NCBI GenBank assembly: GCA_003132165.1
Contig: PKWW01000022.1
Location: 76,134 to 140,133 of the forward strand
Source: Acidimicrobiaceae bacterium
Lineage (GTDB): Bacteria > Actinomycetota > Acidimicrobiia > Acidimicrobiales > RAAP-2
Length of the DNA stretch: 64,000 nt
Direction of reading: 5' to 3'
Part shown: piece after piece, positions 1 through 64,000 of the stretch
Layout: every line of letters begins with the position of its first letter
Position numbering within the stretch: position 1 is the first letter of the stretch
Notes under the pieces: model-generated
Seen by the model: only the letters and a program-made list of their open reading frames with translations
What the model was told of the DNA's origin: nothing
Databases searched by the model: none
Translations under genes and position numbers: made by a program

Positions 1-106
1 GCCGGCCCGCGCGACTATTTTCTGATATGGCGAAATCCGGACAGGGACTGCAAATTGTGACCTGAGGCCCTAGTGGGCATTGCGAAAATGGGTTCATGCT
101 TGGTAG

Positions 107-499
107 ATGACAGAGCCATCGACAGCGCGGGCCTCTGGGGCGATCGAGCGTGAGACCTGCCTCGATCTACTGGGGGCGGCCGTGCTGGCTCGAGTCGTAA
201 TTTCCGTGAAAAGTCTGCCCGTTGCGCTTCCAGCGCGGATTTCGCTGGTCGATCGGGACCATATCCTGCTCGCGAGCTCGGACCCCGCGATCGCACGAGC
301 CGCCAATCGAAGCGACGTGCTGTCGATCCAGATTGACGGAATCGACGTCGATGGCAGCACCTGGTCGGTCATGGCGTCAGGGATCGCGGCGGCGGCCCCG
401 GGCGACGAGCCCGTCAGTGACCTCCTGCGTAAGTCGCTCGACCAGGGCGCCTCGCTCGTGACCATCCCCTTGTCAGTCGTCGTCGGACAGCACGGATAG
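107..499 (+). CDS. Pyridoxamine 5'-phosphate oxidase-like (split-barrel) family protein
   Basis: 130-aa ORF; pattern ECLDLLGAA..ARVVIS...LPVALPA..SLVD...ILLAS...VLSIQIDGIDVDGSTWSVMASGIA resembles small actinobacterial PNPOx-like proteins. Confidence 0.7.
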   Translation: MTEPSTARASGAIERETCLDLLGAAVLARVVISVKSLPVALPARISLVDRDHILLASSDPAIARAANRSDVLSIQIDGIDVDGSTWSVMASGIAAAAPGDEPVSDLLRKSLDQGASLVTIPLSVVVGQHG

Positions 500-538
500 C
501 CAATTCGCGCAACGGCCTCGTGTGAGAGGCTGTTTAGA

Positions 539-1675
539 ATGGCGTTCCACAGGATTCAAGATCCCGACCGGCTCCACGCGCTCATTGACGCAATCCTGCT
601 CATCGAGACCGACGCCAACCTCTCCACACTGCTGAGCCGCATCGTCGAGACCGCCACCAAGCTCGTCGGGGCGCGCTACGGCGCGCTCGGGGTGCTCGCG
701 AGCGACCGTGAGACACTCTCGCGCTTCGTCACCTTTGGTCTCAACCACGATCAGGAGACCGCTATCGGGGACCGCCCGCACGGCAAGGGCGTGCTCGGTG
801 AGACGATCCGGCTCGCCCACGCGCTTCGCATCGACGATCTCTCTTCCCACTCGAGCTCGGTGGGTTTTCCCGCGAACCACCCGAAGATGGAGAGGTTCCT
901 CGGCGTACCGGTCATCACCGGCAACGGTCGAATCTACGGCAACCTCTACCTCACCGATCCGGTGTCGGGCGACGAGTTCTCCGAATCCGACCAGCACCTC
1001 GTCGAGGCGTTCGGTCGCGCGGCGGGGATCGTCATCGACCAGGCACTGCTGCGCAGCCACATGCGCGAACTCACTCTGACCGAAGAACGCGAACGCCTCG
1101 CACGCGACCTGCACGACACGGTCGTGCAACGCCTGTTCGGCGTAGGGCTCGCGTTGCAGATGACGCTCTCGGGCACGATCGAGGACTCGGTGCGCGAGCG
1201 CATCAACAAATCACTCGACGAGCTCGACGAGACCATCCGCGAAATCCGTACGACGATCTTCGAGATCGATCAGGAGCACCCGGGTAGCGAATCGATGCGC
1301 GCTCGGATCATGGTCCTGATCGACGAGGTCCGCACGCGTCTCGGTGTCGACGTCCAGTTGAAGATGGAGCCCGAACTCGAGTTTGAGATTGGACCGCACT
1401 GCGCCCAACACGCCCTGCAGGCCCTACGCGAGATCCTCTCCAACATCGTTCGTCACTCGGAGGCGAGCGTCGTGCACGTAAAGGTGGACGTGCGCGACAA
1501 ATTGCTGGTGCTGTCGGTGGCGGACAACGGCGTGGGTTTCGTGTCGGCGACCGGTGCCGGGCGCGGTCTGCGTAATCTGGACTCCAGGGCCCGCGAGCTC
1601 GGCGGTGAGTGTGAGATCATCTCCGAGATAGGTCGTGGCACACTTGTACGATGGACCGCCAACCGATTGGACTGA
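539..1675 (+). CDS. GAF-domain sensor histidine kinase, DevS/DosS-like (HisKA_3 / NarL-type)
   Basis: GAF segment ARYGALGVL...GVLGETIR...SVGFPANHPKMERFLGVPV...GNLYLTD; H-box RDLHDTVVQRLFGVGLALQ; HATPase DNGVGF. Confidence 0.88.
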   Translation: MAFHRIQDPDRLHALIDAILLIETDANLSTLLSRIVETATKLVGARYGALGVLASDRETLSRFVTFGLNHDQETAIGDRPHGKGVLGETIRLAHALRIDDLSSHSSSVGFPANHPKMERFLGVPVITGNGRIYGNLYLTDPVSGDEFSESDQHLVEAFGRAAGIVIDQALLRSHMRELTLTEERERLARDLHDTVVQRLFGVGLALQMTLSGTIEDSVRERINKSLDELDETIREIRTTIFEIDQEHPGSESMRARIMVLIDEVRTRLGVDVQLKMEPELEFEIGPHCAQHALQALREILSNIVRHSEASVVHVKVDVRDKLLVLSVADNGVGFVSATGAGRGLRNLDSRARELGGECEIISEIGRGTLVRWTANRLD

Positions 1676-1676
1676 C

Positions 1677-2321
1677 GTGATTCGACTTCTGCTTGTTGAT
1701 GACCACGAGATCGTGCGTCGCGGACTACGCGAACTGCTCGAAGCGAACGACGACATCCAGGTCGTCGCCGAGGCGGGCTCGGTCAACGAAGCCCTGGCGA
1801 TCAGCCTCGACGACATCGACGTCGCCGTGCTCGACGTGCGCCTGCCCGACGGCAGTGGCGTCGATCTGTGCCGCCTGCTGCACGAGCAGCGCGCCGACCT
1901 CGCGTGCCTCATGCTGACGTCGTTCGCCGACAACGAGGCGCTGAACGCCTCCATGCTCGCCGGCGCGCGCGGCTACGTGTTGAAGAACGTGCGCGGCGAC
2001 GACCTCGTGAACTCGATCCGTCGAGTCGCGAACGGCGAGATGCTCATGACCGACGAGCAATTGGAGCGCGCGCGCGAGCGCCTGCGCCGCCAGATCACTG
2101 AGGACATCCGCCTCGAGAGCCTGAGCGGCCAGGAGCGCAAGATCCTCGAGTTGTTGAGCGAGGGCCTGAGCAACCGCGAGATTGCCGACGTCATGTTCCT
2201 CGCCGAGAAGACCGTGAAGAACTACGTGTCGAACCTGCTCGCGAAGTTGGGTTTCCAGCGAAGGACCGAAGCGGCGCTGTTCGCACAGCGTCAGTTCGAC
2301 CGGAGCCACCCCGACGCTTAA
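1677..2321 (+). CDS. LuxR-family response regulator, DevR/DosR-like
   Basis: GTG start VIRLLLVDDHEIVRRG just after the kinase stop; HTH LSEGLSNREIADVMFLAEKTVKNYVSNLLAKLGFQRRTEAA. Confidence 0.88.
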   Translation: MIRLLLVDDHEIVRRGLRELLEANDDIQVVAEAGSVNEALAISLDDIDVAVLDVRLPDGSGVDLCRLLHEQRADLACLMLTSFADNEALNASMLAGARGYVLKNVRGDDLVNSIRRVANGEMLMTDEQLERARERLRRQITEDIRLESLSGQERKILELLSEGLSNREIADVMFLAEKTVKNYVSNLLAKLGFQRRTEAALFAQRQFDRSHPDA

Positions 2322-3058
2322 GCCAGGGTGAAAACCTCGGGTCCATTGTCGGTGACGGCGATGGTGTGCTCGAAGTGCGCTGAGAGAGAACCGTCAGCGG
2401 TCATCACCGACCAGCCGTCGTCGAGCTCGTAGGTCTCGGGTCCTCCGGCGTTCACCATGGGCTCGATCGCGAAGACCATGCCCTCTTTCAGGGTCGGACC
2501 TGGCGTGCCCGGCCAGTAATTAGGTACCTGGGGGCTCTCGTGCATCGCGGTGCCGATGGCGTGGCCCACGTACTCGCGCACGACGGAGAACCCGGCAGCC
2601 TCGGCGACGTTCTGCACGGCCCGCCCCACTTCGTGGAGGCGATTGCCCTTCACCAGTTGGTCGATGCCCGCCCACAGGGAGCGCTCGGTGACCTCGATGA
2701 GGCGTCGTGCCACGTCGCTGATCTCCCCCACGCCCGCGGTGTACGCGGCGTCACCGTGGTAACCCTCGATGATCGCGCCGCAGTCGATCGAGATGATGTC
2801 GCCCTCTTTCAGTGCGTAGTCGCCGGGGATCCCGTGGACGATCATGTTGTTCGGGCTCGTGCAGATCACGGCCGGGAAGCCGTGATAGTTGAGGAAGTTC
2901 GACCGCGCGCCGCGCTTGGCGATGACGTCGGAGGCGATCTCGTTCAACTGCATCGTGGTTATGCCCGGACGGATGGCGGCGCGCGTCGCTTCGTGCATCT
3001 CGGCGACGACCTTGCCGGCCTTACGCATCTTGTTCAGCTCGTCCGCCGAACGCCTCAC
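2318..3058 (-). CDS. map: Type I methionine aminopeptidase
   Basis: VRRSADELNKMRKAGKVVAEMHEATRAAIRPGITT..., YHGDAAYT, GHAIGTAMHE, EP motif; GTG start overlaps the adk stop (GTGA); the longer ORF N-terminus in the track is antisense/out-of-gene. Confidence 0.93.
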   Translation of the reverse strand: MRRSADELNKMRKAGKVVAEMHEATRAAIRPGITTMQLNEIASDVIAKRGARSNFLNYHGFPAVICTSPNNMIVHGIPGDYALKEGDIISIDCGAIIEGYHGDAAYTAGVGEISDVARRLIEVTERSLWAGIDQLVKGNRLHEVGRAVQNVAEAAGFSVVREYVGHAIGTAMHESPQVPNYWPGTPGPTLKEGMVFAIEPMVNAGGPETYELDDGWSVMTADGSLSAHFEHTIAVTDNGPEVFTLA

Positions 3059-3714
3059 GCGAGACCTCGTTGAGCCACGACGGCCTTGATGGCTGCGGTG
3101 ACGTCGTCGGGGCTCTCGGCGCCGTCGACGGTGACGAGCAGGCCGCGCTTCTCGTAGAAGGCGAGCAGGGGCTCGGTGTCGCGCTCGTAACTCTCGAGGC
3201 GCTTGCGAATCGCGTCGGGCTTGTCGTCGTTGCGCTGGATGACGTCGCCGCCACAGTTCGCGCAAGTGCCCGATATGGCTTCGACGTCGGAGTCGCTGTA
3301 GATCGCGCCGCACTCCTGGCAGACGCGACGCGCCGAGAGACGCCGGGTCACCAGTTCGATCGGGACGTCAAGGTTGATGCAGAGCTTGATGCCGTCCTCG
3401 CCGAGCAGTGCCTCGAGCGCCTCGGCCTGGGCCAGCGTGCGCGGGAAGCCGTCGAGTAACGCGCCGTTCTTCGCGTCGGGCTCTTTGAAGCGCTCGTCGA
3501 CGAGTTGGATAACGAGTTCGTCCGAAACGAGTGCGCCCGAGTCCATGACGCTCGCGACCTCGCGGCCGAGCGGGGATCCCGCCTTCACCGCGGCGCGAAG
3601 GATGTCACCGGTCGACACGTGGGGAATCGCGTAGGTCTCGGCGAGGCGCTTGCACTGCGTGCCCTTACCCGCGCCCTGCTTTCCCAACACCACGAGGTTC
3701 AAACGTGCAGCCAT
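3055..3714 (-). CDS. adk: Adenylate kinase with four-Cys zinc lid
   Basis: GKQGAGKGTQCKRLAE P-loop; DGFPRT; lid CQECG...CANCGG. Confidence 0.96.
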   Translation of the reverse strand: MAARLNLVVLGKQGAGKGTQCKRLAETYAIPHVSTGDILRAAVKAGSPLGREVASVMDSGALVSDELVIQLVDERFKEPDAKNGALLDGFPRTLAQAEALEALLGEDGIKLCINLDVPIELVTRRLSARRVCQECGAIYSDSDVEAISGTCANCGGDVIQRNDDKPDAIRKRLESYERDTEPLLAFYEKRGLLVTVDGAESPDDVTAAIKAVVAQRGLA

Positions 3715-3716
3715 GG

Positions 3717-5006
3717 CTAGCGCTTCAGGAAGCCTTCGTAGTTACGCATCATGAGTTGGCTGTCGATCTGACGCATCGTCTCGAGGGCGACACCCACGGC
3801 GATCAGCAGCGTCGTACCGTAGTACGGGAACTTGTTGATGTTCCACAACGCCATGAGTACGCTCGGTATCACCGCGACCGACGCGAGGAACAACGCGCCG
3901 ACGACGGTGAGACGACTGAGCATCTTGGCGAAGTACTTCTCGGTGGGCATGCCCGGACGGATACCCGGGACGAACCCACCCTGCTGGCGAAGCATCTCGG
4001 CCTGCTGGTGCGGTTCGAAGGCGATGTAGACGTAGAAGAACGTGAACGCGAGGATGAGCAGGAAGTCCGAACCAATGTAGAAGAAGCTGGTCGGGTGCAG
4101 CGACGAGTTCACGAAGTTCTGGAAACCGGTCCAGGGCACGATGTTCGACAAGAGCACCGGGATGTAGAGCACCGAGCTGGCGAAGATGATCGGGATAACG
4201 CCCGACTGGTTGACCTTCAAGGGGATGTACGTCGAGTTACCACCCATCTCCTTGCGCCCGACGACGCGTCGCGCGAAGGTCACCGGAATTCGCCGCTGGC
4301 CGTTGTCCATGAAGACAATGAACACCAGCAACGCGATCGACACGGCGAGGATGACGAAGAACTTTCCGGGTCCGCCTTCGCTCCAGACGGCCTTGCCGCC
4401 CGACGGCATGCCCGCGACGACGTTCGCGAAGATCAAGAGGCTCATGCCCTGTCCGATGCCGCGCTGGGTGATGAGCTCGGCGAGCCACATGACGAACGCG
4501 GTGCCCGCGGTCATGATGGCGACCATGAACAGGCCCATCCAGATATTGAACTTCGGGATCAGGTCGATGTTGAAGCCGAGCAGCGCCTGGTCGTGACCGT
4601 GGAAGGCGTAGATCAGACCGGTCGACTGCAGCAGCGCGAGTCCAATGGTCAGGTAGCGCGTGGTCTGGGTGATGCGCTTCTGGCCCACCGCACCCTGGTC
4701 ACGCCATTCGGCGAGCTTGGGAATGACGGTCGTGAGCAGTTGGATCACGATGGAGCTCGTGATGTAGGGCATGACACCGAGACCGAAGACGGCGAGGCGC
4801 GTAAGCGCGCCTCCCGAGAACAGGTTCAAGAAGCCGAGGACACCACTCGCGCCAGCCTTGGACTGGAGCAACTGGACCTGCGACCAACTCACGCCAGGGA
4901 TGGGCAGGTTCGCGCCGAGCTGGTAGAGGCAGATGATGCCGATCGTGAACAGGACCTTGTTGCGAAGGTCCGGTACACGAAAGATGTTCCCGAGTCGCCT
5001 GAGCAT
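3717..5006 (-). CDS. secY: Preprotein translocase subunit SecY
   Basis: 10-TM protein, GGxLTRLAVFGLGVMPYITSSIVIQLL; position after rplO. Confidence 0.97.
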   Translation of the reverse strand: MLRRLGNIFRVPDLRNKVLFTIGIICLYQLGANLPIPGVSWSQVQLLQSKAGASGVLGFLNLFSGGALTRLAVFGLGVMPYITSSIVIQLLTTVIPKLAEWRDQGAVGQKRITQTTRYLTIGLALLQSTGLIYAFHGHDQALLGFNIDLIPKFNIWMGLFMVAIMTAGTAFVMWLAELITQRGIGQGMSLLIFANVVAGMPSGGKAVWSEGGPGKFFVILAVSIALLVFIVFMDNGQRRIPVTFARRVVGRKEMGGNSTYIPLKVNQSGVIPIIFASSVLYIPVLLSNIVPWTGFQNFVNSSLHPTSFFYIGSDFLLILAFTFFYVYIAFEPHQQAEMLRQQGGFVPGIRPGMPTEKYFAKMLSRLTVVGALFLASVAVIPSVLMALWNINKFPYYGTTLLIAVGVALETMRQIDSQLMMRNYEGFLKR

Positions 5007-5015
5007 TGGGGCCCC

Positions 5016-5501
5016 TTAGCGGTTCTGGTGTTGGTTGCCCGACGCAGGAGGACGGACGCTGAACGGCAGGTCAATCTCGGTCGTCGTGCCGCCGGCGCCT
5101 TCGATGGCGGCCTTCGCCGACGCCGAGAAGCCGTGGGCCGAGACGTTGAGCGCGGTCGTCAACGTGCCACGTCCGAGGACCTTCACGAGGTCCTTCTTGC
5201 GGGCGAGTCCGCGAGCGACGAGCACGTCGGGGTTGATGTCGGTGACGCCCAACATCACGAGTGCGTCGAGGTTCACGGGGGTGTACTCCACGCGGAACGG
5301 GTTGGTGAAACCCTTCAGCTTCGGGATGCGCTGCAGGAGTGGCAACTGGCCACCTTCGAAACCGGCGGGAATCTGTCGGCGCGCCTTCTGACCCTTGGTA
5401 CCACGGCCGGCAGTCTTGCCGCCCTTGCCACCAATGCCACGACCGACGATCTTCTTGCGTTTCCTCGAGCCTTCGGGCGATTTGAGATCGTGCAACTTCA
5501 T
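5016..5501 (-). CDS. rplO: 50S ribosomal protein L15
   Basis: MKLHDLKSPEGSRKRKKIVGRGIGGKGGKTAGRGTKGQKAR. Confidence 0.97.
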   Translation of the reverse strand: MKLHDLKSPEGSRKRKKIVGRGIGGKGGKTAGRGTKGQKARRQIPAGFEGGQLPLLQRIPKLKGFTNPFRVEYTPVNLDALVMLGVTDINPDVLVARGLARKKDLVKVLGRGTLTTALNVSAHGFSASAKAAIEGAGGTTTEIDLPFSVRPPASGNQHQNR

Positions 5502-5683
5502 TAGTTGACCTCTTCTACTTTGATCAGGTGCGGCACGCGGGCGATCATCCCGTGAATCTCAGGACGGTCGGGCAACACGTTGGACTGGCCGATGCCACGA
5601 AGTCCGAGCGCGCGAAGGGTTCCGCGGTGCTTGGGCTTGGTCGCGATCGACGAGCGGATTTGGGTGACTTTCAGCTGAGCCAT
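5501..5683 (-). CDS. rpmD: 50S ribosomal protein L30
   Basis: 60 aa, LKVTQIRSSIATKPKHRGTLRALGLRGIG. Confidence 0.95.
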   Translation of the reverse strand: MAQLKVTQIRSSIATKPKHRGTLRALGLRGIGQSNVLPDRPEIHGMIARVPHLIKVEEVN

Positions 5684-5686
5684 GAC

Positions 5687-6238
5687 TTAGCCCTCCGTCT
5701 TAAACAGGTCGCCCTCACGCTGGCGCTCGCGGTACGCGCGCAGTGTGCCTGAGGGAATGACGTGGTCGGCCGGCTTGTCGCGTGACGCCGCGATCTCTTC
5801 GGGACGACGCAACTGCTTCAGTCCTTCGATGGTGGCGTGGGCGACGTTGATGCCGTTAGATGATCCGAGTGACTTGGCGATGATGTCCTTCACGCCGGCC
5901 ATCTCGAGGATGGCGCGCGCAGCGCCACCGGCGATGACGCCGGTACCGGGAGCGGCGGGCTTCATCAACACGCGTCCGGCGCCCGAGGCGCCGAGAACGG
6001 GATAGATAATCGTCGTACCGGCAATCGGCACGTCGAAGAGGTTCTTGCGAGCTTCCTCGATGCCCTTCTGCACGGCGAGACCGGCTTCCTTGGCCTTGCC
6101 GTAGCCGAGGCCGACCTTGCCATTGCGGTCACCGATGACCATGAGCGCGGTGAACGAGAAACGACGTCCACCCTTCACGACCTTCGACACGCGGTTGACC
6201 TTGATCGTCCGCTCTTCATACTGCTCTAGGTCAGGCAT
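5687..6238 (-). CDS. rpsE: 30S ribosomal protein S5
   Basis: [36 protein letters not shown]. Confidence 0.97.
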
Positions 6239-6595
6239 TTAGAACTCCAGTCCGGCGGCGCGCAGCTGGTCAGCAAACGCAGCAACGCGACCGTGGTAGT
6301 CAAAGCCGCCGCGGTCGAAGACCACGGTGGTGATGTTGGCGGCCTGGGCGCGCTGCGCGAGCAGTGCGGCCACGGCCTTGGCACCGTCGATGTTGCCACC
6401 GCTGGTGCCCTTGAGCGAAGCCTCCACCGACGAGGCGGCGGCGAGCGTGCGCCCGGCGACGTCATCGATGATCTGCGCCGAGATGTGCTTGTTCGTACGG
6501 CTCACGGCGACACGCGGACGCTCAGCCGTGCCCGAAAGGCGACGGCGGATGCGGTGGTGGCGACGCTGACGTAGTTCACGAGTTGTACGTGCCAT
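6239..6595 (-). CDS. rplR: 50S ribosomal protein L18
   Basis: [35 protein letters not shown]. Confidence 0.96.
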
Positions 6596-7134
6596 TACTT
6601 AGCAGCCTTTCCAGCCTTGCGCGCCACTCGTTCACCGAGGTAGCGCACGCCCTTGCCCTTGTAGGGCTCGGGCTTACGAAGCTTGCGGATAGACGCGGCC
6701 ACCTGGCCAACGACTTCCTTGTCGGCACCCTTGATGATCACGCGCGTCGGGGCCGGCACCTCGAAGGTGATGCCCGCGGGAGCGGTGAACTTGACGGGGT
6801 GCGAGAATCCAAGTGCGAGGTCCAGGGCGTCCGGACCAGCCGCGGCGGCGCGGTAGCCAACGCCGATGATCTCGAGCTCCTTGGTCCAGCCCGTCGTCAC
6901 GCCCGTCACCATGTTGGCGACGAGTGTGCGGGTCAGGCCGTGCAGCGAGCGGTACATGGTCTCGTCATTGATGCGGTCAACGGTGAGTACGTCGCCCTCT
7001 TGGCTGAGGGTGATGCCGTCGGGGATGATGCGGTCCATGGTTCCGTTGGGACCCTTCACCGTGACAACGCTGTCCGCCATCGCGACGGTGACCCCTGCGG
7101 GCACCGTGATGGGATTACGACCAATACGTGACAT
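6595..7134 (-). CDS. rplF: 50S ribosomal protein L6
   Basis: [17 protein letters not shown]..., [11 protein letters not shown]. Confidence 0.97.
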
Positions 7135-7164
7135 CAGCGAACCTCCTGGGATAGAACGGGTCGG

Positions 7165-7569
7165 TTACCAGACATAACACAGCACCTCGCCGCCCAGCTT
7201 GGCCTTGCGGGCTTCGCGGTCGGTCATCAGGCCGTGGCTCGTCGAGACGACGGCGACGCCAACGCCGCCGAGCACCTTGGGCATCTGGTCAGACTTCTTG
7301 TAGATACGAAGACCCGGCTTGGACACGCGCTTGATACCGATAATGGTCTTCTTGCGATCCTCGGAGTACTTCAGGGTGATCTCCAGCTGCATATAAGGCT
7401 TTCCCTCGACCTTGGTCACGGTGAAGCCGGCGATGAAGCCTTCCCTCTCGAGAACCTTCGCGAGGTTCTCCTTCAGCTTGGAGCTGGGCATCTTGACGGT
7501 GTCAAACGCTGCGGCATTCGCGTTGCGAATGCGGGTCAGCATGTCGGCGATGGGGTCAGTCATTGTCAT
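7165..7569 (-). CDS. rpsH: 30S ribosomal protein S8
   Basis: [16 protein letters not shown]..., [25 protein letters not shown]. Confidence 0.97.
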
Positions 7570-7579
7570 AGCTGTCCTC

Positions 7580-7765
7580 CTACCAACTTGCCTTGGTTAC
7601 GCCCGGGATCTCACCGGCGTGCACCATTTGGCGCAGGCAGATGCGGCACAGGCCGAACTTGCGGTACACCGAGCGAGGGCGGCCGCAACGCTCACAACGC
7701 GTGTAGGCACGCGTCGAGAACTTGGGGACCTGCTTCTGCTTGATTCGAAGAGCTTTCTTCGCCAT
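7580..7765 (-). CDS. rpsZ: 30S ribosomal protein S14 type Z (zinc-binding)
   Basis: 61 aa with [22 protein letters not shown]. Confidence 0.96.
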
Positions 7766-7767
7766 GA

Positions 7768-8331
7768 CTATCGATTCTCCTGCTTGAAGGGGAAGCCGTA
7801 GGCGCGCAAGAATGCGCGTCCCTGCTCATCGGTCGCGGCCGTGGTGACAATGGTGATGTCAAAGCCACGGGGCGCGTCAATCTTGTCGTAGTCGATCTCG
7901 GGGAAGATCAACTGGTCGTTGATGCCAAACGTGTAGTTACCGTGGCCGTCGAACGAATTGGGCGAGAGTCCGCGGAAGTCGCGGATACGCGGGATCGCGA
8001 GGCTCAACAAACGGTCGAAGAACTCCCAGGCCCGGTCGCCGCGCAGCGTGACCTTGGTGCCAATGGGCTGCTCTTCACGAAGTTTGAAGCTCGCGATCGA
8101 CTTCTTCGCGCGCGTCACGATCGGCTTCTGGCCCGTGATGAGTTCGAGGTCGCGCTGGGCGCCCTCGAGTAGCGAGGCCTGCTGGGTAGCTTTACCGACG
8201 CCCGAGTTCAACACGATCTTCGTGAGACGTGGCACCTGCATGATGTTGTCGAGGCCGAGTTCTTCCTTGAGAGCCGGACGGATCTCCTGGTCGTAACGAA
8301 CCTTCAGACGTGGACGGGTCGTGGTGCTCAT
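7768..8331 (-). CDS. rplE: 50S ribosomal protein L5
   Basis: [34 protein letters not shown] start preferred to the longer ORF start at 8346. Confidence 0.96.
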
Positions 8332-8633
8332 AGCGCCTCTCCACACTTACGGCAGACGCGTACCTTGGTACCTTCTGCGATCTTGTAGCCGACCTTGGCC
8401 GGGCCTTTGTGACCGTCACACCACAGGGCCACGTTGGACACGTGCAGGGGCATCAGTTTGTCGATGATGCCGGCCTGCATGGTCGAACCGGCCTGCTTGG
8501 TGTGGCGCTTGACGATGTTGAGGCCATCAAGGATCACCTTGTTGACCTGCGGCAGCGCCTCTTCGACCTTGGCGCGCTCTCCACGGAACTTGCCCGCGAG
8601 AACGAGCACGTCGTCACCCTTACGAATCTTCAT
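8328..8633 (-). CDS. rplX: 50S ribosomal protein L24
   Basis: [24 protein letters not shown]-terminal CDGHKG...CRKCGEAL. Confidence 0.96.
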
Positions 8634-9001
8634 TACAGCACCTCCGGCGCCAGCGAAATAATGCGCATGAACTTCTTGTCGCGCAGCTCACGTCCGACCG
8701 GCCCGAAGATTCGGGTACCGCGGGGCTGCAACTGGTCGTTGATCAACACGGCGGCGTTCTCGTCGAACTTGATGTAGGAACCGTCGGGACGGCGCCTCTC
8801 CTTGGCGGTGCGAACAACGACGCAGCGAACCACGTCACCCTTCTTCACTGCGGCGCCCGGGATGGCGTCCTTCACCGTGGCGATGAAGACGTCACCGATC
8901 GAGGCGTAGCGACGACGCGATCCACCGAGCACGCGGATGCAAAGGACTACCTTCGCACCGCTGTTGTCAGCGACCTTGAGGCGGGACTCTTGCTGGATCA
9001 T
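8633..9001 (-). CDS. rplN: 50S ribosomal protein L14
   Basis: [28 protein letters not shown]. Confidence 0.98.
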
Positions 9002-9276
9002 CGGGCACGCTCCACAATCTCGGTCAGGCGCCAGCGCTTGAGCTTGGACAGGGGACGGGTCTCTTGGACGCGTACCTTGTCGCCGATCTTGGCCTCGTTC
9101 TTCTCGTCGTGGACGTACAATTTCTTCGTACGCTGGACGGTCTTGTTGTAACGAGGGTGGCTTACCCGCTCGTTCACCGCAACCACCAACGTCGAAGCCA
9201 TCTTGTCCGAGACAACAATGCCCTCACGGACCTTGCGAGGATTCTCGCGGGTCGTGTCGTTCGTTGAGTCAGTCAT
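8998..9276 (-). CDS. rpsQ: 30S ribosomal protein S17
   Basis: [45 protein letters not shown]. Confidence 0.97.
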
Positions 9277-9278
9277 GA

Positions 9279-9512
9279 CTACTCACCTTCTCCTGCGGCC
9301 TCAGCGGCCGCGATCTCACGCTCGCGCAAGAACGTCGACAGGCGCGCGATGTCCCTGCGCACCTCGCCAAGTCGAGCCGAGTTGTCGAGCTGGCCGGTAG
9401 CCAGCTGGAAACGCAGATTGAACAGCTCACGACGAGCCTCGCCCAAACGCTCCACTAATTCATTGTCACCGAGGAGACGGAGCTCCGCGACGCGTTCTTT
9501 AGTCTTTGCCAT
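9279..9512 (-). CDS. rpmC: 50S ribosomal protein L29
   Basis: [40 protein letters not shown]. Confidence 0.95.
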
Positions 9513-9943
9513 TAGATGGTTACCTCCGGTGTGCCGTGGGTTCCAGGGCGAATGACGAACTTGGCCTTGATGGGCAACTTCTGGATGGCGCGCTCCATGG
9601 CGGCGCGGGCCAATGTCTCGTCGACACCACCGAGCTCGAACATGATGCGACCGGGCTTCACGACGGCAACCCAGAACTCGGGGTTGCCCTTGCCCGAACC
9701 CATGCGGGTCTCTGCGGGCTTCTGGGTAACGGGCTTGTCCGGGAAAATACGGATCCAGACCTTGCCACCACGCTTCACGTGACGGGTCATCGCGATACGT
9801 GCGGCTTCGATCTGACGGGCCGAGATCCAGCCGTTCTCCAACGCCTGGATACCGAAGTCACCGAAGGCCAACTCCACGCCGCCCTTGGCCATACCAGTCA
9901 TGCGGCCGCGGTGTTGCTTGCGGTGCTTTACCTTGCGGGGCAT
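9512..9943 (-). CDS. rplP: 50S ribosomal protein L16
   Basis: [22 protein letters not shown]... Confidence 0.97.
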
Positions 9944-9951
9944 CAACATGA

Positions 9952-10875
9952 TTACTCAGCGTCCTTTCGAAAGTGCGGCGTGTCGGTGTGATCCTGGGCC
10001 GTGCGGCGCTCGATCTCTTCCTCCACGCTCAGTCGACGCTCGACCTCATCGGTCGAGGCCAACAAGTCGGCGGTGTTCACGTCAGCGACCACGGCCTCAG
10101 CGACGGGCTCGGCCTCGACACGGCGGCGTCCTCCACCGGCACGCACGACGCCCTTGGGGACGACGGGTGTGGCACCGACGGGAACCGCATCGCCCGCGGC
10201 CATGGCCGCCTCGCGAACGATCTTCTCGTCGTTCGTCAACTGGTAGGGCAGGATGTCGCCCTTGTAGATCCAGACCTTGACGCCCACGCGACCGGTCGAC
10301 GTGCGAGCTTCGCGGAAACCGTAGTCAATGTCGGCGCGCAGCGTGTGCAGCGGCACGCGGCCTTCGCGGTACGACTCGCGTCGCGACATTTCCGCGCCAC
10401 CGAGACGACCTGAGGCCTGAATCTTGACGCCCATGGCGCCCGCCTTCTGGACGGTCTGGATACCACGCTTCATGGCGCGACGGAAGGCCACGCGGCGAAG
10501 CAGTTGGTCACAGATGCCCTGAGCGATGAGCGCAGCGTCGAGTTCGGGCTGCTTGATCTCCTGGATGTTCAGTGAAATCTTGTTCTTCTGGCCCGTGATC
10601 TTCTCGAGGTCCTTCTTCAAGCGCTCGGCCTCGGCACCACGGCGACCGATCACAATGCCCGGGCGGGCGGTATGGATGTCGACGCGGATGCGGTCCGAGT
10701 TACGCTCGATCTCGATGCGGCTCACGGCCGCACTCTCGAGCTGCTTGGTCAGGTAGTCGCGAATCTTCCAGTCCTCGATGACGAGGTCCCTGTAGCCGCG
10801 CTCCTTGAACCAGCGCGACTTCCAGTCCGTCGTAATGCCGAGGCGGAAACCGTAGGGGTTTACCTTCTGACCCAT
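9952..10875 (-). CDS. rpsC: 30S ribosomal protein S3 with extended C-terminus
   Basis: [23 protein letters not shown]...; KH domain [13 protein letters not shown]; long tail beyond [12 protein letters not shown]. Confidence 0.97.
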
Positions 10876-11555
10876 TAGTTCGTCTCCTCAGTGGCGTCGT
10901 CTGACGCCGTCTCGTCGGCTGAGGCTTGCTCAGCGACTGTCTCGTCCGCCGGAGTCTCCTCGACGGTTGTCTCCTCGAGCGTGGTGTCGACATCGTTCGC
11001 GACCACATCGGTGGCGACCTCGGTCTCGACTCCCTCGTTCTCGTTCTCGTTCTCGATCTCGAGTTCGGCGGCGGCTTCGCGCTTGTTGAGGCTCGCGGTC
11101 TGGTCGGCGCGACGGCGTGACGACGCGACGCGACGCGTGCGTGACGCGGCGGCCTGGGCCGTGCGGGCGGCGCGAAGGATGACGAGGCGGTCCTCGTCGA
11201 GGCGCGACACGATCACCGTGATGTGACACGAGCGCTTGCGGATCTTGCCGGCGCGTCCACGCGCGCGCGGCGTGAAGCGCTTCATCGTGATGCCTTCGTC
11301 GGCGAACGCCGCCGAAACGAAGAGCTCGTCGGCGTTCAGGCCGTCGTTGTTGACGGCGTTGGCGACGGCTGACGCCAGCACCTTGCCGATGACGTCGGCG
11401 GCCTCGCGGGTGGTACCCGCGAGGATCTCGCGCGCGGTGGTGACGTCCTCATTGCGAATGAGGTTCAACACGACGCGGGCCTTGCTCGCTGACATGTGGT
11501 AGCCGCGCAGTGTGGCGCGGGTACCCGGACGTTCGTTGGTCTTGGGGCCGGTCAT
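10875..11555 (-). CDS. rplV: 50S ribosomal protein L22 with long C-terminal extension
   Basis: [25 protein letters not shown]... [25 protein letters not shown], then about 100 aa basic then acidic low-complexity tail. Confidence 0.95.
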
Positions 11556-11833
11556 TAGCGCTTACCCGTCTTTTCCTGGCCGGCGTGGAACCTGAACGTG
11601 CGCGTCGGAGCGAACTCGCCAAGCTTGTGACCCACCATTGACTCATTGACAAACACCGGCACGTGACGGCGACCGTCGTGCACGGCGAAGGTGTGACCGA
11701 CCATGTCGGGGATGACCGTCGAGCGACGGCTCCAGGTCTTGATGACCTTCTTCTCGTTGGCCGCGTTCATCGCGTCCACCTTCTTAAGAAGATGGGAGTC
11801 GATGAAGGGACCCTTCTTTAAGCTGCGTGACAT
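11555..11833 (-). CDS. rpsS: 30S ribosomal protein S19
   Basis: [20 protein letters not shown]...[24 protein letters not shown]. Confidence 0.98.
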
Positions 11834-11840
11834 TGTCTAC

Positions 11841-12674
11841 CTACCTCCGCGCGCCGCGTCCACGGCGACGACGAATAATGAGCGCGTCTGATGCCTTTGG
11901 CAAACGCGTACGACCCTCTGGCTGACCCCACGGTGAAACTGGGTGACGTCCTCCGGAAGTCTTTCCTTCACCACCACCGAGTGGGTGGTCGACCGGGTTC
12001 ATGGCGACACCACGCGTCTGGGGGCGAATGCCCTTCCAGCGGTTACGTCCGGCCTTACCGATCTTGATGAGTTCGTGTTCCGAGTTGCCCACGACGCCGA
12101 GCGTCGCACGGCAGTCGATCGGCACGCGGCGCATCTCGGTCGACGGAAGACGCAACGTGGCGTAGCCACCGTCCTTCGCGACGAGCTGCACGCTCATGCC
12201 GGCGCTACGGGCCATCTTGCCGCCGCCGCCGGGACGAAGCTCCACGTTGTGGACGGTCGAACCGGTGGGGATGAAACGCATGGGCAGCGAGTTGCCGGTG
12301 CGGATGTCGGCCTTGGGACCCGACTCGACCAAGTCGCCGACCTTGAGTCCGTTAGGTGCGAGGATGTAGCGCTTCTCACCGTCGAGGTAGTGCAGCAAGG
12401 CAATGCGACACGTGCGGTTCGGGTCGTACTCAATGGCGGCGACCTTCGCCGGGATGGCGTCCTTGTTACGTTTGAAGTCGATGATGCGGTACTGCTGCTT
12501 GTGGCCACCGCCGCGGTGACGCGAGGTCTTACGGCCGTAGTTGTTGCGTCCACCCGTCTTGGGCTTGGGCGCGAGCAGCGACTTCTCCGGGGTCGACTTC
12601 GTGATTTCGGCAAAGTCCGAAACAGTCTGAAAACGACGACCGGGGCTGGTTGGTTTGCGGTGACGCAGTGCCAT
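11841..12674 (-). CDS. rplB: 50S ribosomal protein L2
   Basis: KPTSPGRR..., [54 protein letters not shown]. Confidence 0.98.
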
Positions 12675-12682
12675 GGCAGTCC

Positions 12683-12973
12683 TTAACTCTCGAAGAGATT
12701 GATCGAGTCACCCTGTTTGAGGGTGACGATGGCCCGCTTCGTGCTGGGGCGTGCGCCCACGACACCGGTGCGACGGTTGCGCGTCGTCTTACCCTTGCGG
12801 TTGAGAGTGTTGACGTTGGTCACCTTGACGTTGAAGGCCTGCTCGACGGCGTTGCGCACGTCGATCTTGGTGGCCCTGGGGTCAACGATGAACACGTAGG
12901 TGTGGTTGTCCATGAGACCGTAGGTCTTCTCGGACACCACGGGACGGATGAGCACGCTCATTGCATCGCGCAT
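12683..12973 (-). CDS. rplW: 50S ribosomal protein L23
   Basis: [37 protein letters not shown]. Confidence 0.96.
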
Positions 12974-13653
12974 TAGTTGATCTCCTTAGCGACGGGCAGG
13001 GTGGCGTCGGTGAACAGGACCCAGTCCGAGTCGAGGACGTCGTAGGCGTTGATCTCGCCGGCGTCGATGGTCTTGATGTGGCCCAGGTTGCGGAACGACT
13101 GGATTGCGACTGCGTCGTCGCGGCTCAGCACGACGAGGATCTTGCCCTCGAGGCCGAGCGCGGACAGTGCCGTCAGCGCGCCCTTGGTCTTGGGCTCGGT
13201 CCAGTTGGCGAAGCCGTCGATAAGCGCGACGCGCTCCATTGATGCACGGTCCGACAACGCCGAGTGGAGCGCCAGGCGGATCATCTTCTTCGGGGTCTTC
13301 TGGTCGTACTTGCGGGGCTTGGGCCCTAGCGCGATGCCACCACCGGGGTAGTGCGGCGCACGGATGGTTCCCTGACGGGCTCCACCGGTCCCCTTCTGGT
13401 TGAACGGCTTCTTGCCACCACCGCGTACTTCCTTGCGGGTCTTGGTCGACTGGGTGCCCGAACGCTTCGCGGCGAGCTGGGCCTTGACGACCTGGTGCAT
13501 CACGGCCATGTTGGGCTCGATGCCGAAGATGGTGGGCTCGAGGGCCACGGTGCCGAGCTCAGCGCCGTCGAGGCTCTTGCGAGCGACCGAGCGGTTCTGG
13601 GGTGCGGGGCGGTCCTTCTTGATGGGACCGCGCAGAGTAAAGACGTCGCTCAT
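12973..13653 (-). CDS. rplD: 50S ribosomal protein L4
   Basis: GTQSTKTRKEVRGGGKKPFNQKGTGGARQGTIRAPHYPGGGIALGPKPR. Confidence 0.97.
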   Translation of the reverse strand: MSDVFTLRGPIKKDRPAPQNRSVARKSLDGAELGTVALEPTIFGIEPNMAVMHQVVKAQLAAKRSGTQSTKTRKEVRGGGKKPFNQKGTGGARQGTIRAPHYPGGGIALGPKPRKYDQKTPKKMIRLALHSALSDRASMERVALIDGFANWTEPKTKGALTALSALGLEGKILVVLSRDDAVAIQSFRNLGHIKTIDAGEINAYDVLDSDWVLFTDATLPVAKEIN

Positions 13654-14309
13654 CGCTTGCCTCCAGCCTTCATTGGGTTCTTCACCGACGTTCGCAGCAC
13701 GACAACGCCGCCTCGAGGGCCGGGAACGGCACCCTTCACGAGCACGAGGTTGCGCTCGACGTCGACGCCGATCACTTCGAGGTTGGTCGTGGTGACCTGT
13801 CCGCCACCCATGCGACCGGCCATCTTCGTGCCCTTGAAGACACGACCGGGGGTCGCGCAGGCGCCAATGGAACCAGGCGCACGGTGGTGCTTGTGGTTAC
13901 CGTGAGCCGCGCCTTGACCCGAGAAGTTGTGGCGCTTCATGCCACCGGCGAAGCCCTTGCCCTTGCTCACGGCAGTGGCGTCGATCATCTCGCCCTTTTC
14001 GAGCACGTCCGCCAGGATTTCCTGGCCGACCGAGTAGCCCGAGACGTCATCGAGACGAAGCTCGACGAGCTTCTTGCCCGGGGTGACGCCGGCCTTGTCG
14101 AAGTGTCCCAATTCGGGTTTGGTCAAAGTCGACGTGCGGCGTGTGCCCCACGTGACCTGGAGGGCGCTGTAGCCCTCCTTCTCGGGAGTTTTTACCTGGA
14201 CGACGCGAGCTGGACTGACACGGACAACTGTCACCGGAATAGCCCGGTTCTGGTCATCCCAGACTTGGGTCATGCCCACCTTCTCGCCGACGATCGCTTT
14301 GGTCGCCAC
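13650..14309 (-). CDS. rplC: 50S ribosomal protein L3
   Basis: IVGEKVGMTQVWDDQNRAIPVTVV...SKGKGFAGGMKRHNFSGQGAAHG. Confidence 0.97.
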   Translation of the reverse strand: MATKAIVGEKVGMTQVWDDQNRAIPVTVVRVSPARVVQVKTPEKEGYSALQVTWGTRRTSTLTKPELGHFDKAGVTPGKKLVELRLDDVSGYSVGQEILADVLEKGEMIDATAVSKGKGFAGGMKRHNFSGQGAAHGNHKHHRAPGSIGACATPGRVFKGTKMAGRMGGGQVTTTNLEVIGVDVERNLVLVKGAVPGPRGGVVVLRTSVKNPMKAGGKR

Positions 14310-14359
14310 GTTTCCCTCTCTCTACTGATATCTGGGCATCGGTTCATCCGACACACAGA

Positions 14360-14392
14360 CGCTCCGCCGGGCCAAATAACCCGAACGGAGCG
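14360..14392 (-). promoter_or_regulatory. Hairpin in rplC (S10-operon) leader, candidate r-protein autoregulatory element
   Basis: cgctccg-ccggg-ccaaataa-cccg-aa-cggagcg: 7-bp outer and 4-bp inner pairing, between rpsJ and rplC. Confidence 0.4.
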
Positions 14393-14488
14393 CTCGACTG
14401 GTTTGGTTCGGCGTTCCTTTTCAAGGCAACCGAACACATCTGCTTGTTTCCCCATCACTACTGACAGGGGTACTAACCGTACACCATC

Positions 14489-14522
14489 AGACCCCGCCGG
14501 CGCAAAGGCGCCAGCGGGGTCT
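14489..14522 (-). terminator. Probable terminator/attenuator downstream of rpsJ
   Basis: agaccccgc-c-ggcgc-aaag-gcgcc-a-gcggggtct stem (9 + 5 bp, one mismatch), 14 nt after the rpsJ stop; no strong U-tract. Confidence 0.5.
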
Positions 14523-14535
14523 GCGGTGGTACTGC

Positions 14536-14859
14536 TTAACCTTGGCGGATCTTGATCTCGATGTCCACGCCGGCGGGAAGGTCGAGACGCTGGAGCGAGT
14601 CGACCGTCTTCGCGGTGTGGTCCACGATGTCCAAAAGACGCTTGTGAACACGCATTTCGAAGTGCTCACGGCTGTCTTTGTGCTTGTGGGGTCCACGAAC
14701 CACCGTGTAACGGTGCTTCTCGGTGGGCAGCGGCACGGGGCCCTGCACACGAGCGTTCGTACGCTCGACCGTCTGCACGATCTTCGCGCAGGACTGGTCC
14801 AAGACGCCGTGGTCGAAGGCCTTCAGCCGGATACGGATCATTTGACGGTTGTCGGCCAT
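14536..14859 (-). CDS. rpsJ: 30S ribosomal protein S10
   Basis: [69 protein letters not shown]. Confidence 0.98.
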
Positions 14860-14866
14860 GACCGGA

Positions 14867-16054
14867 CTACTTCAGGATCTTTACGACGCGGCCTGAACCC
14901 ACGGTTCGGCCACCTTCGCGGATGGAGAAGGTGAGACCCTCTTCCATGGCGATGGGCTTACCCAGGGTAACGGTCATCTCGGTGTTGTCACCGGGCATAA
15001 CCATCTCAGTACCGGCTGGCAACTCAATGGTGCCAGTGACGTCGGTGGTGCGGAAGTAGAACTGCGGACGGTAGTTCGCGAAGAACGGCTTGTGACGGCC
15101 GCCTTCTGCCTTGGTCAACACGTAGACCGAAGCCTCGAACACGGTGTGCGGGGTGATGGTACCTGGCTTGCAGAGCACCTGACCACGCTCGACGTCTTCC
15201 TTCTTCGTACCACGGAGCAGCGCGCCGAGGTTGTCGCCGGCCTGACCCTGGTCGAGAAGCTTGCGGAACATCTCGATTCCGGTGACGGTCGTCTTGGTCG
15301 TGTCGCGAAGACCAACGATCTCAACTTCGTCGCCGACCTTGATGACGCCCTGCTCGACCTTGCCGGTGACAACGGTGCCACGGCCGGTGATGGACATGAC
15401 GTCTTCAATCGACATGAGGAACGGCTTCGCGGTGTCGCGCACAGGCTCGGGGATGAACGTGTCAACGGCATCCATGAGCTCCATGATCTTGTCGCCCCAC
15501 GCTTCGTCGCCCTCGAGGGCCTTCAGCGCTGAGACGCGAATGATCGGGGTGTCGTCGCCAGGGAAGTCGTAGCTGGTGAGCAGCTCGCGGATCTCCATCT
15601 CGACGAGCTCCAGGAGCTCCTCGTCCTCGACCATGTCGGCCTTGTTCAGGGCGACCACGATGTAGGGAACACCCACCTGGCGCGCGAGCAGCACGTGCTC
15701 ACGGGTCTGGGGCATGGGACCGTCGGTCGCCGAAACCACGAGGATGGCGCCATCGACCTGGGCGGCGCCCGTAATCATGTTCTTGACGTAGTCAGCGTGA
15801 CCGGGCATGTCGACGTGTGCGTAGTGGCGCTTTGCCGTCTCGTACTCAACGTGGGCAATCGAAATGGTGATACCGCGCTGGCGCTCTTCGGGAGCCTTGT
15901 CGATCTGGTCGAACGGCGTGAAGGCCGAGCCCGGGACGCGGGTTGAGAGAACCTTGGTGATCGCTGCGGTAAGAGTGGTCTTGCCGTGGTCGATGTGACC
16001 CATTGTTCCGATGTTTACGTGCGGCTTAGTGCGCTCGAACTTCTGCTTTGCCAT
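14867..16054 (-). CDS. tuf: Elongation factor Tu
   Basis: [49 protein letters not shown]. Confidence 0.99.
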
Positions 16055-16164
16055 TGTCGGGGACTTACTTTCTGTCTAGTGACCGGTCCTCTCGGACCCG
16101 TCTTGTTTGTTTCGGCCCTCCCCGACGACGGTTTGGACCTTGGTTTTGCTGGTTTCCCAGCTCC

Positions 16165-18252
<2,088 letters not shown>

Positions 18253-18270
18253 TTCAATAACTCTCTTTGA

Positions 18271-18741
18271 TTACCAGCGGTAGTGCGCGAACGCCTTGTT
18301 GGACTCGGCCATCTTGGCCATGTCCTCGCGACGCTTCACAGCGGCGCCTACGCCGTTGCTGGCGTCGATGATTTCGTTGGCGAGGCGCTCGGCCATGGTC
18401 TTCTCACGGCGCTTCTTGGCGAAGTCGGTGAGCCAACGGATGGCGAGGGTCGTCGAACGACGGGGACGGACTTCCACGGGAACCTGATACGTGGTACCAC
18501 CGACACGGCGGCTACGTACTTCCAGCTCGGGGCGGACGTTCTCGAGGGCGCGCTTCAGAGCGGCGACCGGGTCGGCGCCCGTCTTCTGCTCGACCATCTC
18601 GAGGGCCGAGTACACGATGCGCTCGGCGATGGTGCGCTTGCCACGCTCAAGAATCTTGTTCGTCACCTGAGTGACGAGGACCGACTTGTAGATCGGGTCA
18701 GCGGGTACTTCACGACGGACGGCTGGGCCTTTACGAGGCAT
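18271..18741 (-). CDS. rpsG: 30S ribosomal protein S7
   Basis: [47 protein letters not shown]. Confidence 0.98.
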
Positions 18742-19112
18742 TAGCTCTCCTTCTTTGCACCGTAGCGACTACGGGCCTGCTTGCGGTCACGGACACCCGA
18801 GGTGTCGAGCGCGCCGCGAATGATCTTGTAACGCACACCGGGGAGGTCCTTCACACGTCCGCCACGCACGAGCACGATGGAGTGCTCTTGCAGGTTGTGG
18901 CCGACGCCCGGGATGTAGGCCGTGACCTCGACACCGGACGTGAGACGCACACGGGCGACCTTTCGAAGCGCGGAGTTCGGCTTCTTAGGCGTGACCGTGT
19001 GTACACGGGTGCACACACCACGACGCTGCGGGGCGCCCTTCAGCGCCGGCGTCTTGGTCTTGGATACTTTGTCCTGCCGGCCTTTTCGGACCAACTGTGC
19101 AATTGTGGGCAC
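18741..19112 (-). CDS. rpsL: 30S ribosomal protein S12
   Basis: [12 protein letters not shown]..., [35 protein letters not shown]. Confidence 0.99.
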
Positions 19113-19178
19113 GCGGAACCTCTTCTAGTTGTACTTCGTTCATGGAACGTGCAGATGATGCCTGCACGCGGACTTTCT

Positions 19179-19208
19179 ATCCTACGACAAACCACCTCGT
19201 AACGGCAA
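19179..19208 (-). promoter_or_regulatory. Putative housekeeping-sigma promoter for the str operon (rpsL)
   Basis: On the minus strand TTGCCG - 18 nt - TAGGAT, about 65 nt upstream of the rpsL start. Confidence 0.5.
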
Positions 19209-19214
19209 GCCCGC

Positions 19215-19234
19215 CGCCGGCGCCTAGGCCGGCG
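19215..19234 (-). terminator. GC-rich hairpin just downstream of rpoC
   Basis: cgccgg-cgcctagg-ccggcg inverted repeat after the rpoC stop; no clear U-tract. Confidence 0.35.
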
Positions 19235-19247
19235 ACATCACTTGTCC

Positions 19248-23272
<4,025 letters not shown>

Positions 23273-23276
<4 letters not shown>

Positions 23277-26200
23277 GACAACTTCCTTTCGGCGGCACGG
23301 CGGGCGTCTTCTTCATCACTGCCGCGCTCGGGACGACTGATGTCGATGCCGAGTTCGCGCGTGACGGAGAAGAAGTCCTCTTCAGTGTCAGCAAGGTCCA
23401 CGTGGGCGCCGACCTTGTCGCGCACCTCGACGTTCAGACAGAGTGACTGCATTTCCTTGATGAGAACCTTGAACGACTCGGGGATTCCCGGTTCGGGCAG
23501 GTTCTGACCCTTGACGATTGCTTCGTAGGCGCGCTCGCGACCCTTCATGTCGTCGGACTTGACCGTCAACAATTCCTGGAGGGCGTAGGCGGCACCGTAG
23601 GCCTCGAGGGCCCACACTTCCATCTCACCAAAGCGCTGGCCACCGAACTGGGCTTTTCCACCCAGGGGCTGAGCTGTGATCATCGAGTACGGGCCGGTCG
23701 AACGGGCGTGAATCTTGTCGTCGACCATGTGGGCGAGTTTCAAGATGTAGGCGTAGCCAACCGAAATCGGGTTGTCATATACCTCGCCGGTGCGACCGTT
23801 GTACAACGTGACCTTGCCGTCGTTGTCCCCAGCAAGCAAGTGCTTGCCGTTGGCACCGTCGACGTTGAGCGTCGCAAAGGTGTGCTGGATGGTCGGCTTG
23901 TCCTTGGCGCGTTCGGTCTCGTCCCAGTGCGCACCGTCGAACGACGGCGTGGCGACGTAGACCGCGGGCTCAGTACGTGGGCGGGTCTTGCGATAGGGAC
24001 GAGTCGCGGGGTCCTTCTGGTCCGCGTGGCCCGAGGTACCAACCGCAGGGTTGACCTCGATGCCTTCCCAACCGAAACGAGCCGCGTAGCCGAGGTGACT
24101 CTCGAGCACCTGACCGACGTTCATACGACTTGGCACACCGAGGGGGCTAAGGATGATGTCGACCGGGGTACCGTCGGCCATGAACGGCATGTCTTCCTCG
24201 GGCAGGATCTTGGAGATAACGCCCTTGTTGCCGTGACGTCCGGCGAGCTTGTCACCTTCGGAGATCTTGCGCTTCTGGGCGACATAGACCTTCACGAGCT
24301 GGTTCACGCCGGGCTGCATTTCGTGGTCCTCGTCGCGGCTGTAGACCTTGACGTCGATGACCTTGCCGGACTCACCGTGGGGAACCTTCAGCGAGGTGTC
24401 ACGCACTTCGCGAGCCTTCTCACCGAAAATCGCGCGAAGCAGTCGCTCTTCAGGCGACTGCTCGGTCTCGCCCTTGGGCGTGACCTTGCCGACAAGGATG
24501 TCACCGGGCTGGACTTCGGCGCCGATGCGAACAATGCCGCGGTCGTCGAGGTCCGCGAGGATGTCGTCGGGCAGGTTCGGGATATCACGGGTGATTTCCT
24601 CGGCACCGAGCTTGGTGTCGCGGGCGTCGATCTCGTATTCCTTCACGTGGATCGACGTCAGCACGTCGTCACGAACGAGTCGCTCGTTCAAGATGATGGC
24701 GTCTTCGTAGTTATAACCCTCCCACGGCATGTACGCCACGAGCAGGTTCTTACCCAACGCGAGTTCACCGTTCGAGGTGCTCGTGCCGTCAGCGAGCAAG
24801 TCGCCGGACTTCACGATCTCGCCACCGAACACGAGGGGCTTCTGGTTGATCGAGGTGTCCTGGTTCGAACGACGGAACTTGTTCAAGTTGTACTGCTTCT
24901 TGCCCAAGGTCTTGCCGTAACGGTCAGTGACGTCCTTCTCGTACTCGACGACGATGCGGTCACCCGACACCGAGCGAACAACGCCGTCGCCTTCGGCGAT
25001 CAGCACGTCACCAGAGTCCAGGGCGGCGCGCGCCTCCATGCCGGTTCCGACGAACGGAGCCTCGGGCATGATCAGCGGCACGGCCTGCTTCTGCATGTTG
25101 GCACCCATCAACGCGCGCTGCGCGTCGTCGTGCTCAACGAACGGGATCAACGAGGTAGCAACCGAGATGACCTGCTTGGTCGACACGTCCATCAGTTCGA
25201 CTTCATCGGGCTTGACGAAGTCAATCTCCGAAGTGGTCGAGGACGACTTGTTCGACGCACCGACACGAAGACCGGTACCGATGGGGCCACGGCGCACGAG
25301 TACGCGTTCAGCCTTGATGGTTCCCTTGTCGTCGATTTCGGTGTTGGCCTGGGCGATGACGAAACGCTCTTCCTCGTCAGCGGTGAAGTACCGGATCTCG
25401 CCAGTGACTCTGCCGCCGGTGACGACGCGGTACGGCGTCTCAATGAAGCCGTACTCGTTGATGCGCGCGTAATTCGCGAGGTAGCCAATAAGTCCCACGT
25501 TCGGGCCTTCGGGCGTCTCGATCGGACACATGCGTCCGTAGTGCGAGGAGTGGACGTCTCGAACCTCGAGGCCGGCACGCTCACGCGACAGACCACCTGG
25601 TCCCAGGGCCGAGAGACGACGCTTGTGCGTCAGGCCCGACAGAGGGTTGTTCTGGTCCATGAACTGGCTCAGCTGGGAGGTCGCGAAGAACTCCTTGATC
25701 GCCGACATCACGGGACGGATGTTGATCAGGGTCTGGGGCGCAATCGCCTCGACGTCCTGAGTGTTCATTCGCTCGCGCACGACGCGCTCCATGCGTGAAA
25801 GACCGGTACGCAGGGCGTTCTGAATCAGTTCGCCCACGCTGCGGATGCGGCGGTTGGCGAAGTGGTCCTGGTCGTCGATGTGGTACGTGGTCTCCTTCGC
25901 GGTGCGGTCACGCGCGAGATTCAACAGGTAGGTCGCGGTCGCGAGCACTTCGGCTTTTGACAGCACGTGCAGCGACACGTTCGGACGCTCGAGGAGGTCG
26001 CCGAACAATTCGACGTTCTTCGCGACTTCGCTGCCGAGCTTGCGATCGAGCTTGTAACGGCCGACGCGGCTTAGGTCGTAACGCTTCTCGGAGAAGAAAG
26101 CACCTTCAAAGTACTGACGAGCGGCTTCGACGGTCTGCACTTCACCGGGACGCGCGCGTCGGTAGATCTCGAGCCACGCGGTCTCTTGGCTCGCGCGAAG

Positions 26201-26956
26201 GAAATTCTCGGGCGAGTCCTCGAGGCCGTACTTGTCCATGTGCTTGGAAATCTCGAGGTGAGCCTTCTTCCAGTCCGAGTGGAACTGGTCCTCGAGGAAG
26301 TCGAAGTGGGCGACGAACTTCTCAAAGAACGCCTCGTCCATGGCGGTGTCGAGGGCGCGAAGCAACGTGAAGATCGAAATACGACGCTTTCGCGCGATGC
26401 GAGCACCCGCGTTGGCGGCCTTGTTCTTCTTCTCTTCGAGGTCGACCTGCAGCCATTCACCGCGGCTCGGGTGGATGGTGCCTTCGAAGGCGACCTTCTC
26501 GTCCTTGCCTGGCTGGAACAGAACGCCGGGCGAACGAACGAGCTGGGACACGACGACACGCTCGGTGCCGTTGATGATGAACGTACCCTGCTCGGTCATG
26601 ATCGGGAAGTCACCCATGAACACGGTCTGTTCCTTGATTTCTCCGGTCTCGGAGTTCAAGAAACGTGCGCGTACGAAGATGGGCTGCGAATAAGTCGTCG
26701 CGCGCTGGCGACACTCTTCAACAGTGAACTTTGGTGGGCTCTTCAAGTCCGCGTCATCAGGGTCGAACTCAAGTTCGAGCGACAGTCGACCGGTGAAGTC
26801 AGAAATCGGCGAAAGGGCTTCAAAGGCCTCGCGCAGACCCTGCTTCATAAACAGGTCAAAACTGTCTCGCTGAATTTCGAGGAGGTTGGGCAGGGGGTGT
26901 GCTTCACCCAGTGCCGAGAAGTTAAAGCGCTCCGGGCTAGTGGACCGAGACGTCAA
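23273..26956 (-). CDS. rpoB: DNA-directed RNA polymerase subunit beta
   Basis: [43 protein letters not shown]; overlaps rpoC by 4 nt. Confidence 0.99.
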
Positions 26957-27138
26957 CGGTCTATCCTCCGTGTGAGTGGGTGGCTACTACAGGTTTTTCC
27001 CATGGCCACGAGCAAAACAGCGTCAAGAGATGACAAAGTTGAGCAGAGGAACACGGTCTTTCGATGTTAGTCCCTAAACAGGGGATGCGCAAGTGGCGCT
27101 CCCCGAATGGGATGCGCGGCCGCTTTGCGGTTGCGCTC

Positions 27139-27167
27139 ACCCTAGGCACTTTCGCGGCCGAGGTCAA
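27139..27167 (-). promoter_or_regulatory. Putative housekeeping-sigma promoter for rpoBC
   Basis: Minus strand TTGACC - 17 nt - TAGGGT between the rplL terminator and rpoB. Confidence 0.55.
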
Positions 27168-27186
27168 GTATCTCTTCCAACCAAGC

Positions 27187-27224
27187 AAAATCGCCCCGAT
27201 CGGCGGACCGATCGGGGCGATTTT
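27187..27224 (-). terminator. Rho-independent terminator of rplJ-rplL
   Basis: Perfect 17-bp inverted repeat aaaatcgccccgatcgg / ccgatcggggcgatttt with 4-nt loop, ending TTTT, 16 nt past the rplL stop. Confidence 0.88.
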
Positions 27225-27240
27225 CCTTGAAATTCTTGGA

Positions 27241-27633
27241 CTACTTGACTTCCACCGTCGCGCCAGCCGCTTCGAGAGCAGCCTTTGCCTTGTCGGCGTC
27301 GGCCTTCGAGACCTTCTCCAGAACGGGCTTGGGAGCGCCGTCCACGAGGTCCTTGGCTTCCTTCAGACCCAGGTTGGTAAGGGTACGAACTTCCTTAATT
27401 ACCTGGATCTTCTTCTCGCCACCGCTCGTCAGAATGACGTCGTAGTCGCTCTTCTCCTCGGCAGCCGCGCCGGCGTCAGCGCCGCCAGCCGATGCGGGTG
27501 CAGCAACAGCCGCGGGGGCCGCTGCAGTCACGCCGAACTTCTCTTCGAACTCCTTGAGCAGTTCGCTCAGTTCGATGACAGAAAGCTCAGCGATGCCGTC
27601 GAGAATCTGCTCCTTGGTCAGGGTTGCAGCCAT
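27241..27633 (-). CDS. rplL: 50S ribosomal protein L7/L12
   Basis: Ala-rich hinge; [46 protein letters not shown]. Confidence 0.98.
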
Positions 27634-27678
27634 GGTGATTCCTTTCTTTTATTCGTTTCGGTACTGCGTTGGTGTGGG

Positions 27679-28401
27679 TTATTCGGCCGGTTCGCTCGCG
27701 GCGTCCTCAGTGGGAGCCTCGGTGGTTTCGGCCTCGGCGTCGGCCACGGGGGCCTCTTCCTCGACCGCGACCTCCGCGACAACCGCCGCGGCGTCGTCGC
27801 TCGCTGCGGGTGCAGCTTCCTCGACCCCGGCCGGAGTCTCGGCGGCTTCTTCGACCTTGTCGTCAGCAGGGACAGCAGCGCCGCCCTTGCTTTCGAGAAG
27901 GGCCGAGAGGCCGTAGGCGAAGTTTTGCGGAACGGCCTTCAAGAGGCCGGCCATGGTGCGAAGTGGTGACGCCAACAGTCCGGCGAACTGCGCCAGGAGG
28001 ACGTCGCGGCTCGGCAGGTCGGCCAGCGCGGTGAGGTCCTTGAACGAAAGTGACTTGCCGTCGACGACGCCGCCCTTCACGATCAACTTCGGTGACTCCC
28101 TGGCGAAGTCGCGCAGGGCCTTGGCGACTGCGGACACGTCGCCATCCACGAAGGCAATAGCGGTTGGGCCCTGGAGGTACTCGCCGATGGACTCGACGGC
28201 GGTGCCGGCGATGGCGCGCAGCACGAGGGTGTTCTTGAAGACTTTGTAGTCGGCGCCGAGCGAGCGCAACCGGCGGCGCAGGCTCGAGATCTCCGCGACG
28301 GTGAGACCGCGGTACTCGGTCACAACCGCGGTGGACGTGCTGTCGACCTTGGCCTTCAGCTCATCGACGGTGGCAATCTTGTCGGGGCGAATCTTGCTCA
28401 T
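27679..28401 (-). CDS. rplJ: 50S ribosomal protein L10 with acidic C-terminal extension
   Basis: TAVVTEYRGLTVAEISSLRRRLRSLGADYKVFKNTLVLRA; Ala/Glu-rich tail. Confidence 0.95.
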   Translation of the reverse strand: MSKIRPDKIATVDELKAKVDSTSTAVVTEYRGLTVAEISSLRRRLRSLGADYKVFKNTLVLRAIAGTAVESIGEYLQGPTAIAFVDGDVSAVAKALRDFARESPKLIVKGGVVDGKSLSFKDLTALADLPSRDVLLAQFAGLLASPLRTMAGLLKAVPQNFAYGLSALLESKGGAAVPADDKVEEAAETPAGVEEAAPAASDDAAAVVAEVAVEEEAPVADAEAETTEAPTEDAASEPAE

Positions 28402-28589
28402 ACTGACTCCTTCACCGGATGCCGCCCGGTACGGGCCTTAGACATCCATGCGAGCGAGTCACCCGAGGGCACACTCAAAATCCTCGTCAGGCTGACCCTT
28501 CGGTCACTTAAGTGGGCGAACCCACACCGGATGTCTTCGGCGTTCTTCTCAATCTGTTGCACAAACAACGTGCGGGGACAACATCGTAG
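28402..28589 (-). ncRNA. Putative ribosomal protein L10 leader region
   Basis: About 190-nt untranslated region immediately upstream of rplJ with several internal inverted repeats, e.g. CGGTGTGGG...; position typical of L10 leaders (Rfam L10_leader class). Confidence 0.5.
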
Positions 28590-28611
28590 TGACGGGGCAC
28601 TCGCCCCGTCA
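28590..28611 (-). terminator. Hairpin downstream of rplA
   Basis: tgacggggc-actc-gccccgtca perfect 9-bp stem just past the rplA stop; no U-tract, may be attenuating. Confidence 0.5.
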
Positions 28612-28620
28612 AAACGTTGT

Positions 28621-29337
28621 CTAGGCCGAGGCCAAAGCCTCTTCGTGCGCCTTGGTGCGCGTGGGGTCGATCTTGACACCGGGTCCCATGGTGGAGGACA
28701 CGGTGATGCTCATGAGGTAGCGGCCCTTGGCACTCGCGGGCTTCACGCGGACAATCTCGTCGACGACGGCCTGCACGTTGCGCACGAGGTCGTCACGACT
28801 GAAGCTCACCTTGCCAACGCGCAGTTGCACGTTGCCGATCTTGTCGGTGCGGTACTCAACGCGTCCACCCTTGAACTCGGTGACGGCCTTGGCGACGTCC
28901 ATCGTGACCGTGCCGGTCTTGGGGTTCGGCATGAGACCACGCGGTCCGAGCACGCGGCCGAGGCCACCCACCTGACCCATGAGGTCGGGGGTCGCAATAG
29001 CGATGTCGAAGTCGAGGAAGCCACCGGCAACCTTGGCGACGAGGTCCTCGGCACCGACGATGTCAGCACCGGCATCACGGGCGGCCTGCGCTGCTTCGCC
29101 AGCGGCGAAGACGGCGACGCGGTTGGTCTTACCCGTGCCGGCGGGCAGCGAGAGCGTGCCTCGCACGATCTGCTCGGCCTTGCGGGGGTCGACACCCAGG
29201 CGAAGGGCGAGTTCGACGGTCTCATCGAACTTCGCGGTTGCGAGGTTCTTCACCTTTTCGAGCGCCTCGGGAATCGTGAGGAGCTCTTCGCGGTCGACCT
29301 GAGCCAGCGCGTTTGTGTAGTTCTTACCGTGCTTCAT
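28621..29337 (-). CDS. rplA: 50S ribosomal protein L1
   Basis: [54 protein letters not shown]. Confidence 0.98.
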
Positions 29338-29348
29338 TGTTCTCTCTC

Positions 29349-29774
29349 CTAGCCCGCGACCGAAATGCCCATGGAACGGGCAGTGCCGGCAACTTGCAAC
29401 TTGGCCATCTCGAGGTCATCAGTGTTGAGGTCCTTGAGCTTGGTCTTGGCGATCTCTTCGACCTGGTCCATGGTCACCGACGCGACGGTCTCACGACCGG
29501 CGAGGTGGGCCCCCTTGGCGACACCCGCGGCTTGGCGCAAGAGCACCGGCGTGGGCGGGGTCTTCAAGACGAACGTGAAGGAGCGGTCCTCGTAGATCGA
29601 GATATCGACCGGGATGACCGTGCCCTTCATGGACTCGGTGGCGGCGTTGTACTGCTTGCAGAACTCCATGGTCTGAATACCGTGGGGCCCTAGGGCGGTA
29701 CCTACCGGCGGCGCAGGGGTCGCCCCGCCCGCCTCGAGCTGAATCTTTACGACTGCAACAACCTTTTTAGCCAT
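29349..29774 (-). CDS. rplK: 50S ribosomal protein L11
   Basis: [43 protein letters not shown]. Confidence 0.98.
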
Positions 29775-29795
29775 GGCTATCTCCTTACAAGTTCT

Positions 29796-30464
29796 CTAGA
29801 GCTTCGTAACCTGCGTGAAGTCCAACTCCACGGGGGTTTCGCGACCGAAGATGTCGACCAATACCTTGACCTTGAGCTGGTCCTCGTTGATCTCGGCGAC
29901 GTGGCCCGAGAACGTTGCGAAGGGACCGGTCTTGATCTGCACGGTGTCATTGACTTCGAATTCGTGGGTGGGCATGCGACGCTTGGCGGTCGGCTGCTCG
30001 ACACCTTCAATGTTGGGACGGATGATGTTGTCCACCTCACGGCGCGTGAGCGCGGTGGGTCGGGTCTTCTCGGCGCCGACGAAACCGGTCACGCCCGGCG
30101 TGGAGCCGATGACGTAGAAGATCTCGGGATCCGGCTCGCAGCGGATGAGCAGATAGCTCGGGAACATGCGCTTACTGACCGTGACCTTCTTGCCCGCCTT
30201 GAACTCGGTGACGTCCTCTTCGGGCAAGTAGATCTCGTAGATGCTCTCGCCCAACTCACGGGCCTTGATGATGTTGTTAAGAGCGCCGATGACCTTCTGC
30301 TCGTGACCGGCGAACGTGTGAACGATGTACCAACGACCGGGACGGTCGAAGGCGCTCTCGACAATGGGCTCTTCGTCAAGTCCATCCTCGAGGATGGTGA
30401 CGTCGAGAACTCCTTCATCGGTGACGTCGTTCTCGTCGGTCAAGGGGGTTTCGATATCACTCAT
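29796..30464 (-). CDS. nusG: Transcription termination/antitermination protein NusG
   Basis: RWYIVHTFAGHEQKVIGALNN...; KOW segment FATFSGHVAEINEDQLKVKVLVDIFGRETPVELDF. Confidence 0.97.
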   Translation of the reverse strand: MSDIETPLTDENDVTDEGVLDVTILEDGLDEEPIVESAFDRPGRWYIVHTFAGHEQKVIGALNNIIKARELGESIYEIYLPEEDVTEFKAGKKVTVSKRMFPSYLLIRCEPDPEIFYVIGSTPGVTGFVGAEKTRPTALTRREVDNIIRPNIEGVEQPTAKRRMPTHEFEVNDTVQIKTGPFATFSGHVAEINEDQLKVKVLVDIFGRETPVELDFTQVTKL

Positions 30465-30474
30465 TGTCGTTGCC

Positions 30475-30771
30475 TTACTTCTGGAAGAGGAACGTTACGA
30501 ACTTCGAGAATCCAAAGCCGAGGCCGAAAATCAAAGCGGTCATGAAGATGAGCACGAAGAGCACGATGGCCGTGTAGTTGATGACCTCGGGACGGGTCGG
30601 CCACGCGACCTGTCGCATCTCTTCTCGGATCTCGCGGAAGAACTGACGCGGCGTGGCGCGCTGTCCGCGACGGCGCTGCACGTCCTGTGCTGAAGTGCGG
30701 CGTGACGAAGTTGCGCCGTCGGCGCCCACCTGTCCCTGTCGCTGCATCATGCGCTTTTGTTCGCGGTTCAT
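30475..30771 (-). CDS. secE: Preprotein translocase subunit SecE
   Basis: Start at MNREQKRMM; RQFFREIREEMRQVAWPTRPEVINYTAIVLFVLIFMTALIFGLGFGFSKFVTFLF; the longer ORF start would run into the tRNA-Trp. Confidence 0.93.
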   Translation of the reverse strand: MNREQKRMMQRQGQVGADGATSSRRTSAQDVQRRRGQRATPRQFFREIREEMRQVAWPTRPEVINYTAIVLFVLIFMTALIFGLGFGFSKFVTFLFQK

Positions 30772-30822
30772 TTCACGTCTCTCGTTGTCACATCGGTTAC
30801 TACGTATCGAAAAATCTCCGAG

Positions 30823-30895
30823 CAGGGCAGGAGGGACTCGAACCCCCAACCCCCGGTTTTGGAGACCGGTGCTCTACCAATTGAGCCACTGCCCT
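30823..30895 (-). tRNA. tRNA-Trp (CCA anticodon)
   Basis: Minus strand AGGGCAGTGGCTCAATTGGTAGAGCACCGGTCTCCAAAACCGGGGGTTGGGGGTTCGAGTCCCTCCTGCCCTG, cloverleaf-compatible. Confidence 0.95.
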
Positions 30896-30969
30896 CTGCG
30901 ACTACACACCAGATACCAGTGGGTGGCCGTAGGGAAGATAAATCTTACCACCCTCGCGCGCGAGGTTCC

Positions 30970-31134
30970 TTAGCGGGTCTCTTTGTGCAGTGTGTGCTTG
31001 CGCTCCCACTGGCAGTACTTGGACATCTCGATGCGCTCGCGGTCGTTGACCTTGTTCTTCATCGTGATGTAATTACGGCGTTTGCACTCCTCACAGGCCA
31101 AGGTGACCTGTATACGCTTTTCATTCTTTGCCAT
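30970..31134 (-). CDS. rpmG: 50S ribosomal protein L33 (54 aa, below the ORF-track cutoff)
   Basis: Translates to [54 protein letters not shown]. Confidence 0.95.
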
Positions 31135-31191
31135 CGTTCTCTCCTCTATCTACTGCGTTCACTGCATAGGCCCCCGCAGGGTCCTGCCTGG

Positions 31192-31265
31192 TAGCGGCGG
31201 CGGGACTCGAACCCGCGACAACACGATTATGAGCCGTGTGCTCTGACCACCTGAGCTACGCCGCC
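31192..31265 (-). tRNA. tRNA-Met (CAT anticodon), 3' CCA encoded
   Basis: Minus strand GGCGGCGTAGCTCAGGTGGTCAGAGCACACGGCTCATAATCGTGTTGTCGCGGGTTCGAGTCCCGCCGCCGCTA(CCA). Confidence 0.93.
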
Positions 31266-31270
31266 TGGCG

Positions 31271-31345
<75 letters not shown>

Positions 31346-31425
31346 CGTGTCAAAAAGACACGGAGGCGAATTGTACTCCGACAGCGGTGGGTCTTTCCAA
31401 CCGACCACGACTACCCTTGACTCTC

Positions 31426-31959
31426 ATGAGAACTCGCCTGGTCGAATTGGACGATGCCACGGCCCTCATGAACATCTACAACCCCGAAGTGGTCGAAACC
31501 ACCGTCACCTTCGACCTCATTCCTCGCACCTTAGAGGAGCAGGAGGACTGGATCCGCACCCATTTGCACACTCACCCGTGCATCGTGGCGGTAAACGACG
31601 AGGACGATCTGGGCGAAATCGGAGCTCGGGGTGAGAAGATCCTTGGTTTTGCACTGGTTTCACCCTTCCGGACCCGGCCCGCGTACGCCACGACCGTCGA
31701 GAATTCGGTGTACGTGCTGCGAGGGGCCCGCGGACGAGGCGTCGGCGAGGTGCTGTTGCGCGAACTCATCACCACGGCCGACGAATCGGGTTTTCACTCA
31801 CTGATCGCTCGAATCGTCGGTGAAAACGGCGGTTCGATCCGCCTCCACGAAAAATGCGGGTTTACCCTGGTCGGGACCGAGATCGAAGTGGGCCGTAAAC
31901 ACGGGCACTGGTTGGACGTCGTCGAGTACCAATACGTCGTACCTGACCAACACGGCTAA
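31426..31959 (+). CDS. GNAT family N-acetyltransferase
   Basis: MRTRLVELDDATALMNIYNPEV...VYVLRGARGRGVGEVLLRELITTADESGFHSLIARI...LHEKCGFTLVGTEIEVGRKHGHWLDV. Confidence 0.85.
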   Translation: MRTRLVELDDATALMNIYNPEVVETTVTFDLIPRTLEEQEDWIRTHLHTHPCIVAVNDEDDLGEIGARGEKILGFALVSPFRTRPAYATTVENSVYVLRGARGRGVGEVLLRELITTADESGFHSLIARIVGENGGSIRLHEKCGFTLVGTEIEVGRKHGHWLDVVEYQYVVPDQHG

Positions 31960-33569
31960 ACCGAAATTTCGCTCGGCTGCTCGGGCCACGACCATTGGGT
32001 CCAGCGACCCATGGGCAGCACCAATACCCCGCCGAGCACCCCAACAGCCAGGGCGATCAACAGCGGATTGCTGTGCACGAGGCCCGCGAGGAGTTCGCGA
32101 CCGCCGGGCAAGCCAATAAACGGCCCGGCGATGGACAGTGCGAGTAACCAGAAGTGCTCGCGGCCCTGATAGCTTGCGGCGAGCAGTACGAGTCCCCAGG
32201 CGAAATACCACGGCTGGACGACGGGCCCGAGCTCGACGAAAAGTAGGAGCGCCACCGCGAGCGAGCGGACCCAGCCCCGCCGCTCACCGTAGATCAGCAG
32301 CCAGACGGCGAAACCAACCGCGGCGAGCAGACCAATGAACCTCGTCACCGACAGAATTGGCGAAAGGCTGATCGAATGCAGGCCAAGCGCGTGCAACGTG
32401 TTGGTGATCGCCATGCCGACGCCGGTCGCCGGTGCCGCCCACGAGCGGACCGTGCCATTGGAGAGCAGATTCTTCACCCACCCGAAGCCGAAGCCCGCAA
32501 GCTCGGTCCACAGGGCGAGGGTCGTCCCCGCGACGACGACGGCGATCAGAATCGGCCTTATCCGCTCTCGCACGCTGGCCTTGGGCCCGAGCCAGTTCCA
32601 GGCGATGAAGGCCAGCCCGAGCGCCGCGGGTGCTTTGATGGCAGTCGCGCACGAGACAAAAAATAGCCCCCACACCGGATGTCGCTTCACGGCCAGCGCG
32701 ATACCGACAACGAGGAACCCGGTCATGATCGCGTCGTTGTGGGCCCCGCCGATCAGGGTGAGCAGCACCAGTGGGTTCATCGCGGCGAGCACGAACGCCT
32801 CACCAGGGTCGCGGTTCATGGCGCGCGCGAGCAGCACGATGCCGTATCCGATCATCGCCACCGCGAAGACCTCGAGCAATCGCAGCCCGACGACCGTCGC
32901 CAACTGGTTGTGACGGGTGATCCTGTCAATCGAGCCGTCGAGGAACAAGAAGAACGGTCCGTAGGGCGCGGGCGTGTTGCCCCAGAGCGGGTCGACGGGA
33001 GTGACGTAGGGACTCGATCCGAGTGAGAAGGGACCGAGAATGTACGGGCTCAGGTGGTAACTGGTCATCTCACCCTGGGCCGCGTAGCTGAACACGTCAC
33101 GAGAGAACATCGGCGGCGCCGCGATCATCGGCGTCGCCCAGAGCAACAGCATCCACCAAAGTGACTTGAGCGACGCTCCGGGGTGCAACTTCATGACCTC
33201 AGCGAGTCGCAGCCACACCCTCATCAGGAGCAACAGACCGCCGTAGACCAACATGATCGACAACAGGAACTTGGTCTCGCTCGACGGACCCGCGGGGTAC
33301 GACGAAGGCTCGCCGAAGAACCACGTGTTGAGCATGTCGAACTTGAAAGGCGAGTTGGTGAACGATCCGCCAGCGAGAATCAGGCACATCGCGACGAATC
33401 CGAGCACAGCGGGCTGCCAGAGAAAACTCCAACCTTCGAAGGGGCCGGGCGTGAATCGCCCGAGCGGCGTGTAGCGGCGCTCGAGGAGCTGGACGCCCGA
33501 CTCGAATTTGCTGGCGACTCGTTCGTAGGTGCGTCGAACCGCAATCGCCCACGACTTCAGTCGGATCAC
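31956..33569 (-). CDS. Polytopic membrane glycosyltransferase, MptB-like (polyprenol-phosphomannose-dependent) family
   Basis: Multiple TM segments; SRDVFSYAAQGEMTSYHLSPYILGPFSLGSSPYVTPVDPLWGNTPAPYGPFFLFLDGSI loop; GTG start inferred, longer ORF start overlaps the tRNA-Tyr. Confidence 0.75.
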   Translation of the reverse strand: MIRLKSWAIAVRRTYERVASKFESGVQLLERRYTPLGRFTPGPFEGWSFLWQPAVLGFVAMCLILAGGSFTNSPFKFDMLNTWFFGEPSSYPAGPSSETKFLLSIMLVYGGLLLLMRVWLRLAEVMKLHPGASLKSLWWMLLLWATPMIAAPPMFSRDVFSYAAQGEMTSYHLSPYILGPFSLGSSPYVTPVDPLWGNTPAPYGPFFLFLDGSIDRITRHNQLATVVGLRLLEVFAVAMIGYGIVLLARAMNRDPGEAFVLAAMNPLVLLTLIGGAHNDAIMTGFLVVGIALAVKRHPVWGLFFVSCATAIKAPAALGLAFIAWNWLGPKASVRERIRPILIAVVVAGTTLALWTELAGFGFGWVKNLLSNGTVRSWAAPATGVGMAITNTLHALGLHSISLSPILSVTRFIGLLAAVGFAVWLLIYGERRGWVRSLAVALLLFVELGPVVQPWYFAWGLVLLAASYQGREHFWLLALSIAGPFIGLPGGRELLAGLVHSNPLLIALAVGVLGGVLVLPMGRWTQWSWPEQPSEISV

Positions 33570-33659
33570 GCCACTCCCTTCGCCCTTGGTCAGAGCAACC
33601 GTACTCCGCGTTTTCAACTCAGGACGCGGCCAATTCAGCGGAAACTGAATTGGCCATGG

Positions 33660-33741
33660 TGGGCCGGGAGGGATTTGAACCCCCGTAGGCAAAGCCGTCT
33701 GGTTTACAGCCAGATCCCATTGGCCGCTCGGGCACCGGCCC
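33660..33741 (-). tRNA. tRNA-Tyr (GTA anticodon), long variable arm
   Basis: Minus strand GGGCCGGTGCCCGAGCGGCCAATGGGATCTGGCTGTAAACCAGACGGCTTTGCCTACGGGGGTTCAAATCCCTCCCGGCCCA. Confidence 0.95.
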
Positions 33742-33804
33742 GCCGAGAATCCTACTGCTCTTCACCGACCCACTTCCAATGGAGCCAGCATCTACGATTC
33801 GAAC

Positions 33805-34293
33805 ATGCCAAGTTTCGACATTGTCTCTGAGATCGACCTGCAGGAAGTCCGCAATGCAGTGGACCAAGCCAACCGTGAGGCGACCACCCGTTTCGACTTC
33901 AAGGGAACGAACGCGACCATCGAGTTCAACGAGAAGGAGTTGACGCTGTCGGCCTCGACCGAGGACCGCCTGCGCGCCCTCTACCAACTCCTCGAAGAGA
34001 AGATGGTCAAGCGCTCGGTGTCGCTCAAGTCCCTCGACCCGGGCAAGATTGAAGAAGCGAGCCACAGTGCCGCACGACAGAAGATCGCACTGAAGGCCGG
34101 CATCTCCCAGGAGATCGGCAAGCAGATCAACAAGATGGTGAAGGAAATGGGAGTGAAGAACCTGAGTTCGTCGGTCCAGGGTGATCAGGTCCGTGTGACC
34201 GGCAAGCAGCGCGACGATCTGCAGCAGGCCATCGCGTTCTTCAAGCAGGCCGACATGTCGGTCCCACTGCAGTTCACTAACTTTCGCGACTGA
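33805..34293 (+). CDS. YajQ-family nucleotide-binding protein
   Basis: MPSFDIVSEIDLQEVRNAVDQANREATTRFDFKGTNATIEFNEKELTLSA. Confidence 0.95.
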   Translation: MPSFDIVSEIDLQEVRNAVDQANREATTRFDFKGTNATIEFNEKELTLSASTEDRLRALYQLLEEKMVKRSVSLKSLDPGKIEEASHSAARQKIALKAGISQEIGKQINKMVKEMGVKNLSSSVQGDQVRVTGKQRDDLQQAIAFFKQADMSVPLQFTNFRD

Positions 34294-34813
34294 TCCCGGT
34301 CTCCTCGACCACGAGGTGCTCATCGATGTCGTGGAGCTTGTCGGAGTGAAAGATCTTGTTGAAGACGAGAATCTTCAGGACCCAGAAGATCGCGAAGCTC
34401 AACAGGTTGACGCCGGCGACGAGACCGGTGTTGATGAGGTGGTCCCAGTTGTGCGTGTGCACCAGGTGCTTCACCCAGAGTGCGCCCAACATGGAAAAAC
34501 CGATGCCGAGGAACGACATCGACCAGTACGGCACGACTTCGTTTCGAAAGTGGCTCTTGCCGCGCTTGCCCCACGCCCACACCCGGTTGAGGTAGTACGA
34601 GGGGATGATGGCGATCACGTTACCGAAGAGCGTCGCCTCGAGCACACCGTGAATGATGTGGAAGCCGTACGTAATGAGGATCGCCGAGAGCGAGACGCCC
34701 GTCGTGATCACCGAACTGGTCGTGTAGCGGATAAGTTTCTTGCCCTGGTGGGTCTTTGACCACACCAAAAGGTCACTTATCCGTTTCGACACGCTCACCA
34801 CCCTACTTGGCAC
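34277..34813 (-). CDS. GtrA-like family membrane protein
   Basis: KLIRYTTSSVITTGVSLSAILITYGF...NVIAIIPSYYLNRVWAWGKRGKSHFRNEVVPYW. Confidence 0.85.
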   Translation of the reverse strand: MPSRVVSVSKRISDLLVWSKTHQGKKLIRYTTSSVITTGVSLSAILITYGFHIIHGVLEATLFGNVIAIIPSYYLNRVWAWGKRGKSHFRNEVVPYWSMSFLGIGFSMLGALWVKHLVHTHNWDHLINTGLVAGVNLLSFAIFWVLKILVFNKIFHSDKLHDIDEHLVVEETGISRES

Positions 34814-34848
34814 GCCATCGTGGTACTGAGGAGTGACACAATGTATGA

Positions 34849-35712
34849 ATGTCTGAATCCTTAGAATTTCTGGTGAAGCTCCTCGATATCGAGACCATCG
34901 AGGTCAACACCTTCCGCGGTGAACACCCCGCGGAAGAGCGTCAGCGCACCTTTGGCGGTCAGGTCGCCGCCCAGGCGTTGATGGCGGCGGGTCGCACCGT
35001 CGAGCACGGAAAAGTGCACTCGCTGCACTCCTACTTTCTTCGCCCCGGCGACCCAAGCATCCCCATCCTCTTCGAAGTCGACCGGATCCGTGACGGCAAG
35101 AGTTTCACGACCAGGCGCGTCGTCGCCATCCAGCACGGGCGCGCCATTTACAACATGCAGGCGAGTTTCCACACCGAAGAGGTCAGTCTCGAGCACCAGG
35201 CCCCGATGCCCGACGTGGTCGGACCCGAGACGATCAAGCCAATGCTCGAGCGCATCAAGGACGGTGGCTTCGTGGTCGACGAGTGGTTCCAGCGCCAGCA
35301 CCCCATTGACCAGCGCTACGTCGGGGAGTTGCCGTGGAGCCCGCAGCGTAGTCTCGAGCCGCGCCAGCAGATCTGGATCAAGGCTGACGGCACACTGCCC
35401 GATGACCCTCTCCTGCACGCGTGCGTCATCACCTACGCGAGCGACATGAGCCTCATGGACGCCATCCTCATCCCCCATCAGATTCGCTGGGATGACGGAA
35501 CATTCATGGGCGCGAGCCTCGACCACTGCATGTGGTTCCACCGGGACCTTCGCGCCGACGAATGGATGCTCTACGACATGGAGTCGCCAATCGCCCACGG
35601 GGGGCGCGGCCTCGCGCGCGGCTTCCTCTTCAACCAAGCGGGAAAGTTGCAAGTCTCAATGGTCCAAGAGGGGCTCACGCGCATCGTTGACCCCACGAAG
35701 AACAAGCACTAA
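34849..35712 (+). CDS. tesB: Acyl-CoA thioesterase II (TesB family)
   Basis: EHPAEERQRTFGGQVAAQALMAAGRTV...LHSYFLRPGDPSIPILFEVDRIRDGKSFTTRRVVAIQHGRAIYNMQASFH. Confidence 0.93.
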   Translation: MSESLEFLVKLLDIETIEVNTFRGEHPAEERQRTFGGQVAAQALMAAGRTVEHGKVHSLHSYFLRPGDPSIPILFEVDRIRDGKSFTTRRVVAIQHGRAIYNMQASFHTEEVSLEHQAPMPDVVGPETIKPMLERIKDGGFVVDEWFQRQHPIDQRYVGELPWSPQRSLEPRQQIWIKADGTLPDDPLLHACVITYASDMSLMDAILIPHQIRWDDGTFMGASLDHCMWFHRDLRADEWMLYDMESPIAHGGRGLARGFLFNQAGKLQVSMVQEGLTRIVDPTKNKH

Positions 35713-35862
35713 CTCACAACAGGCCCTGATACGCAGCGGGCCGCCAACGACTGCGAGACAATCGCTGCGAGCTCAGCCGCCACCGGTCACCACGTGGCTC
35801 GCCGTTTACATCCGTATGCTCGCAACAACTCATCGAGGCGACCAACGCCAAAAGTGAAACCG

Positions 35863-37194
35863 TTAAGCGCGCTGAGCGATGGGAACGTAGTTGCGAACTT
35901 CTGGGCCGATGTAGAGCTGGCGAGGACGCGCAATCTTCATGTCCTGGTTCAGCAACTCTTGGAAGTGGGCCAGCCAGCCCGACGTGCGCGGAATCGCGAA
36001 CAGCACGGTGAACATCTCGACCGGGAAACCCATGGCCTGATAGATGAGTCCCGAGTAGAAGTCCACGTTGGGGTAGAGCCGACGCGAGATGAAGTAATCA
36101 TCCTTCAGCGCAATCTCTTCGAGCTTCAAGGCGATGTCAAGTAGCGGGTTCTTGCCGGTGACCTTGAAGACGTCATCGGCAGTCTTCTTGATGATGGTCG
36201 CGCGCGGGTCGAAGTTCTTGTAGACGCGGTGACCGAAGCCTTCGAGCTTCGTCTTGCCCTGCTTCACGGTCTCGATGAAGGCTGGGATGTTCTCGATGCT
36301 GCCGATCTTGTTGAGCATCTTGAGCACCGCTTCGTTCGCGCCACCGTGGCGCGGGCCATAGAGCGCTGCGGTCGCCGCTGCGGTCGCGACGTAGGGATCG
36401 CCGTGGGAGGAGCCCACGACGCGCATCGCGGTGGTGCCGCAGTTCTGCTCGTGGTCGGCGTGCAGGATAAACAGCACGTCGAGTGCCCTGGCGAGAATCG
36501 GGTCCGGCTCGTAACGCGGCTCGGCGACCTTCCACATCATCGAAAGGAAGTTCTGGGTGTAGCCGAGCGAGTTGTCCGGGTATACGAACGGCATGCCGAC
36601 CGAGAAGCGGTGCGCGGCGGCGGCGAGCGTGGGCATCTTCGCGATCAGGCGCACGACCTGCTTGTGCAGGATCTCAGGGTCGTCGAGGACTTTGGCGTCC
36701 TTGTAGTAGGTCGACAGCGCCGCGATCGCGGACACCAGCATCCCCATCGGGTGCGCGTCGTAGTTGAAACCTTCCAGGAAGCGCTTGCGGACGTTCTCGT
36801 GAATGAAGGTGTGATACGTGATCTCCTTGTTCCACTCGGCCGACTCCGCGGCCGTCGGCAACTCCCCGTGATTCAAGAGATAGGCGACTTCGAGGTAGGT
36901 CGACTGTTCGGCGAGCTGCTCAATGGGATAGCCGCCATACCGGAGTATTCCGGCGTCGCCGTCAAGATAGGTAATGGCGGATTCACACGCGGCGGTCGCC
37001 ATGAAGCCGGGATCGTAAAACCAAACACCTGGTACAGCCTTTGAGAAATCCTTCGCGGCGATGCCACCGTTTTCTATAGGAATTTCTCGAGTTTCACCAG
37101 TGCGATTGTCGATCACGGTAATGGACTCGGTCACGGTTCCTCGATTCAACTTAGGGGGCATGGCCATCGTAGGCGAACTCGCCGGTAGGCCCAA
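35863..37194 (-). CDS. gltA: Citrate synthase
   Basis: GILRYGGYPIEQLAEQSTYLEVAYLLNHGELP...LHADHEQNCGTTAMRVVGSSHGDPY...GPRHGGANEAVLKML...GFGHRVYKNFDPRA. Confidence 0.95.
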   Translation of the reverse strand: MGLPASSPTMAMPPKLNRGTVTESITVIDNRTGETREIPIENGGIAAKDFSKAVPGVWFYDPGFMATAACESAITYLDGDAGILRYGGYPIEQLAEQSTYLEVAYLLNHGELPTAAESAEWNKEITYHTFIHENVRKRFLEGFNYDAHPMGMLVSAIAALSTYYKDAKVLDDPEILHKQVVRLIAKMPTLAAAAHRFSVGMPFVYPDNSLGYTQNFLSMMWKVAEPRYEPDPILARALDVLFILHADHEQNCGTTAMRVVGSSHGDPYVATAAATAALYGPRHGGANEAVLKMLNKIGSIENIPAFIETVKQGKTKLEGFGHRVYKNFDPRATIIKKTADDVFKVTGKNPLLDIALKLEEIALKDDYFISRRLYPNVDFYSGLIYQAMGFPVEMFTVLFAIPRTSGWLAHFQELLNQDMKIARPRQLYIGPEVRNYVPIAQRA

Positions 37195-37197
37195 CTT

Positions 37198-38208
37198 CTA
37201 GGAGTTCCCCGACGGCGACACTATGACGCTGTAGCGACGAAGTCGCGACATTTTCGCCCCCGCCGGCGCGCCGGCGACGCTGATCGTCAGGATCGCATGC
37301 TCGCTGTTCGCCATCGAGAACAATTTGGGCACGAAGGCGAACGACGCCAGTGGTCCAATGGTCGTGCTGAGCGATTGGCGGCTCGCGACCCCCAGGTGAT
37401 TGGTCAGCGACAGCGTCACCGTGACCATGACCGGCTGGTCGGCATAACTGGCGTTGGAGACCGAGATGCCAAGGCGCATCGATGACGTCGGGGGCAACAG
37501 CAACTCGCCCGCAATCGCGGGCAGCGGGGCCGGATTCACCGACACCGCCGAGATGCCGATCCCTCGCGTCACCTGGAGCGACACGGAGTGATTGAGTAAC
37601 CCGAGCACGGTCGCGATGTTGAGCAAGGCACTAGAATTGCTGGTCGCGAGCAGCGTGACTCGTCCGGGCTCCCTGTGCAGCCCCCACCGCGCGACCTTCC
37701 ACTGCTCGGACGTCGCCATCAATGATGACTGGGCGTTCGCGACGGTGGTGGTGGCCGTGTCCTTGGTCGCCGTCGCCGTCCAGGGCAGGCTCATCGAATG
37801 AGCCACGTTGGCGAGTAGCACCTCGTAGTCGTCGGCCCTCTGCTCGGTCAACTGGCCGAGCACGTCGTTCACCCCGTGGGCGAGGTGCGGCCGGCGAAGC
37901 AGATTCGCCTCGGACTGCCAGAGCGGCAGTTGCTCTTGCAACTGTTCAAGACGGGCCGCGAACACGGGACGGGTCAAGGTCTGGCCGTGCGTAAGCAAGT
38001 AGGTGAGGTGCCCGTCGAAGTCGTTCTCCTGGGTCACCACTGCGTTGGCGAACGCGGCGAAGGTGCGGTTCTCGGTCTTTCGCGGACTGATGGCGCCATG
38101 GGCCGACCGGGAGACGTCTCGCGCAAAGACCAAGACGAGCAACGTGACGACGAGCGCCACGGTCAAGAGCAGCGTGTGTCGACGACGTTGAGCGCGAGTG
38201 CGGGCCAC
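37198..38208 (-). CDS. Uncharacterized single-pass membrane-anchored protein
   Basis: Basic N-terminus plus TM (LLLTVALVVTLLVLVFARDV), then large extracytoplasmic region; no recognised domain. Confidence 0.65.
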   Translation of the reverse strand: MARTRAQRRRHTLLLTVALVVTLLVLVFARDVSRSAHGAISPRKTENRTFAAFANAVVTQENDFDGHLTYLLTHGQTLTRPVFAARLEQLQEQLPLWQSEANLLRRPHLAHGVNDVLGQLTEQRADDYEVLLANVAHSMSLPWTATATKDTATTTVANAQSSLMATSEQWKVARWGLHREPGRVTLLATSNSSALLNIATVLGLLNHSVSLQVTRGIGISAVSVNPAPLPAIAGELLLPPTSSMRLGISVSNASYADQPVMVTVTLSLTNHLGVASRQSLSTTIGPLASFAFVPKLFSMANSEHAILTISVAGAPAGAKMSRLRRYSVIVSPSGNS

Positions 38209-38257
38209 GTCGTAAGAACTTACTCACTCACCAAATCAGCGAGTCCGTAGCCGACGA

Positions 38258-39601
38258 TTACTCCTCGTCGTAGTCCTCGACGTCGATGATCTCCGAAACT
38301 CCCTCAGCGAGGGGGTTCTCCGGGTCGAGCCCCCACCGCGCGTCGTTCAGGGCTACAGGTTCTTCGTGGATACTGGCCAGCTCGGGCACGCTCTTGGCGC
38401 GCTGCGCGCCGCCTAGGCGACGGATCTCGCGCGCCGAAACTATGAGCCGCGACTCGACCGACTTGACCACCTGGTTGTAGTTGCCCACGGTGTCATTCAG
38501 CGATCTTCCGAGTTTCGCGATCGGCTCGGCGACCAGACGGATCCGATCGACGATCTTCTCGGCGAGGTCGAGGATCTCCTTCGCGTTGATCTGCGAGTTG
38601 TGCTCACGAAGTATCAGCGCCACCGACCACAGGAGCGAAAGCAGGTTCGTCGGCCCGACGACGAGGACCCGCTCCTTGGCGGCGAACTCGTGCAGCGTCG
38701 GATCGGCGTCAAAGGCGGCCGTGATAGCGGCGTCGCTCGGGACGAAGCACACCGTGAACTCGGGCGCCGGCGTGATCACCTCCCAGTAGGACTTCTCCTT
38801 CAGCGTCCTCACATGGCCGCGGAGCTTGCGGGCGAATTCCTCGAAGTGGCGCCGGCGCTCTTCAACGTCCTCGGTGGCGATCGCACGCTCGAAGTCGTCG
38901 AACGGGAACTTCGCGTCAATCGCGATACGCACGCCATTGGGCATGTTCACGATGCAGTCGGGTCGAAGGGACCGGCCCAGATCGTTGACACCCGTGACCT
39001 GAAGGTCGTAGTCGATGTTGCGGTGCAGGCCCGAGACTTCCATCACGTTGGCGAGTTGGATCTCACCCCATTTACCTCGCTGGTCACCACGGCCCAGCAA
39101 CTGATTCAATCGTCGCGTCTCCGCCTGGGTCTTCTGCTGGGCGTCAAGCAACTCACTGGCCCTGTTCTTCACGTCCGAGAGCGCTCCCACGTGTTCCTTG
39201 TTGAAATCGGCCAGATTCCGTTTGTACTCATCCAGAAGGTCCTCGAGTGGTTTCAGCGTGTGCGTCAGTTTTGAGTCGCGTTCTTTCAAGACCTGTTCCT
39301 GGGACAGGTTGAACTGCTCCACGGTCTGTCGCAGGACCCGGTTCGACGTGTTCTCGAACGTCACGTCGAGATTATTGAGCGCCGTCTCGTGTTCGAGGCG
39401 TTCGCGCTCCAGCATCGCCTGGGTCGATTCAAGCTGCGTATCACGCACCGCCAACTCTTGGTTCGCCGTCGCCAAGGCGTCACGCGTCGACTGACTTCTC
39501 TTGATCGAAAGGCTCCAGGCGACGGCGGCCCCGAACACCACGCCGACGATGCCGATAAGAAGTGCCAACATTGACTTTCCCTTTCGTTGGATCACCAACA
39601 C
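38258..39601 (-). CDS. rmuC: DNA recombination protein RmuC family
   Basis: RGKWGEIQLANVMEVSGL...VNMPNGVRIAIDAKFPFDDFERA...ERVLVVGPTNLLSLLWSVALILREHNSQINAKEILDLAEKI; N-terminal TM. Confidence 0.9.
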   Translation of the reverse strand: MLVIQRKGKSMLALLIGIVGVVFGAAVAWSLSIKRSQSTRDALATANQELAVRDTQLESTQAMLERERLEHETALNNLDVTFENTSNRVLRQTVEQFNLSQEQVLKERDSKLTHTLKPLEDLLDEYKRNLADFNKEHVGALSDVKNRASELLDAQQKTQAETRRLNQLLGRGDQRGKWGEIQLANVMEVSGLHRNIDYDLQVTGVNDLGRSLRPDCIVNMPNGVRIAIDAKFPFDDFERAIATEDVEERRRHFEEFARKLRGHVRTLKEKSYWEVITPAPEFTVCFVPSDAAITAAFDADPTLHEFAAKERVLVVGPTNLLSLLWSVALILREHNSQINAKEILDLAEKIVDRIRLVAEPIAKLGRSLNDTVGNYNQVVKSVESRLIVSAREIRRLGGAQRAKSVPELASIHEEPVALNDARWGLDPENPLAEGVSEIIDVEDYDEE

Positions 39602-39639
39602 CCTAGATAAGTGCTGTTACACCCAGGTAGCCTTTACCC

Positions 39640-41342
<1,703 letters not shown>

Positions 41343-41348
41343 CTAGGT

Positions 41349-42563
41349 CTACGCGTCGAGACCGAACGCAGTGTGCAGGGCACGAACTGCGTCGCCCACC
41401 TTCTCCGCGCGAAGCACGCACGAAATTCGAATTGAACTCGTCGAGATCATCTCGATATTGATTCCATTGTCGTAAAGCGTCTCGAACATCAGCGCGGTCA
41501 CGCCGGGATTCGACTTCATTCCCGCGCCGATGATTGACACGCGTCCGATTTTGTCGTCGGTCGTCACGAACGCGGCACCAATCTGCTCCTTGACGTGCGC
41601 ACAGGTCTCTGCGGCGGCAGCGAGTTCGGTCTTCGCGACGGTGAATGAGATGTCGGTAAGCCCGTTCGCGGCGGTGTTTTGGACGATCATGTCGACGTTG
41701 ATGCCACGGTCGGCGAGCTCGCGAAAGAGCTTCGCGGCAATGCCGGGACGGTCGGGCACCCCGCCCACCGTCACCTTCGCCTCGGACTTGTCGTCGGTGA
41801 TGGCTGATACGACGGCTTCTTCCATAGTGGGGTCCTCCTCCACAATCCAGGTACCTGGCTCCCAGGTGAAACTTGATCGAACGTGCAGCGGGACGCCGTG
41901 ACGACGCGCGAACTCGACGGAGCGCAGCATCAACACGCGCCCCCCGGTGGCGGCAATCTCCATCATCTCGTCGAAGGAAACCTTCGCGAGACGACGGGCC
42001 TTGGCGACAACGCGCGGATCCGCGGAAAAGACGCCGGTCACGTCGGTGTAGATCTCGCACACGTCGGCCTTCAAGGCGGCCGCGAGCGCCACGGCGGTGA
42101 CGTCCGACCCGCCACGGCCAAGCGTCGTGATGTCCTTCTCGGTCGAGACACCCTGGAAGCCGGCGACGACCGGCACGAGTCCCGCATCGAGCGCCTCACG
42201 GATCCGGTCGGGGCGAATTTCGAGGATCTTGGCGCGGGTGTGGTCGGTGTCGGTGATGATGCCCGCCTGGGACCCGGTGAACGAGGCCGACTCCACACCG
42301 TGATCGGCAAGCGCCATGCTCACCAGTGCCATGGAAATACGCTCGCCGGCGGTGAGCAACATGTCAAGTTCGCGTGGCGGGCGGGTCGGCGACACGTCAT
42401 CGGCGAGGCGAATCAACTCGTCAGTGAACTTTCCCATCGCCGAAACGACCACGACGACGTCATCGCCGGCCTCGCGCGTACGGGCCACATGGTCAGCAAC
42501 GGCACGGATTCTCTCCGCATCTCCGACCGAAGTGCCACCGTACTTTTGAACAACGAGCGCCAT
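41349..42563 (-). CDS. lysC: Aspartate kinase (ACT domains)
   Basis: [51 protein letters not shown]. Confidence 0.95.
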
Positions 42564-42623
42564 GCACATAGAGATTAGTTGAGCGGAACAGAGGCCCACT
42601 TTGGGCCTACTAAAGTCGCACCC

Positions 42624-43304
42624 ATGGCTACTCCCAAACGTGAACGTCAAAAAGCGGCTCGCCGTCAGAAAATGGAACACATGCAGCGCCAGGCGAAGCG
42701 CCGCCAGACGATACGCCGATCAGTCATCATTGCCGTCGTCGCAATAGTCGTCGTGGGATCCGCCGCACTCCTCTTCTCGGGCAAGAGTTCGCCGACAACA
42801 ACGACCACGACGTCGACCACAGCCTCATCATCGCCCACCACCACGGTGGCAACGTCGACCGGTGCCTCGACCACCACAACCACCCCAACTGCTTCGGCGT
42901 TCGCCCCCGTTGGCGATCCGTCGCCGGCGGGCAAGTACGGCACCGCACCGACGGTGATCGTGCCCACGACCGCGGCGCCCACCAAGCTCGAGGTCAGCGA
43001 CCTGATAAAGGGCACCGGCACGACGGCGACCGATGGCCGCACCCTCGAGGTGCAGTACGTGCTCGCCACCTATTCGAGCCACAAGGTCGTCCAGTCTTCG
43101 TGGACCTCGTCACCGTTCAGCTTCCAATTGGGCGTCGGCGCTGTGATCAAGGGCTGGGACGAAGGAATGCTTGGCATGCGCGTCGGTGGCCGCCGAGAAA
43201 TGATCATCCCGCCCTCTCTCGGCTACAAGAACGTAGCCCAGGGCCCCGGCATCACCGCCAACGACACGCTGGTCTTCGTCGTCGACCTTTTGAAGGTCAG
43301 CTAG
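42624..43304 (+). CDS. Membrane-anchored FKBP-type peptidyl-prolyl isomerase
   Basis: [22 protein letters not shown], Thr/Ser-rich linker, FKBP core [39 protein letters not shown]. Confidence 0.9.
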
Positions 43305-43411
43305 GCGCAGTTGCGCGCCAAGAGCAGTACCAATCGGTCGCTACGAACCCAGTTGACCACGTGCCGTAGGATTATTGACCGCAGCATCACCACGACCACG
43401 ACGAGGACACC

Positions 43412-43963
43412 ATGAGCGATCTCACTCCCAACCCCGACGGCACCAGTCCGCAGCGCCAGAAGTTCGACGCGGCACCGCCGATGATCATCGACACCGCGAA
43501 GAACTACACCGCGACCATGGTCACCTCCAAGGGAACGCTCGAGATCGTGCTGGACGCGCTCGGCGCGCCAGTGACCGTCAACAGCTTCGTGTACCTCGCC
43601 CGCTGGCACTATTACGACGGCATCGTCTTTCATCGCGTCATCCCGGGCTTCGTCCTCCAGGGCGGCGACCCGACGGGCACCGGTGCCGGCGGTCCGGGTT
43701 ACCGCTTCGACGACGAGTTGCCCAAGGCCGGTCGTTACGAACTGGGTTCACTGGCCATGGCCAACGCCGGCCCCAACACCAACGGCTCGCAGTTCTTCGT
43801 CATCTCAGGTCCCGACGGCATGCGCCTGCCCCCGCTGTACGCGCTCTTCGGCAAGGTCGTGAAGGGTCTTGACGTCGTACAGACCATCAACGACATCGGT
43901 TCGCCCTCGGGCGCACCGCGTGAGAGCGTCGTCATTGAATCGGTGACGATCACCGAGTCCTAA
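43412..43963 (+). CDS. Cyclophilin-type peptidyl-prolyl isomerase
   Basis: LARWHYYDGIVFHRVIPGFVLQGGDPTGTGAGGPGYRFDDE...GSLAMANAGPNTNGSQFFV. Confidence 0.95.
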   Translation: MSDLTPNPDGTSPQRQKFDAAPPMIIDTAKNYTATMVTSKGTLEIVLDALGAPVTVNSFVYLARWHYYDGIVFHRVIPGFVLQGGDPTGTGAGGPGYRFDDELPKAGRYELGSLAMANAGPNTNGSQFFVISGPDGMRLPPLYALFGKVVKGLDVVQTINDIGSPSGAPRESVVIESVTITES

Positions 43964-44613
43964 AGAGCCGACACCTCGGACCCTCGAGTCACGATCACGT
44001 CATCGCCCGCAACGACCCGCCACGCGCCATTCGCGCGCTCGACGATACCAAGCGGCCCGAGGACAACCAGCGCGATCTCCTCGCCGACGAGTGACCTCGT
44101 GCGCGCCAGTTGATCATCGCTTGCGGTAGTGGCGATCGCGACATCGGAAAAGAGACCCAGCCCGATGGTCGGTGCGCCGCCCCTCGGATCGATCATCACC
44201 TCTGCGAGCACCGACGCGACCGAACCGATTGCGATCAACCGTGCGGCGCTCTTCAGCGCGTCGCCCACCGGCGAGTTACGCCACACCGTCTTCGCGTGCA
44301 GCGCGGAGCCGTCGCAGAGAATGACTGCGTCGGCGTTGACGAGACGCCCCACAAAATAGGGCTCCGCGCTCGACGCGCGGTCGGTGACCATGAGTGCCTC
44401 GATCCGTACGTCGAACTCATTGCAGACCTGGGCGACAGCGACCGCCGCCTCGGCGACGCCCGTGAAAGAGGCGGCGGTTGGCAGGACGACGATGTCGGCG
44501 TCAGCGGGCAGCCCCAGCAAGGAATTGTCACGAAACACGGCACCCAGAGCCCCGAGGGATCCCGCCGCGACAATTGTGCCATTCACCCGATGAGTCTCCC
44601 ACTCAGGGCCCAC
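43960..44613 (-). CDS. Cyanophycinase / type 1 glutamine amidotransferase-like (peptidase S51-like) protein, probably catalytically degenerate
   Basis: ADIVVLPTAASFTGVAEAAVA, ADAVILCDGSALHAKTVW, MIDPRGGAPTIGLGLF framework; nucleophile elbow reads IAIGSVASVLAE. Confidence 0.6.
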   Translation of the reverse strand: MGPEWETHRVNGTIVAAGSLGALGAVFRDNSLLGLPADADIVVLPTAASFTGVAEAAVAVAQVCNEFDVRIEALMVTDRASSAEPYFVGRLVNADAVILCDGSALHAKTVWRNSPVGDALKSAARLIAIGSVASVLAEVMIDPRGGAPTIGLGLFSDVAIATTASDDQLARTRSLVGEEIALVVLGPLGIVERANGAWRVVAGDDVIVTRGSEVSAL

Positions 44614-44639
44614 CTATACCGACCAGTAATGTTCGCAGG

Positions 44640-45494
44640 ATGACCTTTCAAAAAATTGGCATACTCGGTTCGGGAATCATGGGCAGCGGCATCGCCGAAG
44701 TCGCGGCGGCGGCGGGTTCGACGGTAATCGTGCGCAGTCGCTCCCAGGCGACTGCCGATGCGATGCTCGCGGGACTCGAAAAGTCACTCGCGAAGCAGGT
44801 CGAACGCGAGAAGCGCACCCAGGACGAGGCCGACGCACTTCGCGCGCGCGTGTCGGCGACGACGAGACTCGACGATCTGCACGACTGCGACTTCGTGATC
44901 GAGTCCGTGGTCGAGGACCTCGCCGTAAAGAAGGCCATCTTCAACGAGCTCGACCGCGCCGTCAACCACCTGGCGATCCTGGCGACGAACACGTCGACGC
45001 TGTCGGTCATCGACCTGGCGATGGAGACCTCGCGCCCCGAGCGCGTCTGCGGCGTCCACTTCTTCAATCCCGCTCCCGCCATGTCGCTCGTCGAGGTAGT
45101 GCGCCCGCTGTGCGCGAGCGACGAGACCATCGAATCGGTGATCGCCTTCGCGCAGGCCTGCGGCAAGGACGCGGTCGAGGTGAAGGACCGGGCCGGCTTC
45201 ATCGTCAACGCGCTGCTGTTCCCGTACCTGAACAACGCCATCCGGTTGCTCGAGACCGGCGTCGCAAACAAGGAGGGCATCGACATCGCGATGAAGGGCG
45301 GCTGCGGGTTCCCGATGGGGCCGTTCGCGCTGCTCGACCTCGTCGGACTCGATACCTCACTCGCCATCCTCGAGGCGCTGCACAAAGAGTTCGCCGACCC
45401 CAATTTCGCACCCGTGCCGCTGCTACGCCGCATGGTGAGCGCGGGACTACTGGGACGAAAGTCCGGCGTCGGTTTCTACGACTACCGTCGCTAG
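44640..45494 (+). CDS. 3-hydroxyacyl-CoA (3-hydroxybutyryl-CoA) dehydrogenase
   Basis: IGILGSGIMGSGIAEVAAAAGSTVIVRSR Rossmann; GVHFFNPAPAMSLVEVVRPLCAS; GRKSGVGFYDY. Confidence 0.93.
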   Translation: MTFQKIGILGSGIMGSGIAEVAAAAGSTVIVRSRSQATADAMLAGLEKSLAKQVEREKRTQDEADALRARVSATTRLDDLHDCDFVIESVVEDLAVKKAIFNELDRAVNHLAILATNTSTLSVIDLAMETSRPERVCGVHFFNPAPAMSLVEVVRPLCASDETIESVIAFAQACGKDAVEVKDRAGFIVNALLFPYLNNAIRLLETGVANKEGIDIAMKGGCGFPMGPFALLDLVGLDTSLAILEALHKEFADPNFAPVPLLRRMVSAGLLGRKSGVGFYDYRR

Positions 45495-45517
45495 GGAGAC
45501 CAATCAAAGGGGACGAC

Positions 45518-47485
45518 ATGGTTGAGCGATCTAAGCCCTGGGTGATGAGGACCTACTCGGGTCACTCCACCGCCGTGAAGTCGAACGAGCTCTACCGCAG
45601 CAATCTCGCCAAGGGCCAGACCGGTCTGTCCATCGCCTTCGATCTGCCCACCCAGACGGGCTACGACCCCGACGCCAAAGAGGCGGCCGGCGAGGTCGGC
45701 AAAGTCGGTGTTCCGGTTGTCCACCTTGGCCACATGCGCCAGCTCCTCGACGCAATCCCGCTCGGCGAGATGAACACCTCGATGACCATCAACGCCACCG
45801 CAGCGTGGCTCTGGGGCCTCTATCTCGCCCTCGCCGACGAGCAGGGCGTTGACTACTCCCAGCTCCAAGGCACCACCCAGAATGACATCGTGAAGGAATA
45901 CCTCAGCCGGGGAACCTTCGTCTACGCGCCCGAGCCCTCCAAGCGTCTCATCGTCGACATGATCGCCTTCGGCATCAATCACGTGCCGAAGTGGAATCCG
46001 ATCAATGTCTGCAGCTACCACCTCCAGGAGGCCGGTGCGACCCCGGTTCAGGAGATTGCCTACGCCCTCGCGACCGCCATCGACATCCTCGACGCGGTAC
46101 GTGACTCGGGCAAGGTCGAAGCCCACCAGATGCCCCACGTCGTAGGACGAATCTCGTTCTTCGTGAACTCCGGTGTGCGCTTCATCGAAGAGATCGCCAA
46201 GATGCGCACGTTTACCGCCATGTGGGATGAGATCTGTCGGACCCGTTACGGCGTCGAGGACCCCTCACTGCGTCGCTTCCGCTACGGCGTGCAGGTGAAC
46301 TCGCTCGGACTGACCGAGCAGCAGCCCGAGAACAACGTCCAGCGCATCGTGCTCGAGATGCTCGGTGTGACGCTGTCGGCGGACGCTCGCGCTCGCGCCA
46401 TCCAGTTGCCGGCCTGGAACGAGGCCCTCGGTCTGCCGCGTCCCTGGGACCAGCAGTGGAGTCTTCGCATGCAGCAGGTGCTCGCTTTCGAAAGCGACCT
46501 GCTCGAATACCCTGACATCTTCGCGGGCTCTCAGGTCATGGACGCCAAGGTGCGCGAACTCACCCTCGCCGCCCAGAGTGAACTCGATGACGTGCTGGCC
46601 CTCGGCGGGGCGTTCGCCGCGATCGAGGAGTTGAAGAGTCGTCTCGTCGCGAGCCAGGCCGAGCGCGTCGCGCGCATCGAGTCGGGCGAGCAGATCGTGG
46701 TCGGCGTGAACCGCTTCGTCGAGACCGCTGAGTCACCCCTCACGAGCGGCACCTCGCTCGAGGCGATCATGACCGTCGACCCGGCGGTCGAGCGCCAATT
46801 GATCGACGACGTCGTCGCCTGGCGTGCGACGCGCGACGAATTCGCCGTCGAAGAGGCGATCAACGAACTCATCCGGGTCGCCAAGAGCTCATCACCCAAG
46901 GACAACATCATGGTGCCGACCATCGCCCTCGCGAAGGCCGGTGGCACGACCGGTGAGTGGTCCAACGCCCTTCGCGACGTATTCGGCGAATACCGTGCGC
47001 CAACCGGCGTACGCAGCGGCGTCGCCAGTCGCGGCGAGACGTTCGCCTCACTCGTCGAGCGCTCCAAGGCCCTGCAGGCACGCCGCGGCACGCCGCCGAA
47101 GCTACTCGTCGCCAAGCCCGGTCTCGACGGGCACTCCAACGGCGCCGAGCAGATCGCCGTCGCCGCCCGCGACGCTGGCTTCGAGGTCGTCTACCAGGGC
47201 ATCCGCCTGTCACCCGAGGAGATCGTCGCCGCGGCCCGCGACGAGGACGTCGACATCGTCGGCATCTCGATCCTCTCGGGATCGCACCTCACGCTCGTGC
47301 CCCGGGTCCTCGAAGGTCTGAAGGCCGCGGGCGTCGAGGCCAAGGTCATCGTAGGCGGCATCGTTCCTGATAAGGATGGTGAGGCACTGCGCCGCTTGGG
47401 CGTCGCCGCGATCTACACGCCGAAGGACTTCTCGCTGAGCGCGATTATGAGCGACATGTTGACGCTGGTCGAAGCCTCTAGTTGA
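45518..47485 (+). CDS. Coenzyme B12-dependent acyl-CoA mutase, MeaA/ethylmalonyl-CoA mutase-like
   Basis: KPWVMRTYSGHSTAVKSNELYRSNLAKGQTGLSIAFDLPTQTGYDPD; C-terminal B12 domain VAKPGLDGHSNGAEQIA; start at 45518, shorter than the ORF in the track. Confidence 0.9.
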   Translation: MVERSKPWVMRTYSGHSTAVKSNELYRSNLAKGQTGLSIAFDLPTQTGYDPDAKEAAGEVGKVGVPVVHLGHMRQLLDAIPLGEMNTSMTINATAAWLWGLYLALADEQGVDYSQLQGTTQNDIVKEYLSRGTFVYAPEPSKRLIVDMIAFGINHVPKWNPINVCSYHLQEAGATPVQEIAYALATAIDILDAVRDSGKVEAHQMPHVVGRISFFVNSGVRFIEEIAKMRTFTAMWDEICRTRYGVEDPSLRRFRYGVQVNSLGLTEQQPENNVQRIVLEMLGVTLSADARARAIQLPAWNEALGLPRPWDQQWSLRMQQVLAFESDLLEYPDIFAGSQVMDAKVRELTLAAQSELDDVLALGGAFAAIEELKSRLVASQAERVARIESGEQIVVGVNRFVETAESPLTSGTSLEAIMTVDPAVERQLIDDVVAWRATRDEFAVEEAINELIRVAKSSSPKDNIMVPTIALAKAGGTTGEWSNALRDVFGEYRAPTGVRSGVASRGETFASLVERSKALQARRGTPPKLLVAKPGLDGHSNGAEQIAVAARDAGFEVVYQGIRLSPEEIVAAARDEDVDIVGISILSGSHLTLVPRVLEGLKAAGVEAKVIVGGIVPDKDGEALRRLGVAAIYTPKDFSLSAIMSDMLTLVEASS

Positions 47486-47666
47486 TGAAGGGTCGACGCA
47501 ACGCGTAGCGCCCCGCGTTGAACCAACGACCCGAGAACCGCCAACTCGGCGCGGCGTCCTCTTCGGCCACGACCAACCTCGGTCGCAACACCTCGTTGAG
47601 CGCGACGACGAGCGCAGCCGTCTCCTCGGGTGGGAGTTCCGGTCGTGGCGCGAGACCGTAGTTCAC
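47478..47666 (-). CDS. Small acyl-CoA carboxylase epsilon-subunit-like protein
   Basis: 62 aa, ETAALVVALNEVLRP...PSWRFSGRWFNAGRYALRRPF; 4-nt overlap with the carboxylase beta gene. Confidence 0.5.
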   Translation of the reverse strand: MNYGLAPRPELPPEETAALVVALNEVLRPRLVVAEEDAAPSWRFSGRWFNAGRYALRRPFIN

Positions 47667-49240
47667 AGCGGGACGTTGCCGTGCTTGCGCTTGGGCAACT
47701 CTTCGCGCTTGCCGCGAAGTATGTCAAGTGATCGACTCAGGATGCGGCGCGTCTCGGCCGGATCGATGACGTCGTCGATGAAACCACGCTCTGCGGCGAT
47801 GTAGGGATTCGCGTACCGCTCCTCGTAGTCCTCGATCAACTGCTTGCGCAGGGTGTCGGGATCGCTCGACTCGGCGAGGTCACGACGGTGCACGATCTCG
47901 ACAGCACCCGACGAGCCCATGACCGCAAGCTCGGCGGTCGGCCACGCGAAGGCGAGGTCGGCGCCGATCGACTTCGAGTTCATGACCACGTACGCGCCGC
48001 CGTAGGCCTTTCGGGTCACCACAGAGATTCGTGGCACCGTCGCCTCGCAGAACGCGTACAGCAGCTTGGCGCCGTGACGGATGATGCCGCCGTACTCCTG
48101 GTCGACGCCGGGCATGAAGCCGGGTACGTCGACGAAGGTCACGATTGGCACGTTGAACGCATCGCACGTGCGCACGAAGCGCGCGGCCTTCTCACTCGAC
48201 TCGATGTCGAGCACGCCGGCGAGAATCTGCGGCTGGTTCGAGATGAGCCCGATGGTGTGCCCGTCGATACGCGCGAAACCGCACGTGATCTGCTGGGCGT
48301 AGGTCGCGTGGACCTCCATGTAGTCGCCGCCGTCGACGACCGAGGTGATGACCTTCTTCATGTCGTAGGGCTGGTTGGGGGACGAGGGCAGCAGATCGCG
48401 AAGGTTCTCGCATAGCCGCTCCGGGTCGTCGCCGGTAAGGATGCGTGGCGGCTCTTCCATGTTGTTCGACGGCAGGAATGACATCAGATAGCGAACCTCG
48501 TCGAGGCAGCTCTTCTCGTCGGGCAGCACGAAGTTCGCCACGCCCGACTTGGTGGCGTGGGTCAGTGCGCCCCCCAACTCTTCGAGGGTCACGTCCTCGC
48601 CGGTGACGGTCTTGACGACGTCGGGACCGGTGATGAACATGTGACTGGTGTCTTTCACCATGAAGATGAAGTCCGTCAGGGCCGGCGAATAGACGGCGCC
48701 TCCGGCACAGGGTCCGAGAATCACTGAAATCTGCGGGACGACGCCCGAGGCCTGGGCGTTACGTCGAAAGATGCCACCGTAGGCGTGCAGCGCCGCCACA
48801 CCCTCTTGGATCCGCGCGCCCGCGCCGTCGTTCAGTCCAATGATCGGCATGCCCATGGTCGTGGCCATATCCATGATCTTGTGGATCTTCGCGCCGTGGG
48901 TCTCACCCAGGGCCCCACCAAAGACGGTGAAGTCCTGGGAGTAGACGCAAACCTTGCGGCCGTCGATCTTGCCGATCCCGGTAATCACGCCGTCGGTGTA
49001 AGGGCGACTCTCCTCAAGACCCATGCCCGAGGCGTTGTGCCGGTTCAACATGTCAAGTTCTTGGAACGAGTCCTCATCGAGCAGATACTCGATGCGCTCG
49101 CGGGCAGTCATTCGCCCCTTGGCGCGGTGGCGGTCAATCGCTGTTTCGCCACCCGCCATGCGGGCCTCTGCCTTGCGAGCTTCCAACTCGGCCAAACGTT
49201 CCGCCATTGAATGCTCCATGAGGGACAAGGCTACCCACAA
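47663..49240 (-). CDS. Acyl-CoA (propionyl-CoA) carboxylase beta subunit
   Basis: MTARERIEYLLDEDSFQELD...GGALGETHGAKI...GPCAGGAVYSPALTDFIFMV...VVTRKAYGGAYVVM...PYIAAERGFIDDVIDPAETR. Confidence 0.94.
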   Translation of the reverse strand: MWVALSLMEHSMAERLAELEARKAEARMAGGETAIDRHRAKGRMTARERIEYLLDEDSFQELDMLNRHNASGMGLEESRPYTDGVITGIGKIDGRKVCVYSQDFTVFGGALGETHGAKIHKIMDMATTMGMPIIGLNDGAGARIQEGVAALHAYGGIFRRNAQASGVVPQISVILGPCAGGAVYSPALTDFIFMVKDTSHMFITGPDVVKTVTGEDVTLEELGGALTHATKSGVANFVLPDEKSCLDEVRYLMSFLPSNNMEEPPRILTGDDPERLCENLRDLLPSSPNQPYDMKKVITSVVDGGDYMEVHATYAQQITCGFARIDGHTIGLISNQPQILAGVLDIESSEKAARFVRTCDAFNVPIVTFVDVPGFMPGVDQEYGGIIRHGAKLLYAFCEATVPRISVVTRKAYGGAYVVMNSKSIGADLAFAWPTAELAVMGSSGAVEIVHRRDLAESSDPDTLRKQLIEDYEERYANPYIAAERGFIDDVIDPAETRRILSRSLDILRGKREELPKRKHGNVPL

Positions 49241-49340
49241 GGGATAAAGCCTGCGTTTCGCCGTCGACCCACCGCCGGGGTGTCCGCAATTTTGGTGAAG
49301 TTCTCGGCCTTACGCTCAGGTAGGAGCTGGCGTCGCGTGA

Positions 49341-49763
49341 CTAGGCGTGCTCGCGCGGGTCCTCGACCAGCTCGATCAGCGTGCCGAACGAAGTCTTCGG
49401 GTGCACGAAGGCAACGATCGTGCCCCGCGATCCGGGCCGCGGGGCCTCGTCGATGACGCGCCCGCCCGACGCCTTCACGGACTCGAGCGCGACCGCGCAG
49501 TTCGCTACCCGGAAACCAACGTGGTGCAGCCCCTCGCCCTTCTTCTCGAGGTACTTCGCCACCGGCGAGTCGTCCCTCGTGGGCGTGAGCAGTTGGATGT
49601 ACGAGTCGGCGACGCGCAGCAGCGCCTCGGCGACGCCGTCGGACTCGACGACCTCGCGATGCTCGACGGTCGCGCCGAAGACGTCCTCGTACCAGGCGAT
49701 CGCCGCGTCCAGGTCGTTGACGGCGATGGCGATGTGATCGATCTCGGTAAGTAACGACTCCAT
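49341..49763 (-). CDS. Methylmalonyl/ethylmalonyl-CoA epimerase
   Basis: TEIDHIAIAVNDLDAAIAWYEDVFGATVEHREVVESDGVAEALLRV...EKKGEGLHHVGFRV. Confidence 0.92.
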   Translation of the reverse strand: MESLLTEIDHIAIAVNDLDAAIAWYEDVFGATVEHREVVESDGVAEALLRVADSYIQLLTPTRDDSPVAKYLEKKGEGLHHVGFRVANCAVALESVKASGGRVIDEAPRPGSRGTIVAFVHPKTSFGTLIELVEDPREHA

Positions 49764-49765
49764 GA

Positions 49766-51109
49766 CTACTCCTTGTCGTGTCGACGGAAGATGGTGAGAC
49801 GTTCTTCGCCGACCTTCGCGCGGAGTTGATGGTTCGTGACGCCGAGCCCCTCACTCTGGGCGGCACAAAGGATCCCGATCTTTCCTTCGTGGCGGTTGTG
49901 GTGCACTTCGTAGGCCGCTTCGCCCACTTCCTCGAGCGCGAACACCGCCGAGAGCGGCGGCACGACCTTGCCGTCGATGATGGTCTGGTTCGCCGCCCAC
50001 GCCTCTCGGTAGTTCGAGAAATGCGATCCCTTGATCGACTTCATCTTCATCCAGAGGTGTCGGTTGTCGTATTCGATCATGTAGCCGCTCGTCGCGGCGC
50101 AGGTCACGATCGTGCCGCCGCGCTTGGCGACAAAGACACTCGCGCCCATGGTCGAACGACCCGGGTGCTCGAAGACAATGTCGGGGTCGTCGCCCACCAG
50201 CGCGCGGATGTCCTTACCGAGCCGTCGCCATTCTGATTCGTCCTGGGTGTGGGGATCCTTCCAGAACTGGTAGTTCTTCTCTTGGCGATTGATCACAAAC
50301 TCGCAGCCGAGTTCGCGCAGCGTGTCGGCTTTGAGCTCGCTCGAGACGACGCCGATGGGCGTGCCACCCGAGTTCAGCACGTGCTGGACCGCGAACGATC
50401 CAATGCCGCCCGACGCGCCCCAGATGAGGACCTTGTCGCCCTGGGTCACGGGCGCGCCGTGCTGGGATACGAGCATCCGGTAAGACGTCGAGTTGCACAA
50501 CGCGTTGACGGCCGCTTCTTCCCACGTGAGATGCGTGGGCTTGTGCATGAGTTGATTGGCCTTCACGACCGCGATGTCGGCCAGACCACCGAAGTTGGTC
50601 TCGAAGCCCCAGATCCGCTGGTTGTTCGAGAGCATCGAGTCGTCGTGGCCGCTCGGATCCTGGTCGTCCACGTAGTTGCAATGGACCGTGACCTCGTCGC
50701 CGACCTTCCAGTTGCGCACGGCCGAGCCCGCACGGATGATCACGCCCGCGGCGTCGGAACCAACGATGTGATAGTCGAGCGCGTGGCGCTTACCCCAGAA
50801 CGACTCCTTCGCGAGGCGGTCGAGGAACCCAAAGGTGGGCAGCGGTTCGAAGATGCTCGTCCACACGGTGTTGAAGTTGATCGAGGACGCCATGACCGCG
50901 ATGAACACCTCGTCCGGCGCGAGTTCGGGCACCGGTACTTCGTCGATGTGCAGGCTCTGGCGCGGATCCTTTTCACGGCTCGCCATACCGTCGAACATGT
51001 TCTGCTCATCGCGGCGCACGAATACCGCCCGAGTGGTCTCCGGCATGGGAATCGCCGCTAGGGCCTCACCGGATGCGCCGGCGCGAACTGCGTCAAGTAT
51101 CTCGCTCAT
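49766..51109 (-). CDS. ccr: Crotonyl-CoA carboxylase/reductase
   Basis: VFIAVMASSINFNTVWTSIFEPLPTFGFL...HIVGSDAAGVIIRAGSAVRNWKVGDEVTVHCNYVDDQDPSGHDDSMLSNNQRIWGFETNFGGLADIAVVKANQLMHKPTHLTWEEAAVN. Confidence 0.95.
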   Translation of the reverse strand: MSEILDAVRAGASGEALAAIPMPETTRAVFVRRDEQNMFDGMASREKDPRQSLHIDEVPVPELAPDEVFIAVMASSINFNTVWTSIFEPLPTFGFLDRLAKESFWGKRHALDYHIVGSDAAGVIIRAGSAVRNWKVGDEVTVHCNYVDDQDPSGHDDSMLSNNQRIWGFETNFGGLADIAVVKANQLMHKPTHLTWEEAAVNALCNSTSYRMLVSQHGAPVTQGDKVLIWGASGGIGSFAVQHVLNSGGTPIGVVSSELKADTLRELGCEFVINRQEKNYQFWKDPHTQDESEWRRLGKDIRALVGDDPDIVFEHPGRSTMGASVFVAKRGGTIVTCAATSGYMIEYDNRHLWMKMKSIKGSHFSNYREAWAANQTIIDGKVVPPLSAVFALEEVGEAAYEVHHNRHEGKIGILCAAQSEGLGVTNHQLRAKVGEERLTIFRRHDKE

Positions 51110-51186
51110 CTGGGCGAGGTTAGTAGGCGACGTGGACGATTGGAAACACGACCTCGGTCGCGGGTCCTCGTCAATAGAATCGTCCG

Positions 51187-51819
51187 ATGTCCTTGTTGCG
51201 TATCGTGCCGGCGTTCGCTCTCGCGGCCCTCGTCATTGCCATGGTCCCGGGCCAGGGTGTGGCGAAGGTGCTGCGCCAGACAATCGTCGGCGGCGCGCGC
51301 TGCGCGTACACGTCAGTGCTCGGCAACAGTGTCGGACTTCTCGTCTGGGGCACGCTGTCAGCGGTCGGCCTAAGCCAGGTATTCGAACGCTCGCACCTCG
51401 CTTTCAACATCTTGAAGTTCGCCGGCGTGGCGTACTTGAGCTTCCTTTCGGTGCAGACGCTGTTCGAACTGCGACACGGCGCAGGTAAATTCGAGTACGG
51501 CGGTCAGGCCCGCGTGCACTCCTTCGCCGCGTTTCGCCTCGGCCTACTCACCAACCTCACCAACGTGAAGGCGGCGGTGTTCGCGGTCGCCTTCATCCCC
51601 CAATTCGTGCCCAAGACCTTCTCGCTCTCGACCGGCATCTTGCTCCTCGCCCTCGTCCAGACGACGTTCTCGACCACGTGGTACTTCTCGCTCGTGGCGT
51701 CGGTGGACAGGGCCTCGGTGATCCTCGCGAGACCAAAAGTGCGCCGCATCCTCACTGGCTTCTCGGCGGTGGGGCTGCTTTCGCTGGCGGTCGTCCTGCT
51801 GTTCACGTCGCCGCGCTAG
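51187..51819 (+). CDS. LysE-family translocator
   Basis: MVPGQGVAKVLRQTIVGGARCAYTSVLGNSVGLLVWGTLSAVGLSQVF...GLLTNLTNVKAAVFAVAFIPQFV. Confidence 0.88.
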   Translation: MSLLRIVPAFALAALVIAMVPGQGVAKVLRQTIVGGARCAYTSVLGNSVGLLVWGTLSAVGLSQVFERSHLAFNILKFAGVAYLSFLSVQTLFELRHGAGKFEYGGQARVHSFAAFRLGLLTNLTNVKAAVFAVAFIPQFVPKTFSLSTGILLLALVQTTFSTTWYFSLVASVDRASVILARPKVRRILTGFSAVGLLSLAVVLLFTSPR

Positions 51820-51866
51820 TCGTCTATCGTTTCTTACAGTTCCGAGTGGAGCACAGAGGAGTCACC

Positions 51867-53045
51867 ATGTCGCGCAGTGTCATCGTTACTGGAAGTCGTA
51901 CCGCTATCGGGAAGTTGTCAGGGGCGTTCGCCACCCTGAGCGCCCAGGATCTCGGTGGTGCCGCAATTCGAAGCGTCCTCGACAAGACCGGGCTCGACCC
52001 CGCCACCGTCGACGCCGTGCTCATGGGACAAGTCATTCAGGCCGGTCAAGGTCAGATCACGGCTCGCCAGGCCGCCGTGAAGGGAGGCGTCCCGATGACG
52101 GTGAACGCGACCACCATCAACAAGGTGTGCCTCTCGGGTCTTCAGACGATCTATCTCGCTGATCTCATGATCCGCGCCGGCGAAGCCGACATCATCATCG
52201 CCGGCGGCATGGAGTCCATGACCAACGCCCCCTACCTCCTTCCCGGTGCTCGCGCGGGCTACCGCATTGGGGACCAGAAGGTCATCGACTCGATGATGTT
52301 CGACGGGCTCACGTGCGCGTTCGACCAGTGCGCCATGGGACTCGCCACCGAGCGCTACAACGCCGGACGAATTACCCGAGCCCGACAGGACGAGTTCTCC
52401 GCACGCAGCCACCAACTGGCCGCGGCCGCGATCGCTTCCGGAAAGTTTGCCGAGGAGATCGTCGGCGTGCCCGTGCCCCAGCGCAAGGGTGACCCCGTCA
52501 TCGTGACGACCGACGAGGGCGTGCGCGGTGAGACGACCAACGAGTCACTCGGCCTATTGCGAGGGGCCTTCGAGAAGGACGGCACCATCACCGCGGGCAA
52601 CGCCTCGCAGATCTCCGACGGCGGCGCGGCCGTGCTCATCATGTCCGAGGAGCGCTGCGCACAACTCGGCCTGACGCCGGTCGGCGAGCTCGTCAGCTAC
52701 GGCCAAGTCGCCGGACCCGACGCCTCGCTGCTCAACCAACCGGCCCACGCGATCTTGAAGGCCTCGAAGAAGGCCGGCATCGACGTAAAGGGCATCGACC
52801 TCTTCGAGATCAATGAGGCCTTCGCCGCGGTGGGACTGTCCTCCGCCGACGAACTCGGCATCGACGAGAACAAGATCAACGTCAACGGTGGTGCCATCGC
52901 GCTCGGTCACCCAGTCGGCATGTCGGGCACGCGCCTCGTGCTCACCGCTCTGCTCGAACTGCATCGACGTGGTGGTGGCACCGCAGCGGTGGCACTCTGC
53001 GGCGGTGGCGGACAGGGCGATGCGGCGATCCTTCGAACGCTTTAG
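51867..53045 (+). CDS. Acetyl-CoA C-acetyltransferase (thiolase)
   Basis: SVIVTGSRTAIGKLSGAFATLSAQDLGGAAI...INKVCLSGLQTIYLAD...NVNGGAIALGHPVGMSGTR...ALCGGGGQGDA. Confidence 0.95.
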   Translation: MSRSVIVTGSRTAIGKLSGAFATLSAQDLGGAAIRSVLDKTGLDPATVDAVLMGQVIQAGQGQITARQAAVKGGVPMTVNATTINKVCLSGLQTIYLADLMIRAGEADIIIAGGMESMTNAPYLLPGARAGYRIGDQKVIDSMMFDGLTCAFDQCAMGLATERYNAGRITRARQDEFSARSHQLAAAAIASGKFAEEIVGVPVPQRKGDPVIVTTDEGVRGETTNESLGLLRGAFEKDGTITAGNASQISDGGAAVLIMSEERCAQLGLTPVGELVSYGQVAGPDASLLNQPAHAILKASKKAGIDVKGIDLFEINEAFAAVGLSSADELGIDENKINVNGGAIALGHPVGMSGTRLVLTALLELHRRGGGTAAVALCGGGGQGDAAILRTL

Positions 53046-53554
53046 TCGGGCACGTAGCTCGCGACGAGTTCGTAGCGGGCCAGACCGATCTGCTGGTCGT
53101 CGGGCAGCGCCAACACGTACGCGGCACCGGTGGCGAACTTCTTGCGCAACGCGTCGGGAAGGTTCGAACAGAGCACGTACACGAGTTCATGCACGGTGGG
53201 GTTATGGGCGACCACCAGCAGTGATGTCGTGACGGGATCGATTGCGGCGAGGTCGATCAAGAGATCCTCGGCGGTGACTTCACGACGTCCGTTGTAGATC
53301 AACTCACTGAAGTGCACCGATGACACGAATGGCGTGTCCTCGAAGGCCCGGCGGAAGGTCTCGCGTGTGCGCGCAGCGCTACTGACGAGGGCAGTCGTCG
53401 GCCCGAATCGACCGAGTTGCGCGGGATCACTCGCCCACTCGCGCAGATGCTCGCTCTCCCTGCGGCCCTCTTTATTGAGGACCCGGTCGAAATCGGACTC
53501 GCCGGGCTTGGCGGGCTTGGATTCACAGTGTCGGACGATGGTCAAATAGCGCAC
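53042..53554 (-). CDS. SixA-like histidine phosphatase family protein
   Basis: VRYLTIVRHCESKPAKPGESDFDRVLNKEGRRESEHLREW...LVVAHNPTVHELVYVL; GTG start inferred. Confidence 0.85.
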   Translation of the reverse strand: MRYLTIVRHCESKPAKPGESDFDRVLNKEGRRESEHLREWASDPAQLGRFGPTTALVSSAARTRETFRRAFEDTPFVSSVHFSELIYNGRREVTAEDLLIDLAAIDPVTTSLLVVAHNPTVHELVYVLCSNLPDALRKKFATGAAYVLALPDDQQIGLARYELVASYVPD

Positions 53555-53613
53555 GTCCCCAGTCTGGCTGAAACCACGGGGCGGCGCTACGCGCCATCGC
53601 TTAGCGTTGGGAC

Positions 53614-54519
53614 GTGTTCGCCGCCGCCTCGCTCTCCTACATGCAGGCAATCATCATGGGCATCGTCCAGGGTGTCACCGAACTCTTCCCGATTTCGAGT
53701 CTCGGCCACGGGGTGCTGCTGCCGGCCCTGCTCGGCTGGCACAACCTGGTCAACAGCCAGAGCGCGTCGCAGTCGTTCTTCCTGGTGTTCCTCGTCGGTC
53801 TTCACGTCGGTACCGCACTCGGACTCATCGTCTACTACCGCACCACCTGGATCGCTCTCTTTCGAGGATTCTTCACCCAACTGGGTGCTACCCGACGAAA
53901 GGGAATACCTTCGCTCTGGCAGTTTCGCGATCCTGGCATGAACGCGCACTACCGGCTGCTCGTCATCCTCGCGATAGGCAGCGTGCCGGTGGGTATCGCG
54001 GGACTCTTCCTCGAACACAAGTTGCGCGTCCTCTTCGCCAAACCGCTCGCCGCCGCAGTCTTTCTCACCATCAACGGCGTGATCCTGCTCGTCGGGGAGC
54101 GAATGCTCAGATCACGCGGCCGACACGCCCGGTACAAGAGGCTCGCCGACACCACGCCGCTCGGCGCCCTCGCCATCGGCACCTCGCAGATCCTCGCGCT
54201 GCTCGCCGGCATATCGCGCAGCGGCGTGACGATGGTCGCGGGTCTCTTGGGCGGACTCGACCACGAGGAGGCGGCGAACTTCTCCTTCCTTCTCGCCACG
54301 CCGGTGATCCTCGTCGCGGGTCTCTACAAACTGCCTCAATTGTTCGGCTCGCTCGGCGATGGCGTGCGCAGTCAGACTCTCGTCGGCGCACTCTGCGCGA
54401 TGGTCGCCGCATTCATCGCGGTGAAGTTCCTCACGAAGTGGTTCAACACGAGGACTCTGGTTCCCTTCGGGGTCTACAGCCTCGTCGTCGGTCTGCTCTG
54501 CGTCGTGCGCTTCGCCTAA
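53614..54519 (+). CDS. uppP: Undecaprenyl-diphosphatase UppP
   Basis: QAIIMGIVQGVTELFPISSLGHGVLLPALLGW...GISRSGVTMVAGLLGGLDHEEAANFSFLLATPVILVAGLYKL. Confidence 0.95.
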   Translation: MFAAASLSYMQAIIMGIVQGVTELFPISSLGHGVLLPALLGWHNLVNSQSASQSFFLVFLVGLHVGTALGLIVYYRTTWIALFRGFFTQLGATRRKGIPSLWQFRDPGMNAHYRLLVILAIGSVPVGIAGLFLEHKLRVLFAKPLAAAVFLTINGVILLVGERMLRSRGRHARYKRLADTTPLGALAIGTSQILALLAGISRSGVTMVAGLLGGLDHEEAANFSFLLATPVILVAGLYKLPQLFGSLGDGVRSQTLVGALCAMVAAFIAVKFLTKWFNTRTLVPFGVYSLVVGLLCVVRFA

Positions 54520-55118
54520 TCGGCGAGTACGCGTCGTCCGTCAATAGCGCGCCCGAGCGTCAAGTCGTCGGCGAACTCGAGGTCCCCTCCGACCGGCAGT
54601 CCGCTCGCCGGCTGGGACACCACGAGGCCCGGCGCCGTGAGGAGACGACTCAGGTACATCGCGGTGGCGTCGCCCTCGACGTTGGAATTGAAGCAGAGGA
54701 TGACCTCTTTCACGGGGCCGCTCAGGCGACGTACGAGTTCCTGAATTCGAAGCCGGTCCGGCGTAATGCCCTCCAAGGGATTGAGTACGCCGTGCAGTAC
54801 GTGGTACGTGCCGTGAAACGCGCCCGACCTTTCGACCGCCGCGACATCCGGCGGATTCTCCACGACGCAGATGATCGTCTGGTCACGACGATCGTCCGCG
54901 CAGATGGGACAAAGACCGCCCGACTCGGCGATGTTGCAGCATCGTTCGCAGAACGAGAGCTTCGTCTTCATATCCTCGAGCGACTCGGCGAGGCGGATGA
55001 CGTCCTCGTTGGGCTGGCGCATGAGCCAGAACGCGATGCGCTGGGCCGATTTTGGACCAACGCCGGGGAACCGACCCAGTTCATCGACGACCGCCTGGAG
55101 AGCCGGCGGGTAGCTCAC
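54516..55118 (-). CDS. recR: Recombination protein RecR
   Basis: LGRFPGVGPKSAQRIAFWL...CERCCNIAESGGLCPICADDRRD...ICVVENPPDVAAVER. Confidence 0.97.
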   Translation of the reverse strand: MSYPPALQAVVDELGRFPGVGPKSAQRIAFWLMRQPNEDVIRLAESLEDMKTKLSFCERCCNIAESGGLCPICADDRRDQTIICVVENPPDVAAVERSGAFHGTYHVLHGVLNPLEGITPDRLRIQELVRRLSGPVKEVILCFNSNVEGDATAMYLSRLLTAPGLVVSQPASGLPVGGDLEFADDLTLGRAIDGRRVLAD

Positions 55119-56839
55119 GAGATCTCCTCGGCGCCCGGGAACATTTCGGTGATGAGGTGGTCGGCAGCCGAGCGCACGACGATCGAACTCTCATCGGGTG
55201 AGTACTCCTCATCGCCGGTGCTCTCCACGGGGGCGGCACGACGAGCGGATCGTTGGGTCGGAGCCGGCGTCAAAGTGAGCAGCGCTGGGTCGACGGTCCA
55301 TTCGATGAGCAGCGTGGACTTGAACTCGTGGTCCATCGCTCCCTTGAGCCCCTGTGCGATCATCTCGGTGTTCTGACGCATCTCCTCGCTCGCCAGGGCG
55401 ATGGTGAGGCGCTGGCCGTCGAGAGCCCGGACTTGCGCGGCCTTCAAGAGCAACTGTGCCGACCGAGAAGTGCGTGGCACCACGCGTGAGAAAAAGCGCT
55501 CACGAACATCCTCAAGGTCGAGTTGGCCGACTGGCACAGGCTCCATTGGCACGAGCGGGACGGGCGCCGCCACGGCCGGCTCGGGCTTGGGCGCGACGTC
55601 GACGACGGGGGCCGCGGCGTCCTTTTCTACCACGGCCGGCTCTTGGGATGGGGCCGAACCGATTGGTCGCAGCACCGGCACGGGCTCGGGTGCGACTGAC
55701 TGGCCCCGCACACCGGCGCGTTCGATCTTGGTGAGGCGCTCGTTGAGCGCATCGATGGTCGAGTCCAGTTCGGGCTTGATGAGACGGACGAGAGCAACCT
55801 CAAGGATGACGATCTTCTCGGGGGCACTCTTCATCTCACGCATCGAGCGCCCAATGGTCTCGAGGATTCGTACCGTTCGCGCAAGTCCCAACTGGGATCC
55901 CCACTGGGTGAGTCGCGCACGATCGGCGTCGGCGGCGTCGGCGACCTCGGGTGCCACTTGGAGCAAGAAGACCTGACGCACTTCGCTGGCAAAGTTCTCG
56001 GCGAGTTGCTCGGGGTCCCAGCCGTCTTGGCGCAGTAGCGCGAGTGACTTCAATGCTTGCACCGCATCCTCGCTGACCAGTGACTGGAACAAACCATCGA
56101 ACTCGGGCTGGGTCTCAGTGATCGAACCGGTGGCGATCAACTGGTCGAGAGCGCTCAAGGCGTCGCGTGCGGATCCGCGACCGAGGCGCACGGCAGCGTC
56201 AATCGTTGCTTCGTCCGCGTGCAGACCGGCGGCTCCCTGTACGTCGTGCAGCAGCGAGCTCAGCGTGTCACCTCCGATGAGACGGAATTCGAGGTGCTGG
56301 GTCCGCGAGCGGATGGTGGGTAACACCTTGTGCGGGTCGGTCGTCGCGAGCACGAAGACCACGTGTTGGGGGGGCTCTTCCAGCGTCTTCAGCAACGCCG
56401 CCGACGCGGCCTTCGAAAGTTGGTGCACCTCGTCGAAGATGTAGACCTTCCATTGTCCCGGTGTGCCGTGCCAGGCTCCCGCGGTGATCTCACGGATGTC
56501 GTCGACACCGTTGTTCGACGCGGCGTCGAGTTCGATGACGTCAAGTGATGAACCCCGGGTTATCGCGACACAACTCGCGCACTCGTTGCAGGCATCACCG
56601 TCCTGGGGGTGTTCGCAATTGAGGGCCTTGGCGAGGATGCGTGCCGCGGTGGTCTTTCCGGTGCCACGCGGGCCCGAAAAGAGGTACGCGTGCGAGACCC
56701 GGTCGTTCTTCACGGCTCCCTGCAACGCCCGCACCACGTGGTCCTGACCGCGAAGTTCGCAGAATCGACCCGGGCGGAAACGACGGTAAAGGGAGGTCAC
56801 TCCGTCGATCGAAGTGGGGGTTGGAGTCGCATCAGCCAT
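55115..56839 (-). CDS. dnaX: DNA polymerase III subunit gamma/tau
   Basis: SLYRRFRPGRFCELRGQDHVVRALQGAVKNDRVSHAYLFSGPRGTGKTTAARILAKALNC; SAx..AALLKTLEEPPQHVVFVLATTD. Confidence 0.96.
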   Translation of the reverse strand: MADATPTPTSIDGVTSLYRRFRPGRFCELRGQDHVVRALQGAVKNDRVSHAYLFSGPRGTGKTTAARILAKALNCEHPQDGDACNECASCVAITRGSSLDVIELDAASNNGVDDIREITAGAWHGTPGQWKVYIFDEVHQLSKAASAALLKTLEEPPQHVVFVLATTDPHKVLPTIRSRTQHLEFRLIGGDTLSSLLHDVQGAAGLHADEATIDAAVRLGRGSARDALSALDQLIATGSITETQPEFDGLFQSLVSEDAVQALKSLALLRQDGWDPEQLAENFASEVRQVFLLQVAPEVADAADADRARLTQWGSQLGLARTVRILETIGRSMREMKSAPEKIVILEVALVRLIKPELDSTIDALNERLTKIERAGVRGQSVAPEPVPVLRPIGSAPSQEPAVVEKDAAAPVVDVAPKPEPAVAAPVPLVPMEPVPVGQLDLEDVRERFFSRVVPRTSRSAQLLLKAAQVRALDGQRLTIALASEEMRQNTEMIAQGLKGAMDHEFKSTLLIEWTVDPALLTLTPAPTQRSARRAAPVESTGDEEYSPDESSIVVRSAADHLITEMFPGAEEIS

Positions 56840-56865
56840 GCACGCATGCTAACGGTGACCTGTGA

Positions 56866-57003
56866 GGTGCCGAGGTCCAAAGCGGCGGTCAGGCGATCCG
56901 TGGCACCCGACACAATTCGCTGAGAGCTGCTGGCTTCCACCCCTGACTCGGTTCACGAACGGTCGTCGCACGGGACCCGACCACCGCTTTGAACCTCGGC
57001 GAT
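56866..57003 (-). ncRNA. ffs: Signal recognition particle RNA (small bacterial type)
   Basis: Minus-strand domain IV GUCAGG-GGU-GGAA-GCC-AGCAGC matches the bacterial SRP core (GUCAGG..GGAA..AGCAGC) with covarying stem; terminal arms 56869-56890 and 56979-57000 pair over 22 positions; upstream of dnaX. Confidence 0.88.
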
Positions 57004-57087
57004 TAAAGGCTACCGGAGAACGGTCGGGTCCCTCTCGGGTAGCCTTGCAAGCCGGTATCCATTTCGAAGCGGAAGCGACGAAAACCT

Positions 57088-57172
57088 GGAGGAGTGCGAG
57101 AGCGGCCGAATCGGCACGATTGGAAATCGTGTGAAGGGAAACCTTCCGTGGGTTCAAATCCCACCTCCTCCG
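57088..57172 (+). tRNA. tRNA-Ser (GGA anticodon), 3' CCA encoded
   Basis: GGAGGAGTGCGAGAGCGGCCGAATCGGCACGATTGGAAATCGTGTGAAGGGAAACCTTCCGTGGGTTCAAATCCCACCTCCTCCG(CCA). Confidence 0.95.
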
Positions 57173-57359
57173 CCACCTGTGCTTGACCCCGTTGGCTGGA
57201 CGAGTCCGCCGACTCGCCAGAATTCACGCCTGATGTTCTGAACGCTGGTGTTTGGCAGCTTGGCGATACCGGTGCGTCAACGACCTCTTGGCGAACGAGT
57301 GCACCACGCCCAACCGCACCCCTTGGATGCTTGGTTGACCGATGCACTACCGACAATCG

Positions 57360-58916
57360 TTAATTGCTCTGGTTACTCAGAATCTCACCGGGTAGCGGTC
57401 CCATCGGCATTGCCTGTCCATCCTTGTAGGGCGGCTGGGCTACGGCAAGGCAGGACGCTGGAGCTTTGCAGACGACCTGAAAGATGATGCCCAGTTTGAA
57501 CGGCAGGGGGACCGACATCCACGTTTTGCCTGCATCACTGGTGGCCCAGATCGCCGCCTGCGAACTGCCTAGACGGCCGGTCGGCATAACTTCACCCGCA
57601 ATCCAACACGTCGATGCATTCGTACAGCTCACTGAGTTGTACTCGTCAATGGATGATGTGCTTCCCGTCGGAGCCGGGGTCGCAAACGTCCAGGTGATTC
57701 CTCCATCATTCGTCATCATGATCTCGTTCTTGTTGCTGGGGATGCTGCTTCCCACTGCGACCGTCGCGTAGCACTGCAACGTCGTGGGGCACGTCAAACG
57801 AAGGGTCGAATCGAGCGCGGGAGCGGGGGCCCAATCGGTGTGCCACGTCACCCCTCCGTCGGTGCTGCGCCAGACGAGCACGTTCGATGTCTGAGCGTTG
57901 TCGACGACCGAGTGGAAGACGGACGACAGTCCGACACAATTTGTAGGTGTCGCGCACGACAGCGTCATCAACTGCGCGCTCGACCAGCCTGGCGAACCGT
58001 CGAGCGCGGTCGACCAGGGCAGCACACGAGAAGTCCACGTGACGCCACCATCATCGGTGCGCATGATGACGGTTCGTTGAACGCCTGCAGCAGGGTCGCC
58101 GCCTACCCAGGGCTCTTGGGGTTGATCCGAGGGCACCAGTGCCACAGCGATACACGACGCTGCACTGAAGCACTGCAGTTGCGACCATTGTCCTTGGACG
58201 TTGACAAACGAAGTGTCGAGTGCTGGATCGACACCCAACACTGGGCTGATCGCGACCACGTGACTCGTCCACGTGGCACCACCGTCGGTCGTCGTCAGCA
58301 TCGATTGAACCGTTCCCCGAGGGAACGGGCCAGCTGGGGAGCCCGACGGTGCACGCAACACTCCGACTGAGCACACCGAGACACTCGAGCACGAGAATGA
58401 CGTATCCGCGCTGCCCGCCGCCGGTAGCGAGATCGGCGTCCAGGTGGTGCCACCATCAACCGTCTTGTAAGCCGTCGTCACCGAACTGTCACCATTCACA
58501 ACGGCCCCGGCATTCGTTGACTCGAGATAACAGACTTCACTGGTGGGACACGTCAAGACATTGAATCCTTGCGGGCTCGCCGGAGTCGAAGAGAAGCTAT
58601 TGGCCGTCGCAGCGTCAGCGTTCACAACGCCAAAGGCCTGAGCGATGGAGTTCGTCAATGAAGGCCTTCTGCTGGGTCCTCGGATGCTCAGCACCGTAGA
58701 GACACCGGCGATGAGTAGTACGGCGGCGGCGATTGCGAGGAGCCGGCGAGGGTGGGTCCACGTCATGGAGGTACGACGTCGCGAGCCCGGGCGCGCGGGT
58801 CGTTCGCGCCCTTGGGTCGCGACGATATCGTTCCACGCGTCATCAATCGAACGTGTCGGCTCCCGCGTCACTGGGTTGGCGCTGCGGAGTACGTCTGCGA
58901 ATCGATCATTTGGCAT
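57360..58916 (-). CDS. Membrane-anchored beta-propeller-like (Asp-box/BNR, YCF48-like) protein with seven Cx5C motifs; candidate sigma-factor partner
   Basis: 518 aa; about 57-aa cytoplasmic N-terminus, TM LLAIAAAVLLIAGVSTVLS, six T-x-D-G/A-G-x-T-W Asp-box-like motifs, and 14 Cys, all in seven exact C-x5-C pairs. Confidence 0.75.
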   Translation of the reverse strand: MPNDRFADVLRSANPVTREPTRSIDDAWNDIVATQGRERPARPGSRRRTSMTWTHPRRLLAIAAAVLLIAGVSTVLSIRGPSRRPSLTNSIAQAFGVVNADAATANSFSSTPASPQGFNVLTCPTSEVCYLESTNAGAVVNGDSSVTTAYKTVDGGTTWTPISLPAAGSADTSFSCSSVSVCSVGVLRAPSGSPAGPFPRGTVQSMLTTTDGGATWTSHVVAISPVLGVDPALDTSFVNVQGQWSQLQCFSAASCIAVALVPSDQPQEPWVGGDPAAGVQRTVIMRTDDGGVTWTSRVLPWSTALDGSPGWSSAQLMTLSCATPTNCVGLSSVFHSVVDNAQTSNVLVWRSTDGGVTWHTDWAPAPALDSTLRLTCPTTLQCYATVAVGSSIPSNKNEIMMTNDGGITWTFATPAPTGSTSSIDEYNSVSCTNASTCWIAGEVMPTGRLGSSQAAIWATSDAGKTWMSVPLPFKLGIIFQVVCKAPASCLAVAQPPYKDGQAMPMGPLPGEILSNQSN

Positions 58917-59448
58917 GGGGATCTTCCTTCACGCGATAGATGTGGTGGGGCACAGCAGCCGAGCGCTCGAACTTTTGAAGCGCTCTGTGATAGCGAACAT
59001 TGACGGCGTTGATCGAGAGTCCGAGAACCTGCGCAATGTCCTCTCGCGCCAGTTCATCCCAAAGGACCAACCGAAGAATCTCTTGGTCGGACTCGCTCAA
59101 TCTCGCCATCGCCGAGCGGACGCCCGATCCGTCAAAATCGTCTCTCTCCGGGACGGCGAACTCCTCGGGCATCGCGAATGTTGCACGCTGGAGTTCTCGA
59201 CCCTGCTTTCGCCGAGCGTTCAAGACCTCGAAGCTGGCGATGCGGATAAGCCAAGGGAGTGACGGATTGTCGACCGTTGAATATTTCTCCCACGCCACGA
59301 TGAAACTGGCCGAGACGACGTCATCAGCCTTGGACTGGGGCACTCGGCGAGCAACGTATCGCCAGAGACTGGCGTAGTGTTCGCGAAAGAACATCTCGAA
59401 CTGGCTGGGGAACGTCTTGTCAGGTGATGCGGGATTGTTCGCCATCAC
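58906..59448 (-). CDS. RNA polymerase sigma-70 factor, ECF-like
   Basis: FREHYASLWRYVARRVPQSKADDVVSASFIVAWEKY...PWLIRIASFEVLNARRKQ...SESDQEILRLVLWDELAREDIAQVLGLSINAVNVRYHRALQKFE. Confidence 0.9.
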   Translation of the reverse strand: MMANNPASPDKTFPSQFEMFFREHYASLWRYVARRVPQSKADDVVSASFIVAWEKYSTVDNPSLPWLIRIASFEVLNARRKQGRELQRATFAMPEEFAVPERDDFDGSGVRSAMARLSESDQEILRLVLWDELAREDIAQVLGLSINAVNVRYHRALQKFERSAAVPHHIYRVKEDPHAK

Positions 59449-59732
59449 TCTCTTTACGTCGCGCCGTGCCTCCAGAATTACCGAAAATGTCCGTGGGGGA
59501 AGAAGTTTCTTGTCAAGTGTCGATCAAGACGCCATTGACGGATTTGATGACACCAGCTCGAGCGTCTTGGTAATTGATGGACGTACCACCGCGGGCAACC
59601 ATGTGCAACCGCAATGCGATCTACTTACTGGCCCGACAACGCCCTAGAACAAGCCTCGAGTCGGGCTGGCAGGCACAGGCACCTCTGCTCAGATACTGGA
59701 TTGGTGATGAGTGCCGACTTCCACAATCTGAG

Positions 59733-59752
59733 TGTACTAGTGTACTAGTACA
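59733..59752. promoter_or_regulatory. Putative GntR autoregulatory operator
   Basis: tgtactag-tgtactag-taca: tandem TGTACTAG plus perfect 12-bp palindrome TGTACTAGTACA ending at the A of the GntR ATG. Confidence 0.6.
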
Positions 59753-60162
59753 TGAGTGAGAAGCAGCCGAGCATCCAGTTCCGCCTTGATCCACGCAGCG
59801 GCGTGGCGCCCTATCGCCAGTTGATCGAACAGGTGCGCCAGGCCGTCGAATTGGGGCGTCTCCGCGGCGGTGACCAACTTCCCTCCGTGCGCGAAGTCGT
59901 GACCCAGGTCACGATCAACCCGAACACGGTCCACCGGGCGTACCGCGAGCTTGAGCACCTGGGCCTCGCCGAGGGACGTCTCGGTCTCGGCACGTTCATC
60001 ATCGATAACCCACTCCATCTGGCCACCAATGCCGGACGCAAGGAGTTGGCAAGGAGTCTGCAGGAGTGGACGAGACTGGCACGTGCCGCGGGGCTCGACG
60101 GCGACGACATGCTCGACTTGCTCAGGCAAACATTCAATCGCGACGAACACGTGCTCTCGTGA
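59752..60162 (+). CDS. GntR-family transcriptional regulator (YtrA-like)
   Basis: RLDPRSGVAPYRQLIEQVRQAVELGRLRGGDQLPSVREVVTQVTINPNTVHRAYRELEHLGLAEGRLGLGTFI. Confidence 0.92.
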   Translation: MSEKQPSIQFRLDPRSGVAPYRQLIEQVRQAVELGRLRGGDQLPSVREVVTQVTINPNTVHRAYRELEHLGLAEGRLGLGTFIIDNPLHLATNAGRKELARSLQEWTRLARAAGLDGDDMLDLLRQTFNRDEHVLS

Positions 60163-61076
60163 CGACGCCCGTGCTCGAGACCGTTGGCCTAGCCAAGCGC
60201 TTCGGACGCAAGTGGGCGCTTCGTGACTGCACTCTCTCAATCCCCTCGGGAAAGGTCGCTGCATTGGTCGGACCCAATGGCGCGGGTAAGTCCACTCTGC
60301 TGCGGATGGCCGTCGGACTCTCGCGACCAACCGCCGGAACCATCAAGGTTCTCGGTGAACTACCAGGTCACGAGAACGCAACGCTCTTGCAACGAATCGG
60401 GTATCTCGACCAGGAGCGGCCCCTCTACCGAGGCTTCCGCGTCGACGAGATGTTCCGCTTCGGCCAGGGTGCGAATCCGATGTGGAACATGGAACTGGCC
60501 CACTCGTACGTCGACCAGTTGGGGATCTCGCTACGTGATCAGGTGAACAACCTGTCGAGCGGTCAACAAGCCCAAGTCGCCCTGACAATGTGCCTCGCCA
60601 AGCAACCTGAGCTGCTCATTCTCGACGAACCGGCCGCCGCTCTCGACCCGATCGCCCGAGAGGATCTTCTTCGGCTCCTGATGCGCCAGGTGGCCGAGCG
60701 TGGCACGACCGTGGTCCTCTCCACCCACGCACTCGGCGACGTCGGCTCAATCTGTGACTACCTGGTGATCCTCTCGCACTCCAGCGTCGTCCTCGCCGAC
60801 GACATGGAGTTTGTCGTGGAGAGCCACCGGTTCCTCAGTGCCTCGTCGTCAATCTCGCCGACGCTGCCCGACGGTGTCACCGTGATCGATACTCGCACGA
60901 GCAGTCGTGACGTCACGCATCTGGTACGGATGGCGCTGCCGATCGTTGACGATACGTGGCAGATCACCGAGCCGACCCTGGACGAGATCATCATGGCCTA
61001 TCTGCGGCTCGGAACGAGCTCCGTAGCGTCCGAAGCGCACGGCCCACACGCAGCTACCCGTGGAGGAATCTCGTGA
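60159..61076 (+). CDS. ABC transporter ATP-binding protein
   Basis: LVGPNGAGKSTLLRMAVGLSRP Walker A; NLSSGQQAQVALTMCLAKQPELLILDEPAAALDP; GTG start overlapping the GntR stop. Confidence 0.93.
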   Translation: MTTPVLETVGLAKRFGRKWALRDCTLSIPSGKVAALVGPNGAGKSTLLRMAVGLSRPTAGTIKVLGELPGHENATLLQRIGYLDQERPLYRGFRVDEMFRFGQGANPMWNMELAHSYVDQLGISLRDQVNNLSSGQQAQVALTMCLAKQPELLILDEPAAALDPIAREDLLRLLMRQVAERGTTVVLSTHALGDVGSICDYLVILSHSSVVLADDMEFVVESHRFLSASSSISPTLPDGVTVIDTRTSSRDVTHLVRMALPIVDDTWQITEPTLDEIIMAYLRLGTSSVASEAHGPHAATRGGIS

Positions 61077-62095
61077 CGTGGATGGCGTGGCGGCTGCAGC
61101 GAAGTGTCTTCCTCCTCTTCGTGGTCATGGCCGTGGTTCTGATCGGCTTCGTCATCGCCAATGGGCTGCATACAGAGTCCTTGTTGCACCAATGGAATAG
61201 CGCCACGTGTTACGGCACTCGCCATGGGTACATCACTAAATCCCAGGTGCAGTGCGGGACGATCTTCCACCAATTCGCCCAGTCAACGACGTACGACCGG
61301 TACTTCGCGATGGCCGGTGGTCTGCTGTGCGGTGTCCTCGGTCTTCTGCTGGGCGTGAATCTCGTAGCTAGCGAGATCGACCGCAAGACGGTTCGTACCG
61401 CGTGGACTCAGTCAATTACACGGACTCGTTGGCTCTCCTCAAAGATCATCGTCAGCCTGGGATCGCTGCTCGCCGTGGGGCTACCACTTTGCTTCACCCA
61501 TACCTGGTGGATCGGTGCGGTGAACTACGGATCTCGAGTCGCACCGAACGCCTTCGCCTACGACGGCTGGATGCCCCTCATGATCGGCGTCTTCGCCTTC
61601 GCACTGACGACCGTCATCGGGGTTCTCCTCCGTCGCCCCGGCTGGACGATCGCCGCCGCGCTGATCGCGATGGTGCTTGTCATGTGGACGATGCAAGGCG
61701 AGGTTCGAGCGAACCTTGTCCCATTACGCACGGCCGTCGTGGGGACGACCATCGTCACCAAGGGCGACTTCACCGGAGCGATACCCACCCACGTCGCTCC
61801 GAAGAACTCGTGGATCGTCTTCCAGGGCTACGAGCCGCTCAACTCGGGCAACGCCCTACTCACGCGGGGCGAGGAGACTCGGTGGGGTAATGAGATGAAC
61901 CGGTGCGAAACGGGCCCGATCAGTCAGAGCCAGGTACCGGCGTGCCAGCACAAGCTCGGTCTGCGCGATGTGCAGCTCTACGTAGCCAACAACGAGTTCT
62001 GGACTTTACAACTCCGAGAGGGCGCGATCTACCTGGCCGGAGCGGCGTTCCTGTTCGAACTCAGCCTTTTGCTCGTGCGCCGGACCAAGGCCTGA
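61073..62095 (+). CDS. ABC transporter permease
   Basis: GTG start overlapping the ATPase stop; multiple TM segments; LLGVNLVASEIDRKTVRTAWTQSITRTRWLSSKI. Confidence 0.8.
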   Translation: MTWMAWRLQRSVFLLFVVMAVVLIGFVIANGLHTESLLHQWNSATCYGTRHGYITKSQVQCGTIFHQFAQSTTYDRYFAMAGGLLCGVLGLLLGVNLVASEIDRKTVRTAWTQSITRTRWLSSKIIVSLGSLLAVGLPLCFTHTWWIGAVNYGSRVAPNAFAYDGWMPLMIGVFAFALTTVIGVLLRRPGWTIAAALIAMVLVMWTMQGEVRANLVPLRTAVVGTTIVTKGDFTGAIPTHVAPKNSWIVFQGYEPLNSGNALLTRGEETRWGNEMNRCETGPISQSQVPACQHKLGLRDVQLYVANNEFWTLQLREGAIYLAGAAFLFELSLLLVRRTKA

Positions 62096-62229
62096 ACGTA
62101 TCCCATCGGTACCACGCATCCACATCGGTGTCCCCCGATGGCTGGAACACATGAGGCAGGCCCACGCAACCGCTTGATGAGCTCGACCGGATTCCAGTGT
62201 CTGCGTTCGAACCCAGTCGGCGCTCGCGA

Positions 62230-63171
62230 CTACGCGAGATGGTGCGACAGAAAAGCAAGCGACGGTGGCTCCTGATCGAGAAAGAACGGGTCGGTGTGGC
62301 AACCCGCGCTGAGAATCGAAACGCTACCCTCGGGCAGCACTTTGACGAGCGCTTCGACTCCAGGATGGAACGGGTCGTCCACGCCCGACGCCACTCGCAC
62401 AGCAACCCCCTGCAGCGAGTCCACGTGTGCGATCACGTCGCCCGCCGAGAACGCTGATCGCGACGCGAACGCCCCGGCGTTCGCATCGTGCGCTTGTGCG
62501 TATGACGTCCAGATGGCGGGGCTGATCGCCGCCACCGCCGCCACGAGACCAGGGTTGCTCTCCGCGATCGCGAGAGCCCCGTACCCACCCATCGAGATCC
62601 CCATCATGCCAATACGGTGCGGTGCCACACCCAACCCCTTGCGCTGGCAGAACGGGATCAGCTCGTCGACGACCATCGCCATGGGGTCATCATCCCGATG
62701 AGGATTCCAGTAGCCGTCGCCACCGTCCACGGTCACCAGGGCCATCGGCGTGAGTGGCTGACCGTTCCACCGCAAGGCCACGGCCTGGGCCGGCGTCATC
62801 CCCTTCAATGCGGTCGTGTGGTCGTCGCCGAATCCGTGGAGCATCACCACGAGCGCCAGCTCATCGCCTGACTCGTGCCCTGGCGGGTAGGCAATCGTAT
62901 AGCCGACGGACCGGCGCCTCGCGGCTGAGTGAAACCGGCTCGACTCACTTGGTCCCACTGGCGCGAAGGACACTGTCGGCGCAGGTACCGAACACGCACC
63001 GTCAAGTTGGTCAAGCAGTTGTTTTCCTGGCAACACCCCGTGGTTCACCAACTCAAGACCGGCGACACTGCCAACAGCGACTGCGCCGAATCCACCGGCG
63101 ATCCAGTAGAGCAAGCGACGGCGCGAGATCGCCATCGAAGCTGGCCGATCATCGCTGGCGTCAACTGGCAT
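62230..63171 (-). CDS. Alpha/beta hydrolase (esterase-like) with putative Tat signal
   Basis: MAISRRRLLYWIAGGFGAVAVGSVAGL; LVVMLHGFGDDHTT; MMGISMGGYGALAIAE (GxSxG); GCHTDPFF His region. Confidence 0.82.
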   Translation of the reverse strand: MPVDASDDRPASMAISRRRLLYWIAGGFGAVAVGSVAGLELVNHGVLPGKQLLDQLDGACSVPAPTVSFAPVGPSESSRFHSAARRRSVGYTIAYPPGHESGDELALVVMLHGFGDDHTTALKGMTPAQAVALRWNGQPLTPMALVTVDGGDGYWNPHRDDDPMAMVVDELIPFCQRKGLGVAPHRIGMMGISMGGYGALAIAESNPGLVAAVAAISPAIWTSYAQAHDANAGAFASRSAFSAGDVIAHVDSLQGVAVRVASGVDDPFHPGVEALVKVLPEGSVSILSAGCHTDPFFLDQEPPSLAFLSHHLA

Positions 63172-63460
63172 GGTCCCTCTCTTCTAACAGGCTTTGGCGT
63201 AGTCGATGGCAATCTGCCCGACATCAATCCATACGGTGCGCGAGAAACCGAAGATCGGCGAGCGCACCTAATTGCTGCAGCCCAGTCGTGGCGCAGCACC
63301 GGGAGTTTCATCGACATCCCGACCAGGCGTTGCCACGAACGTAGTCCCCTCTCATCAACTTCTTCATACGGGACAGTCGTAAAGCAGGTCGAGGGCTCAG
63401 TCAGGGACACCCACGGGGTGGCGGCGCATGATCACCAGTGCGACGACCAATAATGGAGTC

Positions 63461-64000
63461 ATGGACCTGATCAACCGAGCGACGAGTTGGCTCTGCGACA
63501 TGGACGGGGTCCTTATTCACGACGACGCACTGATCGAGGGTGCCGACCAGTTCTTGGAGAAGTTGCAGTCCTCGGGCCGATCGTTTCTCCTGATCACCAA
63601 CAACTCCTTCTTCACCGCTCGCGAACTCAGTGAACGACTGTTGTCAATGGGCCTCGACGTGCCAGCGGACCATCTCTGGACGTCCGCTCTCGCCACGGCG
63701 CAGTTCATCCACGACCAGAGGCCCGGTGGATCCGCGTTCGTCATCGGCGAGCTGAGCGTGCACGAGGCGCTCTACGACGTTGGCTACCGAGAACAGAGCA
63801 CCGGCGCGGACTATGTGGTGCTCGGCGAGACCCAGAATTACTCGTACGAGGACATCACCACCGCGGTTCGCCTCCTCAAGGGCGGCAGTCACCTCGTCGC
63901 CACGAACCCCGAACCGACAGGGCCGTCGCTCGACGGCGATTTTCCCGGGGTCGGAGCCGTAGCGGCCATGCTCGAGTTCGCGTCCGGCGTCACGCCGTAC
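63461..64000 (+). CDS. HAD-IIA family hydrolase (NagD-like), truncated by window end
   Basis: Reads MDLINRATSWLCDMDGVLIHDDALIEGADQFLEKLQSSGRSFLLITNNSFFTARELSERL... VLGETQNYSYEDI; no stop before 64000 so missing from the ORF track. Confidence 0.88.
   Translation, partial: MDLINRATSWLCDMDGVLIHDDALIEGADQFLEKLQSSGRSFLLITNNSFFTARELSERLLSMGLDVPADHLWTSALATAQFIHDQRPGGSAFVIGELSVHEALYDVGYREQSTGADYVVLGETQNYSYEDITTAVRLLKGGSHLVATNPEPTGPSLDGDFPGVGAVAAMLEFASGVTPY

Follow-up and report, generated by a model that had tools for sequence, protein, structure and literature searches.

The two-gene operon described here, from a window of 64,000 nucleotides (the whole stretch of DNA that was analysed) belonging to an Acidimicrobiaceae-like MAG, is best explained as an ECF sigma factor and its membrane inhibitor: the protein encoded directly after the sigma gene is probably a zinc-free, class-II-like anti-sigma factor whose sensor would be a propeller, stapled by disulfides and exchangeable for other ectodomains; its activity, disulfides and signal are all inferred. 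ECF sigma/anti-sigma pairs are a major bacterial route for sensing outside conditions. In most cases the gene of a membrane anti-sigma lies next to that of its ECF sigma factor (PMC8103513), and no more than roughly one ECF sigma in three has a recognisable class I anti-sigma domain close by (PMC7406223). The family to which the window protein belongs would represent a partner type that works without zinc. Natural chimeras, with one sensor fold joined to different sigma-binding ends, are numerous in it, and they open to direct test which part binds the sigma factor, which part is the sensor, and how new pairs of this kind arise. The open-licence literature yielded no account of an ECF partner with a propeller ectodomain, only an unrelated match for anti-sigma together with YCF48, and nothing on the CU044_5270 family that is compared below.

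In the proposed mechanism, which treats the two genes as a self-contained envelope-signalling cassette, the sigma factor would transcribe its own operon from a GTAATT-N15-GACGTA promoter, whilst a cytoplasmic segment of ~57 residues would bind and hold it in a CnrY-like manner, and a seven-bladed Asp-box propeller with one disulfide per blade would serve as the external sensor. An outside ligand or damage may then set off regulated proteolysis, by a site-1 protease, an M50 site-2 protease and then Clp, through which the sigma factor would be freed; alternatively, a conformational change following the same ligand or damage could release it. The window's genome codes for an M50 site-2 protease and for VKOR, which makes it possible that the sigma factor is released by intramembrane proteolysis and that disulfides form outside the cell.

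Sigma gene, operon and promoter-like element

The sigma gene (58906..59448, minus strand; GTG at 59448 and ATG at 59445 are both possible start codons) encodes a protein of 180 residues that exceeds the Pfam cutoffs for Sigma70_r2 (35.5 bits, cutoff 24) and Sigma70_r4_2 (42.6 bits, cutoff 25.7) as well as that of TIGR02937 (54.9 bits, cutoff 42.9). With regions 2 and 4 both present, it classifies as a true ECF type. The gene of its putative anti-sigma factor, a one-TM Cx5C propeller protein of 518 residues found in the same operon in relatives, occupies 57360..58916 on the minus strand and shares 11 nt with the sigma gene (58906..58916, minus strand), an overlap that makes translational coupling of the two probable. 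The first-pass annotation, made from the letters of the window alone, had placed both genes and their overlap exactly to the base.

Immediately upstream of the sigma gene lies a putative autoregulatory ECF promoter, GTAATT-N15-GACGTA (59455..59481, minus strand), with boxes conserved in eight loci. The arrangement in the window and its relatives reads GTAATT-N15-GACGTA-N6-(G/A)TGATG, the GACGTA box ending 6 nt before the start, and when the eight loci are aligned, mean identity is 70 and 93% in the 10-nt blocks that contain the two boxes, against 22–34% for blocks farther upstream. Conserved upstream coding sequence was considered as the cause of this pattern and rejected: four relatives have an in-frame TAG inside the element, which must therefore be conserved as DNA. 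Its spacing and its GACGTA box suit an ECF promoter, the element looks autoregulatory, and the short distance from promoter to start suggests a leaderless transcript. The promoter has one exact match in the window's genome, at its own operon; of the five relatives searched, four also have a single match and the other has three. No regulon is claimed for the window's genome, because the exact match is found only at the operon itself and a search allowing up to one mismatch returned 21 matches against 9 for the control. A second sigma/propeller clade (L009, L007, L175 and L176) has a conserved upstream block of its own, GACATGTA(C/G)TGAGT(G/A)TGAATT, which is unlike the window's element and is possibly a clade-specific promoter.

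The membrane protein and its ectodomain

Hydropathy gives the 518-residue protein one strong TM segment at about residues 58–77 (58686..58745, minus strand), the best hydrophobic 19-mer starting from about residue 60 with ~57 residues before it. Residues 1–57 (58746..58916, minus strand) form the cytoplasmic N-terminus, a putative sigma-binding segment with an LRSANPV motif. Beyond the membrane, an ectodomain of seven Cx5C repeats spans about residues 117–495 (57432..58568, minus strand). The protein has 14 cysteines, every one of them paired in a Cx5C motif (123/129, 176/182, 249/255, 321/327, 376/382, 431/437 and 483/489), and six Asp-box-like motifs starting at residues 152, 209, 287, 351, 402 and 459; the seventh, C-terminal repeat has its Cys pair and no Asp-box. 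Chance can be ruled out as the origin of the Cx5C pattern, as none of 200,000 shuffles of the protein reached seven such motifs (maximum four), and all 14 cysteines are invariant across ten sigma-linked members with identities down to 21%. The cysteine pairs, the six Asp-boxes, the single TM and the length of the N-terminus had been described correctly beforehand, as had the absence of an HxxxCxxC zinc anti-sigma motif, none of which occurs in residues 1–120. A Pfam scan of the protein found no anti-sigma domain and, with neither HxxxCxxC nor a recognised domain, it does not classify with the ZAS/class I anti-sigmas.

Ycf48, HCF136, sialidases and sortilin are all Asp-box propellers. When a profile of ten relatives was compared with the PDB, Ycf48 structures ranked first (E 3.9e-9), followed by HCF136, sialidases and sortilin. 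In the Ycf48 alignment, the first Cys of each pair coincides with the Phe of the pre-hairpin strand, whilst the second lies just past the turn; each pair would staple one hairpin per blade through a putative disulfide. The window protein shares its repeat type and its Asp-boxes with the Ycf48, HCF136 and BNR propellers, but adds to the plan of Ycf48 and HCF136 a Cys pair per repeat, a membrane anchor and linkage to a sigma gene, and its 26.5 bits on the Ycf48 equivalog model fall far under the cutoff of 326 bits. The propeller that the first-pass annotation had proposed thus stands as a Ycf48-type assignment by profiles, and the Pfam HMM check it had suggested places both PSII_BNR (38 bits, cutoff 27) and BNR (32.3 bits, cutoff 27) above threshold. 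AlphaFold models built on shallow alignments were of low confidence, both for the full protein (three-row alignment, pLDDT 28.7) and for a fragment of two blades to which other blades had been aligned (pLDDT 47.3).

Spread of the pairing and exchange of ectodomains

Searches of relatives, order and family gathered 111 distinct ORFs in which the Cx5C motif occurs four times or more, and a sigma gene directly precedes 45 of them: 43 by profile and two, L195 and L207, added by hand. The latter had been candidates for unlinked propellers, and were rejected as such when the upstream ORF of each was found to match sigma region 4. The expectation that homologues would lie next to sigma genes is hence borne out at large scale in the order. 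Among the 43 profile-linked propellers, the gene offset is -4 in 22 and -11 in five (27/43 together), and 37 have exactly seven Cx5C motifs. When the comparison is limited to ORFs with 6–8 repeats and a complete N-terminus, and anchoring is defined as a TM at residues 39–115, linkage by profile is found in 42 of the 46 single propellers that are anchored, or 44 once the two added by hand are counted, and in one of 23 unanchored ones, that one being L194, whose start codon is doubtful; the Fisher value of 5e-13 for anchoring against linkage is descriptive only, because the counts take in the ten seeds and related sequences. ORFs with more than eight repeats are never sigma-linked (0/27), and the secreted Cx5C relatives common in the order (5–20 repeats) almost never are. 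Very long propellers of 13–20 repeats, such as L036, L027, L213 and L225, are likewise common in the order and often begin with a signal peptide-like stretch. A phylum-wide search at E 1e-40, on a thin sample, gave no match outside the window's own genome, and alignment A1 offered no conserved stretch usable for a collection scan.

Related sigma factors without a propeller have a similar layout. The next protein carries a TM on its N-terminal side in 48 of 58 cases and follows at a gap of at most 15 nt in 52 of 58, whilst its ectodomain varies; two more such sigma/one-TM pairs (L164 and L165) are present in the window's own genome. The window pair falls within this wide class, in which single-pass ECF partners carry varying ectodomains, the propeller among them; to have put it forward as a candidate new system is half right. 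When 98 sigma sequences, 41 of them propeller-linked and 57 not, are placed on a maximum-likelihood tree, the propeller label requires 12 changes, at least ten of them forced by well-supported branches, and ectodomains have therefore been exchanged, although the number of changes is a guide, the propeller-linked and other sigmas having been sampled by different searches.

The N-termini bear on the same question. That of the window protein scores 22.1 bits against a profile of 48 N-termini from non-propeller partners, where the best of 200 of its own shuffles reaches 10.2; three relatives score 14.8–18.5 bits, and the N-termini of several other propeller clades do no better on this profile than shuffles (overall shuffle maximum 14.1). 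Over both kinds of system, N-terminal similarity tracks sigma similarity with a Spearman coefficient of 0.22 (permutations 0.03 +/- 0.04; nearest neighbour p 0.012). The window itself is not an example, since the non-propeller sigma closest to its own has a partner with a dissimilar N-terminus. The clearest example is the propeller protein L014, which has nearly the same N-terminus as L116, a member of the CU044_5270 family (159.6 bits), with 28 residues aligned gap-free. As a tentative generalisation, the order may hold a large undescribed set of plug-in anti-sigma sensors that combine zinc-free N-termini, a repeatedly exchanged stapled propeller and feedback from their own promoter. If true, exchange of ectodomains on plug-in anti-sigma N-termini would give rise to new envelope senses.

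Rival roles, known systems and genomic setting

An inhibitory role for the membrane protein draws on the coincidence of anchoring with linkage, on the shared N-terminus and on recurrent linkage to several sigma clades; against it stand the several propeller-clade N-termini that score no better than shuffles on the profile and the fact that no known anti-sigma domain is recognised. It is unlikely that the propeller protein is instead an effector, that is, a surface protein that is the sigma factor's main target and has no regulatory role. Secreted Cx5C propellers without a sigma gene are abundant enough in the order to make such a role conceivable, and the genome's only exact promoter match is at the sigma/propeller operon; however, linked members nearly always possess a cytoplasmic N-terminus and TM that are missing in their secreted relatives, and this N-terminus is common to sigma partners with other ectodomains.

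The invariance of the 14 cysteines in linked members, the VKOR encoded in the genome and the existence of redox-sensing anti-sigmas such as RsrA and OsrA (PMC4598750) would also accord with Cys pairs that act as redox switches, sensing oxidants or reductants directly rather than stapling a ligand-binding propeller. This too is improbable, for the same Cx5C pairs occur in secreted relatives without a sigma gene, which favours a structural role. Least probable is that the membrane protein helps the sigma factor instead of inhibiting it, as a positive co-factor or as a scaffold for its delivery or activation: whilst the gene overlap fixes the ratio of the two proteins and no anti-sigma domain is recognised, inhibition is what one-TM proteins usually do when their gene comes straight after that of an ECF sigma (PMC8103513).

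As a putative class-II-like anti-sigma factor, the window protein resembles CnrY of Cupriavidus metallidurans, the partner of CnrH, in its ECF partner and in its short zinc-free segment before the membrane: ~57 residues are followed by one TM, in a protein whose gene comes immediately behind that of an ECF sigma. In CnrY, two helices wrap around the ECF sigma (PMC7406223, PMC4598750). The resemblance is one of layout, not of demonstrated sequence similarity, and CnrY lacks a propeller and uses a separate sensor, CnrX. The CU044_5270 family (NCBIfam NF038083) likewise comprises one-TM proteins after related ECF sigmas and includes the N-terminus resembling that of L014, but its ectodomain is unrelated, and NF038083 (cutoff 100 bits) gave no match to the window protein up to E 1. 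The same plan, with a short N-terminal sigma-binding domain, one TM and an exchangeable external sensor, is seen in RsgI/SigI of Clostridium thermocellum (PMC12203970). There the sigma factor is of SigI rather than ECF type, the window protein lacks the periplasmic autocleavage domain and carbohydrate sensors of the RsgI system, and no RsgI domain was found in its Pfam scan. ECF57 sigma factors also tie an ECF sigma to propeller-type (WD40-like) repeats, but as a C-terminal extension of the sigma factor itself, whereas those of the window form the ectodomain of a separate membrane protein (PMC8999054).

Only two close orthologues were found in named records by a single-protein scan, both in Acidimicrobiaceae MAGs, one of fen and the other of bog origin; their propellers are 83 and 82% identical to the window's and lie in the same operon, and within the stretches compared the window has no flanking gene in common with either locus. 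The window's copy of the cassette starts 184 nt beyond a tRNA-Ser(GGA) at 57088–57175, downstream of dnaX. The order dnaX then tRNA-Ser recurs in nine relatives, in all of which homology to the window ends within ~30 nt of the tRNA end, and the genes that follow differ among the relatives examined, with an IS3-type transposase in L271. Given this stop in homology and the unshared flanks, the sigma/propeller cassette appears to be an accessory unit that occupies a variable site. A divergent GntR regulator, an ABC ATPase and an ABC-2 type membrane protein (59752–62095) adjoin the window's sigma gene and were not found in the flanks examined of the two orthologous loci, L031 and L032. Transposase-like ORFs, IS110-like by eye, lie near the cassette in both of these loci (L031:3001–4041 and L032:1–384), which suggests that it moves between sites.
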